Shown in pieces: positions 1-50,490 of a DNA stretch of 50,490 nt. A program made the translations under genes and the position numbers. Numbering within the stretch: position 1 is the first letter of the stretch; every line of letters begins with the position of its first letter. Source of the stretch: Geobacteraceae bacterium (GTDB lineage: Bacteria; Desulfobacterota; Desulfuromonadia; Geobacterales; Geobacteraceae). Below the pieces are notes generated by a model. The model was not told the DNA's origin. It searched no databases and was given only the letters and a program-made list of their open reading frames with translations. The stretch covers positions 1-50,490 of the forward strand of contig JAMXLF010000009.1 in NCBI GenBank assembly GCA_024281055.1. The letters are read 5' to 3'.

Positions 1-34
1 CAGCCAGTGCGCATGCTAGTTTTCTCATCTTCAT
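1..34 (-). CDS. Start of a secreted or membrane protein gene, cut by the left edge
   Basis: Only the first 11 codons are inside the window. They read MKMRKLACALA, a basic start followed by small hydrophobic residues, which is how Sec signal peptides begin. The start is well supported: an AGGAGG ribosome binding site (plus positions 39-44) lies just upstream of the ATG at 34-32. A small hairpin with GGGACC/GGTCCC arms at 56-71 would lie in the leader. The gene follows the CusRS-like pair on the same strand after a 600-base gap, so a link with metal sensing is possible but not shown. The function cannot be told from this fragment. Confidence 0.6.
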   Translation of the reverse strand, partial: MKMRKLACALA

Positions 35-637
35 TCTTCCTCCTTTCAAACATTGGGGACCCTCTGGTCCCGTTGCGGCACATGGAGTGCCCTTCTTGTA
101 CCCTCCCCGCGGTAATGCGCAGTGGGGTGGGCGGTACTGCAAGATTACGTTGAACGCTGTCCGTTCTTTTCGTTTCGCTCCTTTCCGCCTCCTTGCAGGT
201 CAGGTCGTCGTGAAGGACGCTCGCTTGATTGTTGAAAAAGATACATAATCCCATTCTAATTCATTGCAATACTGCTGCCATCTCCAGATCGGTGTGCCTT
301 TAGCTCCAACGCTTGTTGGCAATGGTCCAATTATCGCAGTTGTGGGATGAGATCAAAGCCAGCAAGGTGAGATCGTGAGCCAGCGGAGGCATGACTGATC
401 TACTGGTCATGGTCGAAGGTAGGTTAAGAAAACTTCGTGGTGACGCTGAGAGAAATTCGATAGAGAACTAAAACCGGGCGGGGCGAGGCGATTAGTTGGA
501 TTACTTTGAAAGTAAGCGGGTCCGCAGTTTCACGCAGGCATGAACGGATGCGGTTATTTCACAACAAGATTTCCTTAAAAAAAAAATGTATTTTGGTTAA
601 GTATTGATTAAAATTTTCTATTGCTTGATCATTTATG
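35..637. other. Intergenic stretch, no gene seen
   Basis: No open frame with a believable start is visible. The left end holds the leader of the gene at the window edge, with its AGGAGG site (39-44) and a 6-bp GGGACC/GGTCCC hairpin (56-71). A weak promoter for that gene can be proposed on the minus strand: TTGCAA at 264-269 and TATGTA at 242-247, spacer 16. The right end is AT-rich with a run of ten A at 577-586, which would be a T tract downstream of the histidine kinase gene, but no convincing stem precedes it. Confidence 0.5.
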
Positions 638-2089
638 TCATTGCACAAATTTAAGGGTTACAGAAGTCCCTTTCTCCACTTCACTTTGGACTTCGACAAC
701 ACCACCGTGGAGATTCATGATTGACTTGACGATGGCAAGCCCGAGGCCTGACCCCTGTGCGTCTTGCTGTCTGGCGGAGGTAACACGGTAGAAACGATCG
801 AATATCCGCGCTAGATGTTCGTGCGCCATGCCGCACCCTGTGTCGCTCACGGTAACTTCTACCGCCAGATCATCAGTCCGTCGTGCGGAGATGACGACTT
901 CTCCTTTTGGCGGCGTATAATTGAGCGCATTGGCAAGGAGGTTAGAAACGGCCCTGCGAAACAGGACCGGATCGGCGCGCAGTGTGGCGTCCCCCGTGCA
1001 CACGATACTTATCCCCTCATCGCTGGCTATGGCAGAGTAAAATTCGGCGATATCTGCGATCTCCCTACGGACATCTATTGCAGCTAGATTCAGCCCGGTC
1101 TGAGCATTGTCGATTCGCGCCAGGAAAAGCAGACTGTCGATCGTTCGTGACAATCGTGCGTATTCTTCCATGCTTGATCCGATGACCTTCTGGTACTCCT
1201 CCGGCGTCCTACCCCGGGAGAGGGCGATGTCTGCTTCAATCATCAGGTTGTTGATCGGCGTGCGCAGTTCATGGGCAAGATTTGCCGAATAATGGGAAAG
1301 CCCTTCGAAAGAGGCCTCAAGACGATCGAGCATACTGTCAAAGGCGAGGGCCAGCGAATACAGTTCCTTGGGCCATTGTTTCGGATCAATTCGTTCGTCG
1401 AAATGATTAACGGTAATCCGCTGGGCTGTTTGCGTTATCATTGAAAGCGGACGCAACCCTCGGCGGGAAAGGATGTATCCGGCCAGGGCGGATCCGATCA
1501 CACCCAGAAAAAGCATGCTGAAAAGCTTCTTGCGGTAATCGGCAAGAAAGACGTCAAGATCGTTTACGTCCATCGCAATCTGCAGCACCTTTCCCTTCCC
1601 GCTGAAGCCGTCGATACGGGTCCGTAGGGCCTTCAGGATGTACAAGTTGCCGTTCTTAGCCCTGAATTCAATCCTTTCTCCGTGGGTAATGTAATCCTGT
1701 GTCGGGGCAGGAAACGCCGCAGGAGGAATAATGGATTCCATCTGCGGATTTTCCATCAGGATATGCCCGTACTCATCCAGGATCCTGGCATAATGTTTGA
1801 TGTTTTTTCGCTCTGTATGTTCCAGATAAATCTCGCGGGAAAACTCCCTTTCGCTGTTCGGTCCCCCTAGCATCGCTTTGAGAACGTTGATCTCGTCCCT
1901 GATATAGAGATCGTTTTTCATTTCCAGATTCTTGACCATCTCTAGGTAGAGAACAGCATTGGTAAGGCAAAGGATGCAGAGAGCCGACAAGGTATAGAGG
2001 ACCATCAATCTGGCAGCTATCGGCCAGCACCAGAACCGGCTGGCATCGCTCCTTCTGGACTGCTTATCCTTATCGATGTTCGAGGACAT
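638..2089 (-). CDS. CusS-like heavy-metal sensor histidine kinase
   Basis: Inner-membrane sensor kinase of a two-component system. From the ATG at 2089 it has 483 residues: membrane helices at about 26-48 and 188-208 enclosing a periplasmic domain of about 140 residues, a HAMP domain (about 204-258), an H-box SANLAHELRTPINN with the phospho-accepting His near 273, and a HATPase domain with the N box (NLLANALNYTP), DTGCGM and GSGLGLAIV. The LSRRGLRPL and SANLAHELRTP segments are typical of the CusS/CopS metal-sensor family; the metal itself is inferred. It overlaps the regulator gene by 20 bases, so the two are translationally coupled. A GTG at 2098 is an alternative start. Confidence 0.85.
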   Translation of the reverse strand: MSSNIDKDKQSRRSDASRFWCWPIAARLMVLYTLSALCILCLTNAVLYLEMVKNLEMKNDLYIRDEINVLKAMLGGPNSEREFSREIYLEHTERKNIKHYARILDEYGHILMENPQMESIIPPAAFPAPTQDYITHGERIEFRAKNGNLYILKALRTRIDGFSGKGKVLQIAMDVNDLDVFLADYRKKLFSMLFLGVIGSALAGYILSRRGLRPLSMITQTAQRITVNHFDERIDPKQWPKELYSLALAFDSMLDRLEASFEGLSHYSANLAHELRTPINNLMIEADIALSRGRTPEEYQKVIGSSMEEYARLSRTIDSLLFLARIDNAQTGLNLAAIDVRREIADIAEFYSAIASDEGISIVCTGDATLRADPVLFRRAVSNLLANALNYTPPKGEVVISARRTDDLAVEVTVSDTGCGMAHEHLARIFDRFYRVTSARQQDAQGSGLGLAIVKSIMNLHGGVVEVQSEVEKGTSVTLKFVQ

Positions 2090-2741
2090 ACCCCACACCC
2101 CGAACCGTATGAATCAACTTGTTCTCGAAAGGATCATCGACTTTCGCCCGCAGGTTTCTCATATGAACCTCAACGACCTTTGGATCGCTGTCGAAGTCCA
2201 TATTCCAGATACGTTCAGCTATGCGGGTCCGGGAGAATACTTCACCGGTATGTCCGGCAAGGAGGGAGAGCAGGGCGAATTCCTTCTGAGTGAGATTTAA
2301 ACGTTTCCCGCCCCGGTTTGCTTTGTGCGCGAAAAAATCGATCTCCAGGTCCGCCACCCGAAGTGCATCTGGCTGTAAGTCCTTGCCACGCCGCAAGATA
2401 GCCTGAATGCGGGCGGCCAATTCAGAAAAAGCAAATGGTTTGACCAGGTAATCATCTGCTCCCAAACGGAGACCCGTGACCCGGTCCGCGACCTCGCAAC
2501 GGGCTGTGAGGAAGAGAACGGGAGTCTTATTGTCATTGTTACGGAGTCTCGTGACAACTTCAAAACCATCGATCCCCGGAAGCATCACATCGAGAATGAT
2601 CAGGGCATAGTCATTTTTTTCAGCGAGCGCGAACCCTTCCAGACCATTTGTGGCGATGTCCGACACAATATTCAATTCGCCCAGACCTTTTTTCAAATGA
2701 ATTGCCGTCTTTGATTCATCTTCTACAATCAGAATGCGCAT
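2070..2741 (-). CDS. OmpR-family response regulator, CusR/CopR-like
   Basis: DNA-binding response regulator, 223 residues, the normal family length. The N-terminal receiver domain shows the acidic pair VEDE, the phospho-acceptor Asp in LIILDVMLPGIDG (near residue 51), the conserved Thr in LFLTAR and the Lys in YLVKPF. The C-terminal winged helix (about 125-220) has LTQKEFALL, the recognition region VVEVHMRNLRAKVD and the closing TVRGVGYVLE. It is the first gene of the operon and overlaps its kinase. The start has an AGAGGTGA ribosome binding site. Likely targets are metal-efflux genes, none of which is in the window. Confidence 0.9.
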   Translation of the reverse strand: MRILIVEDESKTAIHLKKGLGELNIVSDIATNGLEGFALAEKNDYALIILDVMLPGIDGFEVVTRLRNNDNKTPVLFLTARCEVADRVTGLRLGADDYLVKPFAFSELAARIQAILRRGKDLQPDALRVADLEIDFFAHKANRGGKRLNLTQKEFALLSLLAGHTGEVFSRTRIAERIWNMDFDSDPKVVEVHMRNLRAKVDDPFENKLIHTVRGVGYVLEHR

Positions 2742-3119
2742 AATTCACCTCTTGCAGGGTTCAAGGATGACAATTTCGCCTATTCAAAGAAAAAAACCGC
2801 CCCGTCAGCTTCTCCAGTGACCAAGCGGCTCTTTGTACTTGCAATCCAGCATGGCATAAGTCATAACTCCTTCCGGACGCTGTATCAGAAATAAAGCATA
2901 AAAAATTACTCATCCATATACACTCCCAGAGGTGATGGTGTCAAGTCGTTCGGCAGGACTTGCAATGCGGGCCGGTACCCAAGCGCCAGCCTTTCTTTGA
3001 TGATCCGGCATGCCGCAGTCCTGCGACGTGTCTCTGGATATAAAAAATGCCATTGACGGTAGCTCATCTCTGCTGGTATTATCCAGCACCTGCTTGCATA
3101 TTCACATCTACCCGAAGTT
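2742..3119. other. Divergent intergenic region between regulator and lipoprotein
   Basis: No full gene is supported. On the minus strand, a 19-residue frame (2805-2864) with an AAGGAG site just ahead of its ATG lies upstream of the response regulator and is followed by a run of T (2790-2796). It could be a leader peptide, though the 3-base spacing is short. The plus strand carries a promoter at 3053-3082 for the lipoprotein. A 158-residue minus-strand frame crosses the region and runs into the lipoprotein gene; it has no start signal or recognisable family and was not called. Confidence 0.4.
3053..3082 (+). promoter_or_regulatory. Candidate sigma-70 promoter for the lipoprotein gene
   Basis: TTGACG at 3053-3058 and TATTAT at 3077-3082 with an 18-base spacer; the predicted start of transcription is near 3090, about 30-60 bases ahead of the possible start codons. 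It may also serve the cytochrome maturation genes downstream. Confidence 0.5.
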
Positions 3120-3662
3120 ATGGTGAAAAGAATGAACCGTGTACGCTGCATGAAAACCGCCCTTTTACTTTTCGTCGTAGTCGCGTTTGTCGGTTGCAAA
3201 TCCCGCCAGGAGACACCAGGAGCAAACCCCAGCGCACCCTTGAAGAATGCAGGTAGTGAAATTAAATCCATTTCGGGGCAGATTGCAGGAGGCGCAATTG
3301 TAACGCCCCCCCAAGACAAGGCTGACGCACAGGCTACCGCAAAGCGAGTTCTTGCCCAGATGGAAGCCGGCGATTTTTTCACGATTTACAATGAGGCTGC
3401 ACCAGGCTTCAGGCAAATCGGCAAAGAGGCGGACTTTATCTCCAAGTTTCAGCAAACGCGTCAGAAAACGGGACCACTCAACAACCCTAAGGAAATCAGC
3501 TTTGTGACCCGTCCCGACAAAGCATACGTGCTCGTCTACCGTCTCCAAAACGAGAGGTTTATATCCGAGCGTCGACTGACGTTTTTTCGCTCTAAGAGCG
3601 GGAAAATGGAGTTGTTAGGATTGAACCAGCATGATGAGTCTAGACAAGCAACACAACAGTAA
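3120..3662 (+). CDS. Predicted lipoprotein, function unknown
   Basis: The frame encodes a basic stretch, a hydrophobic segment and a lipobox-like AFVGC, so it is probably a lipoprotein with the mature end at the Cys of GCKSR. About 35 residues of low-complexity linker follow. The mature domain (from about residue 70: AKRVLAQMEAGDFFTIYNE to the end) resembles the small DUF4019-like class of domains with a conserved MEAGDF-type helix; this is a likeness by eye, not a firm assignment. The start is uncertain: 3120, 3132 (preceded by a weak GGTGA) or 3150. The gene sits 99 bases ahead of the ResB-like gene and may belong with the cytochrome c maturation genes. Confidence 0.7.
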   Translation: MVKRMNRVRCMKTALLLFVVVAFVGCKSRQETPGANPSAPLKNAGSEIKSISGQIAGGAIVTPPQDKADAQATAKRVLAQMEAGDFFTIYNEAAPGFRQIGKEADFISKFQQTRQKTGPLNNPKEISFVTRPDKAYVLVYRLQNERFISERRLTFFRSKSGKMELLGLNQHDESRQATQQ

Positions 3663-3761
3663 CTTGTTTTCGGGGTTCCATTTCCAGTGGCATTTGGTGT
3701 TGCGCCGTGTATTGATTTGTGTCCAATTCCGCTCCTGTGCCAGAAGGAATAGTCTCACCTT

Positions 3762-4925
3762 ATGAAAGACGAATCGAAGCTCTTCAGATCGATATTTATT
3801 TCCCCTTGGTTTCTCCTTATTTTCCTCGTCATTCCGATCATTGTCATCCTGAGCCTAACGCTTCATGTCAGGATTCCTCTGGCGAACGCACGGCTTCTGC
3901 TGGGCAATAATATCTTTTTTACGCTCCTCGTTGCCTGTCGCCTGCTTTGGTACTTTTCCTGCATTCGCAAGGGCATCAGGTATGGCGCCAGTTATTGCCG
4001 ACCGCGGCGAAGCGTCAATGCCAACCTGCCTGTTCCTGAAGTGCGACGAATGCTGACTGGGGCGGGATTCACATTTTCTGCAGACGGGGGCTATGGCGAG
4101 AAGCATGACATTGGTTACTTTGGCACCACGGTACTGTACGGAGGACTGCTCATCCTCCTTGCTGTCGGCTCCTGGGACAATCTGCGGCAGTTTGCCGGCG
4201 TGTTGCTGGACAGTGTTGGCCCAGCGACCAGGCTGAGTCGTGCCGAGTCGTACCGACACCTTACCCTGGGCTCCATGGCCACCAGACTTGACTCCCTGCC
4301 GCGGATGCAGATTATCAGCCAGACTTTGCCCGACAGCGCGTATCCCAAGGGGGCAACGGAAATTGCCCTGATTCCGGAGGATGGCAAGGAACAGAGAGCG
4401 ATTCTCAAACCGACGGATCCGTACCGCTACGGAGCATATGATATTTATATGGCGAAGCTTGTCTTTGAGCCCGAGATCGTTATCAAGACCAAAGACTCAC
4501 GAACCCTGTTTGACAACTTCGTCAAGCTCGACCCGCTCGTGCAGAAACGTGGCCCGTTCAGTTTTTACGGGCTTTTCGTAGGCACTGAGGCGGTGGTGGG
4601 TGTCTATTACCAGCCAGAAAAGAGTCTCATGAAGGTGATCATCACAAGGGACAACAAGCAGGTTGTTACAGATTTGATGTTTCAGGTTGATCAACAGGTG
4701 TCGCAGGGGGACTACGTTCTCTCCTGCGCGAAGATGGGGCAGTGGTCGGAGATTCATGTCGTCCACAGAAGGCATAAATCCTTGCTCTGGCTTGGGGGGA
4801 TAATTGCCGGCATCGGTCTTATGATGAGGATTGCAATCCGGCCGCAACGTGTCTGGCTGGAAGACGCTGATGGGGGGAGCCGGGTGACGGCGGTGGGCAA
4901 AGAAACGCGAAAGCTGTTGAATTGA
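3762..4925 (+). CDS. Divergent ResB-like membrane protein
   Basis: 387 residues with the ResB/CcsB layout: three membrane helices in the first third (about 13-33, 50-66, 122-140), a periplasmic domain of about 200 residues, and a final helix (about 340-356). In System II maturation, ResB works with CcsA to move haem out and attach it to apocytochrome c. This copy is shorter and more divergent than the second ResB gene (5911). Its third helix has no His where the other has LFHVSFYL, a position where a haem-ligand His is expected. It may be a modified or accessory subunit. It directly precedes ccsA, after a 91-base gap containing an imperfect GATGAT/ATCATC hairpin (about 4971-4992). Confidence 0.7.
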   Translation: MKDESKLFRSIFISPWFLLIFLVIPIIVILSLTLHVRIPLANARLLLGNNIFFTLLVACRLLWYFSCIRKGIRYGASYCRPRRSVNANLPVPEVRRMLTGAGFTFSADGGYGEKHDIGYFGTTVLYGGLLILLAVGSWDNLRQFAGVLLDSVGPATRLSRAESYRHLTLGSMATRLDSLPRMQIISQTLPDSAYPKGATEIALIPEDGKEQRAILKPTDPYRYGAYDIYMAKLVFEPEIVIKTKDSRTLFDNFVKLDPLVQKRGPFSFYGLFVGTEAVVGVYYQPEKSLMKVIITRDNKQVVTDLMFQVDQQVSQGDYVLSCAKMGQWSEIHVVHRRHKSLLWLGGIIAGIGLMMRIAIRPQRVWLEDADGGSRVTAVGKETRKLLN

Positions 4926-5016
4926 AGGTGGAAGTAAAATCTGTTGTCAGTTGAAGATTGAGGATGAGGGATGATCCCGTCGGGCATCATCAATGCTCAA
5001 TCAAAGGAACGTGCCT

Positions 5017-5853
5017 ATGGCATTCTGGGAAATCGTCTTCTATTGGGTGGCGCTGGTAATCTATTCCGCTGCATGTGGCGGTTACCTCTATTCATTTATT
5101 TTCAAAAACCCCCGCGTCATGCCGAAAATGACGGCCCTGGTCGGCGCCGGCTTTGTCTCCGTATCGATAGCAATCATTGCCAGGTTCAACGCGACGGGGC
5201 ATCTTCCCTGGTCCGGCCACTACGAATATGTCCTGATGGGGGGGTGGTTTATCATTGCCGGCACCCTCTTTGTTGGATGGCAAAACAAGTCGCTGCAGGG
5301 ACTGGCGGTCGCTACCCTCCCGCTGGTGATCATCATGATGGGCTACGGGTACATGCAGAAGCCGGGACTGACACCTATGGCAGCGAGCCTCAAGACGATC
5401 TGGCTCTACATCCATGTCTATTTCGCCTGGCTCTCCTTCGGCGCATATTCCCTGGCCATGGCGGCGGGGGTCCTCTTTTTGCTGAAGCATAAGAGTGAGG
5501 CCCGAGAGGTACCAAATCCCGCTTATGACCGGTTTCCGACGCTTGGCCGTCTGGATGAGCTGATCTTCCGCTATGTCATCTTCGGTTTCGTTACCGACAC
5601 CATCATGATCTGCGCCGGCGCCATCTGGGCCAAGGCCCTCTGGGGGAGCTACTGGGCCTGGGACCCCGTGGAAACCTGGTCCTTGATCTCTTGGCTTATT
5701 TACGGCATTACCATCCACCTGCGCGTTACCTTCCGCTGGCGCGAGACGCGGCTGGCATGGCTGGCCGTCGGTGCCTTGAGCTCGGTCATCATAAGCTTCT
5801 TCGGCGTCAATCTCGTCGTTGACACCAGTTTGCACGTCTTTCAGGTGAGATAA
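5017..5853 (+). CDS. ccsA: Cytochrome c maturation protein CcsA (haem handling)
   Basis: Polytopic inner-membrane protein of the CcsA/CcmC/CcmF haem-handling superfamily, 278 residues. The tryptophan-rich WWD motif (WGSYWAWDPVETWSL, about 209-223) binds haem on the outer face. Candidate axial His residues lie in YIHVYFAW (133), GITIHLR (234) and DTSLHVFQ (273), as expected for the family. The ATG at 5017 is preferred because AAGGAA lies 7 bases ahead; an ATG at 4993 adds eight residues and has no such site. The gene lies between two ResB-like genes, so the three probably form one haem export and ligation complex for the many c-type cytochromes of this kind of organism. Confidence 0.9.
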   Translation: MAFWEIVFYWVALVIYSAACGGYLYSFIFKNPRVMPKMTALVGAGFVSVSIAIIARFNATGHLPWSGHYEYVLMGGWFIIAGTLFVGWQNKSLQGLAVATLPLVIIMMGYGYMQKPGLTPMAASLKTIWLYIHVYFAWLSFGAYSLAMAAGVLFLLKHKSEAREVPNPAYDRFPTLGRLDELIFRYVIFGFVTDTIMICAGAIWAKALWGSYWAWDPVETWSLISWLIYGITIHLRVTFRWRETRLAWLAVGALSSVIISFFGVNLVVDTSLHVFQVR

Positions 5854-5910
5854 GGGCGAGGCTTCTCTCAACAGGTTTCACAATGATTTTTAGGCAGTTT
5901 TCAGCAAACC

Positions 5911-7269
5911 ATGTCCAATAAATTGATCAAGTATCTAAGCTCCCTCCGCTTTACCATTCTGCTCATCTGCCTGCTTGGCTTGATGTTCATAATCGGCTTG
6001 TGGGTACCCCAGGTGCGTTTGGTAAAGGATATTTACCTTGAGTGGTACAGGAATTCTCCCCGCCTGGTTGAGTTACTGGATGCATTTGGGCTGACCACGA
6101 TCTACACCTCTCCGATCACCATTACCCTCTGGGTGCTCTTTTTCATCAATCTGGGGCTAGTCCTCTGGCAGCGGATGCCGCTTGTCAAGCAGCGCATAGC
6201 CATCTCCGAGGCGAAGATCGCCGATCCAGAAAACGCGGCCGGTTATCCGTACAGGAATTCATTCACCTTGCCGGCCGACTTCGACGGAGAAACGGTGGTT
6301 GCCAAGCTCCGCAAACGCCGCTACACCTTGCTGGGGAACGCTTCAGGTTTCTATGCGGCAAAGAACCGACTGGCGCCTATAGCCTTCGTACTCTTTCATG
6401 TCAGCTTTTATCTGGTCCTACTGGGAGGGCTGATCAGCGTCTACACCGAGTTTATCGCTTATCTCGACCTCGCCCAGGGAGAAACTTTTCACGGAGAGCT
6501 CAGTCGCTACAACTCATCACCGTCACCGAAGCTGCCGGCGTTCGGCTCGCCTCCCAGCGCCTCGTTCACGGTCGCCAGCGTTGTTCCACGTGTCGTTAAT
6601 TACACACCGACGAGCATCAGCGTCAAGCTCTTGGATGGTCAGGGTCAAACCCATGAAGTCGGCATCAATACCCCTTACTCCACGGGTCCCACGTCGTTCG
6701 TGTTCAAGCATCTGGGGATGGCGCCCCACTTTGTGCTTAAAGATTTTGCCGGCACGGTTATCGAAAACACCCTGGTAAAGCTCGATGTGCTGAAGATGAG
6801 GCCTGACACGTTTGCCTTGGCCGGTTACACGTTTACAGCCACGTTCTATCCGGACTATGTGCTTGAGAACGGGAAACGTGCGACCCGTTCCATGGAATTT
6901 AATAATCCGGTTTTCTTCATTGCCGTGGAACGTGACGGGAAAAAGGTCGCAGAGGGCCTTGTTCCGAAAAACGGCACCCTGGAGTTTGATGGCAAACGGC
7001 TCGAAATGCAGGAGTTGCGCTACTGGGTACGTTTTTATGTTATCACGCAGAGGGGTCTTTCAATCCTGTACCTCGGTTTTGCAGTTGCCTGTATAGCCGT
7101 TGTCTGGCGGATGATCTTCTACAAGCGGGAGATCGTTGGCGCCGTGCGGGAGAGCGAGGGAGAGCGGCTTCTTGTCGTCGCAGGCCGATCCGAGTATTAC
7201 AAGGACCTGGCGGAAGACGAGTTTAACAAGCTTTTCTGCAAAATAACCGGAAAATCTGGTGAGGTTTGA
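5911..7269 (+). CDS. resB: Cytochrome c maturation protein ResB (CcsB)
   Basis: 452 residues, the normal ResB length. Helices lie at about 13-33, 68-88, 155-178 and 388-408, with a large periplasmic domain (about 180-385) between the last two. The third helix has the His (about 163, in VLFHVSFYL) thought to bind haem in CcsB proteins. The partner is CcsA, encoded 57 bases upstream; together they form the System II synthetase that attaches haem to CXXCH sites outside the membrane. The last 40 residues are cytoplasmic and charged. No strong ribosome binding site is seen, so translation may depend on the upstream genes. Confidence 0.9.
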   Translation: MSNKLIKYLSSLRFTILLICLLGLMFIIGLWVPQVRLVKDIYLEWYRNSPRLVELLDAFGLTTIYTSPITITLWVLFFINLGLVLWQRMPLVKQRIAISEAKIADPENAAGYPYRNSFTLPADFDGETVVAKLRKRRYTLLGNASGFYAAKNRLAPIAFVLFHVSFYLVLLGGLISVYTEFIAYLDLAQGETFHGELSRYNSSPSPKLPAFGSPPSASFTVASVVPRVVNYTPTSISVKLLDGQGQTHEVGINTPYSTGPTSFVFKHLGMAPHFVLKDFAGTVIENTLVKLDVLKMRPDTFALAGYTFTATFYPDYVLENGKRATRSMEFNNPVFFIAVERDGKKVAEGLVPKNGTLEFDGKRLEMQELRYWVRFYVITQRGLSILYLGFAVACIAVVWRMIFYKREIVGAVRESEGERLLVVAGRSEYYKDLAEDEFNKLFCKITGKSGEV

Positions 7270-7319
7270 AAAATGAGGGCTGATGGATGAGATTTGAGGG
7301 AAGATTTGGGAGGTATTGT

Positions 7320-8396
7320 ATGAAACGTCTGCTGGTTCTCATGCTGGCTGCGGTGACAATCTGTTCAGCATGCCAGAAAGAAGAAAAGAAGGTTGTGCTA
7401 GACAAGTCGTATCGACTTCTGGTCAAATTCGGCGGCAAATACGGATACTGCGACCGCGGCGGCATCATGGTTATTCCCGCCCAGTTCAATTCTGCGTCTA
7501 TCTTTTCAGAGGGGTTGGCTCCCGTCCGCGTTAACGGCAAGGACGGTTACGTTGATGCCAAGGGGAACATGGCAATCCCTCCCAGCTTTGAGTCCGGATC
7601 GATCTTCCTGGGTGGTCGGGCTTCGGTACAGAAAGGTAATAAGTGGGGTTACATCAATCAAGCTGGACAACAGGTCATCGATGTTGATTATCTCTCCACC
7701 TTCGCCTTCTCGGATGGGTTGGCAGCCGTGGTTGTGGCTAAAGGGACTGGAGCCAAGGCGGGTTATATCGACATGAAGGGGAAATACGCCATCAAGCCCC
7801 GTTTCGACGACGCAACGTCGTTCTCCGAAGGGCTTGCCGCCGTGAAGGAGGGACGCAGCTATGGCTATGTCGATAAGTCCGGCGCTCTCGTTATTCCGGC
7901 GCAATTCTACCAAGCTGCCATGTTCCGAGATGGGCTCGCCATGGTCAAGATCAACGGGAAATTCGGAGTGGTCGGCTATATCGACCATACGGGCAAAATG
8001 GTGATACCGGCACAATATGGCGAAGGGACCAGCTTTAATGACGGGGTCGCGGCAGTCAGGAAAGCGAATAGCTGGCAGCTTATCGATACCAGCGGCAAGC
8101 CGATTATCGACAAGGAATTCAGTTCGCCGACGGTCTTTTCTGAAGGGCTTGCGCCGGTGGTTGTCGATAAGAAAGTTGGCTATATGGATAAACAAGGGAA
8201 GATGGTGATCAAGCCAACATTCGATGCCGGCTCGATTTTCGTCAATGACCTGGCGCCGGTAAAGATTGGCGAGAAGTGTGGCTATATCGACAAGACGGGG
8301 AAACTGGTGATCGAGCCCCGCTTCGAATGGGACCAGCGCGTCATCGACCAGTACACCCATTATTTCACGCATTTTGTGAAGAGTGCGCCTGAATAA
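7320..8396 (+). CDS. WG-repeat lipoprotein
   Basis: 358 residues. A signal peptide ends in ICSACQK, giving a likely lipidated Cys (18, or 15). Nine WG/KWG-type repeats of about 35 residues follow, each around a core like GYIDKTGKLVIEPRF, with alternating FSEGLAPV segments. Such repeats are predicted to fold as beta-rich or solenoid binding surfaces; no enzyme motif is present. The start is fixed by GGGAGG at 7308-7313, six bases before the ATG; an upstream frame extension from 7287 is unlikely. It follows resB by 50 bases and could be co-transcribed. Ligand and role are unknown. Confidence 0.85.
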   Translation: MKRLLVLMLAAVTICSACQKEEKKVVLDKSYRLLVKFGGKYGYCDRGGIMVIPAQFNSASIFSEGLAPVRVNGKDGYVDAKGNMAIPPSFESGSIFLGGRASVQKGNKWGYINQAGQQVIDVDYLSTFAFSDGLAAVVVAKGTGAKAGYIDMKGKYAIKPRFDDATSFSEGLAAVKEGRSYGYVDKSGALVIPAQFYQAAMFRDGLAMVKINGKFGVVGYIDHTGKMVIPAQYGEGTSFNDGVAAVRKANSWQLIDTSGKPIIDKEFSSPTVFSEGLAPVVVDKKVGYMDKQGKMVIKPTFDAGSIFVNDLAPVKIGEKCGYIDKTGKLVIEPRFEWDQRVIDQYTHYFTHFVKSAPE

Positions 8397-8542
8397 ATAG
8401 CCATGCAGATCAGCCCCGGACTCGCCGTTGCCATCCACCTGGTAAACACTTTACACACACCACCACACTTCGCTTCTTTGACTACCTTGTAAGTATTATC
8501 CGTTACTACGGGGGCCATGGCAGGTCGGTTGAGATGGGACAG

Positions 8543-10744
8543 CTACCTCGTGATGGTCGTTGCTGCAGATTGATCGGTGAAGGGAAGGGCCAACCGGTGA
8601 GATGTATCTTGGCCCTGCGCTGTCTGTGCCGCGGATGTATCGGCCTTGTGGCCGGCGTCGTACAGCATGTTGTAGATTTCCGCCCCCGCCATCACCTTCT
8701 TCACGTATTCACGTGTCTCGCCAAAGGGGATACTTTCGATGAACTCATCCCGGCGCAGCCCACCGAACGATTTTTTCCAGCGGTTGACGTTGCCAGCCCC
8801 GGCATTGTATGCCGCAACGGCCGCAACGAGGTCGCCGTTGTAAAGCACCAGCAGGTCCTTCAGGTGCTTGACCCCGAGGGTAATGTTCACCTCCGGCAGG
8901 TACAGGGTGGCAGGGTCGGATTTTGCCGATGTGCCGGCGACGGCCGTGGCTGTAGCCGGCATGACCTGCATCAGGCCCATAGCACCGACGGGGGACAATG
9001 CCGTGGGGAGAAAACTGCTTTCGGCGCGGATGATGGCATAAACGAGCCATTCCGGTACGCCGTTGGTCCGGGCGCTCTTGCTGACCGCCTCCTGGTAGGC
9101 GAGTGGATAGACGATCCCCCAGACCGGGAGGTTATCCTTCGTGAGCCGGCGGGGCTGCTCCTGCCGGTAGAGGGCCAGGGCGCCGTGGTAATCCTCCATT
9201 TCGAGGTAGAGCCGGGCCAGGCCGGGGAGAGCTTTTTGGCGGCTGGTAACTTTTTTCCGGGCTGAAACCAGTTCCTTGCCGGCCTCTTCGTACAGACCGA
9301 AGGCGATGAGCGCCTTGGCCCGCGCATAACCTTCGGGAAAGGGAAGCAGGTCACCAGGTTTGCCGGAGAGGGCAAGCGGGGCGACGTTCGGCAGCTTCGC
9401 ATCCTTGCGGTAGGTGAGGGCGTAAAATCCGAGGGGGAATTCGTCCTGCAAGCGGGCAAAGGCGGCCTGGGCGCCGGCCGCATCTCCCCTAGCCTGTAGG
9501 GCGCGACCGTACCAGTAAAGGGCCTTGTCCCGTTGAGTATCGCTGTCGGTCAGTTGCTTGAAATATGCCGTGGCAGTCGCGAAATCACCCGATCTGTAGG
9601 CCGCCCAGCCGCTTTCCCAGAGCGCGCCCTGCTTCAGGTCGGAAGCCGGATAGTCGTGGAGAAGTTTTTGCAACAGTGCCAGCTCTTCCTGCTCCTTCCT
9701 CTGGAACTTCCTGATGAATGCGGCATTGAGCAGGGCGTCGTCGGCCATGTCAGAATTCGGGTTCGATTCCGCCAGGCTGACGAAAGTGGCGACGGCTTCC
9801 TCATCCCGGCCGCTTTTATCCAGGACCGCCGCGAGGCGGTAGCGGGCCTCGATGGCTATATCGTTCCTCGGAGCGGATTTCAGCAGGTCACGGAAGGTCT
9901 GCTCGGCATCCTTGTAACGCCGGGCCTTCATGAGCGCCTGGCCGGTTTTCAGCGCTACACGCCAGTTGAATGACGGATTGTCCGGTTGCGGCGGTATGGC
10001 GGCGAAGGTCTTGACGGCTTGGTTATACTTGCGCAGGTCATAGAGGGTGGTGCCGAGTGTAAAGAGCTCGTCCGGTGAATACGACGCGGAGGGAAACCCT
10101 TTCGCGGCAAGCCGTTGCAGGTCGGTTTCCGCCTTGGCGGCGACATCCGCGGCAGGATATTTCAGCCTGATGGTACGCAACGCCGTCACGGCTGCCGGCA
10201 TTTCTCCCAGCTGTTCCCGGCAGAGGGCCGACTTGTAGAGGGCGGCCAATGCATCCGATCCTGATGGATATTTTTCGATGAAGCCTTGGTATGCCCGGAG
10301 TGCACCCGGAAAATCCCGGCTGTCATAGAGGATTTCTGCACGGAGTATTTCCGCGGTCCGCAGGAGGGGAGAGTCGGAGTAGTTATTGAGGAGATTTTGC
10401 AAAGGAGCAAGTGCATCGTTGCCTTTGTCGAGCTTCTTCAATGCCTGGGCCTGGTAATAAAGGGCGTAGTCGGCCAGCAGCGGAAAGCCGCTGACGGCCC
10501 GGGCCAGATAGCGGCTGGCGTCTTCCCACTGGGCCGATCTATAGGAGGCGATACCGGCAAGAAAGTCCCGTACCCCTCCTTCCGGTGCCTGCAATGCGGT
10601 ATCCCGTGCCGCTGCGTAGTTCTTTTCCTTCATCTGCCGGGCGCATGTGGCCAATGTATCGTTTGGGATATGGTAAAGACTGCCGGAAACAGAACCGGCA
10701 AGAAGGAGAAAACCGAGGATAATGGCGATACAGCGGCTGAGCAT
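8543..10744 (-). CDS. slt: Soluble lytic murein transglycosylase (Slt family)
   Basis: Periplasmic enzyme that cleaves the MurNAc-GlcNAc bond of peptidoglycan and forms 1,6-anhydro ends. 733 residues: signal peptide (ILGFLLLAGSVSG), a long TPR-like alpha superhelix (about 35-540) and a C-terminal SLT domain. The catalytic Glu is about 575 in IIRAESSF; GAMGLMQVMPATA and the AYNAGAGNV segment complete the SLT signature. The C-terminal tail is a short low-complexity extension. AGGAAG lies 4 bases ahead of the ATG. It is transcribed away from rnr and converges on the WG lipoprotein gene. Confidence 0.92.
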   Translation of the reverse strand: MLSRCIAIILGFLLLAGSVSGSLYHIPNDTLATCARQMKEKNYAAARDTALQAPEGGVRDFLAGIASYRSAQWEDASRYLARAVSGFPLLADYALYYQAQALKKLDKGNDALAPLQNLLNNYSDSPLLRTAEILRAEILYDSRDFPGALRAYQGFIEKYPSGSDALAALYKSALCREQLGEMPAAVTALRTIRLKYPAADVAAKAETDLQRLAAKGFPSASYSPDELFTLGTTLYDLRKYNQAVKTFAAIPPQPDNPSFNWRVALKTGQALMKARRYKDAEQTFRDLLKSAPRNDIAIEARYRLAAVLDKSGRDEEAVATFVSLAESNPNSDMADDALLNAAFIRKFQRKEQEELALLQKLLHDYPASDLKQGALWESGWAAYRSGDFATATAYFKQLTDSDTQRDKALYWYGRALQARGDAAGAQAAFARLQDEFPLGFYALTYRKDAKLPNVAPLALSGKPGDLLPFPEGYARAKALIAFGLYEEAGKELVSARKKVTSRQKALPGLARLYLEMEDYHGALALYRQEQPRRLTKDNLPVWGIVYPLAYQEAVSKSARTNGVPEWLVYAIIRAESSFLPTALSPVGAMGLMQVMPATATAVAGTSAKSDPATLYLPEVNITLGVKHLKDLLVLYNGDLVAAVAAYNAGAGNVNRWKKSFGGLRRDEFIESIPFGETREYVKKVMAGAEIYNMLYDAGHKADTSAAQTAQGQDTSHRLALPFTDQSAATTITR

Positions 10745-10830
10745 GGCGCTTCCTGGCAGTGAGGTGTTGTGACTGTGACACTATAGTAAGCGGAACGCCG
10801 TAAAAAAAGCAAAAGATTTTTCCCTGAGAG

Positions 10831-10842
10831 CAGTGTACACTG
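10831..10842. promoter_or_regulatory. Perfect 12-bp palindrome in the slt/rnr divergent region
   Basis: CAGTGTACACTG lies 59 bases ahead of the RNase R start and 87 bases ahead of slt. It could be an operator. No repressor is known to use it here, and a short palindrome can arise by chance. Confidence 0.25.
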
Positions 10843-10900
10843 TCTGCAGCCGAGCCGGGTTCCTTGCAAGCCAGGAACGAAGGCTGGAAGAGGAGTGTTC

Positions 10901-13186
10901 ATGAAGGTCAAAAAAGATAGAGTGCTGGGGCTTTTGAATTCCCGGCGCGGCGCGGCGGTCCAGTTCAGGGAACTCGCGTCACTCTGCGGCGTTGACAGGA
11001 AAGGTCGCCAGGAATTCAAGGCGCTTCTCGACAGATGGGTGAGCGAAGGCGCACTGCTCAAACTGAAGGGGAACTGCTATGCGCTCCGGGAAGAGCAGGG
11101 TGAAATCACCGGAAAGCTGTCGGTCCACCCGGACGGCTATGGGTTCGTCATCCCGGACGCAGAGGGCGAAGACATCTTTATCCCGGCCCGGTACCTCCGG
11201 GAAAGTCTCCACGGCGACCGGGTTGCGGTGAATGTCGTACAGCGGGGACATTACGGGAAAAGGGAAGGACGCATTGTCCGCACCCTGGAGCATGGCTTCA
11301 CGAGGATCGTGGGGCGGTTCGTCAGGGGCAGGGATTATAGTTACGTCGTGCCGGATGAACTGCGACTCCCCCGGGAAATACGCATTCCCGTAAGGGGGAT
11401 GCAGCCGGTTCAGGACGGACAGGTCGTGATGGTAGAGATTACCGCCTATCCCACTGCAACCAGGAGTACCGAGGGGAAGATCAGCGAGGTGCTCGGCTGG
11501 CCGGAGGACCCCGAGGTCGAGGTGTTGACCATAATCCGCAAATTCGACCTCCCCAGCGTCTTCCCGCCGGAAGTTGTCGCCAGTGCCCGGGCCGTTTCCC
11601 AGACCGTTGCGGCCGACGACATCGGGGGGCGCAACGACCTGCGCAATCGCCTGACCGTAACCATAGACGGAGAGACTGCGCGGGATTTCGACGATGCCGT
11701 TGCCGTGCAGAGGGAGAAGGGAGGGAAGATCAGGCTCTGGGTCTCCATCGCTGACGTTGGCCATTACGTTCCCCGGGACTCCGCACTCGATGCGGAGGCA
11801 TTCCGGCGTGGCACCTCGGTCTACTTTCCGGACCGCTGTCTTCCCATGCTTCCCGAGGAGCTCTCCAATGGTATCTGCTCACTCAACCCGCAGGTCGACC
11901 GGTTGGCGCTTACCGCCGAGATGCTCTTCGACAGAACCGGTGCAGTCGTGGAGAAGACATTTTACCCGAGCGTCATCCGTAGTGATGCCCGCCTCACGTA
12001 TACGATTGTCCGGCGAATCCTGGTGGACAAGGACGCTGAAGCGGTGGCGGCCCATCAGGCTTTCCTCGGGGACCTGCAGGTCATGGAAGAGTTGGCCGGT
12101 AGGCTGACGGCCAGACGGCGAAAGCGGGGAAGCATCGATTTCGATCTTCCCGAGCCCGAGATCGTTCTCGACCTTCAGGGACAGACGGAAGCTATTGTCA
12201 GGGCGGAACGCAACCTTGCCCACCGGATTATCGAAGAATTCATGCTGGCCGCTAACGAGGCAGTGGCTTCTTTTCTCGATGAACACGGCGTTCCCTCCCT
12301 CTATCGGGTCCACGAGCAGCCCGACCCGGTAAAGCTCCACGACTTTCGGGAATTCGTTCTTGGTTTCGGTTATGCGGTCAGGATGGAGGGGGAGGGCGTC
12401 GATCCGGGCGAGCTGCAAAGACTCCTGGAGCAGGCGGCGGGAAGGCCGGAGGAACGGATGATCAACGAGGTGCTGCTGCGCTGCATGAAACAGGCGCGTT
12501 ATGCAGCGGAGAACCTCGGTCATTTCGGACTAGCCTCGCCCTGCTATACCCACTTCACGTCGCCCATCCGCCGGTACCCCGACTTGGTGGTCCACAGGAT
12601 CCTCAAGAGGACGCTGGCGGGCCGGGTGAAGGGCCCGGAGAAGGAGCGGCTTACCGAAACCCTCCCGGAAATCGCTGCCCACACCAGCAGCCGGGAACGG
12701 GTCGCCATGGAAGCGGAACGTGAGATCGTGGCGCTGAAGAAAGTCCAGTTCATGCGAAACCGGGTCGGGGAGGAGTTCGAGGGGTTCGTCACCGGCGTGA
12801 GCGCCTATGGCTTTTACGTGGAGCTCATCGAACTCTTTGTGGAGGGGATGGTCCACGTCTCCACGCTCGGCCGGGACTTTTACCATTACCTGGAAAAGCA
12901 GCATGCCCTGGTGGGCGAGCGGACGAAACGGGTATTCCGGATTGGCGACCGGGTGCGTGTAATAGTTGCGGGAGTGAGCATCGAGAAGAAGCAGGTCGAT
13001 TTCGTCGTTGCCGAGGAACTGGAAGCCCGTCCCTTGCGGGAAGCATTGCCCGAAGGAGAATATTACCCGAGAGTTCCCGTTAAAGGAAAACGACCGATGC
13101 ATGGTAAAAGGGGAAGCAGTGCCAACCGTCCGGCACAAGGTGGCAGTGGCGGCACGAAAAGGCCCCCCGGCAGAAAACGAAGGTAA
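10901..13186 (+). CDS. rnr: Ribonuclease R
   Basis: Processive 3'-5' exoribonuclease of the RNase II/R family, 761 residues. Domain order: N-terminal winged helix (about 1-65), two cold-shock domains (GKLSVHPDGYGFVIP onward), the RNB catalytic domain (about 245-590) with the metal-binding Asp cluster in TIDGETARDFDDAV, the HFTSPIRRYPDL motif, then an S1 domain (about 625-710, GFVTGVSAYGFYVEL). The last 35 residues are Lys/Arg-rich, as is usual for RNase R and thought to help it unwind structured RNA. The ATG at 10901 is preferred to the GTG at 10895 because of the GGAAGAGGAG site ending at 10894. Confidence 0.95.
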   Translation: MKVKKDRVLGLLNSRRGAAVQFRELASLCGVDRKGRQEFKALLDRWVSEGALLKLKGNCYALREEQGEITGKLSVHPDGYGFVIPDAEGEDIFIPARYLRESLHGDRVAVNVVQRGHYGKREGRIVRTLEHGFTRIVGRFVRGRDYSYVVPDELRLPREIRIPVRGMQPVQDGQVVMVEITAYPTATRSTEGKISEVLGWPEDPEVEVLTIIRKFDLPSVFPPEVVASARAVSQTVAADDIGGRNDLRNRLTVTIDGETARDFDDAVAVQREKGGKIRLWVSIADVGHYVPRDSALDAEAFRRGTSVYFPDRCLPMLPEELSNGICSLNPQVDRLALTAEMLFDRTGAVVEKTFYPSVIRSDARLTYTIVRRILVDKDAEAVAAHQAFLGDLQVMEELAGRLTARRRKRGSIDFDLPEPEIVLDLQGQTEAIVRAERNLAHRIIEEFMLAANEAVASFLDEHGVPSLYRVHEQPDPVKLHDFREFVLGFGYAVRMEGEGVDPGELQRLLEQAAGRPEERMINEVLLRCMKQARYAAENLGHFGLASPCYTHFTSPIRRYPDLVVHRILKRTLAGRVKGPEKERLTETLPEIAAHTSSRERVAMEAEREIVALKKVQFMRNRVGEEFEGFVTGVSAYGFYVELIELFVEGMVHVSTLGRDFYHYLEKQHALVGERTKRVFRIGDRVRVIVAGVSIEKKQVDFVVAEELEARPLREALPEGEYYPRVPVKGKRPMHGKRGSSANRPAQGGSGGTKRPPGRKRR

Positions 13187-13240
13187 TAGAGCTCCCTTTT
13201 ACTTGACCAGTGGGGGAAAAAGTGGTAGTTAGGATGGTAT

Positions 13241-13264
13241 CTGATGGGGCCTTGGCCCCATCAG
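13241..13264 (+). terminator. Rho-independent terminator after rnr
   Basis: Perfect 11-bp arms (CTGATGGGGCC and its complement) with a TT loop, followed by CTGTTTTTG. It separates rnr from the L,D-transpeptidase gene. Confidence 0.8.
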
Positions 13265-13303
13265 CTGTTTTTGCCGTGTTTGCTGTCAGGGGATACGTTA
13301 TAA

Positions 13304-14170
13304 ATGTTGCGTAAGATCGCGATTATCTTTGCCGTCATATCGTTTGCGGCAATTGTCGTCTACAAGCCCGAAGCTACGTCGGAACCGGCCGCCTCCCCCG
13401 ACGACCCGGCCCGCGAAGACCTCACCCGGATCGAGTATCCCAGTCAGGCAACTATACCTTGGGAACCCCGTTTCATAAGGCCGCAGGATTCTCTCGAGGC
13501 CCTGTTTGGCGATGATTGGGTGTATGTGGCCCGGTTCAACCGCATCGACAGACGACACGTTTACCCCGGCATGACCATCAAGGTGCCGAAGGACATGGCG
13601 CAGATCAGGAAGTACACCCCGATGCCCGCTGTCTACGAACCGGCGAAACGGCACGAGAAATATATCCTGGTCAACCTGACCGAGCAGTGGCTGGGCGCCT
13701 ATGAATACGGCAAACTCAAGTTCTCCATGCCCGCGGCGAGCGGCATGGACGGGCACAACACCCCCACCGGCGAGTTCCGGATTGATGCACGGGACATGAA
13801 CCATACTTCGTCCCTGTACAAGACCGAGGACCAGGAGGAACAGTATCCGATGGATAACGCCATCCGTTTTCACGTTGGTGCGGACAACGTTTCCTATTGG
13901 ATCCATGCCCGGGACCTGCCGGGACGTCCCGCTTCCCACGGTTGTATCGGGGTGTACGACGAGGCGATGCAGAACCGGCAGTACGATTTTCCGGCGAAAC
14001 CGGTCCTTCTCGACTCCGAAAAGCTTTACACCTGGGCTGTGGGCGAGGACGAGTACGAAGACGATCCCGGCGAACTGGAAGAGCTCGAGGACGGTCCGGT
14101 CGTCGAGGTTATCGGTAACAACCCCCGCTATAACAAGCGGTCATTCCTGTCGTTTCTCGACAGAAAATAA
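13304..14170 (+). CDS. L,D-transpeptidase (YkuD domain)
   Basis: 288 residues with an N-terminal hydrophobic signal or anchor (IAIIFAVISFAAIVV). A LysM-like stretch (about 57-95, ending HVYPGMTIKVP) may bind peptidoglycan. The YkuD catalytic domain (about 118-250) has the expected His and Cys: H201, then PASHGCIGV with H212 and the nucleophile C214. Such enzymes form 3-3 peptide cross-links or attach lipoproteins to the wall. The C-terminal tail is very acidic (about 245-265). The gene is the first of a run with dsbC-like and thiamine-binding-type genes, 15 bases upstream of the former. Confidence 0.88.
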   Translation: MLRKIAIIFAVISFAAIVVYKPEATSEPAASPDDPAREDLTRIEYPSQATIPWEPRFIRPQDSLEALFGDDWVYVARFNRIDRRHVYPGMTIKVPKDMAQIRKYTPMPAVYEPAKRHEKYILVNLTEQWLGAYEYGKLKFSMPAASGMDGHNTPTGEFRIDARDMNHTSSLYKTEDQEEQYPMDNAIRFHVGADNVSYWIHARDLPGRPASHGCIGVYDEAMQNRQYDFPAKPVLLDSEKLYTWAVGEDEYEDDPGELEELEDGPVVEVIGNNPRYNKRSFLSFLDRK

Positions 14171-14185
14171 CACGTGGAGGCTTCG

Positions 14186-14920
14186 ATGAAACTGATTGCC
14201 AAGGTGTCCCTGATCTGGATGAGTGTCGCGGCGATGCTGCTGTCGGTGTCGGCCTGCCTTGCCGCCCCTGTCGTGACAAAGCCGGAAGCCGCGCTGCGCC
14301 AGGCTTTCCCCCAGATCCCCGTCGACAGCGTACAGGAAACGGAGATCAAGGGGGTGTACGAAGCGACGTCCGGCCAGAACATCTTTTTCTTCCAGTACTT
14401 TCCGGAAAAGGATTATCTGTTCGTGGGAGATATCTACACCAAGGACGGCCGAAGCCTCGCCAAGGAGAAAAAGCAGGCGTTGAGTGCCAAGCTGGTGAGC
14501 ACCCTTCCCTTGGAGAAGGCGGTAAAAATCGGCACAGGCAAAACGACGATCATCGAGTTTACCGACCCTGATTGCCCCTTCTGCAAGAAAGCGTCGGAGT
14601 ATCTCAAAGATAAGACCGACGTGACTCGGTATGTTTTCTTCGCGCCGCTGGCCCATCCCGGCGCGATCACCAAGATCTACTACATCCTCGCCGCAGCTGA
14701 CAAGGCAAAGGCCTATGCCGAGGTCATGGAGGGAAAGGTGACGCCACCGGCCAATGCCACATACAGTGATGCGATCAAGGAACTGGCCCAGGAGCACCTG
14801 GCGTTGGCCAAAATGGTCGGTGTCCAGGGAACCCCCACCTTTTTCATCAACGGTACGGAAGTGGTGGGTGCCGACATTCCCCAGTTCGAGCGTCTGCTCA
14901 AGGAGAGCGGGAAGAAATAG
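14186..14920 (+). CDS. DsbC-like thiol:disulfide interchange protein
   Basis: Periplasmic thioredoxin-fold protein, 244 residues. The signal peptide ends near VSACLAAP; the Cys also gives a lipobox-like VSAC, so it may be lipid-anchored. An N-terminal DsbC/G-type domain (about 33-110) precedes the thioredoxin fold with the redox motif C130-P-F-C133 in TDPDCPFCKK and a cis-Pro in GTPTFFING. Length and layout fit the disulfide isomerase DsbC. A role in folding exported cytochromes is plausible in this organism but is inference. GGAGG at 14176-14180 sets the ATG at 14186, not the upstream GTG. Confidence 0.88.
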   Translation: MKLIAKVSLIWMSVAAMLLSVSACLAAPVVTKPEAALRQAFPQIPVDSVQETEIKGVYEATSGQNIFFFQYFPEKDYLFVGDIYTKDGRSLAKEKKQALSAKLVSTLPLEKAVKIGTGKTTIIEFTDPDCPFCKKASEYLKDKTDVTRYVFFAPLAHPGAITKIYYILAAADKAKAYAEVMEGKVTPPANATYSDAIKELAQEHLALAKMVGVQGTPTFFINGTEVVGADIPQFERLLKESGKK

Positions 14921-14930
14921 GAGAAACCTG

Positions 14931-15227
14931 ATGGCCGTCGTGGAAGTGAGCATAACCCCATTGGGCACTGCCACTACCGGCGTTTCCAGCTATGTGGCCG
15001 GATGCGTGCGTATCGTGCAGGAATCGGGGCTCAGCTTCGAGTTGACTCCGATGGGGACCATCATCGAGGGAGAGCTGGACGAGATCCTCCGGGTCATCCG
15101 CCGGATGCACGAGGCTCCCTTTGCAGTCGGGGCAGAGCGGGTCTCCACGCTTATCAAGATCGACGACCGGCGCGACAAGGCCCACTCCATGGCGGGCAAG
15201 CTCCGGTCGGTCCAGGAAAAACTTTGA
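14931..15227 (+). CDS. MTH1187/YkoF-type thiamine-binding family protein
   Basis: 98 residues, the usual size of the DUF77 (MTH1187) family, small ferredoxin-like proteins some of which bind thiamine-type ligands. Family features visible are the start VVEVSITPLG, YVAGCVRIVQESGL, the YELTPMGT-like FELTPMGTIIEGE and the closing RRDKAHSMAGKLRSVQ. It begins 10 bases after the DsbC-like gene; AGGAGA overlaps the end of that gene, so they are coupled. The ligand in this organism is not known. Confidence 0.85.
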   Translation: MAVVEVSITPLGTATTGVSSYVAGCVRIVQESGLSFELTPMGTIIEGELDEILRVIRRMHEAPFAVGAERVSTLIKIDDRRDKAHSMAGKLRSVQEKL

Positions 15228-15299
15228 TGCAGACTCAATAAATCCGTCTTAAAGCAGGAAGATAATTAAAGTGCCGGGGCGTCCCCCGCCTCGAGAAAG

Positions 15300-15322
15300 G
15301 AGCACGCTGCCAAGGCGTGCTC
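15300..15322 (+). terminator. Rho-independent terminator, may act in both directions
   Basis: Eight-base arms GAGCACGC/GCGTGCTC with a 7-base loop, followed by TTTTATTTT. It ends the ldt-dsbC run and lies just beyond the stop of the convergent lutB-lutA gene. Confidence 0.75.
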
Positions 15323-15324
15323 TT

Positions 15325-17496
15325 TTATTTTGTCTGCCGCAGTCTTCTTGCCACAAGGGTCGCGCTATGCTCCACCTTTACAGAGCTGCCCGCCGCTTCA
15401 AGTCCACCCTCGGTCTGCAGCTTGCAGCCGGGGCAGTCGACGGCCACGGTTTGGGCACCACTAGCCTTGATGTTTTCCAGCTTGTTCTTCAAGACTTCCT
15501 GGGATATCTCCGGGTACTTGATGGAATAGGACCCGCCGAAACCGCAGCACTTGTCACAGTCCGCCATCTCACGAATTTCGACCCCTGCCAGTTCCCTGAG
15601 TACTTTTCGCGGCTCTTCATGCACACCGCATCCACGCTTCAGATGACATGCGTCATGGTAGGTGACGACATCACGAACTGCCATGCTGCCAATTTCCGGC
15701 CATTGGCCCTCGTTACCGATTTTTCGTGCAGCCAATTCGGAGAAGTTGAAGACCTTGTCAGCCAGTTTGCGGGCCTTCTCGCGGAAGGCCTCGTCCCCCT
15801 CCAGGAGCTTCTGGAAATCGTGCTTCAGCGACATGGTGCAGGTGGGACAGATGGTGGCCACGTAATTGGCCTCCTCCGCCAGCAGTACGTCGGTGTTGAT
15901 CCGTGCCATGTCCTTGGCCACGGCCATCTCTCCTGAATAGCGGGCCGGAATGCCGCAACAGGTCTGCTCCTGCGGGAATATCACCTCGTATCCCAATTTC
16001 TCCAGACTCTCCTTGGCATCGCGGCACATATCGGGGTAGACGAAATCGGCGAGGCACCCCGTATAGAAAAGAACTTTTTCCAGTTTTGAGTTTTGAGTTT
16101 TGAGTTTTGAGTTGCTTTTCCTGGTCCCTGGTCCCTGGTCTCCAGTTCCCGGTCGCTCCGCGACTATGTCACGGAACGGCTTTTCCGCTATCGGGGGGAG
16201 TGTACGGAATTTGGTCTCGCTGTCGAGGATGAGCGGCAGGTGGCGGATGCGCCCTCCCGCGCTCTGGAACGGTTTCTGGGCCAGGTAGAGGGTTCGCAGT
16301 GTGGCATGGAACAGCCTGCGGTTCTTCATCATGGTACCGAACAGGAACTTCTGTCCGACCGGTTTCCTGATCCTGTCCCGGAGGTCCACGATCAGTCCCT
16401 CTATGTCGATCTTCGCCGCGCACACCTCGTTGCACTTCTTGCAGCCGATGCAGAGCTTCAGGATATCTTCCGCCTTGTCGAAACCGTGGAAAAACGGGGT
16501 GAGGACCAGGCCGATCCCCCCAACGTAGATATGGCCGAACACATGGCCGCCGACGATCTCGTAGATGGGGCAGACATTGGCGCAGGCGCCGCACTTTACG
16601 CACTTCAGCGCTTCGGAAAAATCGGGGTCGGCGGCAAGCTTCAGGCGGCCGTTATCGAGGAGGACGATGTGCAGCTCCCGGCCCTCGCCGGTCGGTCCCT
16701 TGATGAAGGAAACGTAGGAGGTGATCTTTTGCCCGGTGGCATTTTTGGGGAGAACGCTGATCACGTCGAGCGCTTCCGTGAGGGACGGGACAATCTTCTC
16801 TACGCCGACCAGGGCGATGTGGGTCCGGGGGAGGGTGGTGACGAGCCTGCCGTTCCCCTCGTTGGTGATGATGGCCAAGGTTCCGGTATCGGCCATGGCA
16901 GCGTTGGCCCCTGACAGGCCGACCTGGCCGGTGAGAAAGCCGCTGCGCAAAGCCTCCCTGGCGGTCCATACCAGGGAAGGGATGTCGGGAGGACATTCGT
17001 GGCCGGTTGCCCGGGAAAAGAGCTCGGCCACCTCCTCCTTGTTCTTGTGGATGGCCGGCATGACCATGTGGGAAGGGCGTTCCCCGGCAAGTTGGATGAT
17101 CCACTCACCCAGGTCGGTTTCCAGGCAGCGGATGCCTTTCTTCTCCAGGTAGGGGTTGAGCTCGATCTCCTCGGAGGTCATCGCCTTGGACTTGATCAGG
17201 AAATCGGCCCCCTTTTCCCGGATGATGCCGAGAATGGTCCGGTTGGCATCCTCCGGCGTGGCGCAGACGTGTACCGTCGCCCCCGCCTGCTCGGCCCGCG
17301 ACTTGAAACGGGATACCAGCTCCGGCAACTCTTTCAGTCCGGCCTTTTTCGTGTCGGAAATGCGCCCCCGCAGTCCTTCGAAATCGATCCCCTCGAACGC
17401 CTTGGCCCTGGCCACCGGATAGGCCGCGGCAAAATTCTTCAGGGCGCGGCGTAAAAAGGTGTCGTGGATCTTCTTTTTGATCGTCGCTCTTCCCAT
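15325..17496 (-). CDS. LutB-LutA fusion, iron-sulfur lactate oxidation protein
   Basis: 723 residues joining two Lut subunits. Residues 1-445 are LutB/LldF-like: a LUD domain (about 70-285) and two 4Fe-4S sites (C299, C302, C305, C309 and C349, C352, C355, C359). Residues 474-723 are LutA/LldE-like with two CCG domains (TCCGIP, CCGFGGSYS). LutABC proteins form an L-lactate dehydrogenase passing electrons to the quinone or cytochrome pool. The linker (about 448-473) is encoded by heptamer tandem repeats and reads as low-complexity sequence. The ATG at 17496 is one base after the lutC stop, with AAGGAG 7-8 bases ahead; upstream in-frame codons run inside lutC and are rejected. Confidence 0.9.
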   Translation of the reverse strand: MGRATIKKKIHDTFLRRALKNFAAAYPVARAKAFEGIDFEGLRGRISDTKKAGLKELPELVSRFKSRAEQAGATVHVCATPEDANRTILGIIREKGADFLIKSKAMTSEEIELNPYLEKKGIRCLETDLGEWIIQLAGERPSHMVMPAIHKNKEEVAELFSRATGHECPPDIPSLVWTAREALRSGFLTGQVGLSGANAAMADTGTLAIITNEGNGRLVTTLPRTHIALVGVEKIVPSLTEALDVISVLPKNATGQKITSYVSFIKGPTGEGRELHIVLLDNGRLKLAADPDFSEALKCVKCGACANVCPIYEIVGGHVFGHIYVGGIGLVLTPFFHGFDKAEDILKLCIGCKKCNEVCAAKIDIEGLIVDLRDRIRKPVGQKFLFGTMMKNRRLFHATLRTLYLAQKPFQSAGGRIRHLPLILDSETKFRTLPPIAEKPFRDIVAERPGTGDQGPGTRKSNSKLKTQNSKLEKVLFYTGCLADFVYPDMCRDAKESLEKLGYEVIFPQEQTCCGIPARYSGEMAVAKDMARINTDVLLAEEANYVATICPTCTMSLKHDFQKLLEGDEAFREKARKLADKVFNFSELAARKIGNEGQWPEIGSMAVRDVVTYHDACHLKRGCGVHEEPRKVLRELAGVEIREMADCDKCCGFGGSYSIKYPEISQEVLKNKLENIKASGAQTVAVDCPGCKLQTEGGLEAAGSSVKVEHSATLVARRLRQTK
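16084..16140. repeat. Two heptamer tandem repeats inside the lutB-lutA linker
   Basis: Four exact copies of TTTTGAG (16084-16111), then nine bases, then nearly three copies of CTGGTCC (16121-16140). The two arrays encode the junction between the LutB and LutA halves. Seven is not a multiple of three, so gain or loss of single units would shift the frame. Arrays of this kind are usually found between genes. Confidence 0.85.
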
Positions 17497-17497
17497 T

Positions 17498-18001
17498 CTA
17501 AACTCCTTCCAGAACGAGGACATGCAATTCCTTCGGCCCATGCACCCCGATGGTGAGGACCCGCTCGATGTCCGCTGTGCGGGACGGCCCAGTAGTAAGC
17601 GACAGATAGGCGGATTTCGGAGAATTCAACTCGCAGGCAATAATTTCATGGAGGGCATAGAGGTCGGCGACGATCGTCGATCCTTTGACGAATACCGCGT
17701 GGAGGAGCGGCAGGGCCGTGGCGCCTCGTTCCCGCGGGTCGGCCAGTTCCAGAAGAAGGCTGCCGGTCGCGGCTATGCCTGCTTTGGCGAAACTCACGCA
17801 CAGCCGTGCGTCAGCGGCGTCATCGGGGTGAGCGAACGACGTCTCCGTGAAAGCCTCCCTGATCTCCTGCGGCAGGAATGAGGCGCTGATGGGGGCGCCG
17901 GCGGCGAGATCCCTGATGTAAGAAACGCCTTCTGTTACGGAGATAAAGCGTTTTATTGTCGCACCAACCGCTTCCGCCGATCTCTGGAATGCATCGATCA
18001 T
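17498..18001 (-). CDS. lutC: LutC/LldG-family LUD domain protein
   Basis: 167 residues, a short single LUD (DUF162) domain protein. Visible family features are TGSLLLELADPRERGATALPLLH, read as a variant of the LutC ATGSL motif, followed by HAVFVKGSTIVADL and the ending GVHGPKELHVLVL, typical of LutC/LldG. It lacks iron-sulfur cysteine clusters, as expected for this subunit. It is the first gene of a two-gene operon with lutB-lutA, one base apart. A minus-strand promoter at 18043-18071 and a LldR-like operator at 18020-18030 lie directly upstream, so lactate-type induction is probable. Confidence 0.88.
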   Translation of the reverse strand: MIDAFQRSAEAVGATIKRFISVTEGVSYIRDLAAGAPISASFLPQEIREAFTETSFAHPDDAADARLCVSFAKAGIAATGSLLLELADPRERGATALPLLHAVFVKGSTIVADLYALHEIIACELNSPKSAYLSLTTGPSRTADIERVLTIGVHGPKELHVLVLEGV

Positions 18002-18019
18002 AGCCTACTCTCAAATAAG

Positions 18020-18030
18020 TGGTAAAACCT
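18020..18030 (-). promoter_or_regulatory. Candidate FadR/LldR-type operator at the lutC promoter
   Basis: TGGTAAAACCT fits the LldR consensus TNGTNNNACNA at all but the last fixed position. It lies just downstream of the predicted lutC start of transcription, suited to repression by the FadR-family protein encoded at 23131. Confidence 0.5.
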
Positions 18031-18042
18031 GATGACAAATTA

Positions 18043-18071
18043 ACATTAAAATATATAACATCGCATGTCAA
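18043..18071 (-). promoter_or_regulatory. Candidate lutC promoter
   Basis: On the minus strand TTGACA (18066-18071) and TAATGT (18043-18048) are 17 bases apart. The -35 is perfect and the -10 is weak. Transcription would start near 18036. Confidence 0.5.
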
Positions 18072-18100
18072 CTACAAAAATATTCGTTCAAAAATTTTAC

Positions 18101-18127
18101 TTGACGCAAAAAAGGAAAAAGTATAAT
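18101..18127 (+). promoter_or_regulatory. Candidate lactate permease promoter
   Basis: TTGACG (18101-18106) and a perfect TATAAT (18122-18127), spacer 15, which is short and could make the promoter weak or activator-dependent. Two LldR-like sites start right after the -10. Confidence 0.55.
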
Positions 18128-18151
18128 TGGTAATACAACTTTGTAAAACTT
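18128..18151 (+). promoter_or_regulatory. Two adjacent FadR/LldR-type operators ahead of lactate permease
   Basis: TGGTAATACAA (18128-18138) fits TNGTNNNACNA at every fixed position; TTGTAAAACTT (18141-18151) fits all but the last. Their centres are 13 bases apart, and they cover the start of transcription of the permease gene. Confidence 0.55.
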
Positions 18152-18173
18152 TATTTTATTAAGGAGAAAGGGT

Positions 18174-20177
18174 ATGCCGTGGATCCAGATTTACACTCCG
18201 GTAGCAGGTAGTCTCGGGATGTCGGCCATCGTTGCCGCTATCCCCCTCGTCATCATCTTCGTCTGTCTCGCCGTCCTGAAGATGAAGGCTCACAAGGCCG
18301 GTCCGCTGGCCGTCGCCTCGGCCATCGCCATCGCCATCGGTGTCTGGGGAATGCCGGCCAGGCTTGCCGGCCTTGCTACTCTTCAAGGGGCTGCATTCGG
18401 ACTCTTCCCCGTTTTCTACATAGTGATCACTACCCTTTTTCTTTACAATATTACGGTAAGGGGCGGCCAGTTCGAGATAATCCGCGCCTCACTGGCCGGG
18501 GTGACCGCCGACCGGCGGCTCCAGGCGCTTCTGATTGCCTTCTGTTTCGGTGCCTTCATCGAAGGGGCAGCCGGGTTCGGCACGCCGGTCGCCATAGCCG
18601 GTGCCACTCTGGCGGGTCTCGGTTTCCGTCCCCTTTATGCTGCCGGAGTCTGTCTGGTTGCCAACACCGCCCCGGTAGCCTTTGGCGCCATCGGCATCCC
18701 GGTGGTCGCCCTGGCGGGCGTCATGGGGTACAACGACGCCGGCATGATCAAGCTCTCCGCCATGGTGGGGCGCCAGCTTCCGTTCATATCTGCCTTTATC
18801 CCGTTTTACGTGATCATGATCATGGTCGGATGGAAAAAGACCATCGAGGTTCTGCCGGCCATCATAGTGTGCGGCGTAACCTTCGCCGTCTGCCAGTGGG
18901 GTACCGCCAGCTACCTCGGTCCCTACCTCCCCGACATCATTTCGTCGCTCGCCTCTATGGCCGCGTTGGTGCTTCTGCTCCGCGTCTGGCACCCGAAGGA
19001 AATCTGGACCTTCGACCACGAGCCTGATTTTACCGGCAAGGAACAGCATCACTACACGACGGGTGAAGTGTTCCGCGCCTGGGCTCCCTATCTTGCGCTT
19101 ACCGTCATGGTCCTCCTCTGGGGAATCCCGTCGATCAAGACCGCCCTCGACAAGAGTTCGGTACTGATCACCGTGGACGGCCTCCACAACAATATCGTCA
19201 AGAAAGTGTCCAAGCCCGGGGATGGCCTGAAGAAGGCCGAAGCGGTTAAAGCGGAGATCGACCGGCAAGTTGCGGCCCTTGCGTCAGCCGATCCTGGCCT
19301 GGCACCGCTGGTAGCGAAACTGAACGACCTCAAGGTGCTGGAAGACAGGCTTATCGCCGTTGAACAGGGCATTGCCGGCAACACCATCCTGACCGATGAC
19401 CGGCTCAAGGCGTTCGATGCTGTGACCAAAAAGAAGGATGAGATACAGAAACTGTCAAAAGAGCTGACGAGCAAAAGCGCGGTGGCATCATCTGCGGGAA
19501 CAGCTGTCGCCAATGCCGCTCCCGCATCAGTCGCGACCCTGGGCAAGGATCAGCTGAAGCCTCTCGATAAGGCCCTTGCCGACCAGCTGCCGATCAGGCT
19601 TGCCGCCAAATACAACTTCAACTACATGTCGGCCGCCGGCACCGCCATCCTCATCGCGGCCTTCCTGTCAGCGCTCATCTGCGGCGTCGGTTTCGCCGAC
19701 ACCTTCAGGATTCTCGGAAAGACCCTCTTCGACATGCGCTTTCCGGCCGTTACCGTGGCCTCGGTGCTTGCACTGGCCTATGTCATGAACACCTCCGGCA
19801 TGACCAACTGCCTCGGCCTCGTCTTCACCAAGACCGGCCACATCTTCCCCTTCATCGCCCCGTTTCTCGGCTGGCTCGGCGTATTCCTGACCGGTTCCGA
19901 CACCTCCAGCAATGTCTTGTTCGGTGGCCTTCAGAAGGCGACCGCCGAGCAGCTCGGTCTCAACCCGGTCCTCACTGCCGCGGCCAACACCAGCGGCGGT
20001 GTCATGGGCAAGATGATCTCGCCGCAGTCCCTCGCAGTGGCCACCGCCGCAACCGGCATGGTAGGGGAGGAGGGAACCCTCTTCCGTTTTACGCTCAAGC
20101 ACTCACTGTTCCTCACCGTCCTGGTCGGCATCATTGTTTATCTCCAGGCATATGTCATTCCCTGGATGATTCCCTAG
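18174..20177 (+). CDS. lldP: L-lactate permease (LctP family) with an enlarged loop
   Basis: Polytopic inner-membrane lactate/glycolate:H+ symporter, 667 residues. Family signatures include GAFIEGAAGFGTPVAIAG, NTAPVAFGAIG, SAAGTAILIAA and TGSDTSSNVLFGGLQ. Family members such as E. coli LldP have about 550 residues. The extra length lies between GLHNNIV (about 337) and KYNFNYMSAAG (about 479), where relatives have about 30 residues. This insert is rich in Lys, Asp, Glu and Ala, is predicted to be helical or coiled coil, and is soluble. AAGGAG at 18161-18166 sets the start. It heads the right arm of the lactate cluster and is probably LldR-controlled. Confidence 0.93.
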   Translation: MPWIQIYTPVAGSLGMSAIVAAIPLVIIFVCLAVLKMKAHKAGPLAVASAIAIAIGVWGMPARLAGLATLQGAAFGLFPVFYIVITTLFLYNITVRGGQFEIIRASLAGVTADRRLQALLIAFCFGAFIEGAAGFGTPVAIAGATLAGLGFRPLYAAGVCLVANTAPVAFGAIGIPVVALAGVMGYNDAGMIKLSAMVGRQLPFISAFIPFYVIMIMVGWKKTIEVLPAIIVCGVTFAVCQWGTASYLGPYLPDIISSLASMAALVLLLRVWHPKEIWTFDHEPDFTGKEQHHYTTGEVFRAWAPYLALTVMVLLWGIPSIKTALDKSSVLITVDGLHNNIVKKVSKPGDGLKKAEAVKAEIDRQVAALASADPGLAPLVAKLNDLKVLEDRLIAVEQGIAGNTILTDDRLKAFDAVTKKKDEIQKLSKELTSKSAVASSAGTAVANAAPASVATLGKDQLKPLDKALADQLPIRLAAKYNFNYMSAAGTAILIAAFLSALICGVGFADTFRILGKTLFDMRFPAVTVASVLALAYVMNTSGMTNCLGLVFTKTGHIFPFIAPFLGWLGVFLTGSDTSSNVLFGGLQKATAEQLGLNPVLTAAANTSGGVMGKMISPQSLAVATAATGMVGEEGTLFRFTLKHSLFLTVLVGIIVYLQAYVIPWMIP

Positions 20178-20211
20178 TGAGAGTCCGTAAGGCGCCATTC
20201 TGGAGACCGAG

Positions 20212-20379
20212 ATGCAACGGATGAAAGATAAACCCCGGTACAATGTCGTATCCATGCGGGTCACCGATGAGGAATTGGAAGTTCTTGAACGGGCAACCCG
20301 CATCACCCAAAAAAACGTTTCCGCCCTCATGAGAGAGGCAATGTGGCTTTTGCAACGTGACCTGGAAAGGGTACGATAG
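20212..20379 (+). CDS. Small ribbon-helix-helix protein
   Basis: 55 codons, starting MQRMKDKPRYNVVSMRVTDE. A beta strand (NVVSMRVT) followed by two helices (DEELEVLERATRIT and VSALMREAMWLLQRD) fits the MetJ/Arc ribbon-helix-helix fold, which binds DNA as a dimer. GGAG lies 6 bases before the ATG. It lies between the permease and glcD in the same direction, 34 and 51 bases from them. No toxin gene is next to it, so a local regulator is more likely than an antitoxin; this is inference. Confidence 0.7.
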   Translation: MQRMKDKPRYNVVSMRVTDEELEVLERATRITQKNVSALMREAMWLLQRDLERVR

Positions 20380-20430
20380 GTAATCCGTCCGGGGCCGCGG
20401 GTAGTGGTCGGCATTGAAGAAAGGGAAATC

Positions 20431-21804
20431 ATGGATCAATCATTAGTCAAAGAGTTGGGTGCCATAGTCGGGCCTGAAAATATCATTGCCGACCCCGAAG
20501 GGCTCGCCTGTTACGGCTACGATTCCACGCCGCAACTGGAGAGCCGGCCGGGACTCGTGCTTCTTCCGGGGACTGGTGAGGAAATCTCCCGGATCATGAC
20601 CCGTTGCCACTCCGCTGGCGTCAGTGTGACCCCTCGCGGTTCGGGAACCAACCTTTCCGGTGGCTCAATCTCGGCGAACGGGGGGGTGGTTATCCAGACT
20701 AGCCGCCTCAACAGAATTCTGGAGATTGACGAGGAAAACCTGACGGCGCGGGTCGAAGCGGGAGTGATCACGAGCGCGCTCCATCAGGCGGTGGAGGCCC
20801 GGGGGCTTTTCTATCCACCTGACCCCGGCAGCATGAACATCTCTACCATGGGGGGGAATGTGGCCGAGAATTCCGGCGGGCTGCGGGGCCTCAAGTATGG
20901 TGTAACGTCCGATTATGTCATGGGGCTCAGCACCATCCTTGCCGACGGCCAGCCTCTTGTGACCGGCGGGAAAGCGGTGAAGAATGTGGCCGGTTACAGT
21001 CTGAACGATCTCCTCGTCTCGTCCGAGGGGACCCTCGGCATTTTCACGGAGATCCTGGTGAATCTGATCCCAAAGCCTCTGGCCAAGAAAACCATGCTTG
21101 TCCATTTCCCCGAACTGGAACAGGCAGCCCTCACGGTATCCCACATCATCGCCGCGCGGATCATTCCGGCCACCCTCGAATTCCTCGACCGGGTGACAAT
21201 CAGGTGCGTCGAAGAATACGCCCATGTCGGGCTGCCGCTCGATGTGGAAGCGGTTCTCCTCATTGAGGTGGACGGGCATCCGGCCGTGGTGGAAGAGGAG
21301 GCGGCAGCCGTCAGGGATATCTGCGAAAAACACCGCTGTTCTTTCTTCCAGACTGCGGCCACGGCCGATGAGGCTTTGAAGCTCGCCACCGCCCGACGGG
21401 TAGCGCTGTCGGCCCTGGCGCGGATGCGTCCGACTACCATCCTGGAGGATGCCACTGTCCCCCGGAGCTGCATCGAGCCGATGGTAAAGCTGATCCAGGA
21501 GATTGCCGCAAAGTACAGTGTGACCATCGGTACCTTCGGCCACGCCGGTGACGGGAATCTCCATCCCACCTGTCTGACCGACGAGCGGGACAGGGAAGAG
21601 ATCGCCCGTGCCCACCATGCCTTCGAGGAAATTTTTGACGCCGCCATCGCAATGGGGGGGACCATAACCGGGGAGCATGGTGTCGGGATGGCCAAGAAGC
21701 GGTATTTGCCAAAGCTGGTGGGAGAGGCTGGAATCAGGGTGATGCTGAGGATCAAGAGGGCGTTCGATCCGCAGGGAATACTGAATCCGGGAAAGGCCTT
21801 TTGA
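20431..21804 (+). CDS. glcD: FAD-linked 2-hydroxyacid oxidase, GlcD-like
   Basis: 457 residues, the usual GlcD/D-lactate dehydrogenase length. The N-terminal FAD-binding (PCMH/VAO) domain shows VTPRGSGTNLSGGS, PPDPGSMNISTMGGNVAENSGG and VKNVAGYSLNDL; the C-terminal cap ends with GTFGHAGDGNLHPT, GEHGVGMAK and the closing DPQGILNPGK. It oxidises glycolate or D-lactate to the 2-oxoacid, passing electrons to GlcF; which substrate is used cannot be told. The ATG at 20431 has AAGGGA ahead and is preferred to a GTG at 20404. The stop overlaps the glcF start (TGATG), so the two subunits are coupled. Confidence 0.92.
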   Translation: MDQSLVKELGAIVGPENIIADPEGLACYGYDSTPQLESRPGLVLLPGTGEEISRIMTRCHSAGVSVTPRGSGTNLSGGSISANGGVVIQTSRLNRILEIDEENLTARVEAGVITSALHQAVEARGLFYPPDPGSMNISTMGGNVAENSGGLRGLKYGVTSDYVMGLSTILADGQPLVTGGKAVKNVAGYSLNDLLVSSEGTLGIFTEILVNLIPKPLAKKTMLVHFPELEQAALTVSHIIAARIIPATLEFLDRVTIRCVEEYAHVGLPLDVEAVLLIEVDGHPAVVEEEAAAVRDICEKHRCSFFQTAATADEALKLATARRVALSALARMRPTTILEDATVPRSCIEPMVKLIQEIAAKYSVTIGTFGHAGDGNLHPTCLTDERDREEIARAHHAFEEIFDAAIAMGGTITGEHGVGMAKKRYLPKLVGEAGIRVMLRIKRAFDPQGILNPGKAF

Positions 21805-23054
21805 TGGATTACGGAAAGCTGATCAATTGCATGCGCTGCGGCATGTGTCTCCCCCATTGCCCCACGTACCGTGAGACATTTCACGAGACCGCCTCACCGC
21901 GGGGACGGGTGGCCCTCGTCAGAAAGTTTCAGGAAGGAGAGCTCGACATCAGTGACCGGCTCATCGAGTACCTCTCCCTGTGCCTCGACTGCCAGGCATG
22001 CGCCACGGCCTGTCCCTGCGGGGTGAATGCCGGCGAGCTCGTCGCGGAATTCAAGTGTGAAAAGAAGGCAGAGGAGGGGCTTAGTTTTATGGAGGAGGTT
22101 GTCCTGCGGCGACTTCTCCCCCATCCTGACCGGCTCGAAGCCGCCACGGCACCGCTTCGCCTCTACCAGAACAGCGGGCTTCAGAAGGTGGTGCGGAAGC
22201 TTGGCATCCTTAAGATGTTCCCCCCTGCCATGGAACGGATGGAAGACCTTCTTCCGGCCCTCCCGGCACAGCCACTGCGCCGAACCCTCCAGGAGGTTAC
22301 CCCGGCAGAGGGGAAGGAACGCGGGACCGTCGGCTTTTTCCTCGGTTGCGTGATGAGTCTCGTCTTTTCCGAGGCGAGCCTTGCCACGGTGAGGTTGCTC
22401 ACTGCCCTTGGGTACCGGGTCATAACGCCCAAAGAGCAGAAATGCTGCGGCGCCCCGAATATCCTTGCCGCGGATCGAAAGGGGCTGCTCGATGCGGCGC
22501 GCTTCAACTGTGAGCTTTTCTCAGGCTACGAGCTTGATTACATCATCACCGACTGTGGGGGCTGCGGCGCAGAGCTGAAGAAATACGGCCACCATCTGGA
22601 GGGAAACGGACAGGCAGCTCTTTTTAGCACCAAAGTCCGGGACATCTCACAGATACTCCACGATCATGCTGACCTGCTCAGGGAAAAGTTGACGCCTCTT
22701 CCGCTAAAAGTAACATATCACGACCCCTGTCATATCGCCCATTGCCAGGGGATAACAAAGGAGCCGCGAGAGTTACTCCGGCTTGTCCCGGAACTCGACT
22801 ATCGGGAATTGCCCGGTGCCGATTCCTGTTGCGGCAGTGCGGGTACTTATAACATCGAGAAGCCGGAGATGTCCGATCGAATCTTGCAGCGCAAACTGGA
22901 AAATATCCACGCCACCGGGGCCGAGTATCTGGTTACCGGAAACCCGGGGTGCCTCCTGCAGCTCAGGAAAGGGCTGGCCGCGGCCGGTTCGTCTGTCAGG
23001 GCGGTCCATGTAACCGAGCTTCTGGCGGCCAGTTTAGGGGGCGACTGGGGATAA
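21804..23054 (+). CDS. glcF: Iron-sulfur subunit, GlcF-like
   Basis: 416 residues. Two 4Fe-4S motifs lie at the start (C9, C12, C15, C19 and C60, C63, C66, C70). Two CCG domains follow: KCCGAPNIL in the first, and HDPCHIAH with SCCGSAGTYN in the second. The protein carries electrons from the flavin subunit GlcD to the membrane pool. Its C-terminal half is a distant relative of the LutA half of the lutB-lutA fusion. The ATG overlaps the glcD stop by one base. A terminator at 23091 ends the unit. Confidence 0.92.
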   Translation: MDYGKLINCMRCGMCLPHCPTYRETFHETASPRGRVALVRKFQEGELDISDRLIEYLSLCLDCQACATACPCGVNAGELVAEFKCEKKAEEGLSFMEEVVLRRLLPHPDRLEAATAPLRLYQNSGLQKVVRKLGILKMFPPAMERMEDLLPALPAQPLRRTLQEVTPAEGKERGTVGFFLGCVMSLVFSEASLATVRLLTALGYRVITPKEQKCCGAPNILAADRKGLLDAARFNCELFSGYELDYIITDCGGCGAELKKYGHHLEGNGQAALFSTKVRDISQILHDHADLLREKLTPLPLKVTYHDPCHIAHCQGITKEPRELLRLVPELDYRELPGADSCCGSAGTYNIEKPEMSDRILQRKLENIHATGAEYLVTGNPGCLLQLRKGLAAAGSSVRAVHVTELLAASLGGDWG

Positions 23055-23090
23055 ATGTATTGCCATTAAGGGACAAATCATGTAGTTAAT

Positions 23091-23118
23091 AGGAGGTTGA
23101 AGGTAACCTCCTTTTTTT
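23091..23118 (+). terminator. Rho-independent terminator between glcF and the FadR-type gene
   Basis: Eight-base arms AGGAGGTT/AACCTCCT with a 6-base loop, followed by seven T. It lies only 12 bases before the regulator start, so that gene is read either from leakage or from a promoter overlapping glcF. Confidence 0.8.
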
Positions 23119-23130
23119 ACAGGAAAATCC

Positions 23131-23850
23131 ATGGTCTTCAAACCGATCAGGCCGAAGAAGGTATCCTCGCAGATTGCCGAGCAGATCCGCTCGTCCATAT
23201 TGGCTGGAGAGTTTAATCCCGGTGATAAGCTTCCCCCCGAAAGAGAGCTGGCCGAGATGTTCGGCGTCTCTCGTCCCTCGGTCAGGGAGGCGCTGAACAT
23301 CCTCTCCGCAGCCGGCTTGGTGGAGTCATATCAGGGCGGAGGTACCGTAGTCAAGTCCCTGATTGAGACAACCACGGGTCCCCCCCTTTCGGAGTTGATC
23401 AAGGCTGAGAGGGAGCGGGCCCTGGACGTCATCGAGGTGCGCAAGAGCATGGAGGCGTGGACGGCATACTACGCCGCGCAGCGAGCACTTCCCGACGATT
23501 TGCGTCGGTTAGAGACTATTGTTGCAGAGATGGAGCAGAATCTCGGTGGGATGAAGTCGTCTCAGGATCTGGATGCAAATTTCCACATCGTGATCGCACA
23601 AGCCACTCACAATGTAGTCTGGCTCCATATGATGCAGAGCATCTTTGATGCCATGAAGGAATTCCAGCAGGGCGTTTGGCGGGCGGTTTACCTGACTGAG
23701 GAGGATCATCGGCTTCTTTATAAGCATCACAGAGCAGTGTTCGAAGCTATTCGGGACCGGAATCCGGAAAAGGCGAGAGACGAGATGCTAACCCATCTTA
23801 CGTTCGCCGAGCAGAGAAGCAGTGTTTACGTGAGGCAGGCGAGAGAATAG
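23131..23850 (+). CDS. FadR-subfamily GntR regulator, probably LldR/PdhR-like
   Basis: 239 residues. The N-terminal winged helix has the GntR signature (QIAEQIRSSILAGEF, GDKLPPERELAEMFGVSRPS, VREALNILSAAGLVES). The C-terminal FCD domain has the metal-ligand pattern: DANFHIVIAQATHN and later HHRAVFEAIRDRN. FCD regulators of the LldR/GlcC/PdhR kind respond to small 2-hydroxy or 2-oxo acids. The location at the end of the lactate/glycolate cluster, plus three TNGTNNNACNA-type sites in the lutC-lldP region, points to local control of lactate use. Effector identity is inferred. Confidence 0.9.
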   Translation: MVFKPIRPKKVSSQIAEQIRSSILAGEFNPGDKLPPERELAEMFGVSRPSVREALNILSAAGLVESYQGGGTVVKSLIETTTGPPLSELIKAERERALDVIEVRKSMEAWTAYYAAQRALPDDLRRLETIVAEMEQNLGGMKSSQDLDANFHIVIAQATHNVVWLHMMQSIFDAMKEFQQGVWRAVYLTEEDHRLLYKHHRAVFEAIRDRNPEKARDEMLTHLTFAEQRSSVYVRQARE

Positions 23851-23855
23851 GGTAC

Positions 23856-23882
23856 AAGCCCATGGAACTTTTCCATGGGCTT
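23856..23882 (+). terminator. Hairpin terminator after the FadR-type gene
   Basis: Twelve-base perfect arms (AAGCCCATGGAA and its complement) around a 3-base loop, followed by a weak T tract (TTTGTTG). It marks the end of the lactate cluster and the left limit of the accessory segment. Confidence 0.7.
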
Positions 23883-23956
23883 TGTTGCGGAAAGTCGAAG
23901 GAGTGGTAAATTTTACTCACTGCTACAACCGCTTACTCGCTGCAGCACGACACCAA

Positions 23957-23976
23957 ACGGTAGCAAAACGGTAGCA
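23957..23976 (+). repeat. GGTAGCA direct repeats, left side of the island
   Basis: Two copies of ACGGTAGCA at 23957-23965 and 23968-23976, 11 bases apart. Like repeats in the same orientation lie 3.7 kb away at 27676-27710. Short direct repeats of this kind are typical arm-type sites of tyrosine integrases near the ends of tRNA-borne elements. Confidence 0.55.
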
Positions 23977-24013
23977 CAAAGGAGGTCGTCAGTAAGAGAT
24001 GTTTTGTGGTTCC

Positions 24014-27000
24014 CTATACTGGGCCATTAGACTTTTCTATCATTTCGTTCATAAACTTCCGCAATTTTTCAAATGGTGGATCGACGATATCAGGGTGAAT
24101 TACTGGATCCTCGATTCCTTTCATCGCCGCACAGGCAGGATCATTGGGGCCAATTTGCCATGCCGGCACAACACGAAGTCGTCGTTTCTCTATTGAAAGA
24201 TCACTCGCATATGGTGGCATAGACTGAATAGCAGCCAAGAAGCCAGGCGCTAAACGATAGCGACCAAATTTCTTATAAATATAAAGAAATCGATCCAAAT
24301 TGGTACTATCTGTTGGCTCCATATCCTGCATTCGGTGTACTTGTAAGAAACGTTCCATCTTCTTTATCCTGCTGCACAGGTATTGTTCATTTACGCTTAT
24401 GGCTACCCTATAATGGGCAGGGTAATGTCGATGTATACCTGTTATAATGGTAATGCCTACCCACTCATCGTGGTCAATTTCTCCTAAACGTTTTCGCCAC
24501 CCACGGAAAATTTTCTTGCCTGCCTCAAAGTCCTTAAACGCCAGGATTAATTCGGGAATAGGTGGATCTTCCGGGCAGATAGCGAATCCCAAGCCGCGCC
24601 ATTGAGCTTTGTCCCACAAAGGCATGTTAATCGGGGATAGAATCCGGAGGTCCCGGTGCTTGAGACCATCAATGCCAAAAAGAGAATCAGGAGGTGGTCC
24701 CTCAGCAAAAGTGAACCCGGCAGTATCTGCCTCTTTCTTTGCCTCTTTCTCTTTATCTGTCAGCTGTGATGCTTTCCAGGGCTTGTTACGTTTTGGCTTC
24801 AGGCATTCAGTTATCGATTCATCGACCCAATCTTGAAGACGGTACTTGGGCTTGTCAGTTAAAACGTTGGTGAGAGCTAATGGCGATTGGGCAGCCCAAA
24901 AGGCTCGATCTTGGGCACGATCTTTAGAAAAAAGCTCTTCGAGTGATTTCAGTGAAAAGGGCACTTGAAGCTCCGCAACGAATATGGCCAATAGTTCAGA
25001 AAGTGAATGCTGGTACCCACTGTCTTGTACCAATCGTGAAGGAATTGTTTTGGGGTGTAATATTACGATGTGAGTTTCTCCACAGTCGTCTTCTTCCACA
25101 CGGGAGCGGATAATTGCACCTGATAGCTCAGCTTCCTTGATTTCCATCTTCAAATAAGGGCGGGCGGAATAATGTCTCTTCAACTTAACTGCTGTTGAAA
25201 GAAAAGACTCCAGAAACGCTAAAATGCCTTCTCCCATAAGAATAGAAGTAGGATTATTCTCCGCTTCCAGTGAAATCTCACAGCCCATTATTACTGTCCG
25301 CATTACGACATTATCGTCAAGGTGCCATTCCGCTTCTATAGGTAAATCAGCAGCTGCAGGTTGCTCCAGCCACTGAGAAAAGAACTTGTCCAAATCACCA
25401 TCTGGATCTCTATATTCTGTTCGAAACATATCCTCATAGCCAAGCGAAAATAAAGCAGCACCGCGCGCCATAAAAAGGGAAAAGTGTTCCAATATGCCTG
25501 CTGCATAGTTCAACTTGGGCCAATCTGCAAAGCGGGTCCTAAGAACCAGAATGCCTAGAACCACATCCATCAAGCCGAACTCTTCTTCAATTCTTTTTCT
25601 GGCCTCCTCGTTCAGTTCCAAAACACGGCTGATTAATCCCAGCCATTCAATCCACACCAGGACGCACGGCACCCGTCCAAGCTGCATCTCCACCCACACC
25701 AACTTGCGAATCAGGGGCAATGCCTGAGGAGCAATTTGCCCGCCTTTGGCATACTCGTATAAAGTGCGATCCAGAGCAACGATAAGATTCGCCCTTGCTG
25801 CCCATAAAAGTCCAGCTGCTTCATACCCCATCGCAGCTCCTACAACGGACTGCACGAATTCCTTTTTATGTTCGTCTTGCCCGAGAAGGCATATTGCTTT
25901 GGTAAACTCGTTAATGGCATCGTAAGTCTTACCCGTGTCAAGCTTCTGGAAGCCTCGTTCTAAGCGCAATTTTCCTTGCTCGGCCTCACCGACTCGCTTG
26001 TTCTGCAACTGAATAATAGCCTCAAAGAGTTCATCATAGGTTTCATCGTCAGCCGCGACGTGACCAAGTTCCTGGACGATTCGAACAACAGGCTCAACCG
26101 GATAATCTATGTGGCCTTCTGCTTTTTCCAAGATATCCCTGAGATTGGCGATCACCGAGGGTAATCGCTCCCTGTCGATAGCTGCATCAAGCAAGTCCAT
26201 CAATACAAGTTCAGTTCGAGCCCAGAGAGCACTGGTTGGTTTATCTAACATCGAAGCGTGACGCAATAGCGCTTCGCGCAACCTTTTGGTATAGGTAGTC
26301 CAGTCTTCATCGTTGTGCAAAGTGCCCTGTACTTGTCTCCAGGTGTTCCCGACTTGCCACAAATTAACCAAGTACTCAAGATCCCAAACCCACTCGGAGT
26401 TGATAACCAGAGGCTCTGCAATTTTGAAGAGTCGATCAAACTCAGTGAAGTCGTCGAACCACCAGTTTGCAGTCCAAGCCCTTTGGTAAACAATCCTGAA
26501 GACTTGCCTTAAATCATTTCTTTTCCGGGCTATGCGCTCGGCTTGATCAAATCGGCCATCGATTTCTGCCCTTGGGCGACCGAGGCCACGGGCAAGCAGT
26601 GCTGCCTGCAGACAGTCTTCGACGAGTTGATACTCGGAGTTTAGGTAGCGAGTTTGGTCTTGGATCAACCCATCGAGTTCATCAAGGTCACGCTTGCGCT
26701 TAGCGTCCAATGGTCCACAGGTAGCCTTTGATTCAAAACGCAGTGGATCGACATCTAAGGTTTGGAAAACCACATCCCAACGATGATGCTGAAAAACTTT
26801 ATCCATTATCCAGGTACGGTCCAGAACTCGAACATCAACATTCCATTGTTTCCGTAATTCATCTTCAACAGCAGCTCTGTCACGGTCACTGACCGCTTGG
26901 TTTGTCATGAAATAGATCACAGAATAATTACGGCCAGTGCCAAGTATCTTGCGAACATCGTCCTTAGCTTTTGGACGCCATTTCTTTTTGGCACTAAAGG

Positions 27001-27352
27001 CGAAAGCCCAGCGCTCTTGGGCTGCTCTCATCGGGTCACCTTCGTACCAACGCTCTGAAATTGTATTGGCTACAGGATAGGTCTCTGCGTCAACTTTGCT
27101 ATCTCCTCCTCCTGTAGGGCCAGTTTGGGGTAGGAGATTAGGGCAGAGTTCTTTCTCAGCCAAACGACGACAAAAGTGCTCAAAGCGGATCTCTTCTTTC
27201 CTTTGAGTGATGGTGTCAAGATGAAATTCGAACTGGGTTCGGCTCAAAACAGGTTCTTCTGAGAATACCGTATCAGAATACAGTTCGGGGCGACGTGCCC
27301 TCATAAAATCGGTCGGGCTGAATTTACTCGATGTCATGGGCAACTCTGCCAT
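24014..27352 (-). CDS. Large protein with N-terminal PD-(D/E)XK-like nuclease domain, function unknown
   Basis: 1112 residues, no family name recognised. Residues 45-190 look like a restriction-endonuclease fold: E58 in RFEHFCRRLAE, then TGPTGGGDSKVD with D84, a core strand WAFAFSAKKKW with K122 (S120-x-K122 in place of E/QxK), then YSVIYFMTNQ and a closing VDVRVLDRTWIMDKVF. The rest is mainly helical; about 470-560 (KTYDAINEFTKAICLLG onward) is TPR-like. No membrane helix, Walker A site or methylase motif is seen. The ATG has GGAA 7 bases ahead. The gene stands alone, between GGTAGCA repeats and beside tRNA-Leu, and is more AT-rich than its neighbours, so it was probably acquired. A defence nuclease is the likeliest role, by inference. 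Confidence 0.75.
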   Translation of the reverse strand: MAELPMTSSKFSPTDFMRARRPELYSDTVFSEEPVLSRTQFEFHLDTITQRKEEIRFEHFCRRLAEKELCPNLLPQTGPTGGGDSKVDAETYPVANTISERWYEGDPMRAAQERWAFAFSAKKKWRPKAKDDVRKILGTGRNYSVIYFMTNQAVSDRDRAAVEDELRKQWNVDVRVLDRTWIMDKVFQHHRWDVVFQTLDVDPLRFESKATCGPLDAKRKRDLDELDGLIQDQTRYLNSEYQLVEDCLQAALLARGLGRPRAEIDGRFDQAERIARKRNDLRQVFRIVYQRAWTANWWFDDFTEFDRLFKIAEPLVINSEWVWDLEYLVNLWQVGNTWRQVQGTLHNDEDWTTYTKRLREALLRHASMLDKPTSALWARTELVLMDLLDAAIDRERLPSVIANLRDILEKAEGHIDYPVEPVVRIVQELGHVAADDETYDELFEAIIQLQNKRVGEAEQGKLRLERGFQKLDTGKTYDAINEFTKAICLLGQDEHKKEFVQSVVGAAMGYEAAGLLWAARANLIVALDRTLYEYAKGGQIAPQALPLIRKLVWVEMQLGRVPCVLVWIEWLGLISRVLELNEEARKRIEEEFGLMDVVLGILVLRTRFADWPKLNYAAGILEHFSLFMARGAALFSLGYEDMFRTEYRDPDGDLDKFFSQWLEQPAAADLPIEAEWHLDDNVVMRTVIMGCEISLEAENNPTSILMGEGILAFLESFLSTAVKLKRHYSARPYLKMEIKEAELSGAIIRSRVEEDDCGETHIVILHPKTIPSRLVQDSGYQHSLSELLAIFVAELQVPFSLKSLEELFSKDRAQDRAFWAAQSPLALTNVLTDKPKYRLQDWVDESITECLKPKRNKPWKASQLTDKEKEAKKEADTAGFTFAEGPPPDSLFGIDGLKHRDLRILSPINMPLWDKAQWRGLGFAICPEDPPIPELILAFKDFEAGKKIFRGWRKRLGEIDHDEWVGITIITGIHRHYPAHYRVAISVNEQYLCSRIKKMERFLQVHRMQDMEPTDSTNLDRFLYIYKKFGRYRLAPGFLAAIQSMPPYASDLSIEKRRLRVVPAWQIGPNDPACAAMKGIEDPVIHPDIVDPPFEKLRKFMNEMIEKSNGPV

Positions 27353-27675
27353 AATTTATTTCCAATCATAGCGGTTAACGGCTGGGCTTCTTTACCGTTC
27401 GTTTTCTGCTTCTACACTTTCGGCTGCGCAGAATTATAAAATAAATTATTAACGAATCTTAGAGCATGCTAGTTTTCCGAGCAAGCTAAAAATCGTGGAA
27501 TTCTATCGAGATGGATTTGTTTCTGCGATCTAAGGTATTCAGGAGAGATTAACGGTGTGATTGGTAGATGAGGGTGCGAATCGACCATGCTCCCACCAGC
27601 ATACACGTCTGGTGAGAGCACTATTCACAAGTGAAATATTTGTAACCATTCGAAATTTAGAAGATAAATACGCAA

Positions 27676-27710
27676 ATGGTAGCACAAACGGTAGCATGAA
27701 AATGGTGCCA
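27676..27710 (+). repeat. GGTAGCA direct repeats, right side of the island
   Basis: ATGGTAGCA (27676-27684), ACGGTAGCA (27688-27696) and a decayed ATGGTGCCA (27702-27710), spaced 12-14 bases. They match the pair at 23957-23976 in sequence and direction. They start 44 bases from the 3' end of the tRNA gene, where integrase arm sites are expected. Confidence 0.55.
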
Positions 27711-27745
27711 AAAAACAAAGGACCTAGCTTTTCAGCTAAGTCCTT
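27710..27745 (-). terminator. Terminator of tRNA-Leu
   Basis: Stem AAGGAC/GTCCTT plus TAGCT/AGCTA with one mismatch and a 4-base loop. On the minus strand it is followed by TGTTTTTT, nine bases beyond the tRNA CCA end. A T tract also exists on the plus side (GTTTTTA), so it may act both ways. Confidence 0.75.
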
Positions 27746-27753
27746 GTTTTTAT

Positions 27754-27840
27754 TGGTGCGGTGGAATGGACTCGAACCATCACGAGATTGCTCCCGCCAG
27801 CCCCTCAAGCTGGTGCGTCTACCAATTCCGCCACCACCGC
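27754..27840 (-). tRNA. tRNA-Leu (anticodon GAG)
   Basis: Type II (long variable arm) tRNA of 87 bases including an encoded CCA. The acceptor arms GCGGTGG (27834-27840 on the plus strand, read in reverse) and CCACCGC pair fully. The D arm has AATTGGTAGACGC, the anticodon loop reads CTTGAGG with anticodon GAG, the variable arm is CGGGAGCAATCTCGT-like, and the T arm has GGTTCGAGTCC. The 3' end faces the one-gene island, the usual position for integrated elements. Confidence 0.95.
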
Positions 27841-27874
27841 GTTAATTGAGTACTCTGTTACGTCAGAGACAAAC

Positions 27875-27903
27875 TTTTTACCATTACCCAGACTGAATGT
27901 CAA
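27875..27903 (-). promoter_or_regulatory. Candidate tRNA-Leu promoter
   Basis: On the minus strand TTGACA (27898-27903) and TAAAAA (27875-27880), spacer 17, ending 34 bases before the tRNA. It lies in the short gap after secG, so the tRNA has its own promoter. Confidence 0.55.
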
Positions 27904-27922
27904 CAGGTAATTGCCGTGACAC

Positions 27923-28324
27923 TCACTTTTTCGGTGCAGCGGGAGCCTGTGGGGCTTGCGGCGCTGCAGGCTGAGGAGCACCGGCCGGAGCTGGGGCAGA
28001 AGGTTTTGCCTGCATCGGCTGCTGCGGAACGGCTGCCGGTATCTGTGGCGCTGCGTTAGAGGCAGGTACCGATGTCATGATCGATGAACTGGTTGGCTGG
28101 CTGGAGCGATACGCCAGGGTCAGCGACGTCAGCATGAAGATAATGGCTGCAGCCGTGGTCAGCTTGCTCATGAAAGTGCTGCCCCCACCGGCCCCGAACA
28201 CCGACTGGCTTCCTCCTGCGCCGAAAGAGGCGCCCATCTCAGCCCCCTTGCCGGATTGCAGAAGCACAATGGCGATCATGGCAATGCTGACCGTCACATG
28301 CAGTATTATCAGAAGAATGGTCAT
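27923..28324 (-). CDS. secG: Preprotein translocase subunit SecG
   Basis: 133 residues. Two membrane helices (ILLIILHVTVSIAMIAIVLL and about 50-68) flank the SecG signature LLQSGKGAEMGASFGAG and SVFGAGGGSTFMSK. SecG assists SecYEG during export. The C-terminal 60 residues are an Ala/Pro/Gln-rich tail, common in this group of bacteria. The ATG at 28324 follows GGAGG by about 10 bases; an upstream in-frame extension is unlikely. It is the last gene of the gap-pgk-tpiA-secG unit, a common arrangement of secG after tpiA. Confidence 0.92.
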   Translation of the reverse strand: MTILLIILHVTVSIAMIAIVLLQSGKGAEMGASFGAGGSQSVFGAGGGSTFMSKLTTAAAIIFMLTSLTLAYRSSQPTSSSIMTSVPASNAAPQIPAAVPQQPMQAKPSAPAPAGAPQPAAPQAPQAPAAPKK

Positions 28325-28396
28325 GATATGTTGTCCTCCGCGTTCACGTAAAAAATCTTTGTAACACATCCGGCGAAAAATTCAAAGGTAATTTAA

Positions 28397-29152
28397 TCAG
28401 GCACCGTAGTTGACAATGGCTGCGAAGGAGTCGGCCTTGAGGCTTGCCCCGCCGACTAATGCACCGTCGATGTCCGGTTGTGCCATGAGCCCCTTGATAT
28501 TATCAGGCTTGACGCTCCCACCGTAGAGGATCCTGATCGCGGCTGCGGTTTCTGAATCGTAGAACCCGGCAACCTGGTTCCTGATAAAGGCATGTGCCTC
28601 TTGCGCCTGGGTGTCGCTGGCTGTCTTGCCGGTGCCGATCGCCCAGACTGGCTCGTAGGCGATGACGATGTTATTAAGCTGACCGGTGGCGATACCCGTC
28701 AGGCCGTTCGCAACCTGTCTCTTGAGGACGTCGAAGGTTCTTTCCGCTTCGCGCTCGGCAAGGGTTTCCCCGATGCAGAAGAGCACGGTAAGTCCGTCTT
28801 TGAGGGCGGCCTTGATTTTCCTGTTAACGGTCTCGTCGGTTTCGCCAAAATACTGGCGCCGCTCAGAATGGCCGATAATTACATGATTGCAGCCGGCATC
28901 AAGGAGCATCCTGGGAGATACTTCACCAGTGAAGGCACCTTCCTCTTCCCAGAAGCAGTCCTGCCCAGCGAGTCTGATGTTTGTTCCGCTTATGGCACGT
29001 CCCACGTCCCCCAGAACGGTGAAGACAGGTGCTACCACGATCTCGACACCAGCGGTGTTCTTGACCAGCGGGATAAGGCCGTTAACGAGGTCGAGAGCCT
29101 CTGCGGTGGTCTTGTATAGTTTCCAGTTGCCGGCTATGATTGGTACGCGCAT
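28397..29152 (-). CDS. tpiA: Triosephosphate isomerase
   Basis: 251 residues, normal length. Interconverts dihydroxyacetone phosphate and glyceraldehyde 3-phosphate in the cytoplasm. Visible active-site parts are AGNWKLYK (Asn, Lys), [13 protein letters not shown] (catalytic His), [15 protein letters not shown] (catalytic Glu and flexible loop) and [22 protein letters not shown] precedes the ATG. It starts 8 bases after pgk, so the two are co-translated in one glycolytic operon. Confidence 0.97.
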
Positions 29153-29160
29153 GTCGCCTC

Positions 29161-30357
29161 CTATTTCACCTTAATGTCCAGCGCCTTTACACCGGGGAGG
29201 ACCTTTCCCTCCAAGAGTTCCAGGAATGCGCCGCCACCGGTGGATATGTAGCTCACCTTCGTTGCCACCCCTGCCTTGTTGACCGCGGCGTCGGTATCGC
29301 CGCCACCGATGATGGTTGTCGCGTAGCAGTTGCCGACCGCCTCCGCCACCTGGAAGGTGCCGCGGGCAAAGGCGTCCATCTCGAATACCCCCATGGGGCC
29401 GTTCCAGATGACGGTCTTGGCGTCGCGCAGGGTCTCAGTGAATAGCGTCGCCGATGCCGGTCCGATGTCGAGCGCCATCCACCCCGCTGGGATCTCTTGC
29501 ACGGTGGTGATGAAATTGGTTGCCGTGGCCTCGAAGGCGTTGGCCACGACGCAGTCGACGGGGAGATAGAAGGTTACGCCGCGCTTTTTCGCTTGCTCCA
29601 TGATCTTCTTGGCGGTGCCGAGGAGTTCGTCTTCCACCAGGGACTTGCCGACTGCGTACCCCTGCGCTTTCAAAAAAGTAAAGGCCATGCCGCCGCCGAT
29701 GACGATCTTGTCTACCTTGTTGACCAGCTTTTCCAGGACCTCCAGCTTCCCAGACACCTTCGCACCACCCAGAATGGCGACCAAGGGGCGCACCGGGTTC
29801 TGCATCGCCTTGTCGAAGAAGGTCATTTCGTTTTTCATCAGGAAGCCGGCCGCCACGACGGGGATCACTTTGGTGATAGCTTCGACCGAAGCGTGGGCGC
29901 GGTGTGAGACGGCAAAAGCGTCGTTCACGTAAATTTCACAACCGTTGGCGAGCTGCCGGGCAAAGTCCGGATCGTTCTTTTCTTCGCCGGGGTAAAATCG
30001 GACGTTTTCCAGCATGACCACGTCGCCGGGCTTCATGGCCTCGATGAGGCGGTCAACCTCGGGTCCGAAGCAGTCGGGTGCTTGGACCACCTTCTTTCCC
30101 AAAAGCTGGGCTAATTTCTTGCTGGCAGGGGCCATTGAGTACTTGGGTTTCTTCTCCCCCTTTGGCCGGCCGAGATGGGACGCCAGCACCACCTTAGCCC
30201 CCTGCTCGACGGCATACCTGATGGTCGGCACCGCGCCGACGATGCGAGTCGCCTCAGTAATGTTTCCCTTTTCGTCCTGGGGGACGTTGAAGTCAACCCG
30301 AATGAAGATCTTTTTCCCGGCGAGGTCCTTGAGCTGGTCGATGTAACGGATAAGCAT
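29161..30357 (-). CDS. pgk: Phosphoglycerate kinase
   Basis: 398 residues. Transfers phosphate from 1,3-bisphosphoglycerate to ADP. Visible motifs: [43 protein letters not shown], and the nucleotide-binding end [11 protein letters not shown] with [14 protein letters not shown]. The ATG at 30357 follows GGGAGGGACC; an upstream in-frame codon at 30369 lies inside that site. It lies between gap and tpiA, with a G/C stem-loop in the gap-pgk interval. Confidence 0.97.
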
Positions 30358-30390
30358 GGTCCCTCCCATGTGATATCAAATGTAAAAGAA

Positions 30391-30407
30391 GGGGGGATTG
30401 CCCCCCC
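30391..30407 (-). terminator. G/C stem-loop between gap and pgk
   Basis: GGGGGG and CCCCCC arms with a 4-base loop, followed on the minus strand by TTCTTTTAC. It can act as a weak terminator, processing site or 3' end stabiliser, allowing gap to be expressed above pgk. Confidence 0.5.
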
Positions 30408-30465
30408 ATTATTTGGATTGATCCAAAATGTTCCCGAACTAAAGTGCTCTGCTCGGCAACAATAT

Positions 30466-31485
<1,020 letters not shown>

Positions 31486-31531
31486 TTAGAATATCCACTG
31501 CATAATATTCCGTTGCAGCACAATCAGGCAT

Positions 31532-31559
31532 AATATACAAATTGCCTTTTGCCAGTCAA
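31532..31559 (-). promoter_or_regulatory. Candidate gap operon promoter
   Basis: On the minus strand TTGACT (31554-31559) and TATATT (31532-31537), spacer 16, in an AT-rich stretch. The leader to gap would be about 60 bases. Confidence 0.6.
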
Positions 31560-31672
31560 TATTTTTGTATGAATTTTTACGTGGATATACATTGTCCGTA
31601 AGTGCCCGTAAGCGTTTTTTGGGGAGGTAACTCATCCACGAACGAAACGCTCCAGAGCGGTGTTTGAAAAAG

Positions 31673-31702
31673 TTGTACGGTGGGCAGAGAAAATGTTATT
31701 AT
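31673..31702 (+). promoter_or_regulatory. Candidate promoter of the histidine kinase gene
   Basis: TTGTAC (31673-31678) and TATTAT (31697-31702), spacer 18, about 45 bases ahead of the kinase ATG. The rest of the 284-base divergent gap shows nothing else clear. Confidence 0.4.
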
Positions 31703-31748
31703 AAAAGATAAAGTTTTTTTCTGATCTGCGGGTAACCCAAATAATTGT

Positions 31749-33824
31749 ATGAAAAAATCACTGGAAAAACGGATCATTCTCTTTTCCTTCATCATCCTTT
31801 TCCTTACCATCCTTGCCAACACCGGTATGGATATCATGGTATACCGCCGTGATTATATCCAGGCGCTTATATTCAGTTCCCAGAGCCTCGCCTCATCGCT
31901 CAAAGTGAGCCTGGAGAAAGTCATCAACCTTGGCCTTGACCTCCGGGACATCCCGGGAATCACCGAAAAATGCCAGGAAGTGGTTGAAAGTAACCCGCCG
32001 GAGGGCGATTACTGTGTTATTACCGGTATGGACGGGAAAGTACTCTATTCTAATGATCCCATTTTCAATACCCTTCGCTTCGATCTGATCGAGAAATCCC
32101 TGTCGAAAACGGCCGGAAAGCAGATTTATCTGATCGGTAAGGAGCGGCAGTACTACGATACCGTGACGCCGATCAATTCATCGGACGGAAAGAATATCGC
32201 CCTTATTCATGTTGGCTTTCCCGAACACGAGGTGTCCGCCAAGGTACAGACCATGATCCTCCGCTCCGTGTTCATCCTCCTTTTCTTTTTCCTTCTCGCC
32301 TTTGCCCTAGTAGTCATGTTTGTCAAAAAAAGCATCATACAGCCTGTCAACGTCCTCTTGCATGGAGTCAAGAAGATTGCCGCCGGTGCTTTTGAAACAC
32401 AAGTCAAGCCGCTGCATGTGTATGAATTTGATGAGTTAGCCAGAAACATCAATTTTATGTCGGAGTCTCTGAAGAGCAGGGAAGAGGAAATTAATAGCAA
32501 CTATCAGGAACTGGAGTTGACCCACAGGAAGCTCTCCGCGTCGTATATCAAGCTGGAGCGGCTGAGTATCGACCTGGAAAAATCAGAGGAGCTCTACAAG
32601 TCTCTCCTTGAAGATGCCAGCGATGCCATACTCGTTTTTGGAGATGACGAAACCGTAAGAATCGTCAACAAAATGGCCGAGGAGTTCTTTGGCTACACTT
32701 CCCAAGAGATCGTCGGGCTCCCCTTGACCAAATTGCTGCTCCTTCTGAACATCGATAATATTCCCCGGATTCATAAGTATTTCAGCGATGCAATGCATGA
32801 CATGACAGTGTCCGAGGAGATGCGGTTTGTCACGAAAGGGGGAGCTCAACTTGTGGCAAGACTCCATGCCAGTTGTACCAGGAGTGGTGGCGAGCGGCTG
32901 GTACAGGCCATTTTCCGGGATATAACAAAGGAACATGAAATTCTCAAGAACCTTGAGAAGAGCACCAATGACCTGGCACGCCTCAACAGGATGAAGGACT
33001 CCTTCCTGGGACTCGCTTCCCACGAACTGAAAACCCCTCTGACGGTCATCATGGGGTATACCGAACTGCTGTTGACCGACACGGTTGACAGGCTTGATGA
33101 CACCATACTGGAAATGGTCAAGAATATTGCCAACGCCGCTGCTCGCCTTGACAATATTGTCAAGGACATGGTGGACGTGTCGCTCATCGACGAAAAACGG
33201 CTGCAGCTCAAGCTGGAAGACGTTAACATGAATCGCCTCATCGAGACATCCGTGAACGAACTCAGGTTCTTTCTGTCGATGCGAAAGCAGGGGATCGTCC
33301 TGCAACTGGATGAAACCATCCCGATCATCAGGGGTGACAGTCTGCGGCTCACGCAACTCCTGTCCAACGTACTGGGAAACGCCATCAAATTCACGCCGGA
33401 CGAAGGCACGATAACTGTTGCAACGAGCGCGAAATATCTACTGCGCAGCAAGCAAGCGGCAACTGGCGACCAGATGCAGCGGGTGGTAAACATCGGCAAG
33501 GAGCACCATCTCTACGTTGATGTGGCGGTCAGCGATACGGGGATCGGCATCGACCGCGAAGACCAGCTCAGAATCTTCGATAAATTTTATGAGGTGGGCA
33601 ATATTGAAGAACACAGCAGCGGTAAGGTCGCCTTCAAAGCCAAGGGTGCCGGTCTGGGGCTGGCGATCGCCAAGGGGATTGTTGACATGCATGGCGGTGA
33701 GATATGGGTCGAGTCGCCAGGATATCACCCCGAGCACTTCCCAGGGTCTACCTTCCATATCCTCCTGCCCCTCAATCCTCTCATCGGCGATGCGACGCTG
33801 GATTACATGAATCTCCTGCGGTAA
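31749..33824 (+). CDS. PAS-domain sensor histidine kinase, VicK/PhoR-like
   Basis: 691 residues, inner membrane. Helices at about 9-30 and 172-193 enclose a sensory region (about 31-170) that looks Cache-like. Then come a HAMP domain (about 194-245), a short coiled coil, a PAS domain (about 282-395), a HisKA domain with H425 in GLASHELKTPLTV, and a HATPase domain with NVLGNAIKFTPDEG, DTGIGI and GAGLGLAIAKGIVDMHGG. A 20-30 residue insert lies before the G1 box. No response regulator gene is adjacent, so it is an orphan kinase by position. The next gene encodes a YycJ/WalJ-like protein, a neighbour of WalK kinases in Firmicutes. No clear ribosome binding site is visible. Confidence 0.9.
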   Translation: MKKSLEKRIILFSFIILFLTILANTGMDIMVYRRDYIQALIFSSQSLASSLKVSLEKVINLGLDLRDIPGITEKCQEVVESNPPEGDYCVITGMDGKVLYSNDPIFNTLRFDLIEKSLSKTAGKQIYLIGKERQYYDTVTPINSSDGKNIALIHVGFPEHEVSAKVQTMILRSVFILLFFFLLAFALVVMFVKKSIIQPVNVLLHGVKKIAAGAFETQVKPLHVYEFDELARNINFMSESLKSREEEINSNYQELELTHRKLSASYIKLERLSIDLEKSEELYKSLLEDASDAILVFGDDETVRIVNKMAEEFFGYTSQEIVGLPLTKLLLLLNIDNIPRIHKYFSDAMHDMTVSEEMRFVTKGGAQLVARLHASCTRSGGERLVQAIFRDITKEHEILKNLEKSTNDLARLNRMKDSFLGLASHELKTPLTVIMGYTELLLTDTVDRLDDTILEMVKNIANAAARLDNIVKDMVDVSLIDEKRLQLKLEDVNMNRLIETSVNELRFFLSMRKQGIVLQLDETIPIIRGDSLRLTQLLSNVLGNAIKFTPDEGTITVATSAKYLLRSKQAATGDQMQRVVNIGKEHHLYVDVAVSDTGIGIDREDQLRIFDKFYEVGNIEEHSSGKVAFKAKGAGLGLAIAKGIVDMHGGEIWVESPGYHPEHFPGSTFHILLPLNPLIGDATLDYMNLLR

Positions 33825-33992
33825 CACACCACTGGCAAGTTTAGCCTTGAATCTCCTGCTGCTTTTCGGTATAAATAAAAAGTTATACTTAAATCGATTG
33901 ATCGGGATGCTGGCGATCCTTCCCGGTTGGTGCAGCGGTGGATTTTCATGGGGTGCCAGCATGGTCGAGATATGGTTACATAAGGGGGGAGC

Positions 33993-34763
33993 GTGCGAGT
34001 TTGCCTGCTTGCCAGCGGCAGCAAGGGAAACGCGGTCTTTGTCGAGGCTGGCGACAGTAAGATCCTCATTGATGCAGGTCTGTCCGCCCGGGAGCTGCTT
34101 GCCAGGCTAGGGGCAATCGGCGTAAAGGGTGAAGATCTGCATGCCATCCTCGTCAGTCATGAGCACACTGACCATACGCGTGGCGCGGGGACGCTGGCGC
34201 GCAAGCTCAGGATTCCGCTTCTGGTAAGCTATCCGACCCGCCGGGAATGTGGTCGCCTTTTTGAAAAAGCGGAGGTGATCGAATTCGAATCCGGTTATCC
34301 CTTTGCATTCCGGGATATCATGATCGATCCATTTCCCACGACCCACGATGCCCGCGATCCGGTGGGGTTTGTCATCGAATGTCGTGAGGGTAAATTTGGT
34401 TTTGCCACAGATCTCGGCATTGCCACCAGACTTGTCAGCGACAAACTCGGTGGATGCCGTGCAGTGGTTCTGGAATCAAACCACGACGAGGAGATGCTGC
34501 TGAATGGCCCGTACCCCTGGCATTTGAAGCAGCGCATCAAGTCGCGCCACGGACATCTATCCAACAACGACGCGGCCGCGCTGCTCGAAGGTATTCTGCA
34601 TGATGCATTGGAAGGGGTTTTCCTGGCGCATCTTTCGGAAGTCAACAATGATCCGGGGGTTGCTCGCGAAGTTGCCCAAAATCTTCTCGACGGGCAGAAA
34701 GTCTGTTCTCCGCGTCTTGTCGTCGGACATCAGTATCGTGTCAGCGAGGTGTTGACAGTTTAA
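33993..34763 (+). CDS. Metallo-beta-lactamase-fold hydrolase, YycJ/WalJ family
   Basis: 256 residues. The start is MRVCLLASGSKGNAVFVE, typical of the YycJ family. The metal-binding motif is HEHTDH (56-61), followed by a His in FPTTHDARDP, an Asp in FATDLG and a C-terminal His in VGHQYRVSEV. Members are Zn/Mn hydrolases with nuclease activity reported for WalJ-type proteins. The start is a GTG with AGGGGGGA close ahead. It lies between the VicK-like kinase gene and purB. The substrate is unknown here. Confidence 0.88.
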   Translation: MRVCLLASGSKGNAVFVEAGDSKILIDAGLSARELLARLGAIGVKGEDLHAILVSHEHTDHTRGAGTLARKLRIPLLVSYPTRRECGRLFEKAEVIEFESGYPFAFRDIMIDPFPTTHDARDPVGFVIECREGKFGFATDLGIATRLVSDKLGGCRAVVLESNHDEEMLLNGPYPWHLKQRIKSRHGHLSNNDAAALLEGILHDALEGVFLAHLSEVNNDPGVAREVAQNLLDGQKVCSPRLVVGHQYRVSEVLTV

Positions 34764-34850
34764 TTTTTCTTACACGACACAGGGCAGATTCCATGGCCAC
34801 CTTCCGCCGGTGTTTGCCCTGCCCCATGAAACGAAGAAAGGGAGATTGCA

Positions 34851-36146
34851 GTGATAGAACGTTACAGCCGTCCGGAAATGTCCCGCATCTGGGAACCCCA
34901 GAACCGATACCAGAAATGGCTTGAGATCGAGATATACGCCTGCGAGGCCCATGCGAAGATGGGTGCCATTCCCCGGGAAGCCGTGGAAAGAATCAAGACA
35001 AAGGCAAAGTTTGACGTGGCCCGCATCGATGAAATCGAACAGACGGTCAAGCATGACGTCATCGCTTTTCTTACGTCAGTGGCCGATTATATAGGTGCCG
35101 ACTCTCGCTTCGTTCACCTTGGGCTGACATCGTCGGACATCCTCGACACCTCCTTCGCCATGCTTCTCAAGGAGGCGAGTGATCTGATCATCGACGACAT
35201 TAAACGCCTCATGGAGGTGATCAAGAAACGCGCCATCGAGCACAAGATGACGCCGATGATCGGCCGCTCCCACGGCATCCATGCAGAACCGGTCACCTTT
35301 GGCATCAAGATGGCCCTCTGGTACGACGAGATGCGGAGAAATCTCAGACGCATGGAAGCGGCCCGGGAGACGGTCTCCTACGGCAAGATCTCCGGCGCTG
35401 TCGGCACCTTTGCCAATATCGATCCGCAGGTGGAGGAGTATGTCTGCAGAAAGGCCGGCCTAAAGCCCGCCCCCTGTTCCACCCAGATCATCCAACGCGA
35501 CCGGCACGCCGAGTTCTTTGCCACGCTGGCGATCATCGCTTCGTCCATTGAGAAGTTTGCCGTGGAAATCCGGCACCTGCAGCGGACCGAAGTGCTTGAA
35601 GTGGAGGAATTTTTCAGCAAGGGGCAGAAGGGGTCGTCCGCGATGCCCCACAAGCGGAACCCGGTTCTCTCCGAGAACTTGTCGGGGTTGGCCCGCCTCA
35701 CCCGTGGCTATGCCGTGTCCGCCCTGGAAAACGTCGCCCTCTGGCATGAGCGTGACATCTCCCACTCCTCGGTCGAAAGGGTAATCGGTCCCGATGCCAC
35801 CATCGTCATGGATTTCATGCTGAACCGCTGCATCGGCCTCATCGACAAGCTGGTGATTTACCCGGAGAACATGGCAAAGAACCTGAACCTGATGGGTGGT
35901 CTGTACAACTCGCAACGGGTGCTCCTCAAGCTTGCCACCGCTGGCGCTTCCCGCGAACGTGCCTATGAACTTGTCCAGCGCAATGCCATGAAGGTGTGGG
36001 AGCAACAGAAGGACCTCATGGAGGAACTCCTGCACGACGCCGATGTGAGGGCTCTCCTCTCCGAGGAAGATATCCGCGAGGCCTTCGACCTGCAGTACCA
36101 CCTGAAACATGTGGATACAATTTTCACAAGGGTGTTCGGTGGATAG
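34851..36146 (+). CDS. purB: Adenylosuccinate lyase
   Basis: 431 residues, normal length for the Bacillus-type enzyme. Catalyses two fumarate-releasing steps: SAICAR to AICAR, and adenylosuccinate to AMP. Visible superfamily motifs are HLGLTSSDILDTS, MIGRSHGIHAEP (catalytic His) and the flexible signature loop GQKGSSAMPHKRNP with the catalytic Ser. The start is a GTG after AAAGGGAGATTGCA. The stop overlaps the mscS-like start by 8 bases. It is the first purine gene of the plus-strand operon. Confidence 0.96.
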   Translation: MIERYSRPEMSRIWEPQNRYQKWLEIEIYACEAHAKMGAIPREAVERIKTKAKFDVARIDEIEQTVKHDVIAFLTSVADYIGADSRFVHLGLTSSDILDTSFAMLLKEASDLIIDDIKRLMEVIKKRAIEHKMTPMIGRSHGIHAEPVTFGIKMALWYDEMRRNLRRMEAARETVSYGKISGAVGTFANIDPQVEEYVCRKAGLKPAPCSTQIIQRDRHAEFFATLAIIASSIEKFAVEIRHLQRTEVLEVEEFFSKGQKGSSAMPHKRNPVLSENLSGLARLTRGYAVSALENVALWHERDISHSSVERVIGPDATIVMDFMLNRCIGLIDKLVIYPENMAKNLNLMGGLYNSQRVLLKLATAGASRERAYELVQRNAMKVWEQQKDLMEELLHDADVRALLSEEDIREAFDLQYHLKHVDTIFTRVFGG

Positions 36147-37239
36147 AATCCTCGATTTCTACCGGTTGCAGGAGACAGACAGCCTCTATCTTTTCTGGCT
36201 GAAAGAGTGTCTCGTCGCCGTCATCATTTTTGCCGTTTTCTGGGTACTCGCCAGGGGTGTGCGTTATGTTCTGACCACCTGGGGGCCGCGCTTCACCTCT
36301 TTTACTGCCACCGACCTGGATGACCGGGTCCTCACGAGGGTGACGCCACCCGCATCCCTTCTCGTGATCTTCGCTGGTCTCTATTACGCCGTTCGCTCTC
36401 TGCCGTTGCCCGAGAACGCTCATGTGGTGGTGTCCGGTTTCATCTTTGTGATCAATATCGCGATCCTGACCAACATCGCCTACCGGGCTGCCGATGAAAC
36501 CCTCAGCTGGTATACGGCCCGGGCCGGGGAAGGCGCGGCGGGGCTCAATCGTCAGCTTGTTCCTTTGATTGAGAAGCTGATCAGCATTTTCCTGGTCGGT
36601 ACTGCCCTCATCATCGTCCTCAAACATTTCAATTACGACATTCTCTCCCTGGTGACTGCCCTCGGCATCGGCTCTCTCGCCATCGGGATGGCGGCCAAGG
36701 ATACGCTTGCGAACATGATCTCCGGCTTCACGCTTATGATAGACCGCCCCTTTCGGATCGGCGACCGGATCCAGCTTACCTCCGGTCAATGGGGGGATGT
36801 GCTCGACATCGGTCTGCGCAGCACAAAGATCAAAACAGCCGACAATACTCTGCTCATCATACCCAATTCGGAGTTGTGCAACACGAGCCTGGTCAACATG
36901 GCCTTTCCCGAACCCCGTGCCAAGGGTAAGGTTACTGTGGGAGTGGCCTACGGCAGCGACCCGGAGAAGGTGAAAAGCCTTCTCGCGGAGATTGCCCTGG
37001 ATATCCCCGAGGTCCTCAGGGAGCCTCATCCCGAAGCGTACTTCGTGTCGTTCGGGGAAAGTGTCCTCAACATGGCCCTCTTCTTCTGGGTGAATGACTA
37101 TACACGGGTTTTTGCAGTTACCGACCTCATCAACACACGAATCTGTACCCGCTTCAGAGAATGCGGCATATATATACCGTTTCCTACGCGGACGGTCTTG
37201 CTTGAAAAGGAAGGACAATGGCATACAGAATCGAAATAG
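36139..37239 (+). CDS. MscS-family small-conductance mechanosensitive channel
   Basis: 366 residues from the GTG at 36139. Helices occupy about 15-35, 65-80, 95-115, 145-170 and the pore helix (about 175-200: VTALGIGSLAIGMAAKDTLANMISG). The MscS beta domain follows (RPFRIGDRIQLTSGQWGDV, IIPNSEL) and a mixed C-terminal domain. It opens on membrane tension to release solutes at osmotic downshift. The gene overlaps both neighbours, purB by 8 bases and purSL by 22, so it is translated as part of the purine operon. An ATG at 36109 is a poorer start because it runs deeper into purB. Confidence 0.88.
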   Translation: MDRILDFYRLQETDSLYLFWLKECLVAVIIFAVFWVLARGVRYVLTTWGPRFTSFTATDLDDRVLTRVTPPASLLVIFAGLYYAVRSLPLPENAHVVVSGFIFVINIAILTNIAYRAADETLSWYTARAGEGAAGLNRQLVPLIEKLISIFLVGTALIIVLKHFNYDILSLVTALGIGSLAIGMAAKDTLANMISGFTLMIDRPFRIGDRIQLTSGQWGDVLDIGLRSTKIKTADNTLLIIPNSELCNTSLVNMAFPEPRAKGKVTVGVAYGSDPEKVKSLLAEIALDIPEVLREPHPEAYFVSFGESVLNMALFFWVNDYTRVFAVTDLINTRICTRFRECGIYIPFPTRTVLLEKEGQWHTESK

Positions 37240-40217
37240 CCCTCAGGGCGGGAATACGGGATGCCCGTGGGGAGAGGGTGAAACGGGAAATCGAGCACTT
37301 TCTCCATTTGTCGGTGGAAGACGTCCGTTCCATTGACGTCTATACCGTGGATGCTGAGCTGGCCCCGGACGAGCTTGAAAAAGCCGCGGCCGGACCGTTC
37401 TGTGACCCGGTCATCCAGACCTATGCCATCGACAGGCCTTCTGCGCGAGAGTTTGATTTCCTCGTCGAAGTGGGCTTTCGCCCCGGTGTCACCGATAACG
37501 TGGGGCGAACCGCTCGGGAAGCGGTCGAATACATCACCGGTCGTCCATTCCAGCCGGGGGAGGGGGTGTATACCTCGGTGCAATATCTGTTTACCGGCAG
37601 GCTGGCCCGACCCGATGTGGAGCGGATTGCCACGGAGCTCCTCTGCAACACCCTGATCCAGCGTTTCCAGGTGTTTGACCATGCTGCATTCAGTGGTGTG
37701 CCGGCCTACGTGCCGAAGGTTACGGGGGAGACGCGGGCGCAGGTTCGGGAAATCGATCTTGACTGTTCCGATGAAGAGCTCGTGCAAATCAGCCGGGACG
37801 GGGTGCTGGCGCTTACCCTGGCCGAGATGAAGATCATTCAGGCCCATTTCCGTGACCCGAAGGTCATCGCAGGGCGAAAGCAACTTGGCCTTGAAGACAG
37901 GCCGACCGACGTGGAGCTGGAAGCGCTGGCCCAGACCTGGTCGGAACACTGCAAACACAAGATATTTGCCGGCACTGTCCACTATGAGGACGAACACGGC
38001 GATGAGGACGAACACGGCAACCGCCAGGAGATCCACTCCCTCTTCAAGAGCTTCATCCAGCGAACAACGAAAGAGGTGCGGCAGAAGCTCGGCAAGAATG
38101 ATTTCTGCCTGTCGGTATTCAAGGACAACGCTGGTGTCATCCGCTTCAACGACGACTGGTCTCTCGTTTTCAAGGTGGAGACCCACAACTCTCCCTCTGC
38201 ACTCGATCCGTACGGCGGGGCGCTCACCGGTATCGTCGGGGTGAACAGGGATCCATTCGGTACCGGCAAGGGAGCACGACTCGTCTTCAATACCGACGTT
38301 TTCTGCTTCGCTTCTCCATTCTATGCAAAGCCGCTCCCCAAGCGGCTTCTCCACCCGCGCCGCATTTACGAGGGCGTAGTTGAGGGAGTCGAGCATGGTG
38401 GCAACAAGAGCGGCATCCCGACGGTCAACGGCTCCCTCGTCTTCGACGAGCGCTTCGCCGGCAAGCCCCTTGTTTTCTGCGGCACCGCCGGGATCATGCC
38501 GGCCGAGATCAATGGCGAGCCGTCATACGTGAAGTATATCAACCCCGGCGATCTGATTGTCATGACCGGCGGCCGGATCGGCAAGGACGGCATCCACGGT
38601 GCCACGTTTTCGTCCGAGGAGCTTTCCGAGTCGTCGCCGGTGTCGGCGGTGCAGATCGGGGATCCGATCACCCAGAGGCGGATGACCGACTTTCTTCTGC
38701 GGGCGCGTGACCGGGGACTGTACAACTTCATAACCGACAACGGTGCCGGCGGTCTTTCCTCGTCCATCGGCGAGATGTCCCAGGAGTGCGGTGGCTGCCG
38801 CCTCGATCTCTCCCGGGCGCCCCTCAAGTATCCGGGGCTCGACCCGTGGGAAATCCTTATCTCCGAGGCCCAGGAGCGGATGAGCCTCGCCGTGCCGCCG
38901 GCGAAAATCGACGAATTCATGGCTCTAGCCAAACGGATGGGGGTCGAGGCAACCGTCCTCGGCGAATTCACCGATACCGGCTACTTTCATATCCTCTACG
39001 GCGAGCGGAGCGTTGCCTATCTGCCGGTGGAGTTCATGCACGAGGGGCTTCCTCCCATGGAGCTGCCGGCGAAATGGATCCCTCCGCGCCACCCGGAGCC
39101 GGTTGTCGGGGCTAAGCAAGATTATACCGCCGACCTTTTGGCTCTTCTCTCGTCCCTCAATATCTGCTCCAAGGAATCGGTCGTCCGTCGGTACGATCAC
39201 GAGGTGCAGGGAGGGAGCGTGGTCAAGCCGTTCACCGGCGTGGCCAATGACGGCCCCTCCGATGCGGCGGTAGTGCGCCCCATCCTCGACTCGTTTGAGG
39301 GGGTGGTGGTTGCCCACGGCATCTGCCCCCGATACTCGGACATCGACACCTACCACATGACCGCCAATGCCATTGATGAAGCCCTCAGGAACTATGTGGC
39401 TGTGGGGGGCTCCCTCGGCCTGGTGGCGGGGCTCGACAATTTTTGCTGGTGCGACCCGGTCCTCTCCGAGAAGACGCCGGACGGCCCCTACAAGATGGCC
39501 CAACTGGTTCGATCCAACCAGGCCCTTTACGACGTCTGTCTGGCCTACAGCATTCCGCTCATCTCAGGCAAAGACTCCATGAAGAACGACTTCTACGACG
39601 GAACCACCAAGATCTCTATCCCGCCGACACTCCTCTTTTCGGTGATCGGCAAGATTGAGGATCTCCGTAAAGCCGTCACAATGGACGTGAAGCGCTCCGG
39701 CGACATCGTCTACCTTTTGGGCGACACCGGCAACGAACTCGGGGGGTCGGAATATTTTGCCCTGAAGGGGGCAGTCGGCAACAGAGTGCCGGTAGTTGAC
39801 CCAGCCACGGCATACAACCGTTATCAGGCCTATCACTGTGCGGTCATGTCGGGACTGGTTGCCTCCTGTCACGACCTATCCGACGGGGGGCTTGCTGTGG
39901 CTGCTGCCGAGTCTGCGTTTGCCGGCGGTTTCGGCATCCGTCTTGATCTCGCGCTGCTCTCGTGGAAAGGGGATATGGCAGACAAGAACGATGTGGCTCT
40001 CCTTTTCTCCGAATCAGCCTCGCGGCTTCTGGTGACTGTCCACATCGATAAGCAGAAAGAGTTCGAAGAGGCGATGGGCAGTACCTCCTTTGCCGCGATT
40101 GGTGTCGTGACTGAAGAGCCGCTCGTTACCATCACCGGGTTGGATGGAAGTATGGTTATCAAGGCGGGGGTTGCAGAACTAAAGGATGCATGGCAAGAAA
40201 CGTTGAGGGAACTCTGA
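37218..40217 (+). CDS. purL: Phosphoribosylformylglycinamidine synthase, PurS-PurS-PurL fusion
   Basis: 999 residues. Converts FGAR to FGAM with ATP and ammonia supplied by PurQ. The first 150 residues look like two PurS-like units in tandem: about 4-72 (LRAGIRDARGERVKREIEHFL) and about 76-150 (VGFRPGVTDNVGRTAREAVEY). The PurL part follows: SEHCKHKIFAG, ETHNSPSALDPYGGA, GDPITQRRMTDFLL, NGAGGLSSSIGEMS, then the second half with CHDLSDGGLAVAAAESAF. No glutaminase domain is fused, and purQ is next. An 18-base duplication encodes a DEHG repeat near residue 260. It starts inside the mscS-like gene. Confidence 0.93.
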   Translation: MAYRIEIALRAGIRDARGERVKREIEHFLHLSVEDVRSIDVYTVDAELAPDELEKAAAGPFCDPVIQTYAIDRPSAREFDFLVEVGFRPGVTDNVGRTAREAVEYITGRPFQPGEGVYTSVQYLFTGRLARPDVERIATELLCNTLIQRFQVFDHAAFSGVPAYVPKVTGETRAQVREIDLDCSDEELVQISRDGVLALTLAEMKIIQAHFRDPKVIAGRKQLGLEDRPTDVELEALAQTWSEHCKHKIFAGTVHYEDEHGDEDEHGNRQEIHSLFKSFIQRTTKEVRQKLGKNDFCLSVFKDNAGVIRFNDDWSLVFKVETHNSPSALDPYGGALTGIVGVNRDPFGTGKGARLVFNTDVFCFASPFYAKPLPKRLLHPRRIYEGVVEGVEHGGNKSGIPTVNGSLVFDERFAGKPLVFCGTAGIMPAEINGEPSYVKYINPGDLIVMTGGRIGKDGIHGATFSSEELSESSPVSAVQIGDPITQRRMTDFLLRARDRGLYNFITDNGAGGLSSSIGEMSQECGGCRLDLSRAPLKYPGLDPWEILISEAQERMSLAVPPAKIDEFMALAKRMGVEATVLGEFTDTGYFHILYGERSVAYLPVEFMHEGLPPMELPAKWIPPRHPEPVVGAKQDYTADLLALLSSLNICSKESVVRRYDHEVQGGSVVKPFTGVANDGPSDAAVVRPILDSFEGVVVAHGICPRYSDIDTYHMTANAIDEALRNYVAVGGSLGLVAGLDNFCWCDPVLSEKTPDGPYKMAQLVRSNQALYDVCLAYSIPLISGKDSMKNDFYDGTTKISIPPTLLFSVIGKIEDLRKAVTMDVKRSGDIVYLLGDTGNELGGSEYFALKGAVGNRVPVVDPATAYNRYQAYHCAVMSGLVASCHDLSDGGLAVAAAESAFAGGFGIRLDLALLSWKGDMADKNDVALLFSESASRLLVTVHIDKQKEFEEAMGSTSFAAIGVVTEEPLVTITGLDGSMVIKAGVAELKDAWQETLREL
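37986..38018 (+). repeat. Small tandem duplication inside purL
   Basis: A 15-base unit (GAGGACGAACACGGC) occurs at 37986-38000 and again at 38004-38018, an 18-base period. It adds six acidic residues (DEHGDE) in frame. Confidence 0.85.
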
Positions 40218-40218
40218 G

Positions 40219-41049
40219 ATGACACGGAAAACACGAGCAATCGTCATTACCGGTAACGGTACCAACTGTGAGACAGAGGCGGCTCACGCCTGTCGCCTTG
40301 GAGGGTTCGACGAGACGGTTATCGCCCATATCTCCGACCTTCTGGCTGGAGATGTGCGACTGGATGACTTCCACTTCCTGAACCTGACCGGGGGGTTTCT
40401 GGACGGCGATGATCTGGGGAGCGCCAAGGCCCAGGCAAACCGCTTTCAGTACGCCAAGGTGGACGAGCTGAGCGAGCACCTTCTCGACCAGCTTCTCCGA
40501 TTCATCAACGTTGGGAAGCTGATTCTCGGGGTGTGCAACGGATTCCAGCTCATGGTGAAGATGGGGCTTCTTCCCGGCTTCGACGGCAACTACCTGCGGC
40601 AGGAGGCGACGCTGACCTTTAACGACTGTGGCCGTTTTCAGGACCGGTGGGTCTATCTCAAGGTCGATCCCGCTTCTCCTGCCGTCTTCACGAAAGGGAT
40701 CAAGCGCGGGATCTATCTCCCGATCCGGCACGGAGAAGGAAAATTTGTCACCATGACAGAAGCGACCCTCGCGCGGATCGAGCAGGGGAACCTCGCCGTC
40801 TTCAAGTACAGCACCCCGGGTTACGCCGCTCCGACCATGGAGTTCCCCCTCAACCCGAACGGTTCGGTAAACGCCATTGCCGGAATCTGCAACGAAAGCG
40901 GCAGGCTCATGGGACTTATGCCCCACCCCGAGGCCTTTACCCACTATACCAACCATCCTCGCTGGACCAGAGAGTCTCTCCCTGAGGAGGGAGATGGGCT
41001 CGTTCTGTTCAGGAACGCCGCCATGTACGCAAGGAACAACCTGCTGTAG
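40219..41049 (+). CDS. purQ: Phosphoribosylformylglycinamidine synthase glutaminase subunit PurQ
   Basis: 276 residues, class I glutamine amidotransferase that supplies ammonia to PurL. The nucleophile Cys is in LGVCNGFQLM and the His-Glu pair in LMPHPEAFTHY. FLNLTGGFLDGDDLGS is the oxyanion region. It is longer than the Bacillus PurQ (about 227) and closer to the glutaminase end of large PurL proteins in length, which suits a partner with a PurS-PurS-PurL protein. It begins one base after the purL stop, without an obvious strong ribosome binding site, so coupling is likely. Confidence 0.94.
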   Translation: MTRKTRAIVITGNGTNCETEAAHACRLGGFDETVIAHISDLLAGDVRLDDFHFLNLTGGFLDGDDLGSAKAQANRFQYAKVDELSEHLLDQLLRFINVGKLILGVCNGFQLMVKMGLLPGFDGNYLRQEATLTFNDCGRFQDRWVYLKVDPASPAVFTKGIKRGIYLPIRHGEGKFVTMTEATLARIEQGNLAVFKYSTPGYAAPTMEFPLNPNGSVNAIAGICNESGRLMGLMPHPEAFTHYTNHPRWTRESLPEEGDGLVLFRNAAMYARNNLL

Positions 41050-41094
41050 ACGACACTCGGCCGTAGCGGCAAGGGCAAGGAGTATATCACCATT

Positions 41095-42504
41095 ATGCAT
41101 TTCCGAAGACCTGAAGAAGAATGCGGCATATTCGGTATTTTCAACCATCCCGAGGCGTCCAATCTAACCTACCTGGGTCTCTACGCTCTCCAGCACCGTG
41201 GCCAGGAAAGCTGCGGCATCGTTTCTTCCGACGGCCAGGGACTCCACTCCCACAAGAGCATGGGGCTGGTGGCCGATGTCTTCGGCAACCAGGAGATCTT
41301 CAAGAACCTTCCGGGGAGGGCGGCCATCGGCCATGTGCGTTATTCCACCACCGGCGCCTCGGTACTGAAGAATATCCAGCCGATCCTCGTCGACTATTCC
41401 CGCGGCTCCATCGCCGTGGCCCATAACGGCAACATTGTCAACGCCCAGATCATCAAGGACGAACTGGAGGCCTGGGGCTCCATCTTCCAGACCACCATGG
41501 ACACCGAAATCATCGTCCACCTCCTGGCCACCTCCAAGACCAGCTCCCTTGTCGAGCGGATCACCGACGCCCTCAACCGGATCAAAGGGGCCTATTGCCT
41601 TCTCTTCCTGACAGAGACCCGCATGGTCGCCGTCCGCGATCCCCATGGTTTTAGACCGCTCTGCCTCGGTAAGCAGGGAGATGCGTACGTGGTGGCTTCC
41701 GAAAGCTGTGCCCTGGACCTTATCGAGGCCCAGTTCATCAGAGAGATCGAACCGGGAGAGATTGTCGTCATCGACAAGAACGGCGTGACCTCCCATTTCC
41801 CCTTCAAGAAAGCGGAGCCTACCCCCTGCATCTTCGAATTCGTCTATTTTTCCCGTCCGGATTCGTACATTTTCGGCAGGAACGTGTATCAGGTGAGGAA
41901 GGAACTGGGACGGCAGCTGGCCCGGGAGCATCGGATCGATGCCGACATCGTGATTCCCGTCCCGGATTCCGGCGTTCCGTCTGCACTCGGCTATGCCGAG
42001 GAGTCGGGGATCCGCTTCGAGCTGGGGCTCATCCGCAATCATTACGTGGGGCGGACCTTCATCGAGCCGCAACAGTCGATCCGTCACTTCGGCGTGAAGA
42101 TCAAGCTGAACCCGGTGCGGGAAGTCCTCGAAGGGAAACGGGTAATCGTCATCGACGATTCCATCGTCCGCGGCACCACCTCACGGAAGATCGTCAAGAT
42201 GGTCAGGAATGCCGGGGCGAAAGAGGTCCATGTCCTCATCTCCTCCCCGCCGACCAGCTATCCCTGCTATTACGGCATCGACACTCCAAACCGGAAGGAA
42301 CTTATCTCATCGTCCCATACCATCGAAGAGATCAACCGCTATATTACCGCAGACTCGCTCGGCTATCTCTCTCGGGAAGGACTTCTTCATTCCGTCGGGA
42401 CTGAAAACAGCAGTTACTGCCGCGCCTGCTTCTCGGGTGAATACCCGGTTAAATTTCCCATGCTCGGTCCCGAGCCGCAGCTGGATCTATTCGAAAAGGA
42501 GTGA
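41095..42504 (+). CDS. purF: Amidophosphoribosyltransferase
   Basis: 469 residues. First committed step of purine synthesis: PRPP plus glutamine to phosphoribosylamine. A nine-residue propeptide precedes the catalytic Cys (C10 in [10 protein letters not shown]), as in the Bacillus-type enzyme. Motifs: [28 protein letters not shown], and the PRPP loop [16 protein letters not shown]. Cys residues in the C-terminal part ([19 protein letters not shown]) match those that hold a 4Fe-4S cluster in the Bacillus enzyme. It precedes pyrE by 6 bases. Confidence 0.96.
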
Positions 42505-42510
42505 CATGCA

Positions 42511-43059
42511 ATGAGTGACAAGGAGAGGCTGAAACAGATAATTCTTGAGCTTTCATACGAGAAACGAAAGGTCATTCTCGCCTCGGGGCGGGAGAGCGAC
42601 TTCTATTTCGACGGCAAACAGACTACGCTTCATGCAGAGGGTGGTCTGCTGGTGGGCAAGCTCTTCTTCGAGGCGGTCAAGGACGTGCCGGACGTTCAGG
42701 CCGTCGGCGGCATCACTCTCGGCGCCGACCCGATCGCAACAGCAACCTCCATTGCCGCTTTCCTTGCCGGTCATCCGCTCCACGCCTTCATCATTCGCAA
42801 GGAGCCGAAAGGGCATGGCACCGGGCAATGGCTTGAGGGGCGCAAGAACCTTCCTCCGGGCACCAAGGTAATTATTGTCGAGGACGTGGTCACGACCGGT
42901 GGTTCGTCTATGAAGGCGGTCAGACGTGCTGAAGAGGAAGGGTTGGAGGTGTTGGGAATCGTGGCCCTGGTCGACCGGGAAGAGGGGGGCCGGGAAAACA
43001 TTGAGAAGGAAGGTTACTGGCTGAAGGCGATCTTCACCAAGTCGGAAGTTTTGGCTTAA
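42511..43059 (+). CDS. pyrE: Orotate phosphoribosyltransferase
   Basis: 182 residues. Joins orotate and PRPP to give OMP in pyrimidine synthesis. It has the substrate loop IRKEPKGHGTGQWLEG and the PRPP-binding motif VIIVEDVVTTGGSSMKAV. It is the last gene of the purine operon, 6 bases after purF, and is closed by a strong terminator at 43092. Placing a pyrimidine gene after purF would tie two PRPP users together. Confidence 0.95.
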   Translation: MSDKERLKQIILELSYEKRKVILASGRESDFYFDGKQTTLHAEGGLLVGKLFFEAVKDVPDVQAVGGITLGADPIATATSIAAFLAGHPLHAFIIRKEPKGHGTGQWLEGRKNLPPGTKVIIVEDVVTTGGSSMKAVRRAEEEGLEVLGIVALVDREEGGRENIEKEGYWLKAIFTKSEVLA

Positions 43060-43091
43060 GGAAACTCGCTGGGACATGCAACAAAATGTGC

Positions 43092-43119
43092 GGCGACGCT
43101 AAATTGCGTCGCCTTTTTT
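43092..43119 (+). terminator. Rho-independent terminator of the pur-pyrE operon
   Basis: Perfect eight-base arms GGCGACGC/GCGTCGCC around a 6-base loop, followed by six T. Confidence 0.88.
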
Positions 43120-43137
43120 CTACTATCTGTACAACAT

Positions 43138-43812
43138 ATGGATGAACTTCTAAAACAATATGGAGCCCTCCTTACGGAGGTGGATAGCTGGTTTGCCGGC
43201 TGCAGCGAAAAGTTCGGCGACCATATCTCCTGCGCGGCCGGCTGTTCCGAGTGTTGTCGAGGTCTGTTCGACATCACTCTGCTCGACGCCTGCTACCTGA
43301 AGAACGGTTTCGACCGGCTTTCGGAGACCCAACGCAAAGCGGTGCTAGATAAGTCACATGCTCGTCTCGCCACGATGCAGGGGCTCTGGCCGGAATTCGC
43401 ACCGCCGTATACACTTAATTATCGACCGGAGGAGGAGTGGGAAGCGCTCATGCCCGATGACGACGAAATCCCCTGTGTTCTTCTGGGTGACAACGGCAGG
43501 TGTCTGGTGTATGATTACCGCCCCATGACATGCCGCCTCCATGGCCTGCCACTCATCGACAAGTCTGGAGAGGTGCTGCACGATGAGTGGTGCACCAATA
43601 ATTTTACTGGAAATGATCCCCTTGATCTGGCTGGCCTTCGGTGGGAATTTCTATCGCTGTTTCGAAGGGAGTTGCTGCTTTTTCGAGATTTTACGTCAAG
43701 ACTTCTAAAGGAGAACGTGAGCGAGCTTGACACATTCATCCCAACGGCACTGTTCATCGATTTTGCCGGATTTCCTTGGGAGGAATGGCACAACACAAGA
43801 GTATGGCGATAA
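43138..43812 (+). CDS. YkgJ-type Cys-cluster protein
   Basis: 224 residues. The N-terminal CAAGCSECCRGLFDIT and a second pair around IPCVLLGDNGRCLVYDYRPMTCRLHG are the signature of the YkgJ/CxxCxxCC family, thought to bind a zinc or iron-sulfur centre. The second half is helical and not conserved to my eye. No ribosome binding site is clear. It follows the terminator of the purine operon, so it probably has its own weak promoter. It converges with purN, 14 bases apart. Confidence 0.75.
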   Translation: MDELLKQYGALLTEVDSWFAGCSEKFGDHISCAAGCSECCRGLFDITLLDACYLKNGFDRLSETQRKAVLDKSHARLATMQGLWPEFAPPYTLNYRPEEEWEALMPDDDEIPCVLLGDNGRCLVYDYRPMTCRLHGLPLIDKSGEVLHDEWCTNNFTGNDPLDLAGLRWEFLSLFRRELLLFRDFTSRLLKENVSELDTFIPTALFIDFAGFPWEEWHNTRVWR

Positions 43813-43826
43813 AGTCGGTAAAGAGT

Positions 43827-44483
43827 CTACGCGGGTGGATTGATCAGGGCGGCTGTAGTCAGTACCGGTGGGGGAGAAATGATGACCGTGCGTCCCTCGA
43901 CTTTCAGGCATCCTTTGGCAAAGAGCCCGATTGCCTTTGGGTAGACGCGGTGCTCTTCGACTTGGATGCGGGCAGAGAGGGTCTCTTCGGTGTCACCCTC
44001 CAGAACAGGGACGGCGGACTGGATGATAACCGGACCGGTATCGGTGCCCGGATCAACGAAATGAACGGTACACCCGGAAATCTTCACTCCGTAATCGAGG
44101 GCTTGCTTCTGGGCATGAAGACCGGGGAAGGCAGGGAGGAGGGCAGGATGGATATTCATGATCGCGTGGGGGTAGGCATCGATGAGTACCGGGGTGATGA
44201 TGCGCATGAACCCTGCGAGCGCCACCAGCTCCACTTCGTATTCACGTAGTGCCTCGAGGAGCGCTGCATCGTAGCCCGCTCTGCCGGGAAAAAGTCGATG
44301 ATCGAGGTGGAGGGCGGGTATGCCATATCGTCGAGCCCTCTCCAAGGCAAAGGCTCCGGCATTATTGCTGATCACACATGCAATCTTCGCAGTCAACTCC
44401 CCGTTCTCGATGCGGTCGATTATCGCCTGGAGGTTGGAGCCGTTACCCGAGGCCAGCACCCCGATATTCAGCAAGTTATTCAT
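43827..44483 (-). CDS. purN: Phosphoribosylglycinamide formyltransferase
   Basis: 218 residues. Transfers a formyl group from 10-formyl-THF to GAR. Visible parts: NIGVLASGNGSNLQAI, GFMRIITPVLID, MNIHPALLPAFPGLHA (catalytic His in HPALLP) and SGCTVHFVDPGTDTGPVI. The ATG at 44483 follows GGGGAAACGGC; longer upstream frames lie inside purM. It begins 13 bases after the purM stop, the common purM-purN pair. Confidence 0.95.
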   Translation of the reverse strand: MNNLLNIGVLASGNGSNLQAIIDRIENGELTAKIACVISNNAGAFALERARRYGIPALHLDHRLFPGRAGYDAALLEALREYEVELVALAGFMRIITPVLIDAYPHAIMNIHPALLPAFPGLHAQKQALDYGVKISGCTVHFVDPGTDTGPVIIQSAVPVLEGDTEETLSARIQVEEHRVYPKAIGLFAKGCLKVEGRTVIISPPPVLTTAALINPPA

Positions 44484-44496
44484 GCCGTTTCCCCGT

Positions 44497-45543
44497 TCAG
44501 AGCAGCTCCACGCATTCCTTGCCTGCGTCGCATTTAACCACTTCACCGATCACATATGCCTGTTCATTCAGGCCCGAAAGCCTGATGAGGATCTCCTCAG
44601 CTTCGCTTTCAGGTATCGCGAGTACCATGCCGATCCCGCAGTTGAAGGTCCTGAACAGCTCGCTGTCGGTGATGTTGCCGGCATCCTGGAGGAGCTGGAA
44701 AACGGCAGGGACTTCCCAGGATTTTCTGTTGATCAAGGCTTTGCAGCCGTTGGGCAGAACCCGCGGGACATTTTCCACAAGGCCGCCGCCCGTGATGTGG
44801 GCGATGCCGTTTATGGGAAAATCCCGAAGGAGATTGAGTACGGATTTGACGTAGATGCGGGTCGGGGTCAGGAGCTCTTCGACTACGCTTTTGCTGAGTC
44901 CCGGCAGAGCATCGTTGATGCCGAGCCCCATCTTTTCGAAGATTACCTTGCGCGCCAGGGAAAAGCCGTTGCTATGGAGGCCGCTGGAGGTGAGTCCGAT
45001 GAGGCGGTTGCCGACGGTGATGGTGGAGCCGTCGATGATGTTGTCACGGTCCACAACTCCCACGGCGAAGCCGGCAATGTCGTATTCTCCTGCGGCATAA
45101 AATCCGGGCATTTCCGCCGTTTCTCCGCCGATAAGGGCACAGCCTGCCTGGACGCACCCCTCGGAAACCCCCTTGATGACTTCGGCGCCCTTTGCCGGAT
45201 CGAGCTTGCCCGTGGCGAGGTAGTCGAGGAAGAAAAGCGGCTCGGCTCCCTGAACAACGATATCGTTGACGCACATTGCCACAAGGTCGATGCCGATGGT
45301 ATCGTGGCGGTCGGCCATGAAAGCCAGTTTCAACTTTGTTCCGACACCGTCGGTGCCAGAGACCAGGACAGGGTTTTTGTATTTGCTGGTGTTGAGGGAA
45401 AACAGGCCGCCAAAACCGCCGATGTCGGCGATCACCTCCGGTCGCGATGTCGCCTTGACCAGTGGTTTGATCATCTTTACGAACGTGTTACCGGCGTCGA
45501 TGTCTACTCCAGCGTCTTTGTATGAAATACTTGTATCGTTCAA
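44497..45543 (-). CDS. purM: Phosphoribosylformylglycinamidine cyclo-ligase
   Basis: 348 residues from a TTG start. Closes the imidazole ring: FGAM plus ATP to AIR. Motifs include YKDAGVDIDAGN, LVSGTDGVGTKLKLA, ALIGGETAEMPGFYAAGEYD and IAHITGGGLVENVPR. The start is a TTG at 45543-45541 with GGAGG 7 bases ahead; the frame could be carried on to a TTG at 45558, but that codon overlaps the GGGAGG site. It shares structure with PurL. It forms a two-gene operon with purN under a clear promoter. Confidence 0.95.
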   Translation of the reverse strand: MNDTSISYKDAGVDIDAGNTFVKMIKPLVKATSRPEVIADIGGFGGLFSLNTSKYKNPVLVSGTDGVGTKLKLAFMADRHDTIGIDLVAMCVNDIVVQGAEPLFFLDYLATGKLDPAKGAEVIKGVSEGCVQAGCALIGGETAEMPGFYAAGEYDIAGFAVGVVDRDNIIDGSTITVGNRLIGLTSSGLHSNGFSLARKVIFEKMGLGINDALPGLSKSVVEELLTPTRIYVKSVLNLLRDFPINGIAHITGGGLVENVPRVLPNGCKALINRKSWEVPAVFQLLQDAGNITDSELFRTFNCGIGMVLAIPESEAEEILIRLSGLNEQAYVIGEVVKCDAGKECVELL

Positions 45544-45568
45544 TGCCGTTCCTCCCAAAGAAATAAAA

Positions 45569-45597
45569 AATGTAACCCATCATCCTGCAAAAGTCAA
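45569..45597 (-). promoter_or_regulatory. Candidate purM-purN promoter
   Basis: On the minus strand TTGACT (45592-45597) and TACATT (45569-45574), spacer 17, giving a leader of about 20 bases before the TTG start. No purine operator was recognised. Confidence 0.55.
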
Positions 45598-45711
45598 ATT
45601 CAAACTCTCATGCACCTTAGTGCCACAAAAACCCGCGCTGCAGCGTTTTCCCGTTACTGGGAGTGTGAAAGTCCCTGCAAAAAACAGTTTACAACCAATA
45701 TCCGATTGCTT

Positions 45712-46212
45712 ATGATGCCTTCGACGATGAAGGATGAACTTGATGATATTTCTGTCTGTCCGATGACCGAGCGGGACCTGGAACAGGTGCTGGCCATTGA
45801 GAATGACGCATTTCCCCTGCCGTGGACGCGAAACCATTTCCTCGACGAGTTGAAATCTCCCCATTCCTTTCCGCTGGTGGCTCTGGGGCAGGACGTGGTG
45901 GTCCTCGGCTATGTCTGTTCGATGCACCTCCTTGACGAAGGGCATATTCTGGACGTCGCTGTACGCAAGGATTTCTGTGGACGGAGGGTGGGCAGGCTTC
46001 TTGTGGAGACCGCCCTCAGGATGTGTCGGGAAAAAGGGGCGGACTTCGTTTCGCTCGAAGTGCGGCCGAGCAACGTCGCGGCGATCTCCCTCTACCTTCG
46101 ACTCGGGTTTGCCGAGGTTGGACGACGCAAAGGTTATTACGAGAATGGTGAGGACGCACTCCTCATGGAATATCTCTTTAACAACAACGAGGAAGGTGGC
46201 GATGCAGTTTAA
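45712..46212 (+). CDS. rimI: GNAT N-acetyltransferase, RimI-like
   Basis: 166 residues from the ATG at 45712; starts at 45715 or 45730 are equally possible because no ribosome binding site is clear. GNAT core: MTERDLEQVLAIENDAFPLPWT, HILDVAVRKDFCGRRVGRLL (acetyl-CoA loop of the R/Q-x-x-G-x-G/A kind), VSLEVRPSNVAAISLYLRLGF and GRRKGYYENGEDALLM. These last two are characteristic of RimI, which acetylates the N terminus of ribosomal protein S18. The end overlaps pyrK by 11 bases. Confidence 0.88.
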   Translation: MMPSTMKDELDDISVCPMTERDLEQVLAIENDAFPLPWTRNHFLDELKSPHSFPLVALGQDVVVLGYVCSMHLLDEGHILDVAVRKDFCGRRVGRLLVETALRMCREKGADFVSLEVRPSNVAAISLYLRLGFAEVGRRKGYYENGEDALLMEYLFNNNEEGGDAV

Positions 46213-47017
46213 GACGATGGTTATAAGCAACGCAGAGGTGTCGCCAGGGTATTTCCGGATGCGACTTACCGCACCGCAGGAGTTCGCACAGGCGAAACCC
46301 GGGCAGTTCGTGATGGTTCGGGTCCGGGACGCCGTAGATCCCCTGCTGCGGAGGCCTTTCGGCATTTTCGACCTTGGCACATTCGAGTCGGAGTATCCTG
46401 GTGCCTGGCCGCAGATTTACTTCGAAATCCTCTACCGGGTGGTGGGGAAGGGTACTGCCATGCTTTCGACTCTTCACCATGGCGACCATCTGGATATCCT
46501 CGGCCCTCTTGGAACGGGCTTCACTCCGGCAGGCCCTGATACCGAAACCATCCTGGTGGGGGGAGGCGTCGGTCTGGCTCCCCTCTATTATCTTGCCAAA
46601 GAGGTGGTTAAGAGCGGAAGAATCAGGTTGTTTGTCGGCGGGAAAACTCAGGAAGACATCCTCTGCATCACCGAATTTGAGCGACTCGGAGTGGAGACGT
46701 ATGTCGCTACCGATGATGGCACCTTGGGCGCGAGCGGGCTCGTGACGGAGGTGATGGAACGACATCTGAAAGGTGACGTCCCATCGAAAGCCATCTTTGC
46801 GTGCGGGCCGATGCCGATGTTGAAAGCGGTGGCGGAGATCGCCCGGCGTGAGGCTATTCCGTGCCAGGTTTCTCTTGAGGCGTACATGGCGTGTGGGATG
46901 GGGGCATGTCTCGGCTGTGTGGTAAAGGGACGCGACCACGGGGAGCACACTCCGGATTACCGCTGTGTCTGCAAGGACGGGCCGGTGTTCGATTTCCAGG
47001 AATTGCAGTGGGTTTAG
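46202..47017 (+). CDS. pyrK: Dihydroorotate dehydrogenase electron transfer subunit PyrK
   Basis: 271 residues. FAD and 2Fe-2S protein that lets the class 1B dihydroorotate dehydrogenase use NAD. The ferredoxin-reductase-type part has RRPFGIFDL (flavin site) and ILVGGGVGLAPLYYLAKE (nucleotide site). The C-terminal 2Fe-2S Cys residues are in ACGMGACLGCVVKG and YRCVCKDGPVF. The ATG at 46202 lies in the end of rimI. It precedes pyrD by 18 bases, its partner. Confidence 0.94.
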   Translation: MQFKTMVISNAEVSPGYFRMRLTAPQEFAQAKPGQFVMVRVRDAVDPLLRRPFGIFDLGTFESEYPGAWPQIYFEILYRVVGKGTAMLSTLHHGDHLDILGPLGTGFTPAGPDTETILVGGGVGLAPLYYLAKEVVKSGRIRLFVGGKTQEDILCITEFERLGVETYVATDDGTLGASGLVTEVMERHLKGDVPSKAIFACGPMPMLKAVAEIARREAIPCQVSLEAYMACGMGACLGCVVKGRDHGEHTPDYRCVCKDGPVFDFQELQWV

Positions 47018-47035
47018 GGGCAGCGAGGAGCAATA

Positions 47036-47953
47036 ATGACAAAACCAGAGATGTCCGTAGAGATAGCCGGGTTCAAAATGCGCAATCCGGTGATGACCGC
47101 CTCGGGAACGTTTGGCTACGGCGAGGAATTTGCCGGCTATGTCGACCTGGAGAGTCTTGGCGCCATTATCACCAAGGGGCTTTCCCTTAAGCCACGGGCG
47201 GGCAATCCCACCCCCCGCATCGTGGAGACTCAGGGGGGGATGTTGAACGCCATCGGGCTGCAGAACGTCGGCATAGATGCTTTTATCGAAAAGAAGGCAC
47301 CCTTTTTTCGTACCATCACGACTCCTGTCATCGCCAACTTTTTTGGCAATACTCCGGAGGAGTATGCCGAAATGGCCGAGCGGCTGGACAGAATACCCGA
47401 GGTTGCGGCGGTCGAGGTGAATATCTCCTGCCCCAACGTGAAACACGGCGGGATTGTCTTCGGAACCGACCCCAAATCTGCCTATGCAGTAGTGAAACTG
47501 GTGCGCGAGGCGACCGTAAAACCGGTGATCGTCAAGCTATCGCCCAATGTAACCGATATCGTCGAGATGGCTCATGCGTGTGTCGATGCAGAGGCCGACG
47601 CCCTTTCACTCATCAACACCCTGACCGGCATGGCCATCGACTTGAATAAACGAAAGCCGGTGCTAGCCAATGTGACCGGCGGCCTTTCAGGCCCGGCGAT
47701 CAAGCCGATTGCGCTCCGGATGGTGTGGCAGGTCGCGCGGGCGGTGAGCATCCCCGTCATCGGCATTGGCGGGATCATGACCGCCGGCGATGCCCTGGAG
47801 TTCATGCTTGCCGGAGCGACCGCTGTCCAGATTGGCACAGCGAATTTCCTCGAGCCTGGAACAGCCCAGACAATCGCGCTGGGAATGGAACAGTACCTGG
47901 TCGACAACGGTATTGCCGACATAAAAGAGCTGATCGGAACTCTTGAGGTCTGA
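47036..47953 (+). CDS. pyrD: Dihydroorotate dehydrogenase, class 1B catalytic subunit
   Basis: 305 residues. Oxidises dihydroorotate to orotate with FMN. Motifs: [41 protein letters not shown] with the catalytic base Cys, which marks class 1, [14 protein letters not shown], and [19 protein letters not shown] for FMN phosphate. The pyrK gene next to it shows class 1B (NAD-linked). A GAGGAGCAATA site leads the ATG. Confidence 0.96.
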
Positions 47954-47960
47954 GAAGAAC

Positions 47961-49016
47961 ATGGAGAAGTGGCAAAAAAGTTTAGCAGACAGCATTGACA
48001 GCCCGGTACAGCTTGCCGGGCGTTTTAATTTGGACGTCGAGCCGCTCCGGTCGGTTGTTGCACGATATCCCATGCGGATCACCCCCCATTACCTTTCCCT
48101 GATCGAGGAAGTGGGAGATCCCATCTGGCAGCAGTGCGTTCCCGATCCGCGGGAACTGACCGACACCCAGCAAGCTGACCCCCTGAATGAGCAGGGATTG
48201 AGCCCGGTGCCAGGGCTGATCCACCGTTACCCAGACCGGGTCGTCTGGCTCGTCTCCTCGCAATGCGCCGTGTACTGTCGTTTCTGCATGCGCAAGCGCG
48301 GTGTCGGTTGCGGGTGTTTGCACTCGGCACGTGGCGACCACGCGGCGGTTCTTGCCTATATCGCAGATAATCCGCAGATTCGCGACGTGATCCTGTCCGG
48401 TGGGGAACCATTGCTTCTCGATGACGAGGTGTTGGACGAGATCCTTACCGGCCTGCGCAAGATTCACCACGTGGACATCATCAGGATCGGTACCCGCGTG
48501 CCAGCGACTCTGCCCGAGCGCATTACCCACCGTCTCTGCCGAATCCTCCGGCAGCATCATCCACTCTACGTCAACCTCCACTTCAATCATCCCCGGGAAA
48601 TAACCCCGGTGTCGTCCCGAGCCTGCGCTCTACTGGCCGACGCCGGCATCCCGTTGGGGAATCAGACGGTGCTCCTCAGCGGGGTGAATGATGATCCTGA
48701 AGTGATGAAAACTCTGATGCAGCGGCTGCTTGCCATCCGGGTGCGTCCTTATTATATACATCAAATGGATCTGGTGCAGGGGACCGGTCATTTTCGCACG
48801 CCGGTGGCTCAGGGTATAGCAATCATGGAGGGGCTGCGTGGCCATACCTCGGGGATGGCCAATCCGTATTATGTGATCGATCTGCCGGGAGGGAAAGGAA
48901 AGGTGCCGTTGTTACCCGACTACGTGAAGCGGCGGGGTGGCAAGTTCTTTTTGCGGAATTTCCGGGGGAAAACCATCGAATACCGGGATATCGAGAAGGG
49001 ACTCAGCACGCCGTAG
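47961..49016 (+). CDS. epmB: Radical SAM lysine 2,3-aminomutase, EpmB-type
   Basis: 351 residues, the length of EpmB rather than the longer KamA of lysine fermentation. Radical SAM cluster Cys: C102-x3-C106-x2-C109 in SSQCAVYCRFCMRKR; then ILSGGEPLLLDD, IRIGTRVPATLPERI, LHFNHPREITP and the PLP lysine region in NPYYVIDLPGGKGKVPL. EpmB makes beta-lysine for attachment to EF-P. EpmA and EF-P are encoded right after it on the other strand, which supports this role over KamA. It lies 7 bases after pyrD, with weak GAGAAG ahead of the ATG. Confidence 0.88.
   Translation: MEKWQKSLADSIDSPVQLAGRFNLDVEPLRSVVARYPMRITPHYLSLIEEVGDPIWQQCVPDPRELTDTQQADPLNEQGLSPVPGLIHRYPDRVVWLVSSQCAVYCRFCMRKRGVGCGCLHSARGDHAAVLAYIADNPQIRDVILSGGEPLLLDDEVLDEILTGLRKIHHVDIIRIGTRVPATLPERITHRLCRILRQHHPLYVNLHFNHPREITPVSSRACALLADAGIPLGNQTVLLSGVNDDPEVMKTLMQRLLAIRVRPYYIHQMDLVQGTGHFRTPVAQGIAIMEGLRGHTSGMANPYYVIDLPGGKGKVPLLPDYVKRRGGKFFLRNFRGKTIEYRDIEKGLSTP
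48001..48021 (+). terminator. Terminator-like stem-loop inside the start of epmB
   Basis: Arms GCCCGG/CCGGGC with a 9-base loop, followed by GTTTTAATTT. It lies in codons 14-21 of epmB, 47 bases after pyrD, and could lower expression of epmB relative to pyrKD. It is only 6 bp and may be chance. Confidence 0.3.
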
Positions 49017-49017
49017 T

Positions 49018-49941
49018 TTAAAGCTCTTCGGGGCTGAACGCTACGATCTCATCAATGCGTGCGGCATCCAGCAGAACCATTACCAGTCGGTCCACACCGA
49101 GGGCAATGCCAGCTGTCGGCGGCATATGGGGCAGTTCCTCGAGGAATTTTCCCGGCAGCGGATAGGCGGGTTTGCCTATGGAAGCGCGGCAGGCTGCTTC
49201 CTGGGCGAACCTGACATGTTGTTCCCGGGCATCGGTCAGTTCCGAGAAGGCGTTTGCCAGTTCTATGCCGCCGATGTATAACTCGAAGCGTTCCGCAACA
49301 GTCGGATCGTCCGTTCTGAGTCGTGCCAAAGCCCCGCGGCACGCAGGGTAGTCGTGGATGAAGGCAGGCTTCCCCAGCCCGAGTTGCGGCTCGATTGCAT
49401 CCACCATGAGCTCGTCGAACATGTCCCGTTCCAGGGCCTCTTCCGCGGAGTAGTCAGTATAGCGACGGAACGCTTCCCGAACCGAAATCCTTTCCCACGG
49501 ACCGCTCAGGTCGATAATATTCCCCATGAAGACCAGCGAGTTTCCCCGCCCGGTTGCGGAAGCCACCGTTTGGATGAGCGCCTCGCATTCGTCCATCAGG
49601 TGGAGATAATTCGCATCCGCCTGGTACCACTCCAGCATGGTGAACTCCGGCAGGTGTCTCGACCCGCGTTCACCATCACGCCAGCAGCGACAGACCTGGA
49701 AAATCTGTCTATAACCGGCGGCGACCATCCGTTTCATGCAGATTTCCGGGGATGTATGGAGAAACCATTCGCCCGCTGGTGCGGCATCGATGTGGGTTTC
49801 TGGAGCGGGGGCAGGTATGCGAAAAGGGGTCTCTACTTCGAGATACCCCTTCGCGATGAAGAACCGTCTGATTTCCTGTATGATGGAGGCACGGGCGGCC
49901 AGGTTGGCGAAACGCTCAGCCAGTGCCCGGTTTGTATGCAT
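49018..49941 (-). CDS. epmA: EF-P lysine ligase EpmA (PoxA/GenX)
   Basis: 307 residues. A class II lysyl-tRNA synthetase core without the N-terminal tRNA-binding domain. It attaches beta-lysine to EF-P. Class II motifs: VETPFRIPAPAPETH (motif 1), FQVCRCWRDGERGSRHLPEFTMLEWY (motif 2 region) and GIALGVDRLVMVLL (motif 3). It starts 4 bases after the efp stop, so the two are co-translated. Its stop and that of epmB are one base apart on opposite strands. Confidence 0.93.
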   Translation of the reverse strand: MHTNRALAERFANLAARASIIQEIRRFFIAKGYLEVETPFRIPAPAPETHIDAAPAGEWFLHTSPEICMKRMVAAGYRQIFQVCRCWRDGERGSRHLPEFTMLEWYQADANYLHLMDECEALIQTVASATGRGNSLVFMGNIIDLSGPWERISVREAFRRYTDYSAEEALERDMFDELMVDAIEPQLGLGKPAFIHDYPACRGALARLRTDDPTVAERFELYIGGIELANAFSELTDAREQHVRFAQEAACRASIGKPAYPLPGKFLEELPHMPPTAGIALGVDRLVMVLLDAARIDEIVAFSPEEL

Positions 49942-49945
49942 CGGG

Positions 49946-50490
49946 CTATCCTTTGACTCTGGTGGAATACTCGCCGGTGCGGGTATCGATGGTAATCAAC
50001 TCCCCTTCCTCGATAAAGGGCGGTACCCGGAGGACGTAGCCGGTTTCCACGGTGGCAGGTTTGGAATCACTGCCGGAGGTGTCTCCCTTGGCCCAAGGGT
50101 CGGTCTTGATGACCCGCAAATTTACAAAATTCGGCAGGTCTACGCCGATCGCCTTCTCCCTGAACAAGAGCACGCTGACCGGAAGGTTGTCGATCAGGTA
50201 ATTCTTGGCATCCCCCAGCGCCCCTTCGTCCACATGGACCTGTTCGAACGTCTGGTTGTCCATGAAGCAGTAGTGTTCATCTTCCTTGTAGAGGAACTGC
50301 ATTTTGCGCTCTTCCAGACTGGCCGGCTCAAAGGTTTCGCCCGAGCGGTACGTCCGGTCGATGATGCTGCCATTGATCATGTTGCGCATCTTGGTCCGAT
50401 AAAGTGCCTGTCCCTTCCCCGGCTTGGCGAAGTCGAAGGCGATGACGACGTAGGGATCGCCGTCGAGGGTGATTTTCAACCCTTTTTTCA
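49946..50490 (-). CDS. efp: Elongation factor P, 5' end beyond the window
   Basis: At least 181 of about 187 residues are present; the frame is open to the right edge, upstream of the first codon that could be taken as a start. EF-P relieves ribosome stalling on polyproline. The N-terminal KOW-like domain has the modified-Lys loop KPGKGQALYRTK: the Lys is kept, as needed for beta-lysylation by EpmA/EpmB. The two OB domains follow, ending TVETGYVLRVPPFIEEGE and IDTRTGEYSTRV. It heads the efp-epmA pair. Confidence 0.94.
   Translation of the reverse strand, partial: KKGLKITLDGDPYVVIAFDFAKPGKGQALYRTKMRNMINGSIIDRTYRSGETFEPASLEERKMQFLYKEDEHYCFMDNQTFEQVHVDEGALGDAKNYLIDNLPVSVLLFREKAIGVDLPNFVNLRVIKTDPWAKGDTSGSDSKPATVETGYVLRVPPFIEEGELITIDTRTGEYSTRVKG

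Follow-up and report, generated by a model that had tools for sequence, protein, structure and literature searches.

In Avs1–4 of the Avs (AVAST) group, the N-terminal effector is a nuclease that kills by cleaving the genomes of both phage and host once a terminase, a portal or a different phage protein has been recognized; in Avs5, the repeat at the C-terminus is considered likely both to restrain and to sense (PMC12931631, partial text). In a hotspot of P4-like satellites, STAND proteins are described with an N-terminal effector that is exchanged among TIR, SIR2 and nuclease domains (PMC9122126, partial text). PD-(D/E)XK domains are present in 13 of the 31 further validated DefensePredictor systems, among which a relative of the protein considered here may be found (PMC13092281, partial text), whereas the portions of PMC12799240 and PMC7159879 covered here deal with nuclease–protease pairs and other effector systems, not with this protein.

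The protein in question, of 1112 amino acids, is encoded in a 50,490-nucleotide stretch of a Geobacteraceae genome (hereafter, the window). It is similar to Avs4 in that a single large protein has the effector first and a helical repeat behind, and in the fold of the nuclease, Avs4 being the best PDB match of its N-terminal domain. Unlike Avs4, it lacks a STAND NTPase (there is no NTPase match in Pfam or PADLOC), contains two additional alpha/beta domains after the repeats, and shows no sequence match to the PDB chain. The C-terminal repeat of Avs senses phage terminase or portal; here, a TPR-like repeat is present, which may take part in sensing. Given that the Walker A motif (GxxxxGK[S/T]) is absent from all 14 full-length members of the family, as the preliminary description had stated for this protein, it does not belong with Avs/STAND. 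We read it as working like Avs4 but, lacking the STAND NTPase, as falling outside Avs. It is of the effector-plus-repeat-sensor kind, none of the libraries searched gave a match, and it is probably a phage defence consisting of one protein and missing from the catalogues.

No convincing match to the protein was obtained in Pfam, NCBIfam, PADLOC 2.0.0 or PHROGs, so library-based annotation would miss it. At E-values up to 1, Pfam (modified-base domains and NTPases included) still yielded no match. Ten family members (alignment A1) compared with Pfam and PADLOC produced chance-level Pfam rows only (best E-value 0.14), and a PDB sequence search with the protein and three alignments gave nothing convincing. 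The profile searches that had been suggested at the outset gave nothing convincing in Pfam, PADLOC, NCBIfam and the PDB sequences, and the initial impression of a single gene that belongs to no named system fits the libraries searched. At the level of titles and the beginnings of abstracts, no description of this architecture was found, and six homologue accessions are not mentioned in the literature searched.

The gene and its surroundings

The features of the locus are as follows.

24014..27352, minus strand: gene for the 1112-residue protein, with nuclease, TPR-like array and two alpha/beta domains (ORF list, family alignment, model)
26747..27247, minus strand: predicted PD-(D/E)XK nuclease domain, residues 36–202, with E58, D84, D88, S120, K122 and K128 (24-domain alignment, fold match)
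25334..26710, minus strand: TPR-like helical array, residues 215–673 (model, VIA-align)
24848..25312, minus strand: alpha/beta domain, approximately residues 681–835, partly common to the sister clade (model, hhalign)
24038..24667, minus strand: C-terminal alpha/beta domain (CT), approximately residues 896–1105, model pLDDT mostly 79–91
23955..23980, plus strand: left paired direct repeat (GGTAGCA twice, 23959–23976), putative cassette boundary
27674..27700, plus strand: right paired direct repeat (GGTAGCA twice, 27678–27696), same orientation, putative cassette boundary
27754..27840, minus strand: tRNA-Leu (gag), intact, just outside the putative cassette

The open reading frame starts with ATG, and its product can be aligned over its length with nine other proteins at 25–60% identity, which makes it more than a chance frame. 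With a GC content of 0.472 and a GC3 of 0.453, compared with GC3 values of 0.65–0.78 in eight neighbouring genes, it is more AT-rich than its surroundings, as noticed earlier. Lactate permease-like and glycolate-oxidase-like genes and a GntR-type regulator lie to the left; tRNA-Leu, secG, tpiA, pgk and gapA lie to the right (protein names on both sides read from translations). From the GntR-type gene to the tRNA, the listed frames of at least 80 amino acids include no convincing second gene: one frame of 82 amino acids is contained in the gene itself, and two others, each of about 90 amino acids, overlap the tRNA. The view of a real, stand-alone gene is borne out. No defence gene adjoins it in the window. 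The highest 19-residue Kyte–Doolittle mean of the protein is 1.55, so a membrane segment is unlikely, in line with the first reading of the sequence.

We read the 3.7-kb insert that contains the gene as a mobile cassette with arm-type sites of a putative recombinase, now lost or absent. In the assembled 4.4-Mb genome, the paired GGTAGCA repeat occurs exactly twice in the forward and never in the reverse orientation (the reversed control pattern, 0 and 1 times, respectively), and it does not occur in 100 shuffles of the window. Three of the other 57 relatives have one match each to the paired pattern, with a different spacer, and several match the reversed control once or twice. A terminator-like hairpin lies directly behind the 3' end of tRNA-Leu, as it also does in eight relatives inspected by eye, and because the tRNA keeps this hairpin, the insert lies beyond it. 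Hence the gene is indeed located beside a tRNA, as originally noted, but the insert starts beyond the hairpin, at the paired direct repeat, and not inside the tRNA.

Domains of the protein and the second effector

Across 24 nuclease domains, the rows of which are partly dependent (L009/L023 and L006/L022 are close pairs), F57, T77, G78, P79, G83, D84, D88, E90, A118, K128 and D178 are invariant, and E58 is present in 23 (Q in L025). The motifs on which the preliminary description had relied, namely E58, GGGDSKVD (D84, D88) and FSAKKKW (S120, K122), are located where it put them. The conservation of D84 and K122 is borne out in all 20 main-clade domains and, for D84, in the full set of 24, but K122 is lost from all four sister-clade domains, which have E, Q, N and E at this position. 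Because D88 is as conserved as D84, either or both may be metal ligands; the GGD-x-x-x-D pattern resembles that of Mrr-type enzymes, whose catalytic aspartate is the second one.

Residues 1–211, modelled alone, have a pLDDT of 79.8. The top PDB match of this model in Foldseek is Avs4 bound to phage portal (8dgf_B), at an E-value of 3.6e-3 that is weak alone; none of the PDB matches reaches 0.001. Avs4 is also the best row in VIA-align (Z 10.8, rmsd 3.3, 142 residues, chain residues 2–175), followed by AspBHI (10.0), MspJI (9.1), FokI (8.9) and PaqCI (8.1). The top ten rows, with Z between 7.6 and 10.8, consist of Avs4 and restriction or related endonucleases, and the rows below a Z of about 6 begin to include unrelated folds (RNA polymerase subunit 5, for example). 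In BFVD, the two best matches are an unnamed entry (E-value 1.6e-4) and a protein named as a phage restriction endonuclease (6.0e-4). In sequence profile searches, the 24 domains match 14 Pfam families, each in one or two members and none convincingly, the best rows being DUF1702 (E-value 0.0013) and Mrr_cat (0.044), each in one member. The model thus supports the PD-(D/E)XK nuclease fold proposed at first sight for the N-terminal domain, residues 36–202, and metal-dependent DNA cleavage is predicted; in the structural check suggested at that time, the fold matches, but the active-site loop (residues 77–84) is modelled at pLDDT below 50.

The TPR-like repeats come straight after the nuclease domain. 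The array aligns with LGN, Rap, KLC and other repeat proteins at VIA Z of 12.5–17.3 (50 rows shown), several of them with large rmsd, and such values are common for repeats. The fold search with the full-length model (pLDDT 77.2) is filled by repeat proteins and is silent on the remaining domains. About 900 largely helical residues with TPR-like parts had been anticipated behind the nuclease; residues 215–673 are TPR-like, but two alpha/beta domains follow, so that the sensor is not a single helical part of 900 residues, as originally worded.

The strongest clue to sensing is CT, the C-terminal alpha/beta domain, which is common to the 1112-residue protein and to a protein with another effector. 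This is L014, a 372-amino-acid protein encoded on a Lactiplantibacillus plasmid, with an N-terminal SEFIR/TIR domain in place of the nuclease and, at this length, too short for a TPR array; an AbiEii-type gene lies upstream. A CT profile built without L014 finds it at an E-value of 6.5e-19 among 687 ORFs, tblastn at 7e-4 (8e-5 with the C-terminal stretch alone), and nine columns are invariant over the 16 CT rows, L014 among them. L014 is the only non-nuclease CT protein found. The 394 phylum-sample genomes other than that of the window yielded no CT, and a viral scan with L014 as the query gave no match. L018, L093 and a fragment in L020 match CT only; they were rejected as new architectures because they appear to be what is left of broken genes.

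The PADLOC bSEFIR model (PDLC03957) matches L014 through its SEFIR part; the C-terminal part of L014 alone is unmatched, whereas that of L029 is matched. The notion of L014 as a bSEFIR that shares its C-terminus with the 1112-residue protein was dropped: the PADLOC model has a different domain at its C-terminal end, and no more than a SEFIR–CT fusion is claimed for L014. Nor is the 1112-residue protein a bSEFIR member: its N-terminus is a nuclease, and it has no PADLOC match at E-values up to 1. SEFIR/TIR-like chemistry is presumably not aimed at a DNA site, which makes CT an unlikely DNA target-recognition domain; a domain found both with a nuclease and with a SEFIR effector would more readily be a sensor of the trigger than a reader of DNA.

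Spread of the family and its neighbours

The family is sparse and mobile, with copies on plasmids, in prophage-like contigs and in scattered bacteria. Two of 97 relatives match the protein (its own genome and G070), and its own genome is the one match in an even phylum sample of 395. The closest copy found, 60% identical, comes from a Methylococcaceae genome and is the only match of that scan, a single genome-contig scan with the 1112-residue protein as the query, so that the true extent of the family in genomes may differ. With tblastn, 19 plasmid records were obtained (Nostoc, Agrobacterium, Cupriavidus, Burkholderia, Pseudosulfitobacter, Cohnella, Sphingobium and others), 11 of which hold 80% or more of the query at a single site, together with one phage-labelled gut record, unannotated. 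Conjugative or mobilizable types account for 13 of the 19 plasmid records, and two copies are near partition genes.

Five viral contigs carry family copies when alignment A1 is the query; the protein alone gave no match in the viral scan. A PHROGs comparison of stretches from four of the five (L026 left out) revealed terminase genes in L024, L025 and L028; L028 also has a portal gene, and L027 has a baseplate gene. In a tree of the 14 full-length members, with supports mostly of 0.87–1.0 and one deep node at 0.15, four viral contigs appear at four places, the window protein groups with L004, and the protein from Cohnella (Bacillota) groups with a viral contig. Several copies are broken (L002/L003, L012, L021). 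An unnamed sister clade (L015, L016, L017, L019) shares the nuclease, the TPR array and the first alpha/beta region, aligning over residues 36–808 (hhalign probability 99.8, E-value 5e-30), but differs in having E, Q or N at K122 and no CT match.

The link between the family and defence genes is suggestive. At four of the six loci scanned, PADLOC matches (Pycsar, IetS, Hachiman, Avs2/REase-like) were obtained among ten neighbour proteins picked by eye: PycC and PycTM adjoin the split copy of G070 (L002), the Burkholderia copy has IetS at a distance of about 2 kb, the Sphingobium copy is immediately followed by HamA and HamB, and one Agrobacterium copy lies about 0.4 kb from a protein that matches the argonaute-associated REase and Avs2 models. 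No match was obtained for the four proteins from L004 and L005, so the defence-island neighbourhood that was to be looked for is seen at some loci but not at these two. By annotation only, an S8 peptidase with an ATPase and a SAVED protein are located near the Bradyrhizobium remnant, AbiEii and NACHT proteins near the Nostoc copy, Shedu beside the sister-clade gene L016, and an S8 peptidase with an ATPase near the sister-clade L015. Six control stretches from the same plasmids, judged by annotation alone whereas the homologue neighbours were judged partly by PADLOC, contain one S8 peptidase and ATPase pair, and two or three include toxin–antitoxin-type genes. Housekeeping operons, which would have spoken against a defence role, are not where the homologues reside; they are found on plasmids and in prophage-like contigs, several of them near defence genes.

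Proposed function and its alternatives

Our preferred reading, to which we assign a probability of about 0.7, is that the 1112-residue protein is a one-protein abortive-infection system against phages, in which sensing of a phage product by the TPR array and CT releases an Avs4-like nuclease. The ORF, the family, the domain layout, the nuclease fold, the conserved residues, the mobile and partly defence-rich context, and the presence of CT on a second effector come from computation; from these, we infer the phage trigger, the autoinhibition, DNA as the substrate and the death of the cell. The system would be carried as a mobile cassette, and the N-terminal PD-(D/E)XK nuclease, with the fold of the Avs4 effector, would be its killing end. 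The TPR-like array and CT would keep the nuclease inactive and recognize a product of the phage, which is most likely a protein. Upon binding, the conformation or the oligomeric state would change, the nuclease would then cut DNA and phage production would stop, probably at the cost of the cell. With no STAND NTPase between sensor and effector, activation should need no ATP, and because CT is common to a nuclease and a SEFIR effector, and would sooner be a sensor than a DNA reader, a trigger-released, ATP-independent nuclease is proposed.

The same nuclease could instead belong to a type IV-like restriction enzyme whose C-terminal domains read modified phage DNA and which cuts nearby, without cell death. 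TPR arrays as a rule bind proteins, which, together with the fusion of CT to a SEFIR/TIR-like domain, argues against this reading and renders it unlikely, even though the best folds after Avs4 are those of AspBHI and MspJI, and one of 24 members shows the weak Mrr_cat match. These two enzymes carry a modified-base reading domain, and we take MspJI to be modification-dependent (AspBHI is so titled in its PDB entry); they share the nuclease fold with the 1112-residue protein, which differs from them in having the TPR array, the alpha/beta domain and CT, and shows no sequence match to either.

Still less probable is an anti-plasmid or element-retention toxin, in which the nuclease would hit competing plasmids or act upon loss of the element. 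The conjugative or mobilizable plasmids and the copies near partition genes would suit such a role, but no conserved partner of antitoxin size lies beside the gene in the annotated loci, and some copies are found in prophage-like contigs, the window copy being flanked by metabolic genes. That the protein is inactive, or a housekeeping nuclease-like protein involved, for example, in DNA repair, we consider the most improbable account: the broken copies and the sister clade without K122 would fit it, but the gene is absent from almost all relatives searched and spreads horizontally, and K122, D84 and D88 are all kept in 20 of 20 main-clade domains.

Beyond the function of the single protein, the family could represent a STAND-free class of one-protein immune receptors, with an Avs4-type nuclease connected directly to a TPR array and CT, the latter being a portable sensor that controls two unrelated killing chemistries, nuclease and, in L014, SEFIR/TIR-type; we hold this broader proposal tentatively, at slightly less than even odds. 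If it is true, no STAND ATPase is needed to control an Avs-type nuclease, and CT is a sensor of phage that is small and can be separated from the rest, with a ligand that could be found by swapping effectors. CT on a nuclease and CT on a SEFIR domain would then form a natural pair for separating sensing from killing in bacterial immunity.

Domain composition of the sister clade and the C-terminal domain

The nuclease, the TPR-like array and the first alpha/beta region are common to the studied family and its sister clade (loci L015, L016, L017 and L019), in which the annotated proteins are 965–1016 amino acids long. At these four loci, no match to the C-terminal alpha/beta domain (CT) was detected, and the position of K122, the candidate active-site lysine, is not occupied by lysine. 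By annotation, Shedu adjoins the sister-clade gene at L016, and a kinase is encoded close to the one at L015.

The CT domain is found in a protein encoded on a 15-kb Lactiplantibacillus plasmid:

L014:3982-5100, SEFIR/TIR protein with a CT domain

PADLOC identifies this protein as bSEFIR, the match being through its SEFIR part; an AbiEii-type gene is located upstream.

Genes near members of the two clades

Kinase genes are located behind two family members:

L024:13335-14774, opposite strand, serine-threonine kinase gene, on a prophage-like contig
L007:13395-14702, protein kinase gene, after the Cupriavidus copy

Iet-like pairs of an S8 peptidase and an ATPase lie near members of both clades (L008, the Burkholderia copy, where IetS was matched by PADLOC, and L021 and L015, where the pairs were identified by annotation only), and such a pair is present also in one control stretch of the same plasmids.

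The split copy and a tRNA-like piece

The copy in the related genome G070 (contig C281, L002 and L003) consists of two frames, reflecting either a broken gene or an assembly error; among the 97 relatives searched, G070 alone matched besides the genome of the window itself. A Pycsar cyclase and a TM effector adjoin this copy, with a gene that appears Fic-like by eye on the other side.

Within the cassette of the window, one segment resembles, by eye, a degenerate tRNA piece and could be an old attachment site:

27540-27640, tRNA-like piece (GCTCCCACCAGC..CTGGTG)
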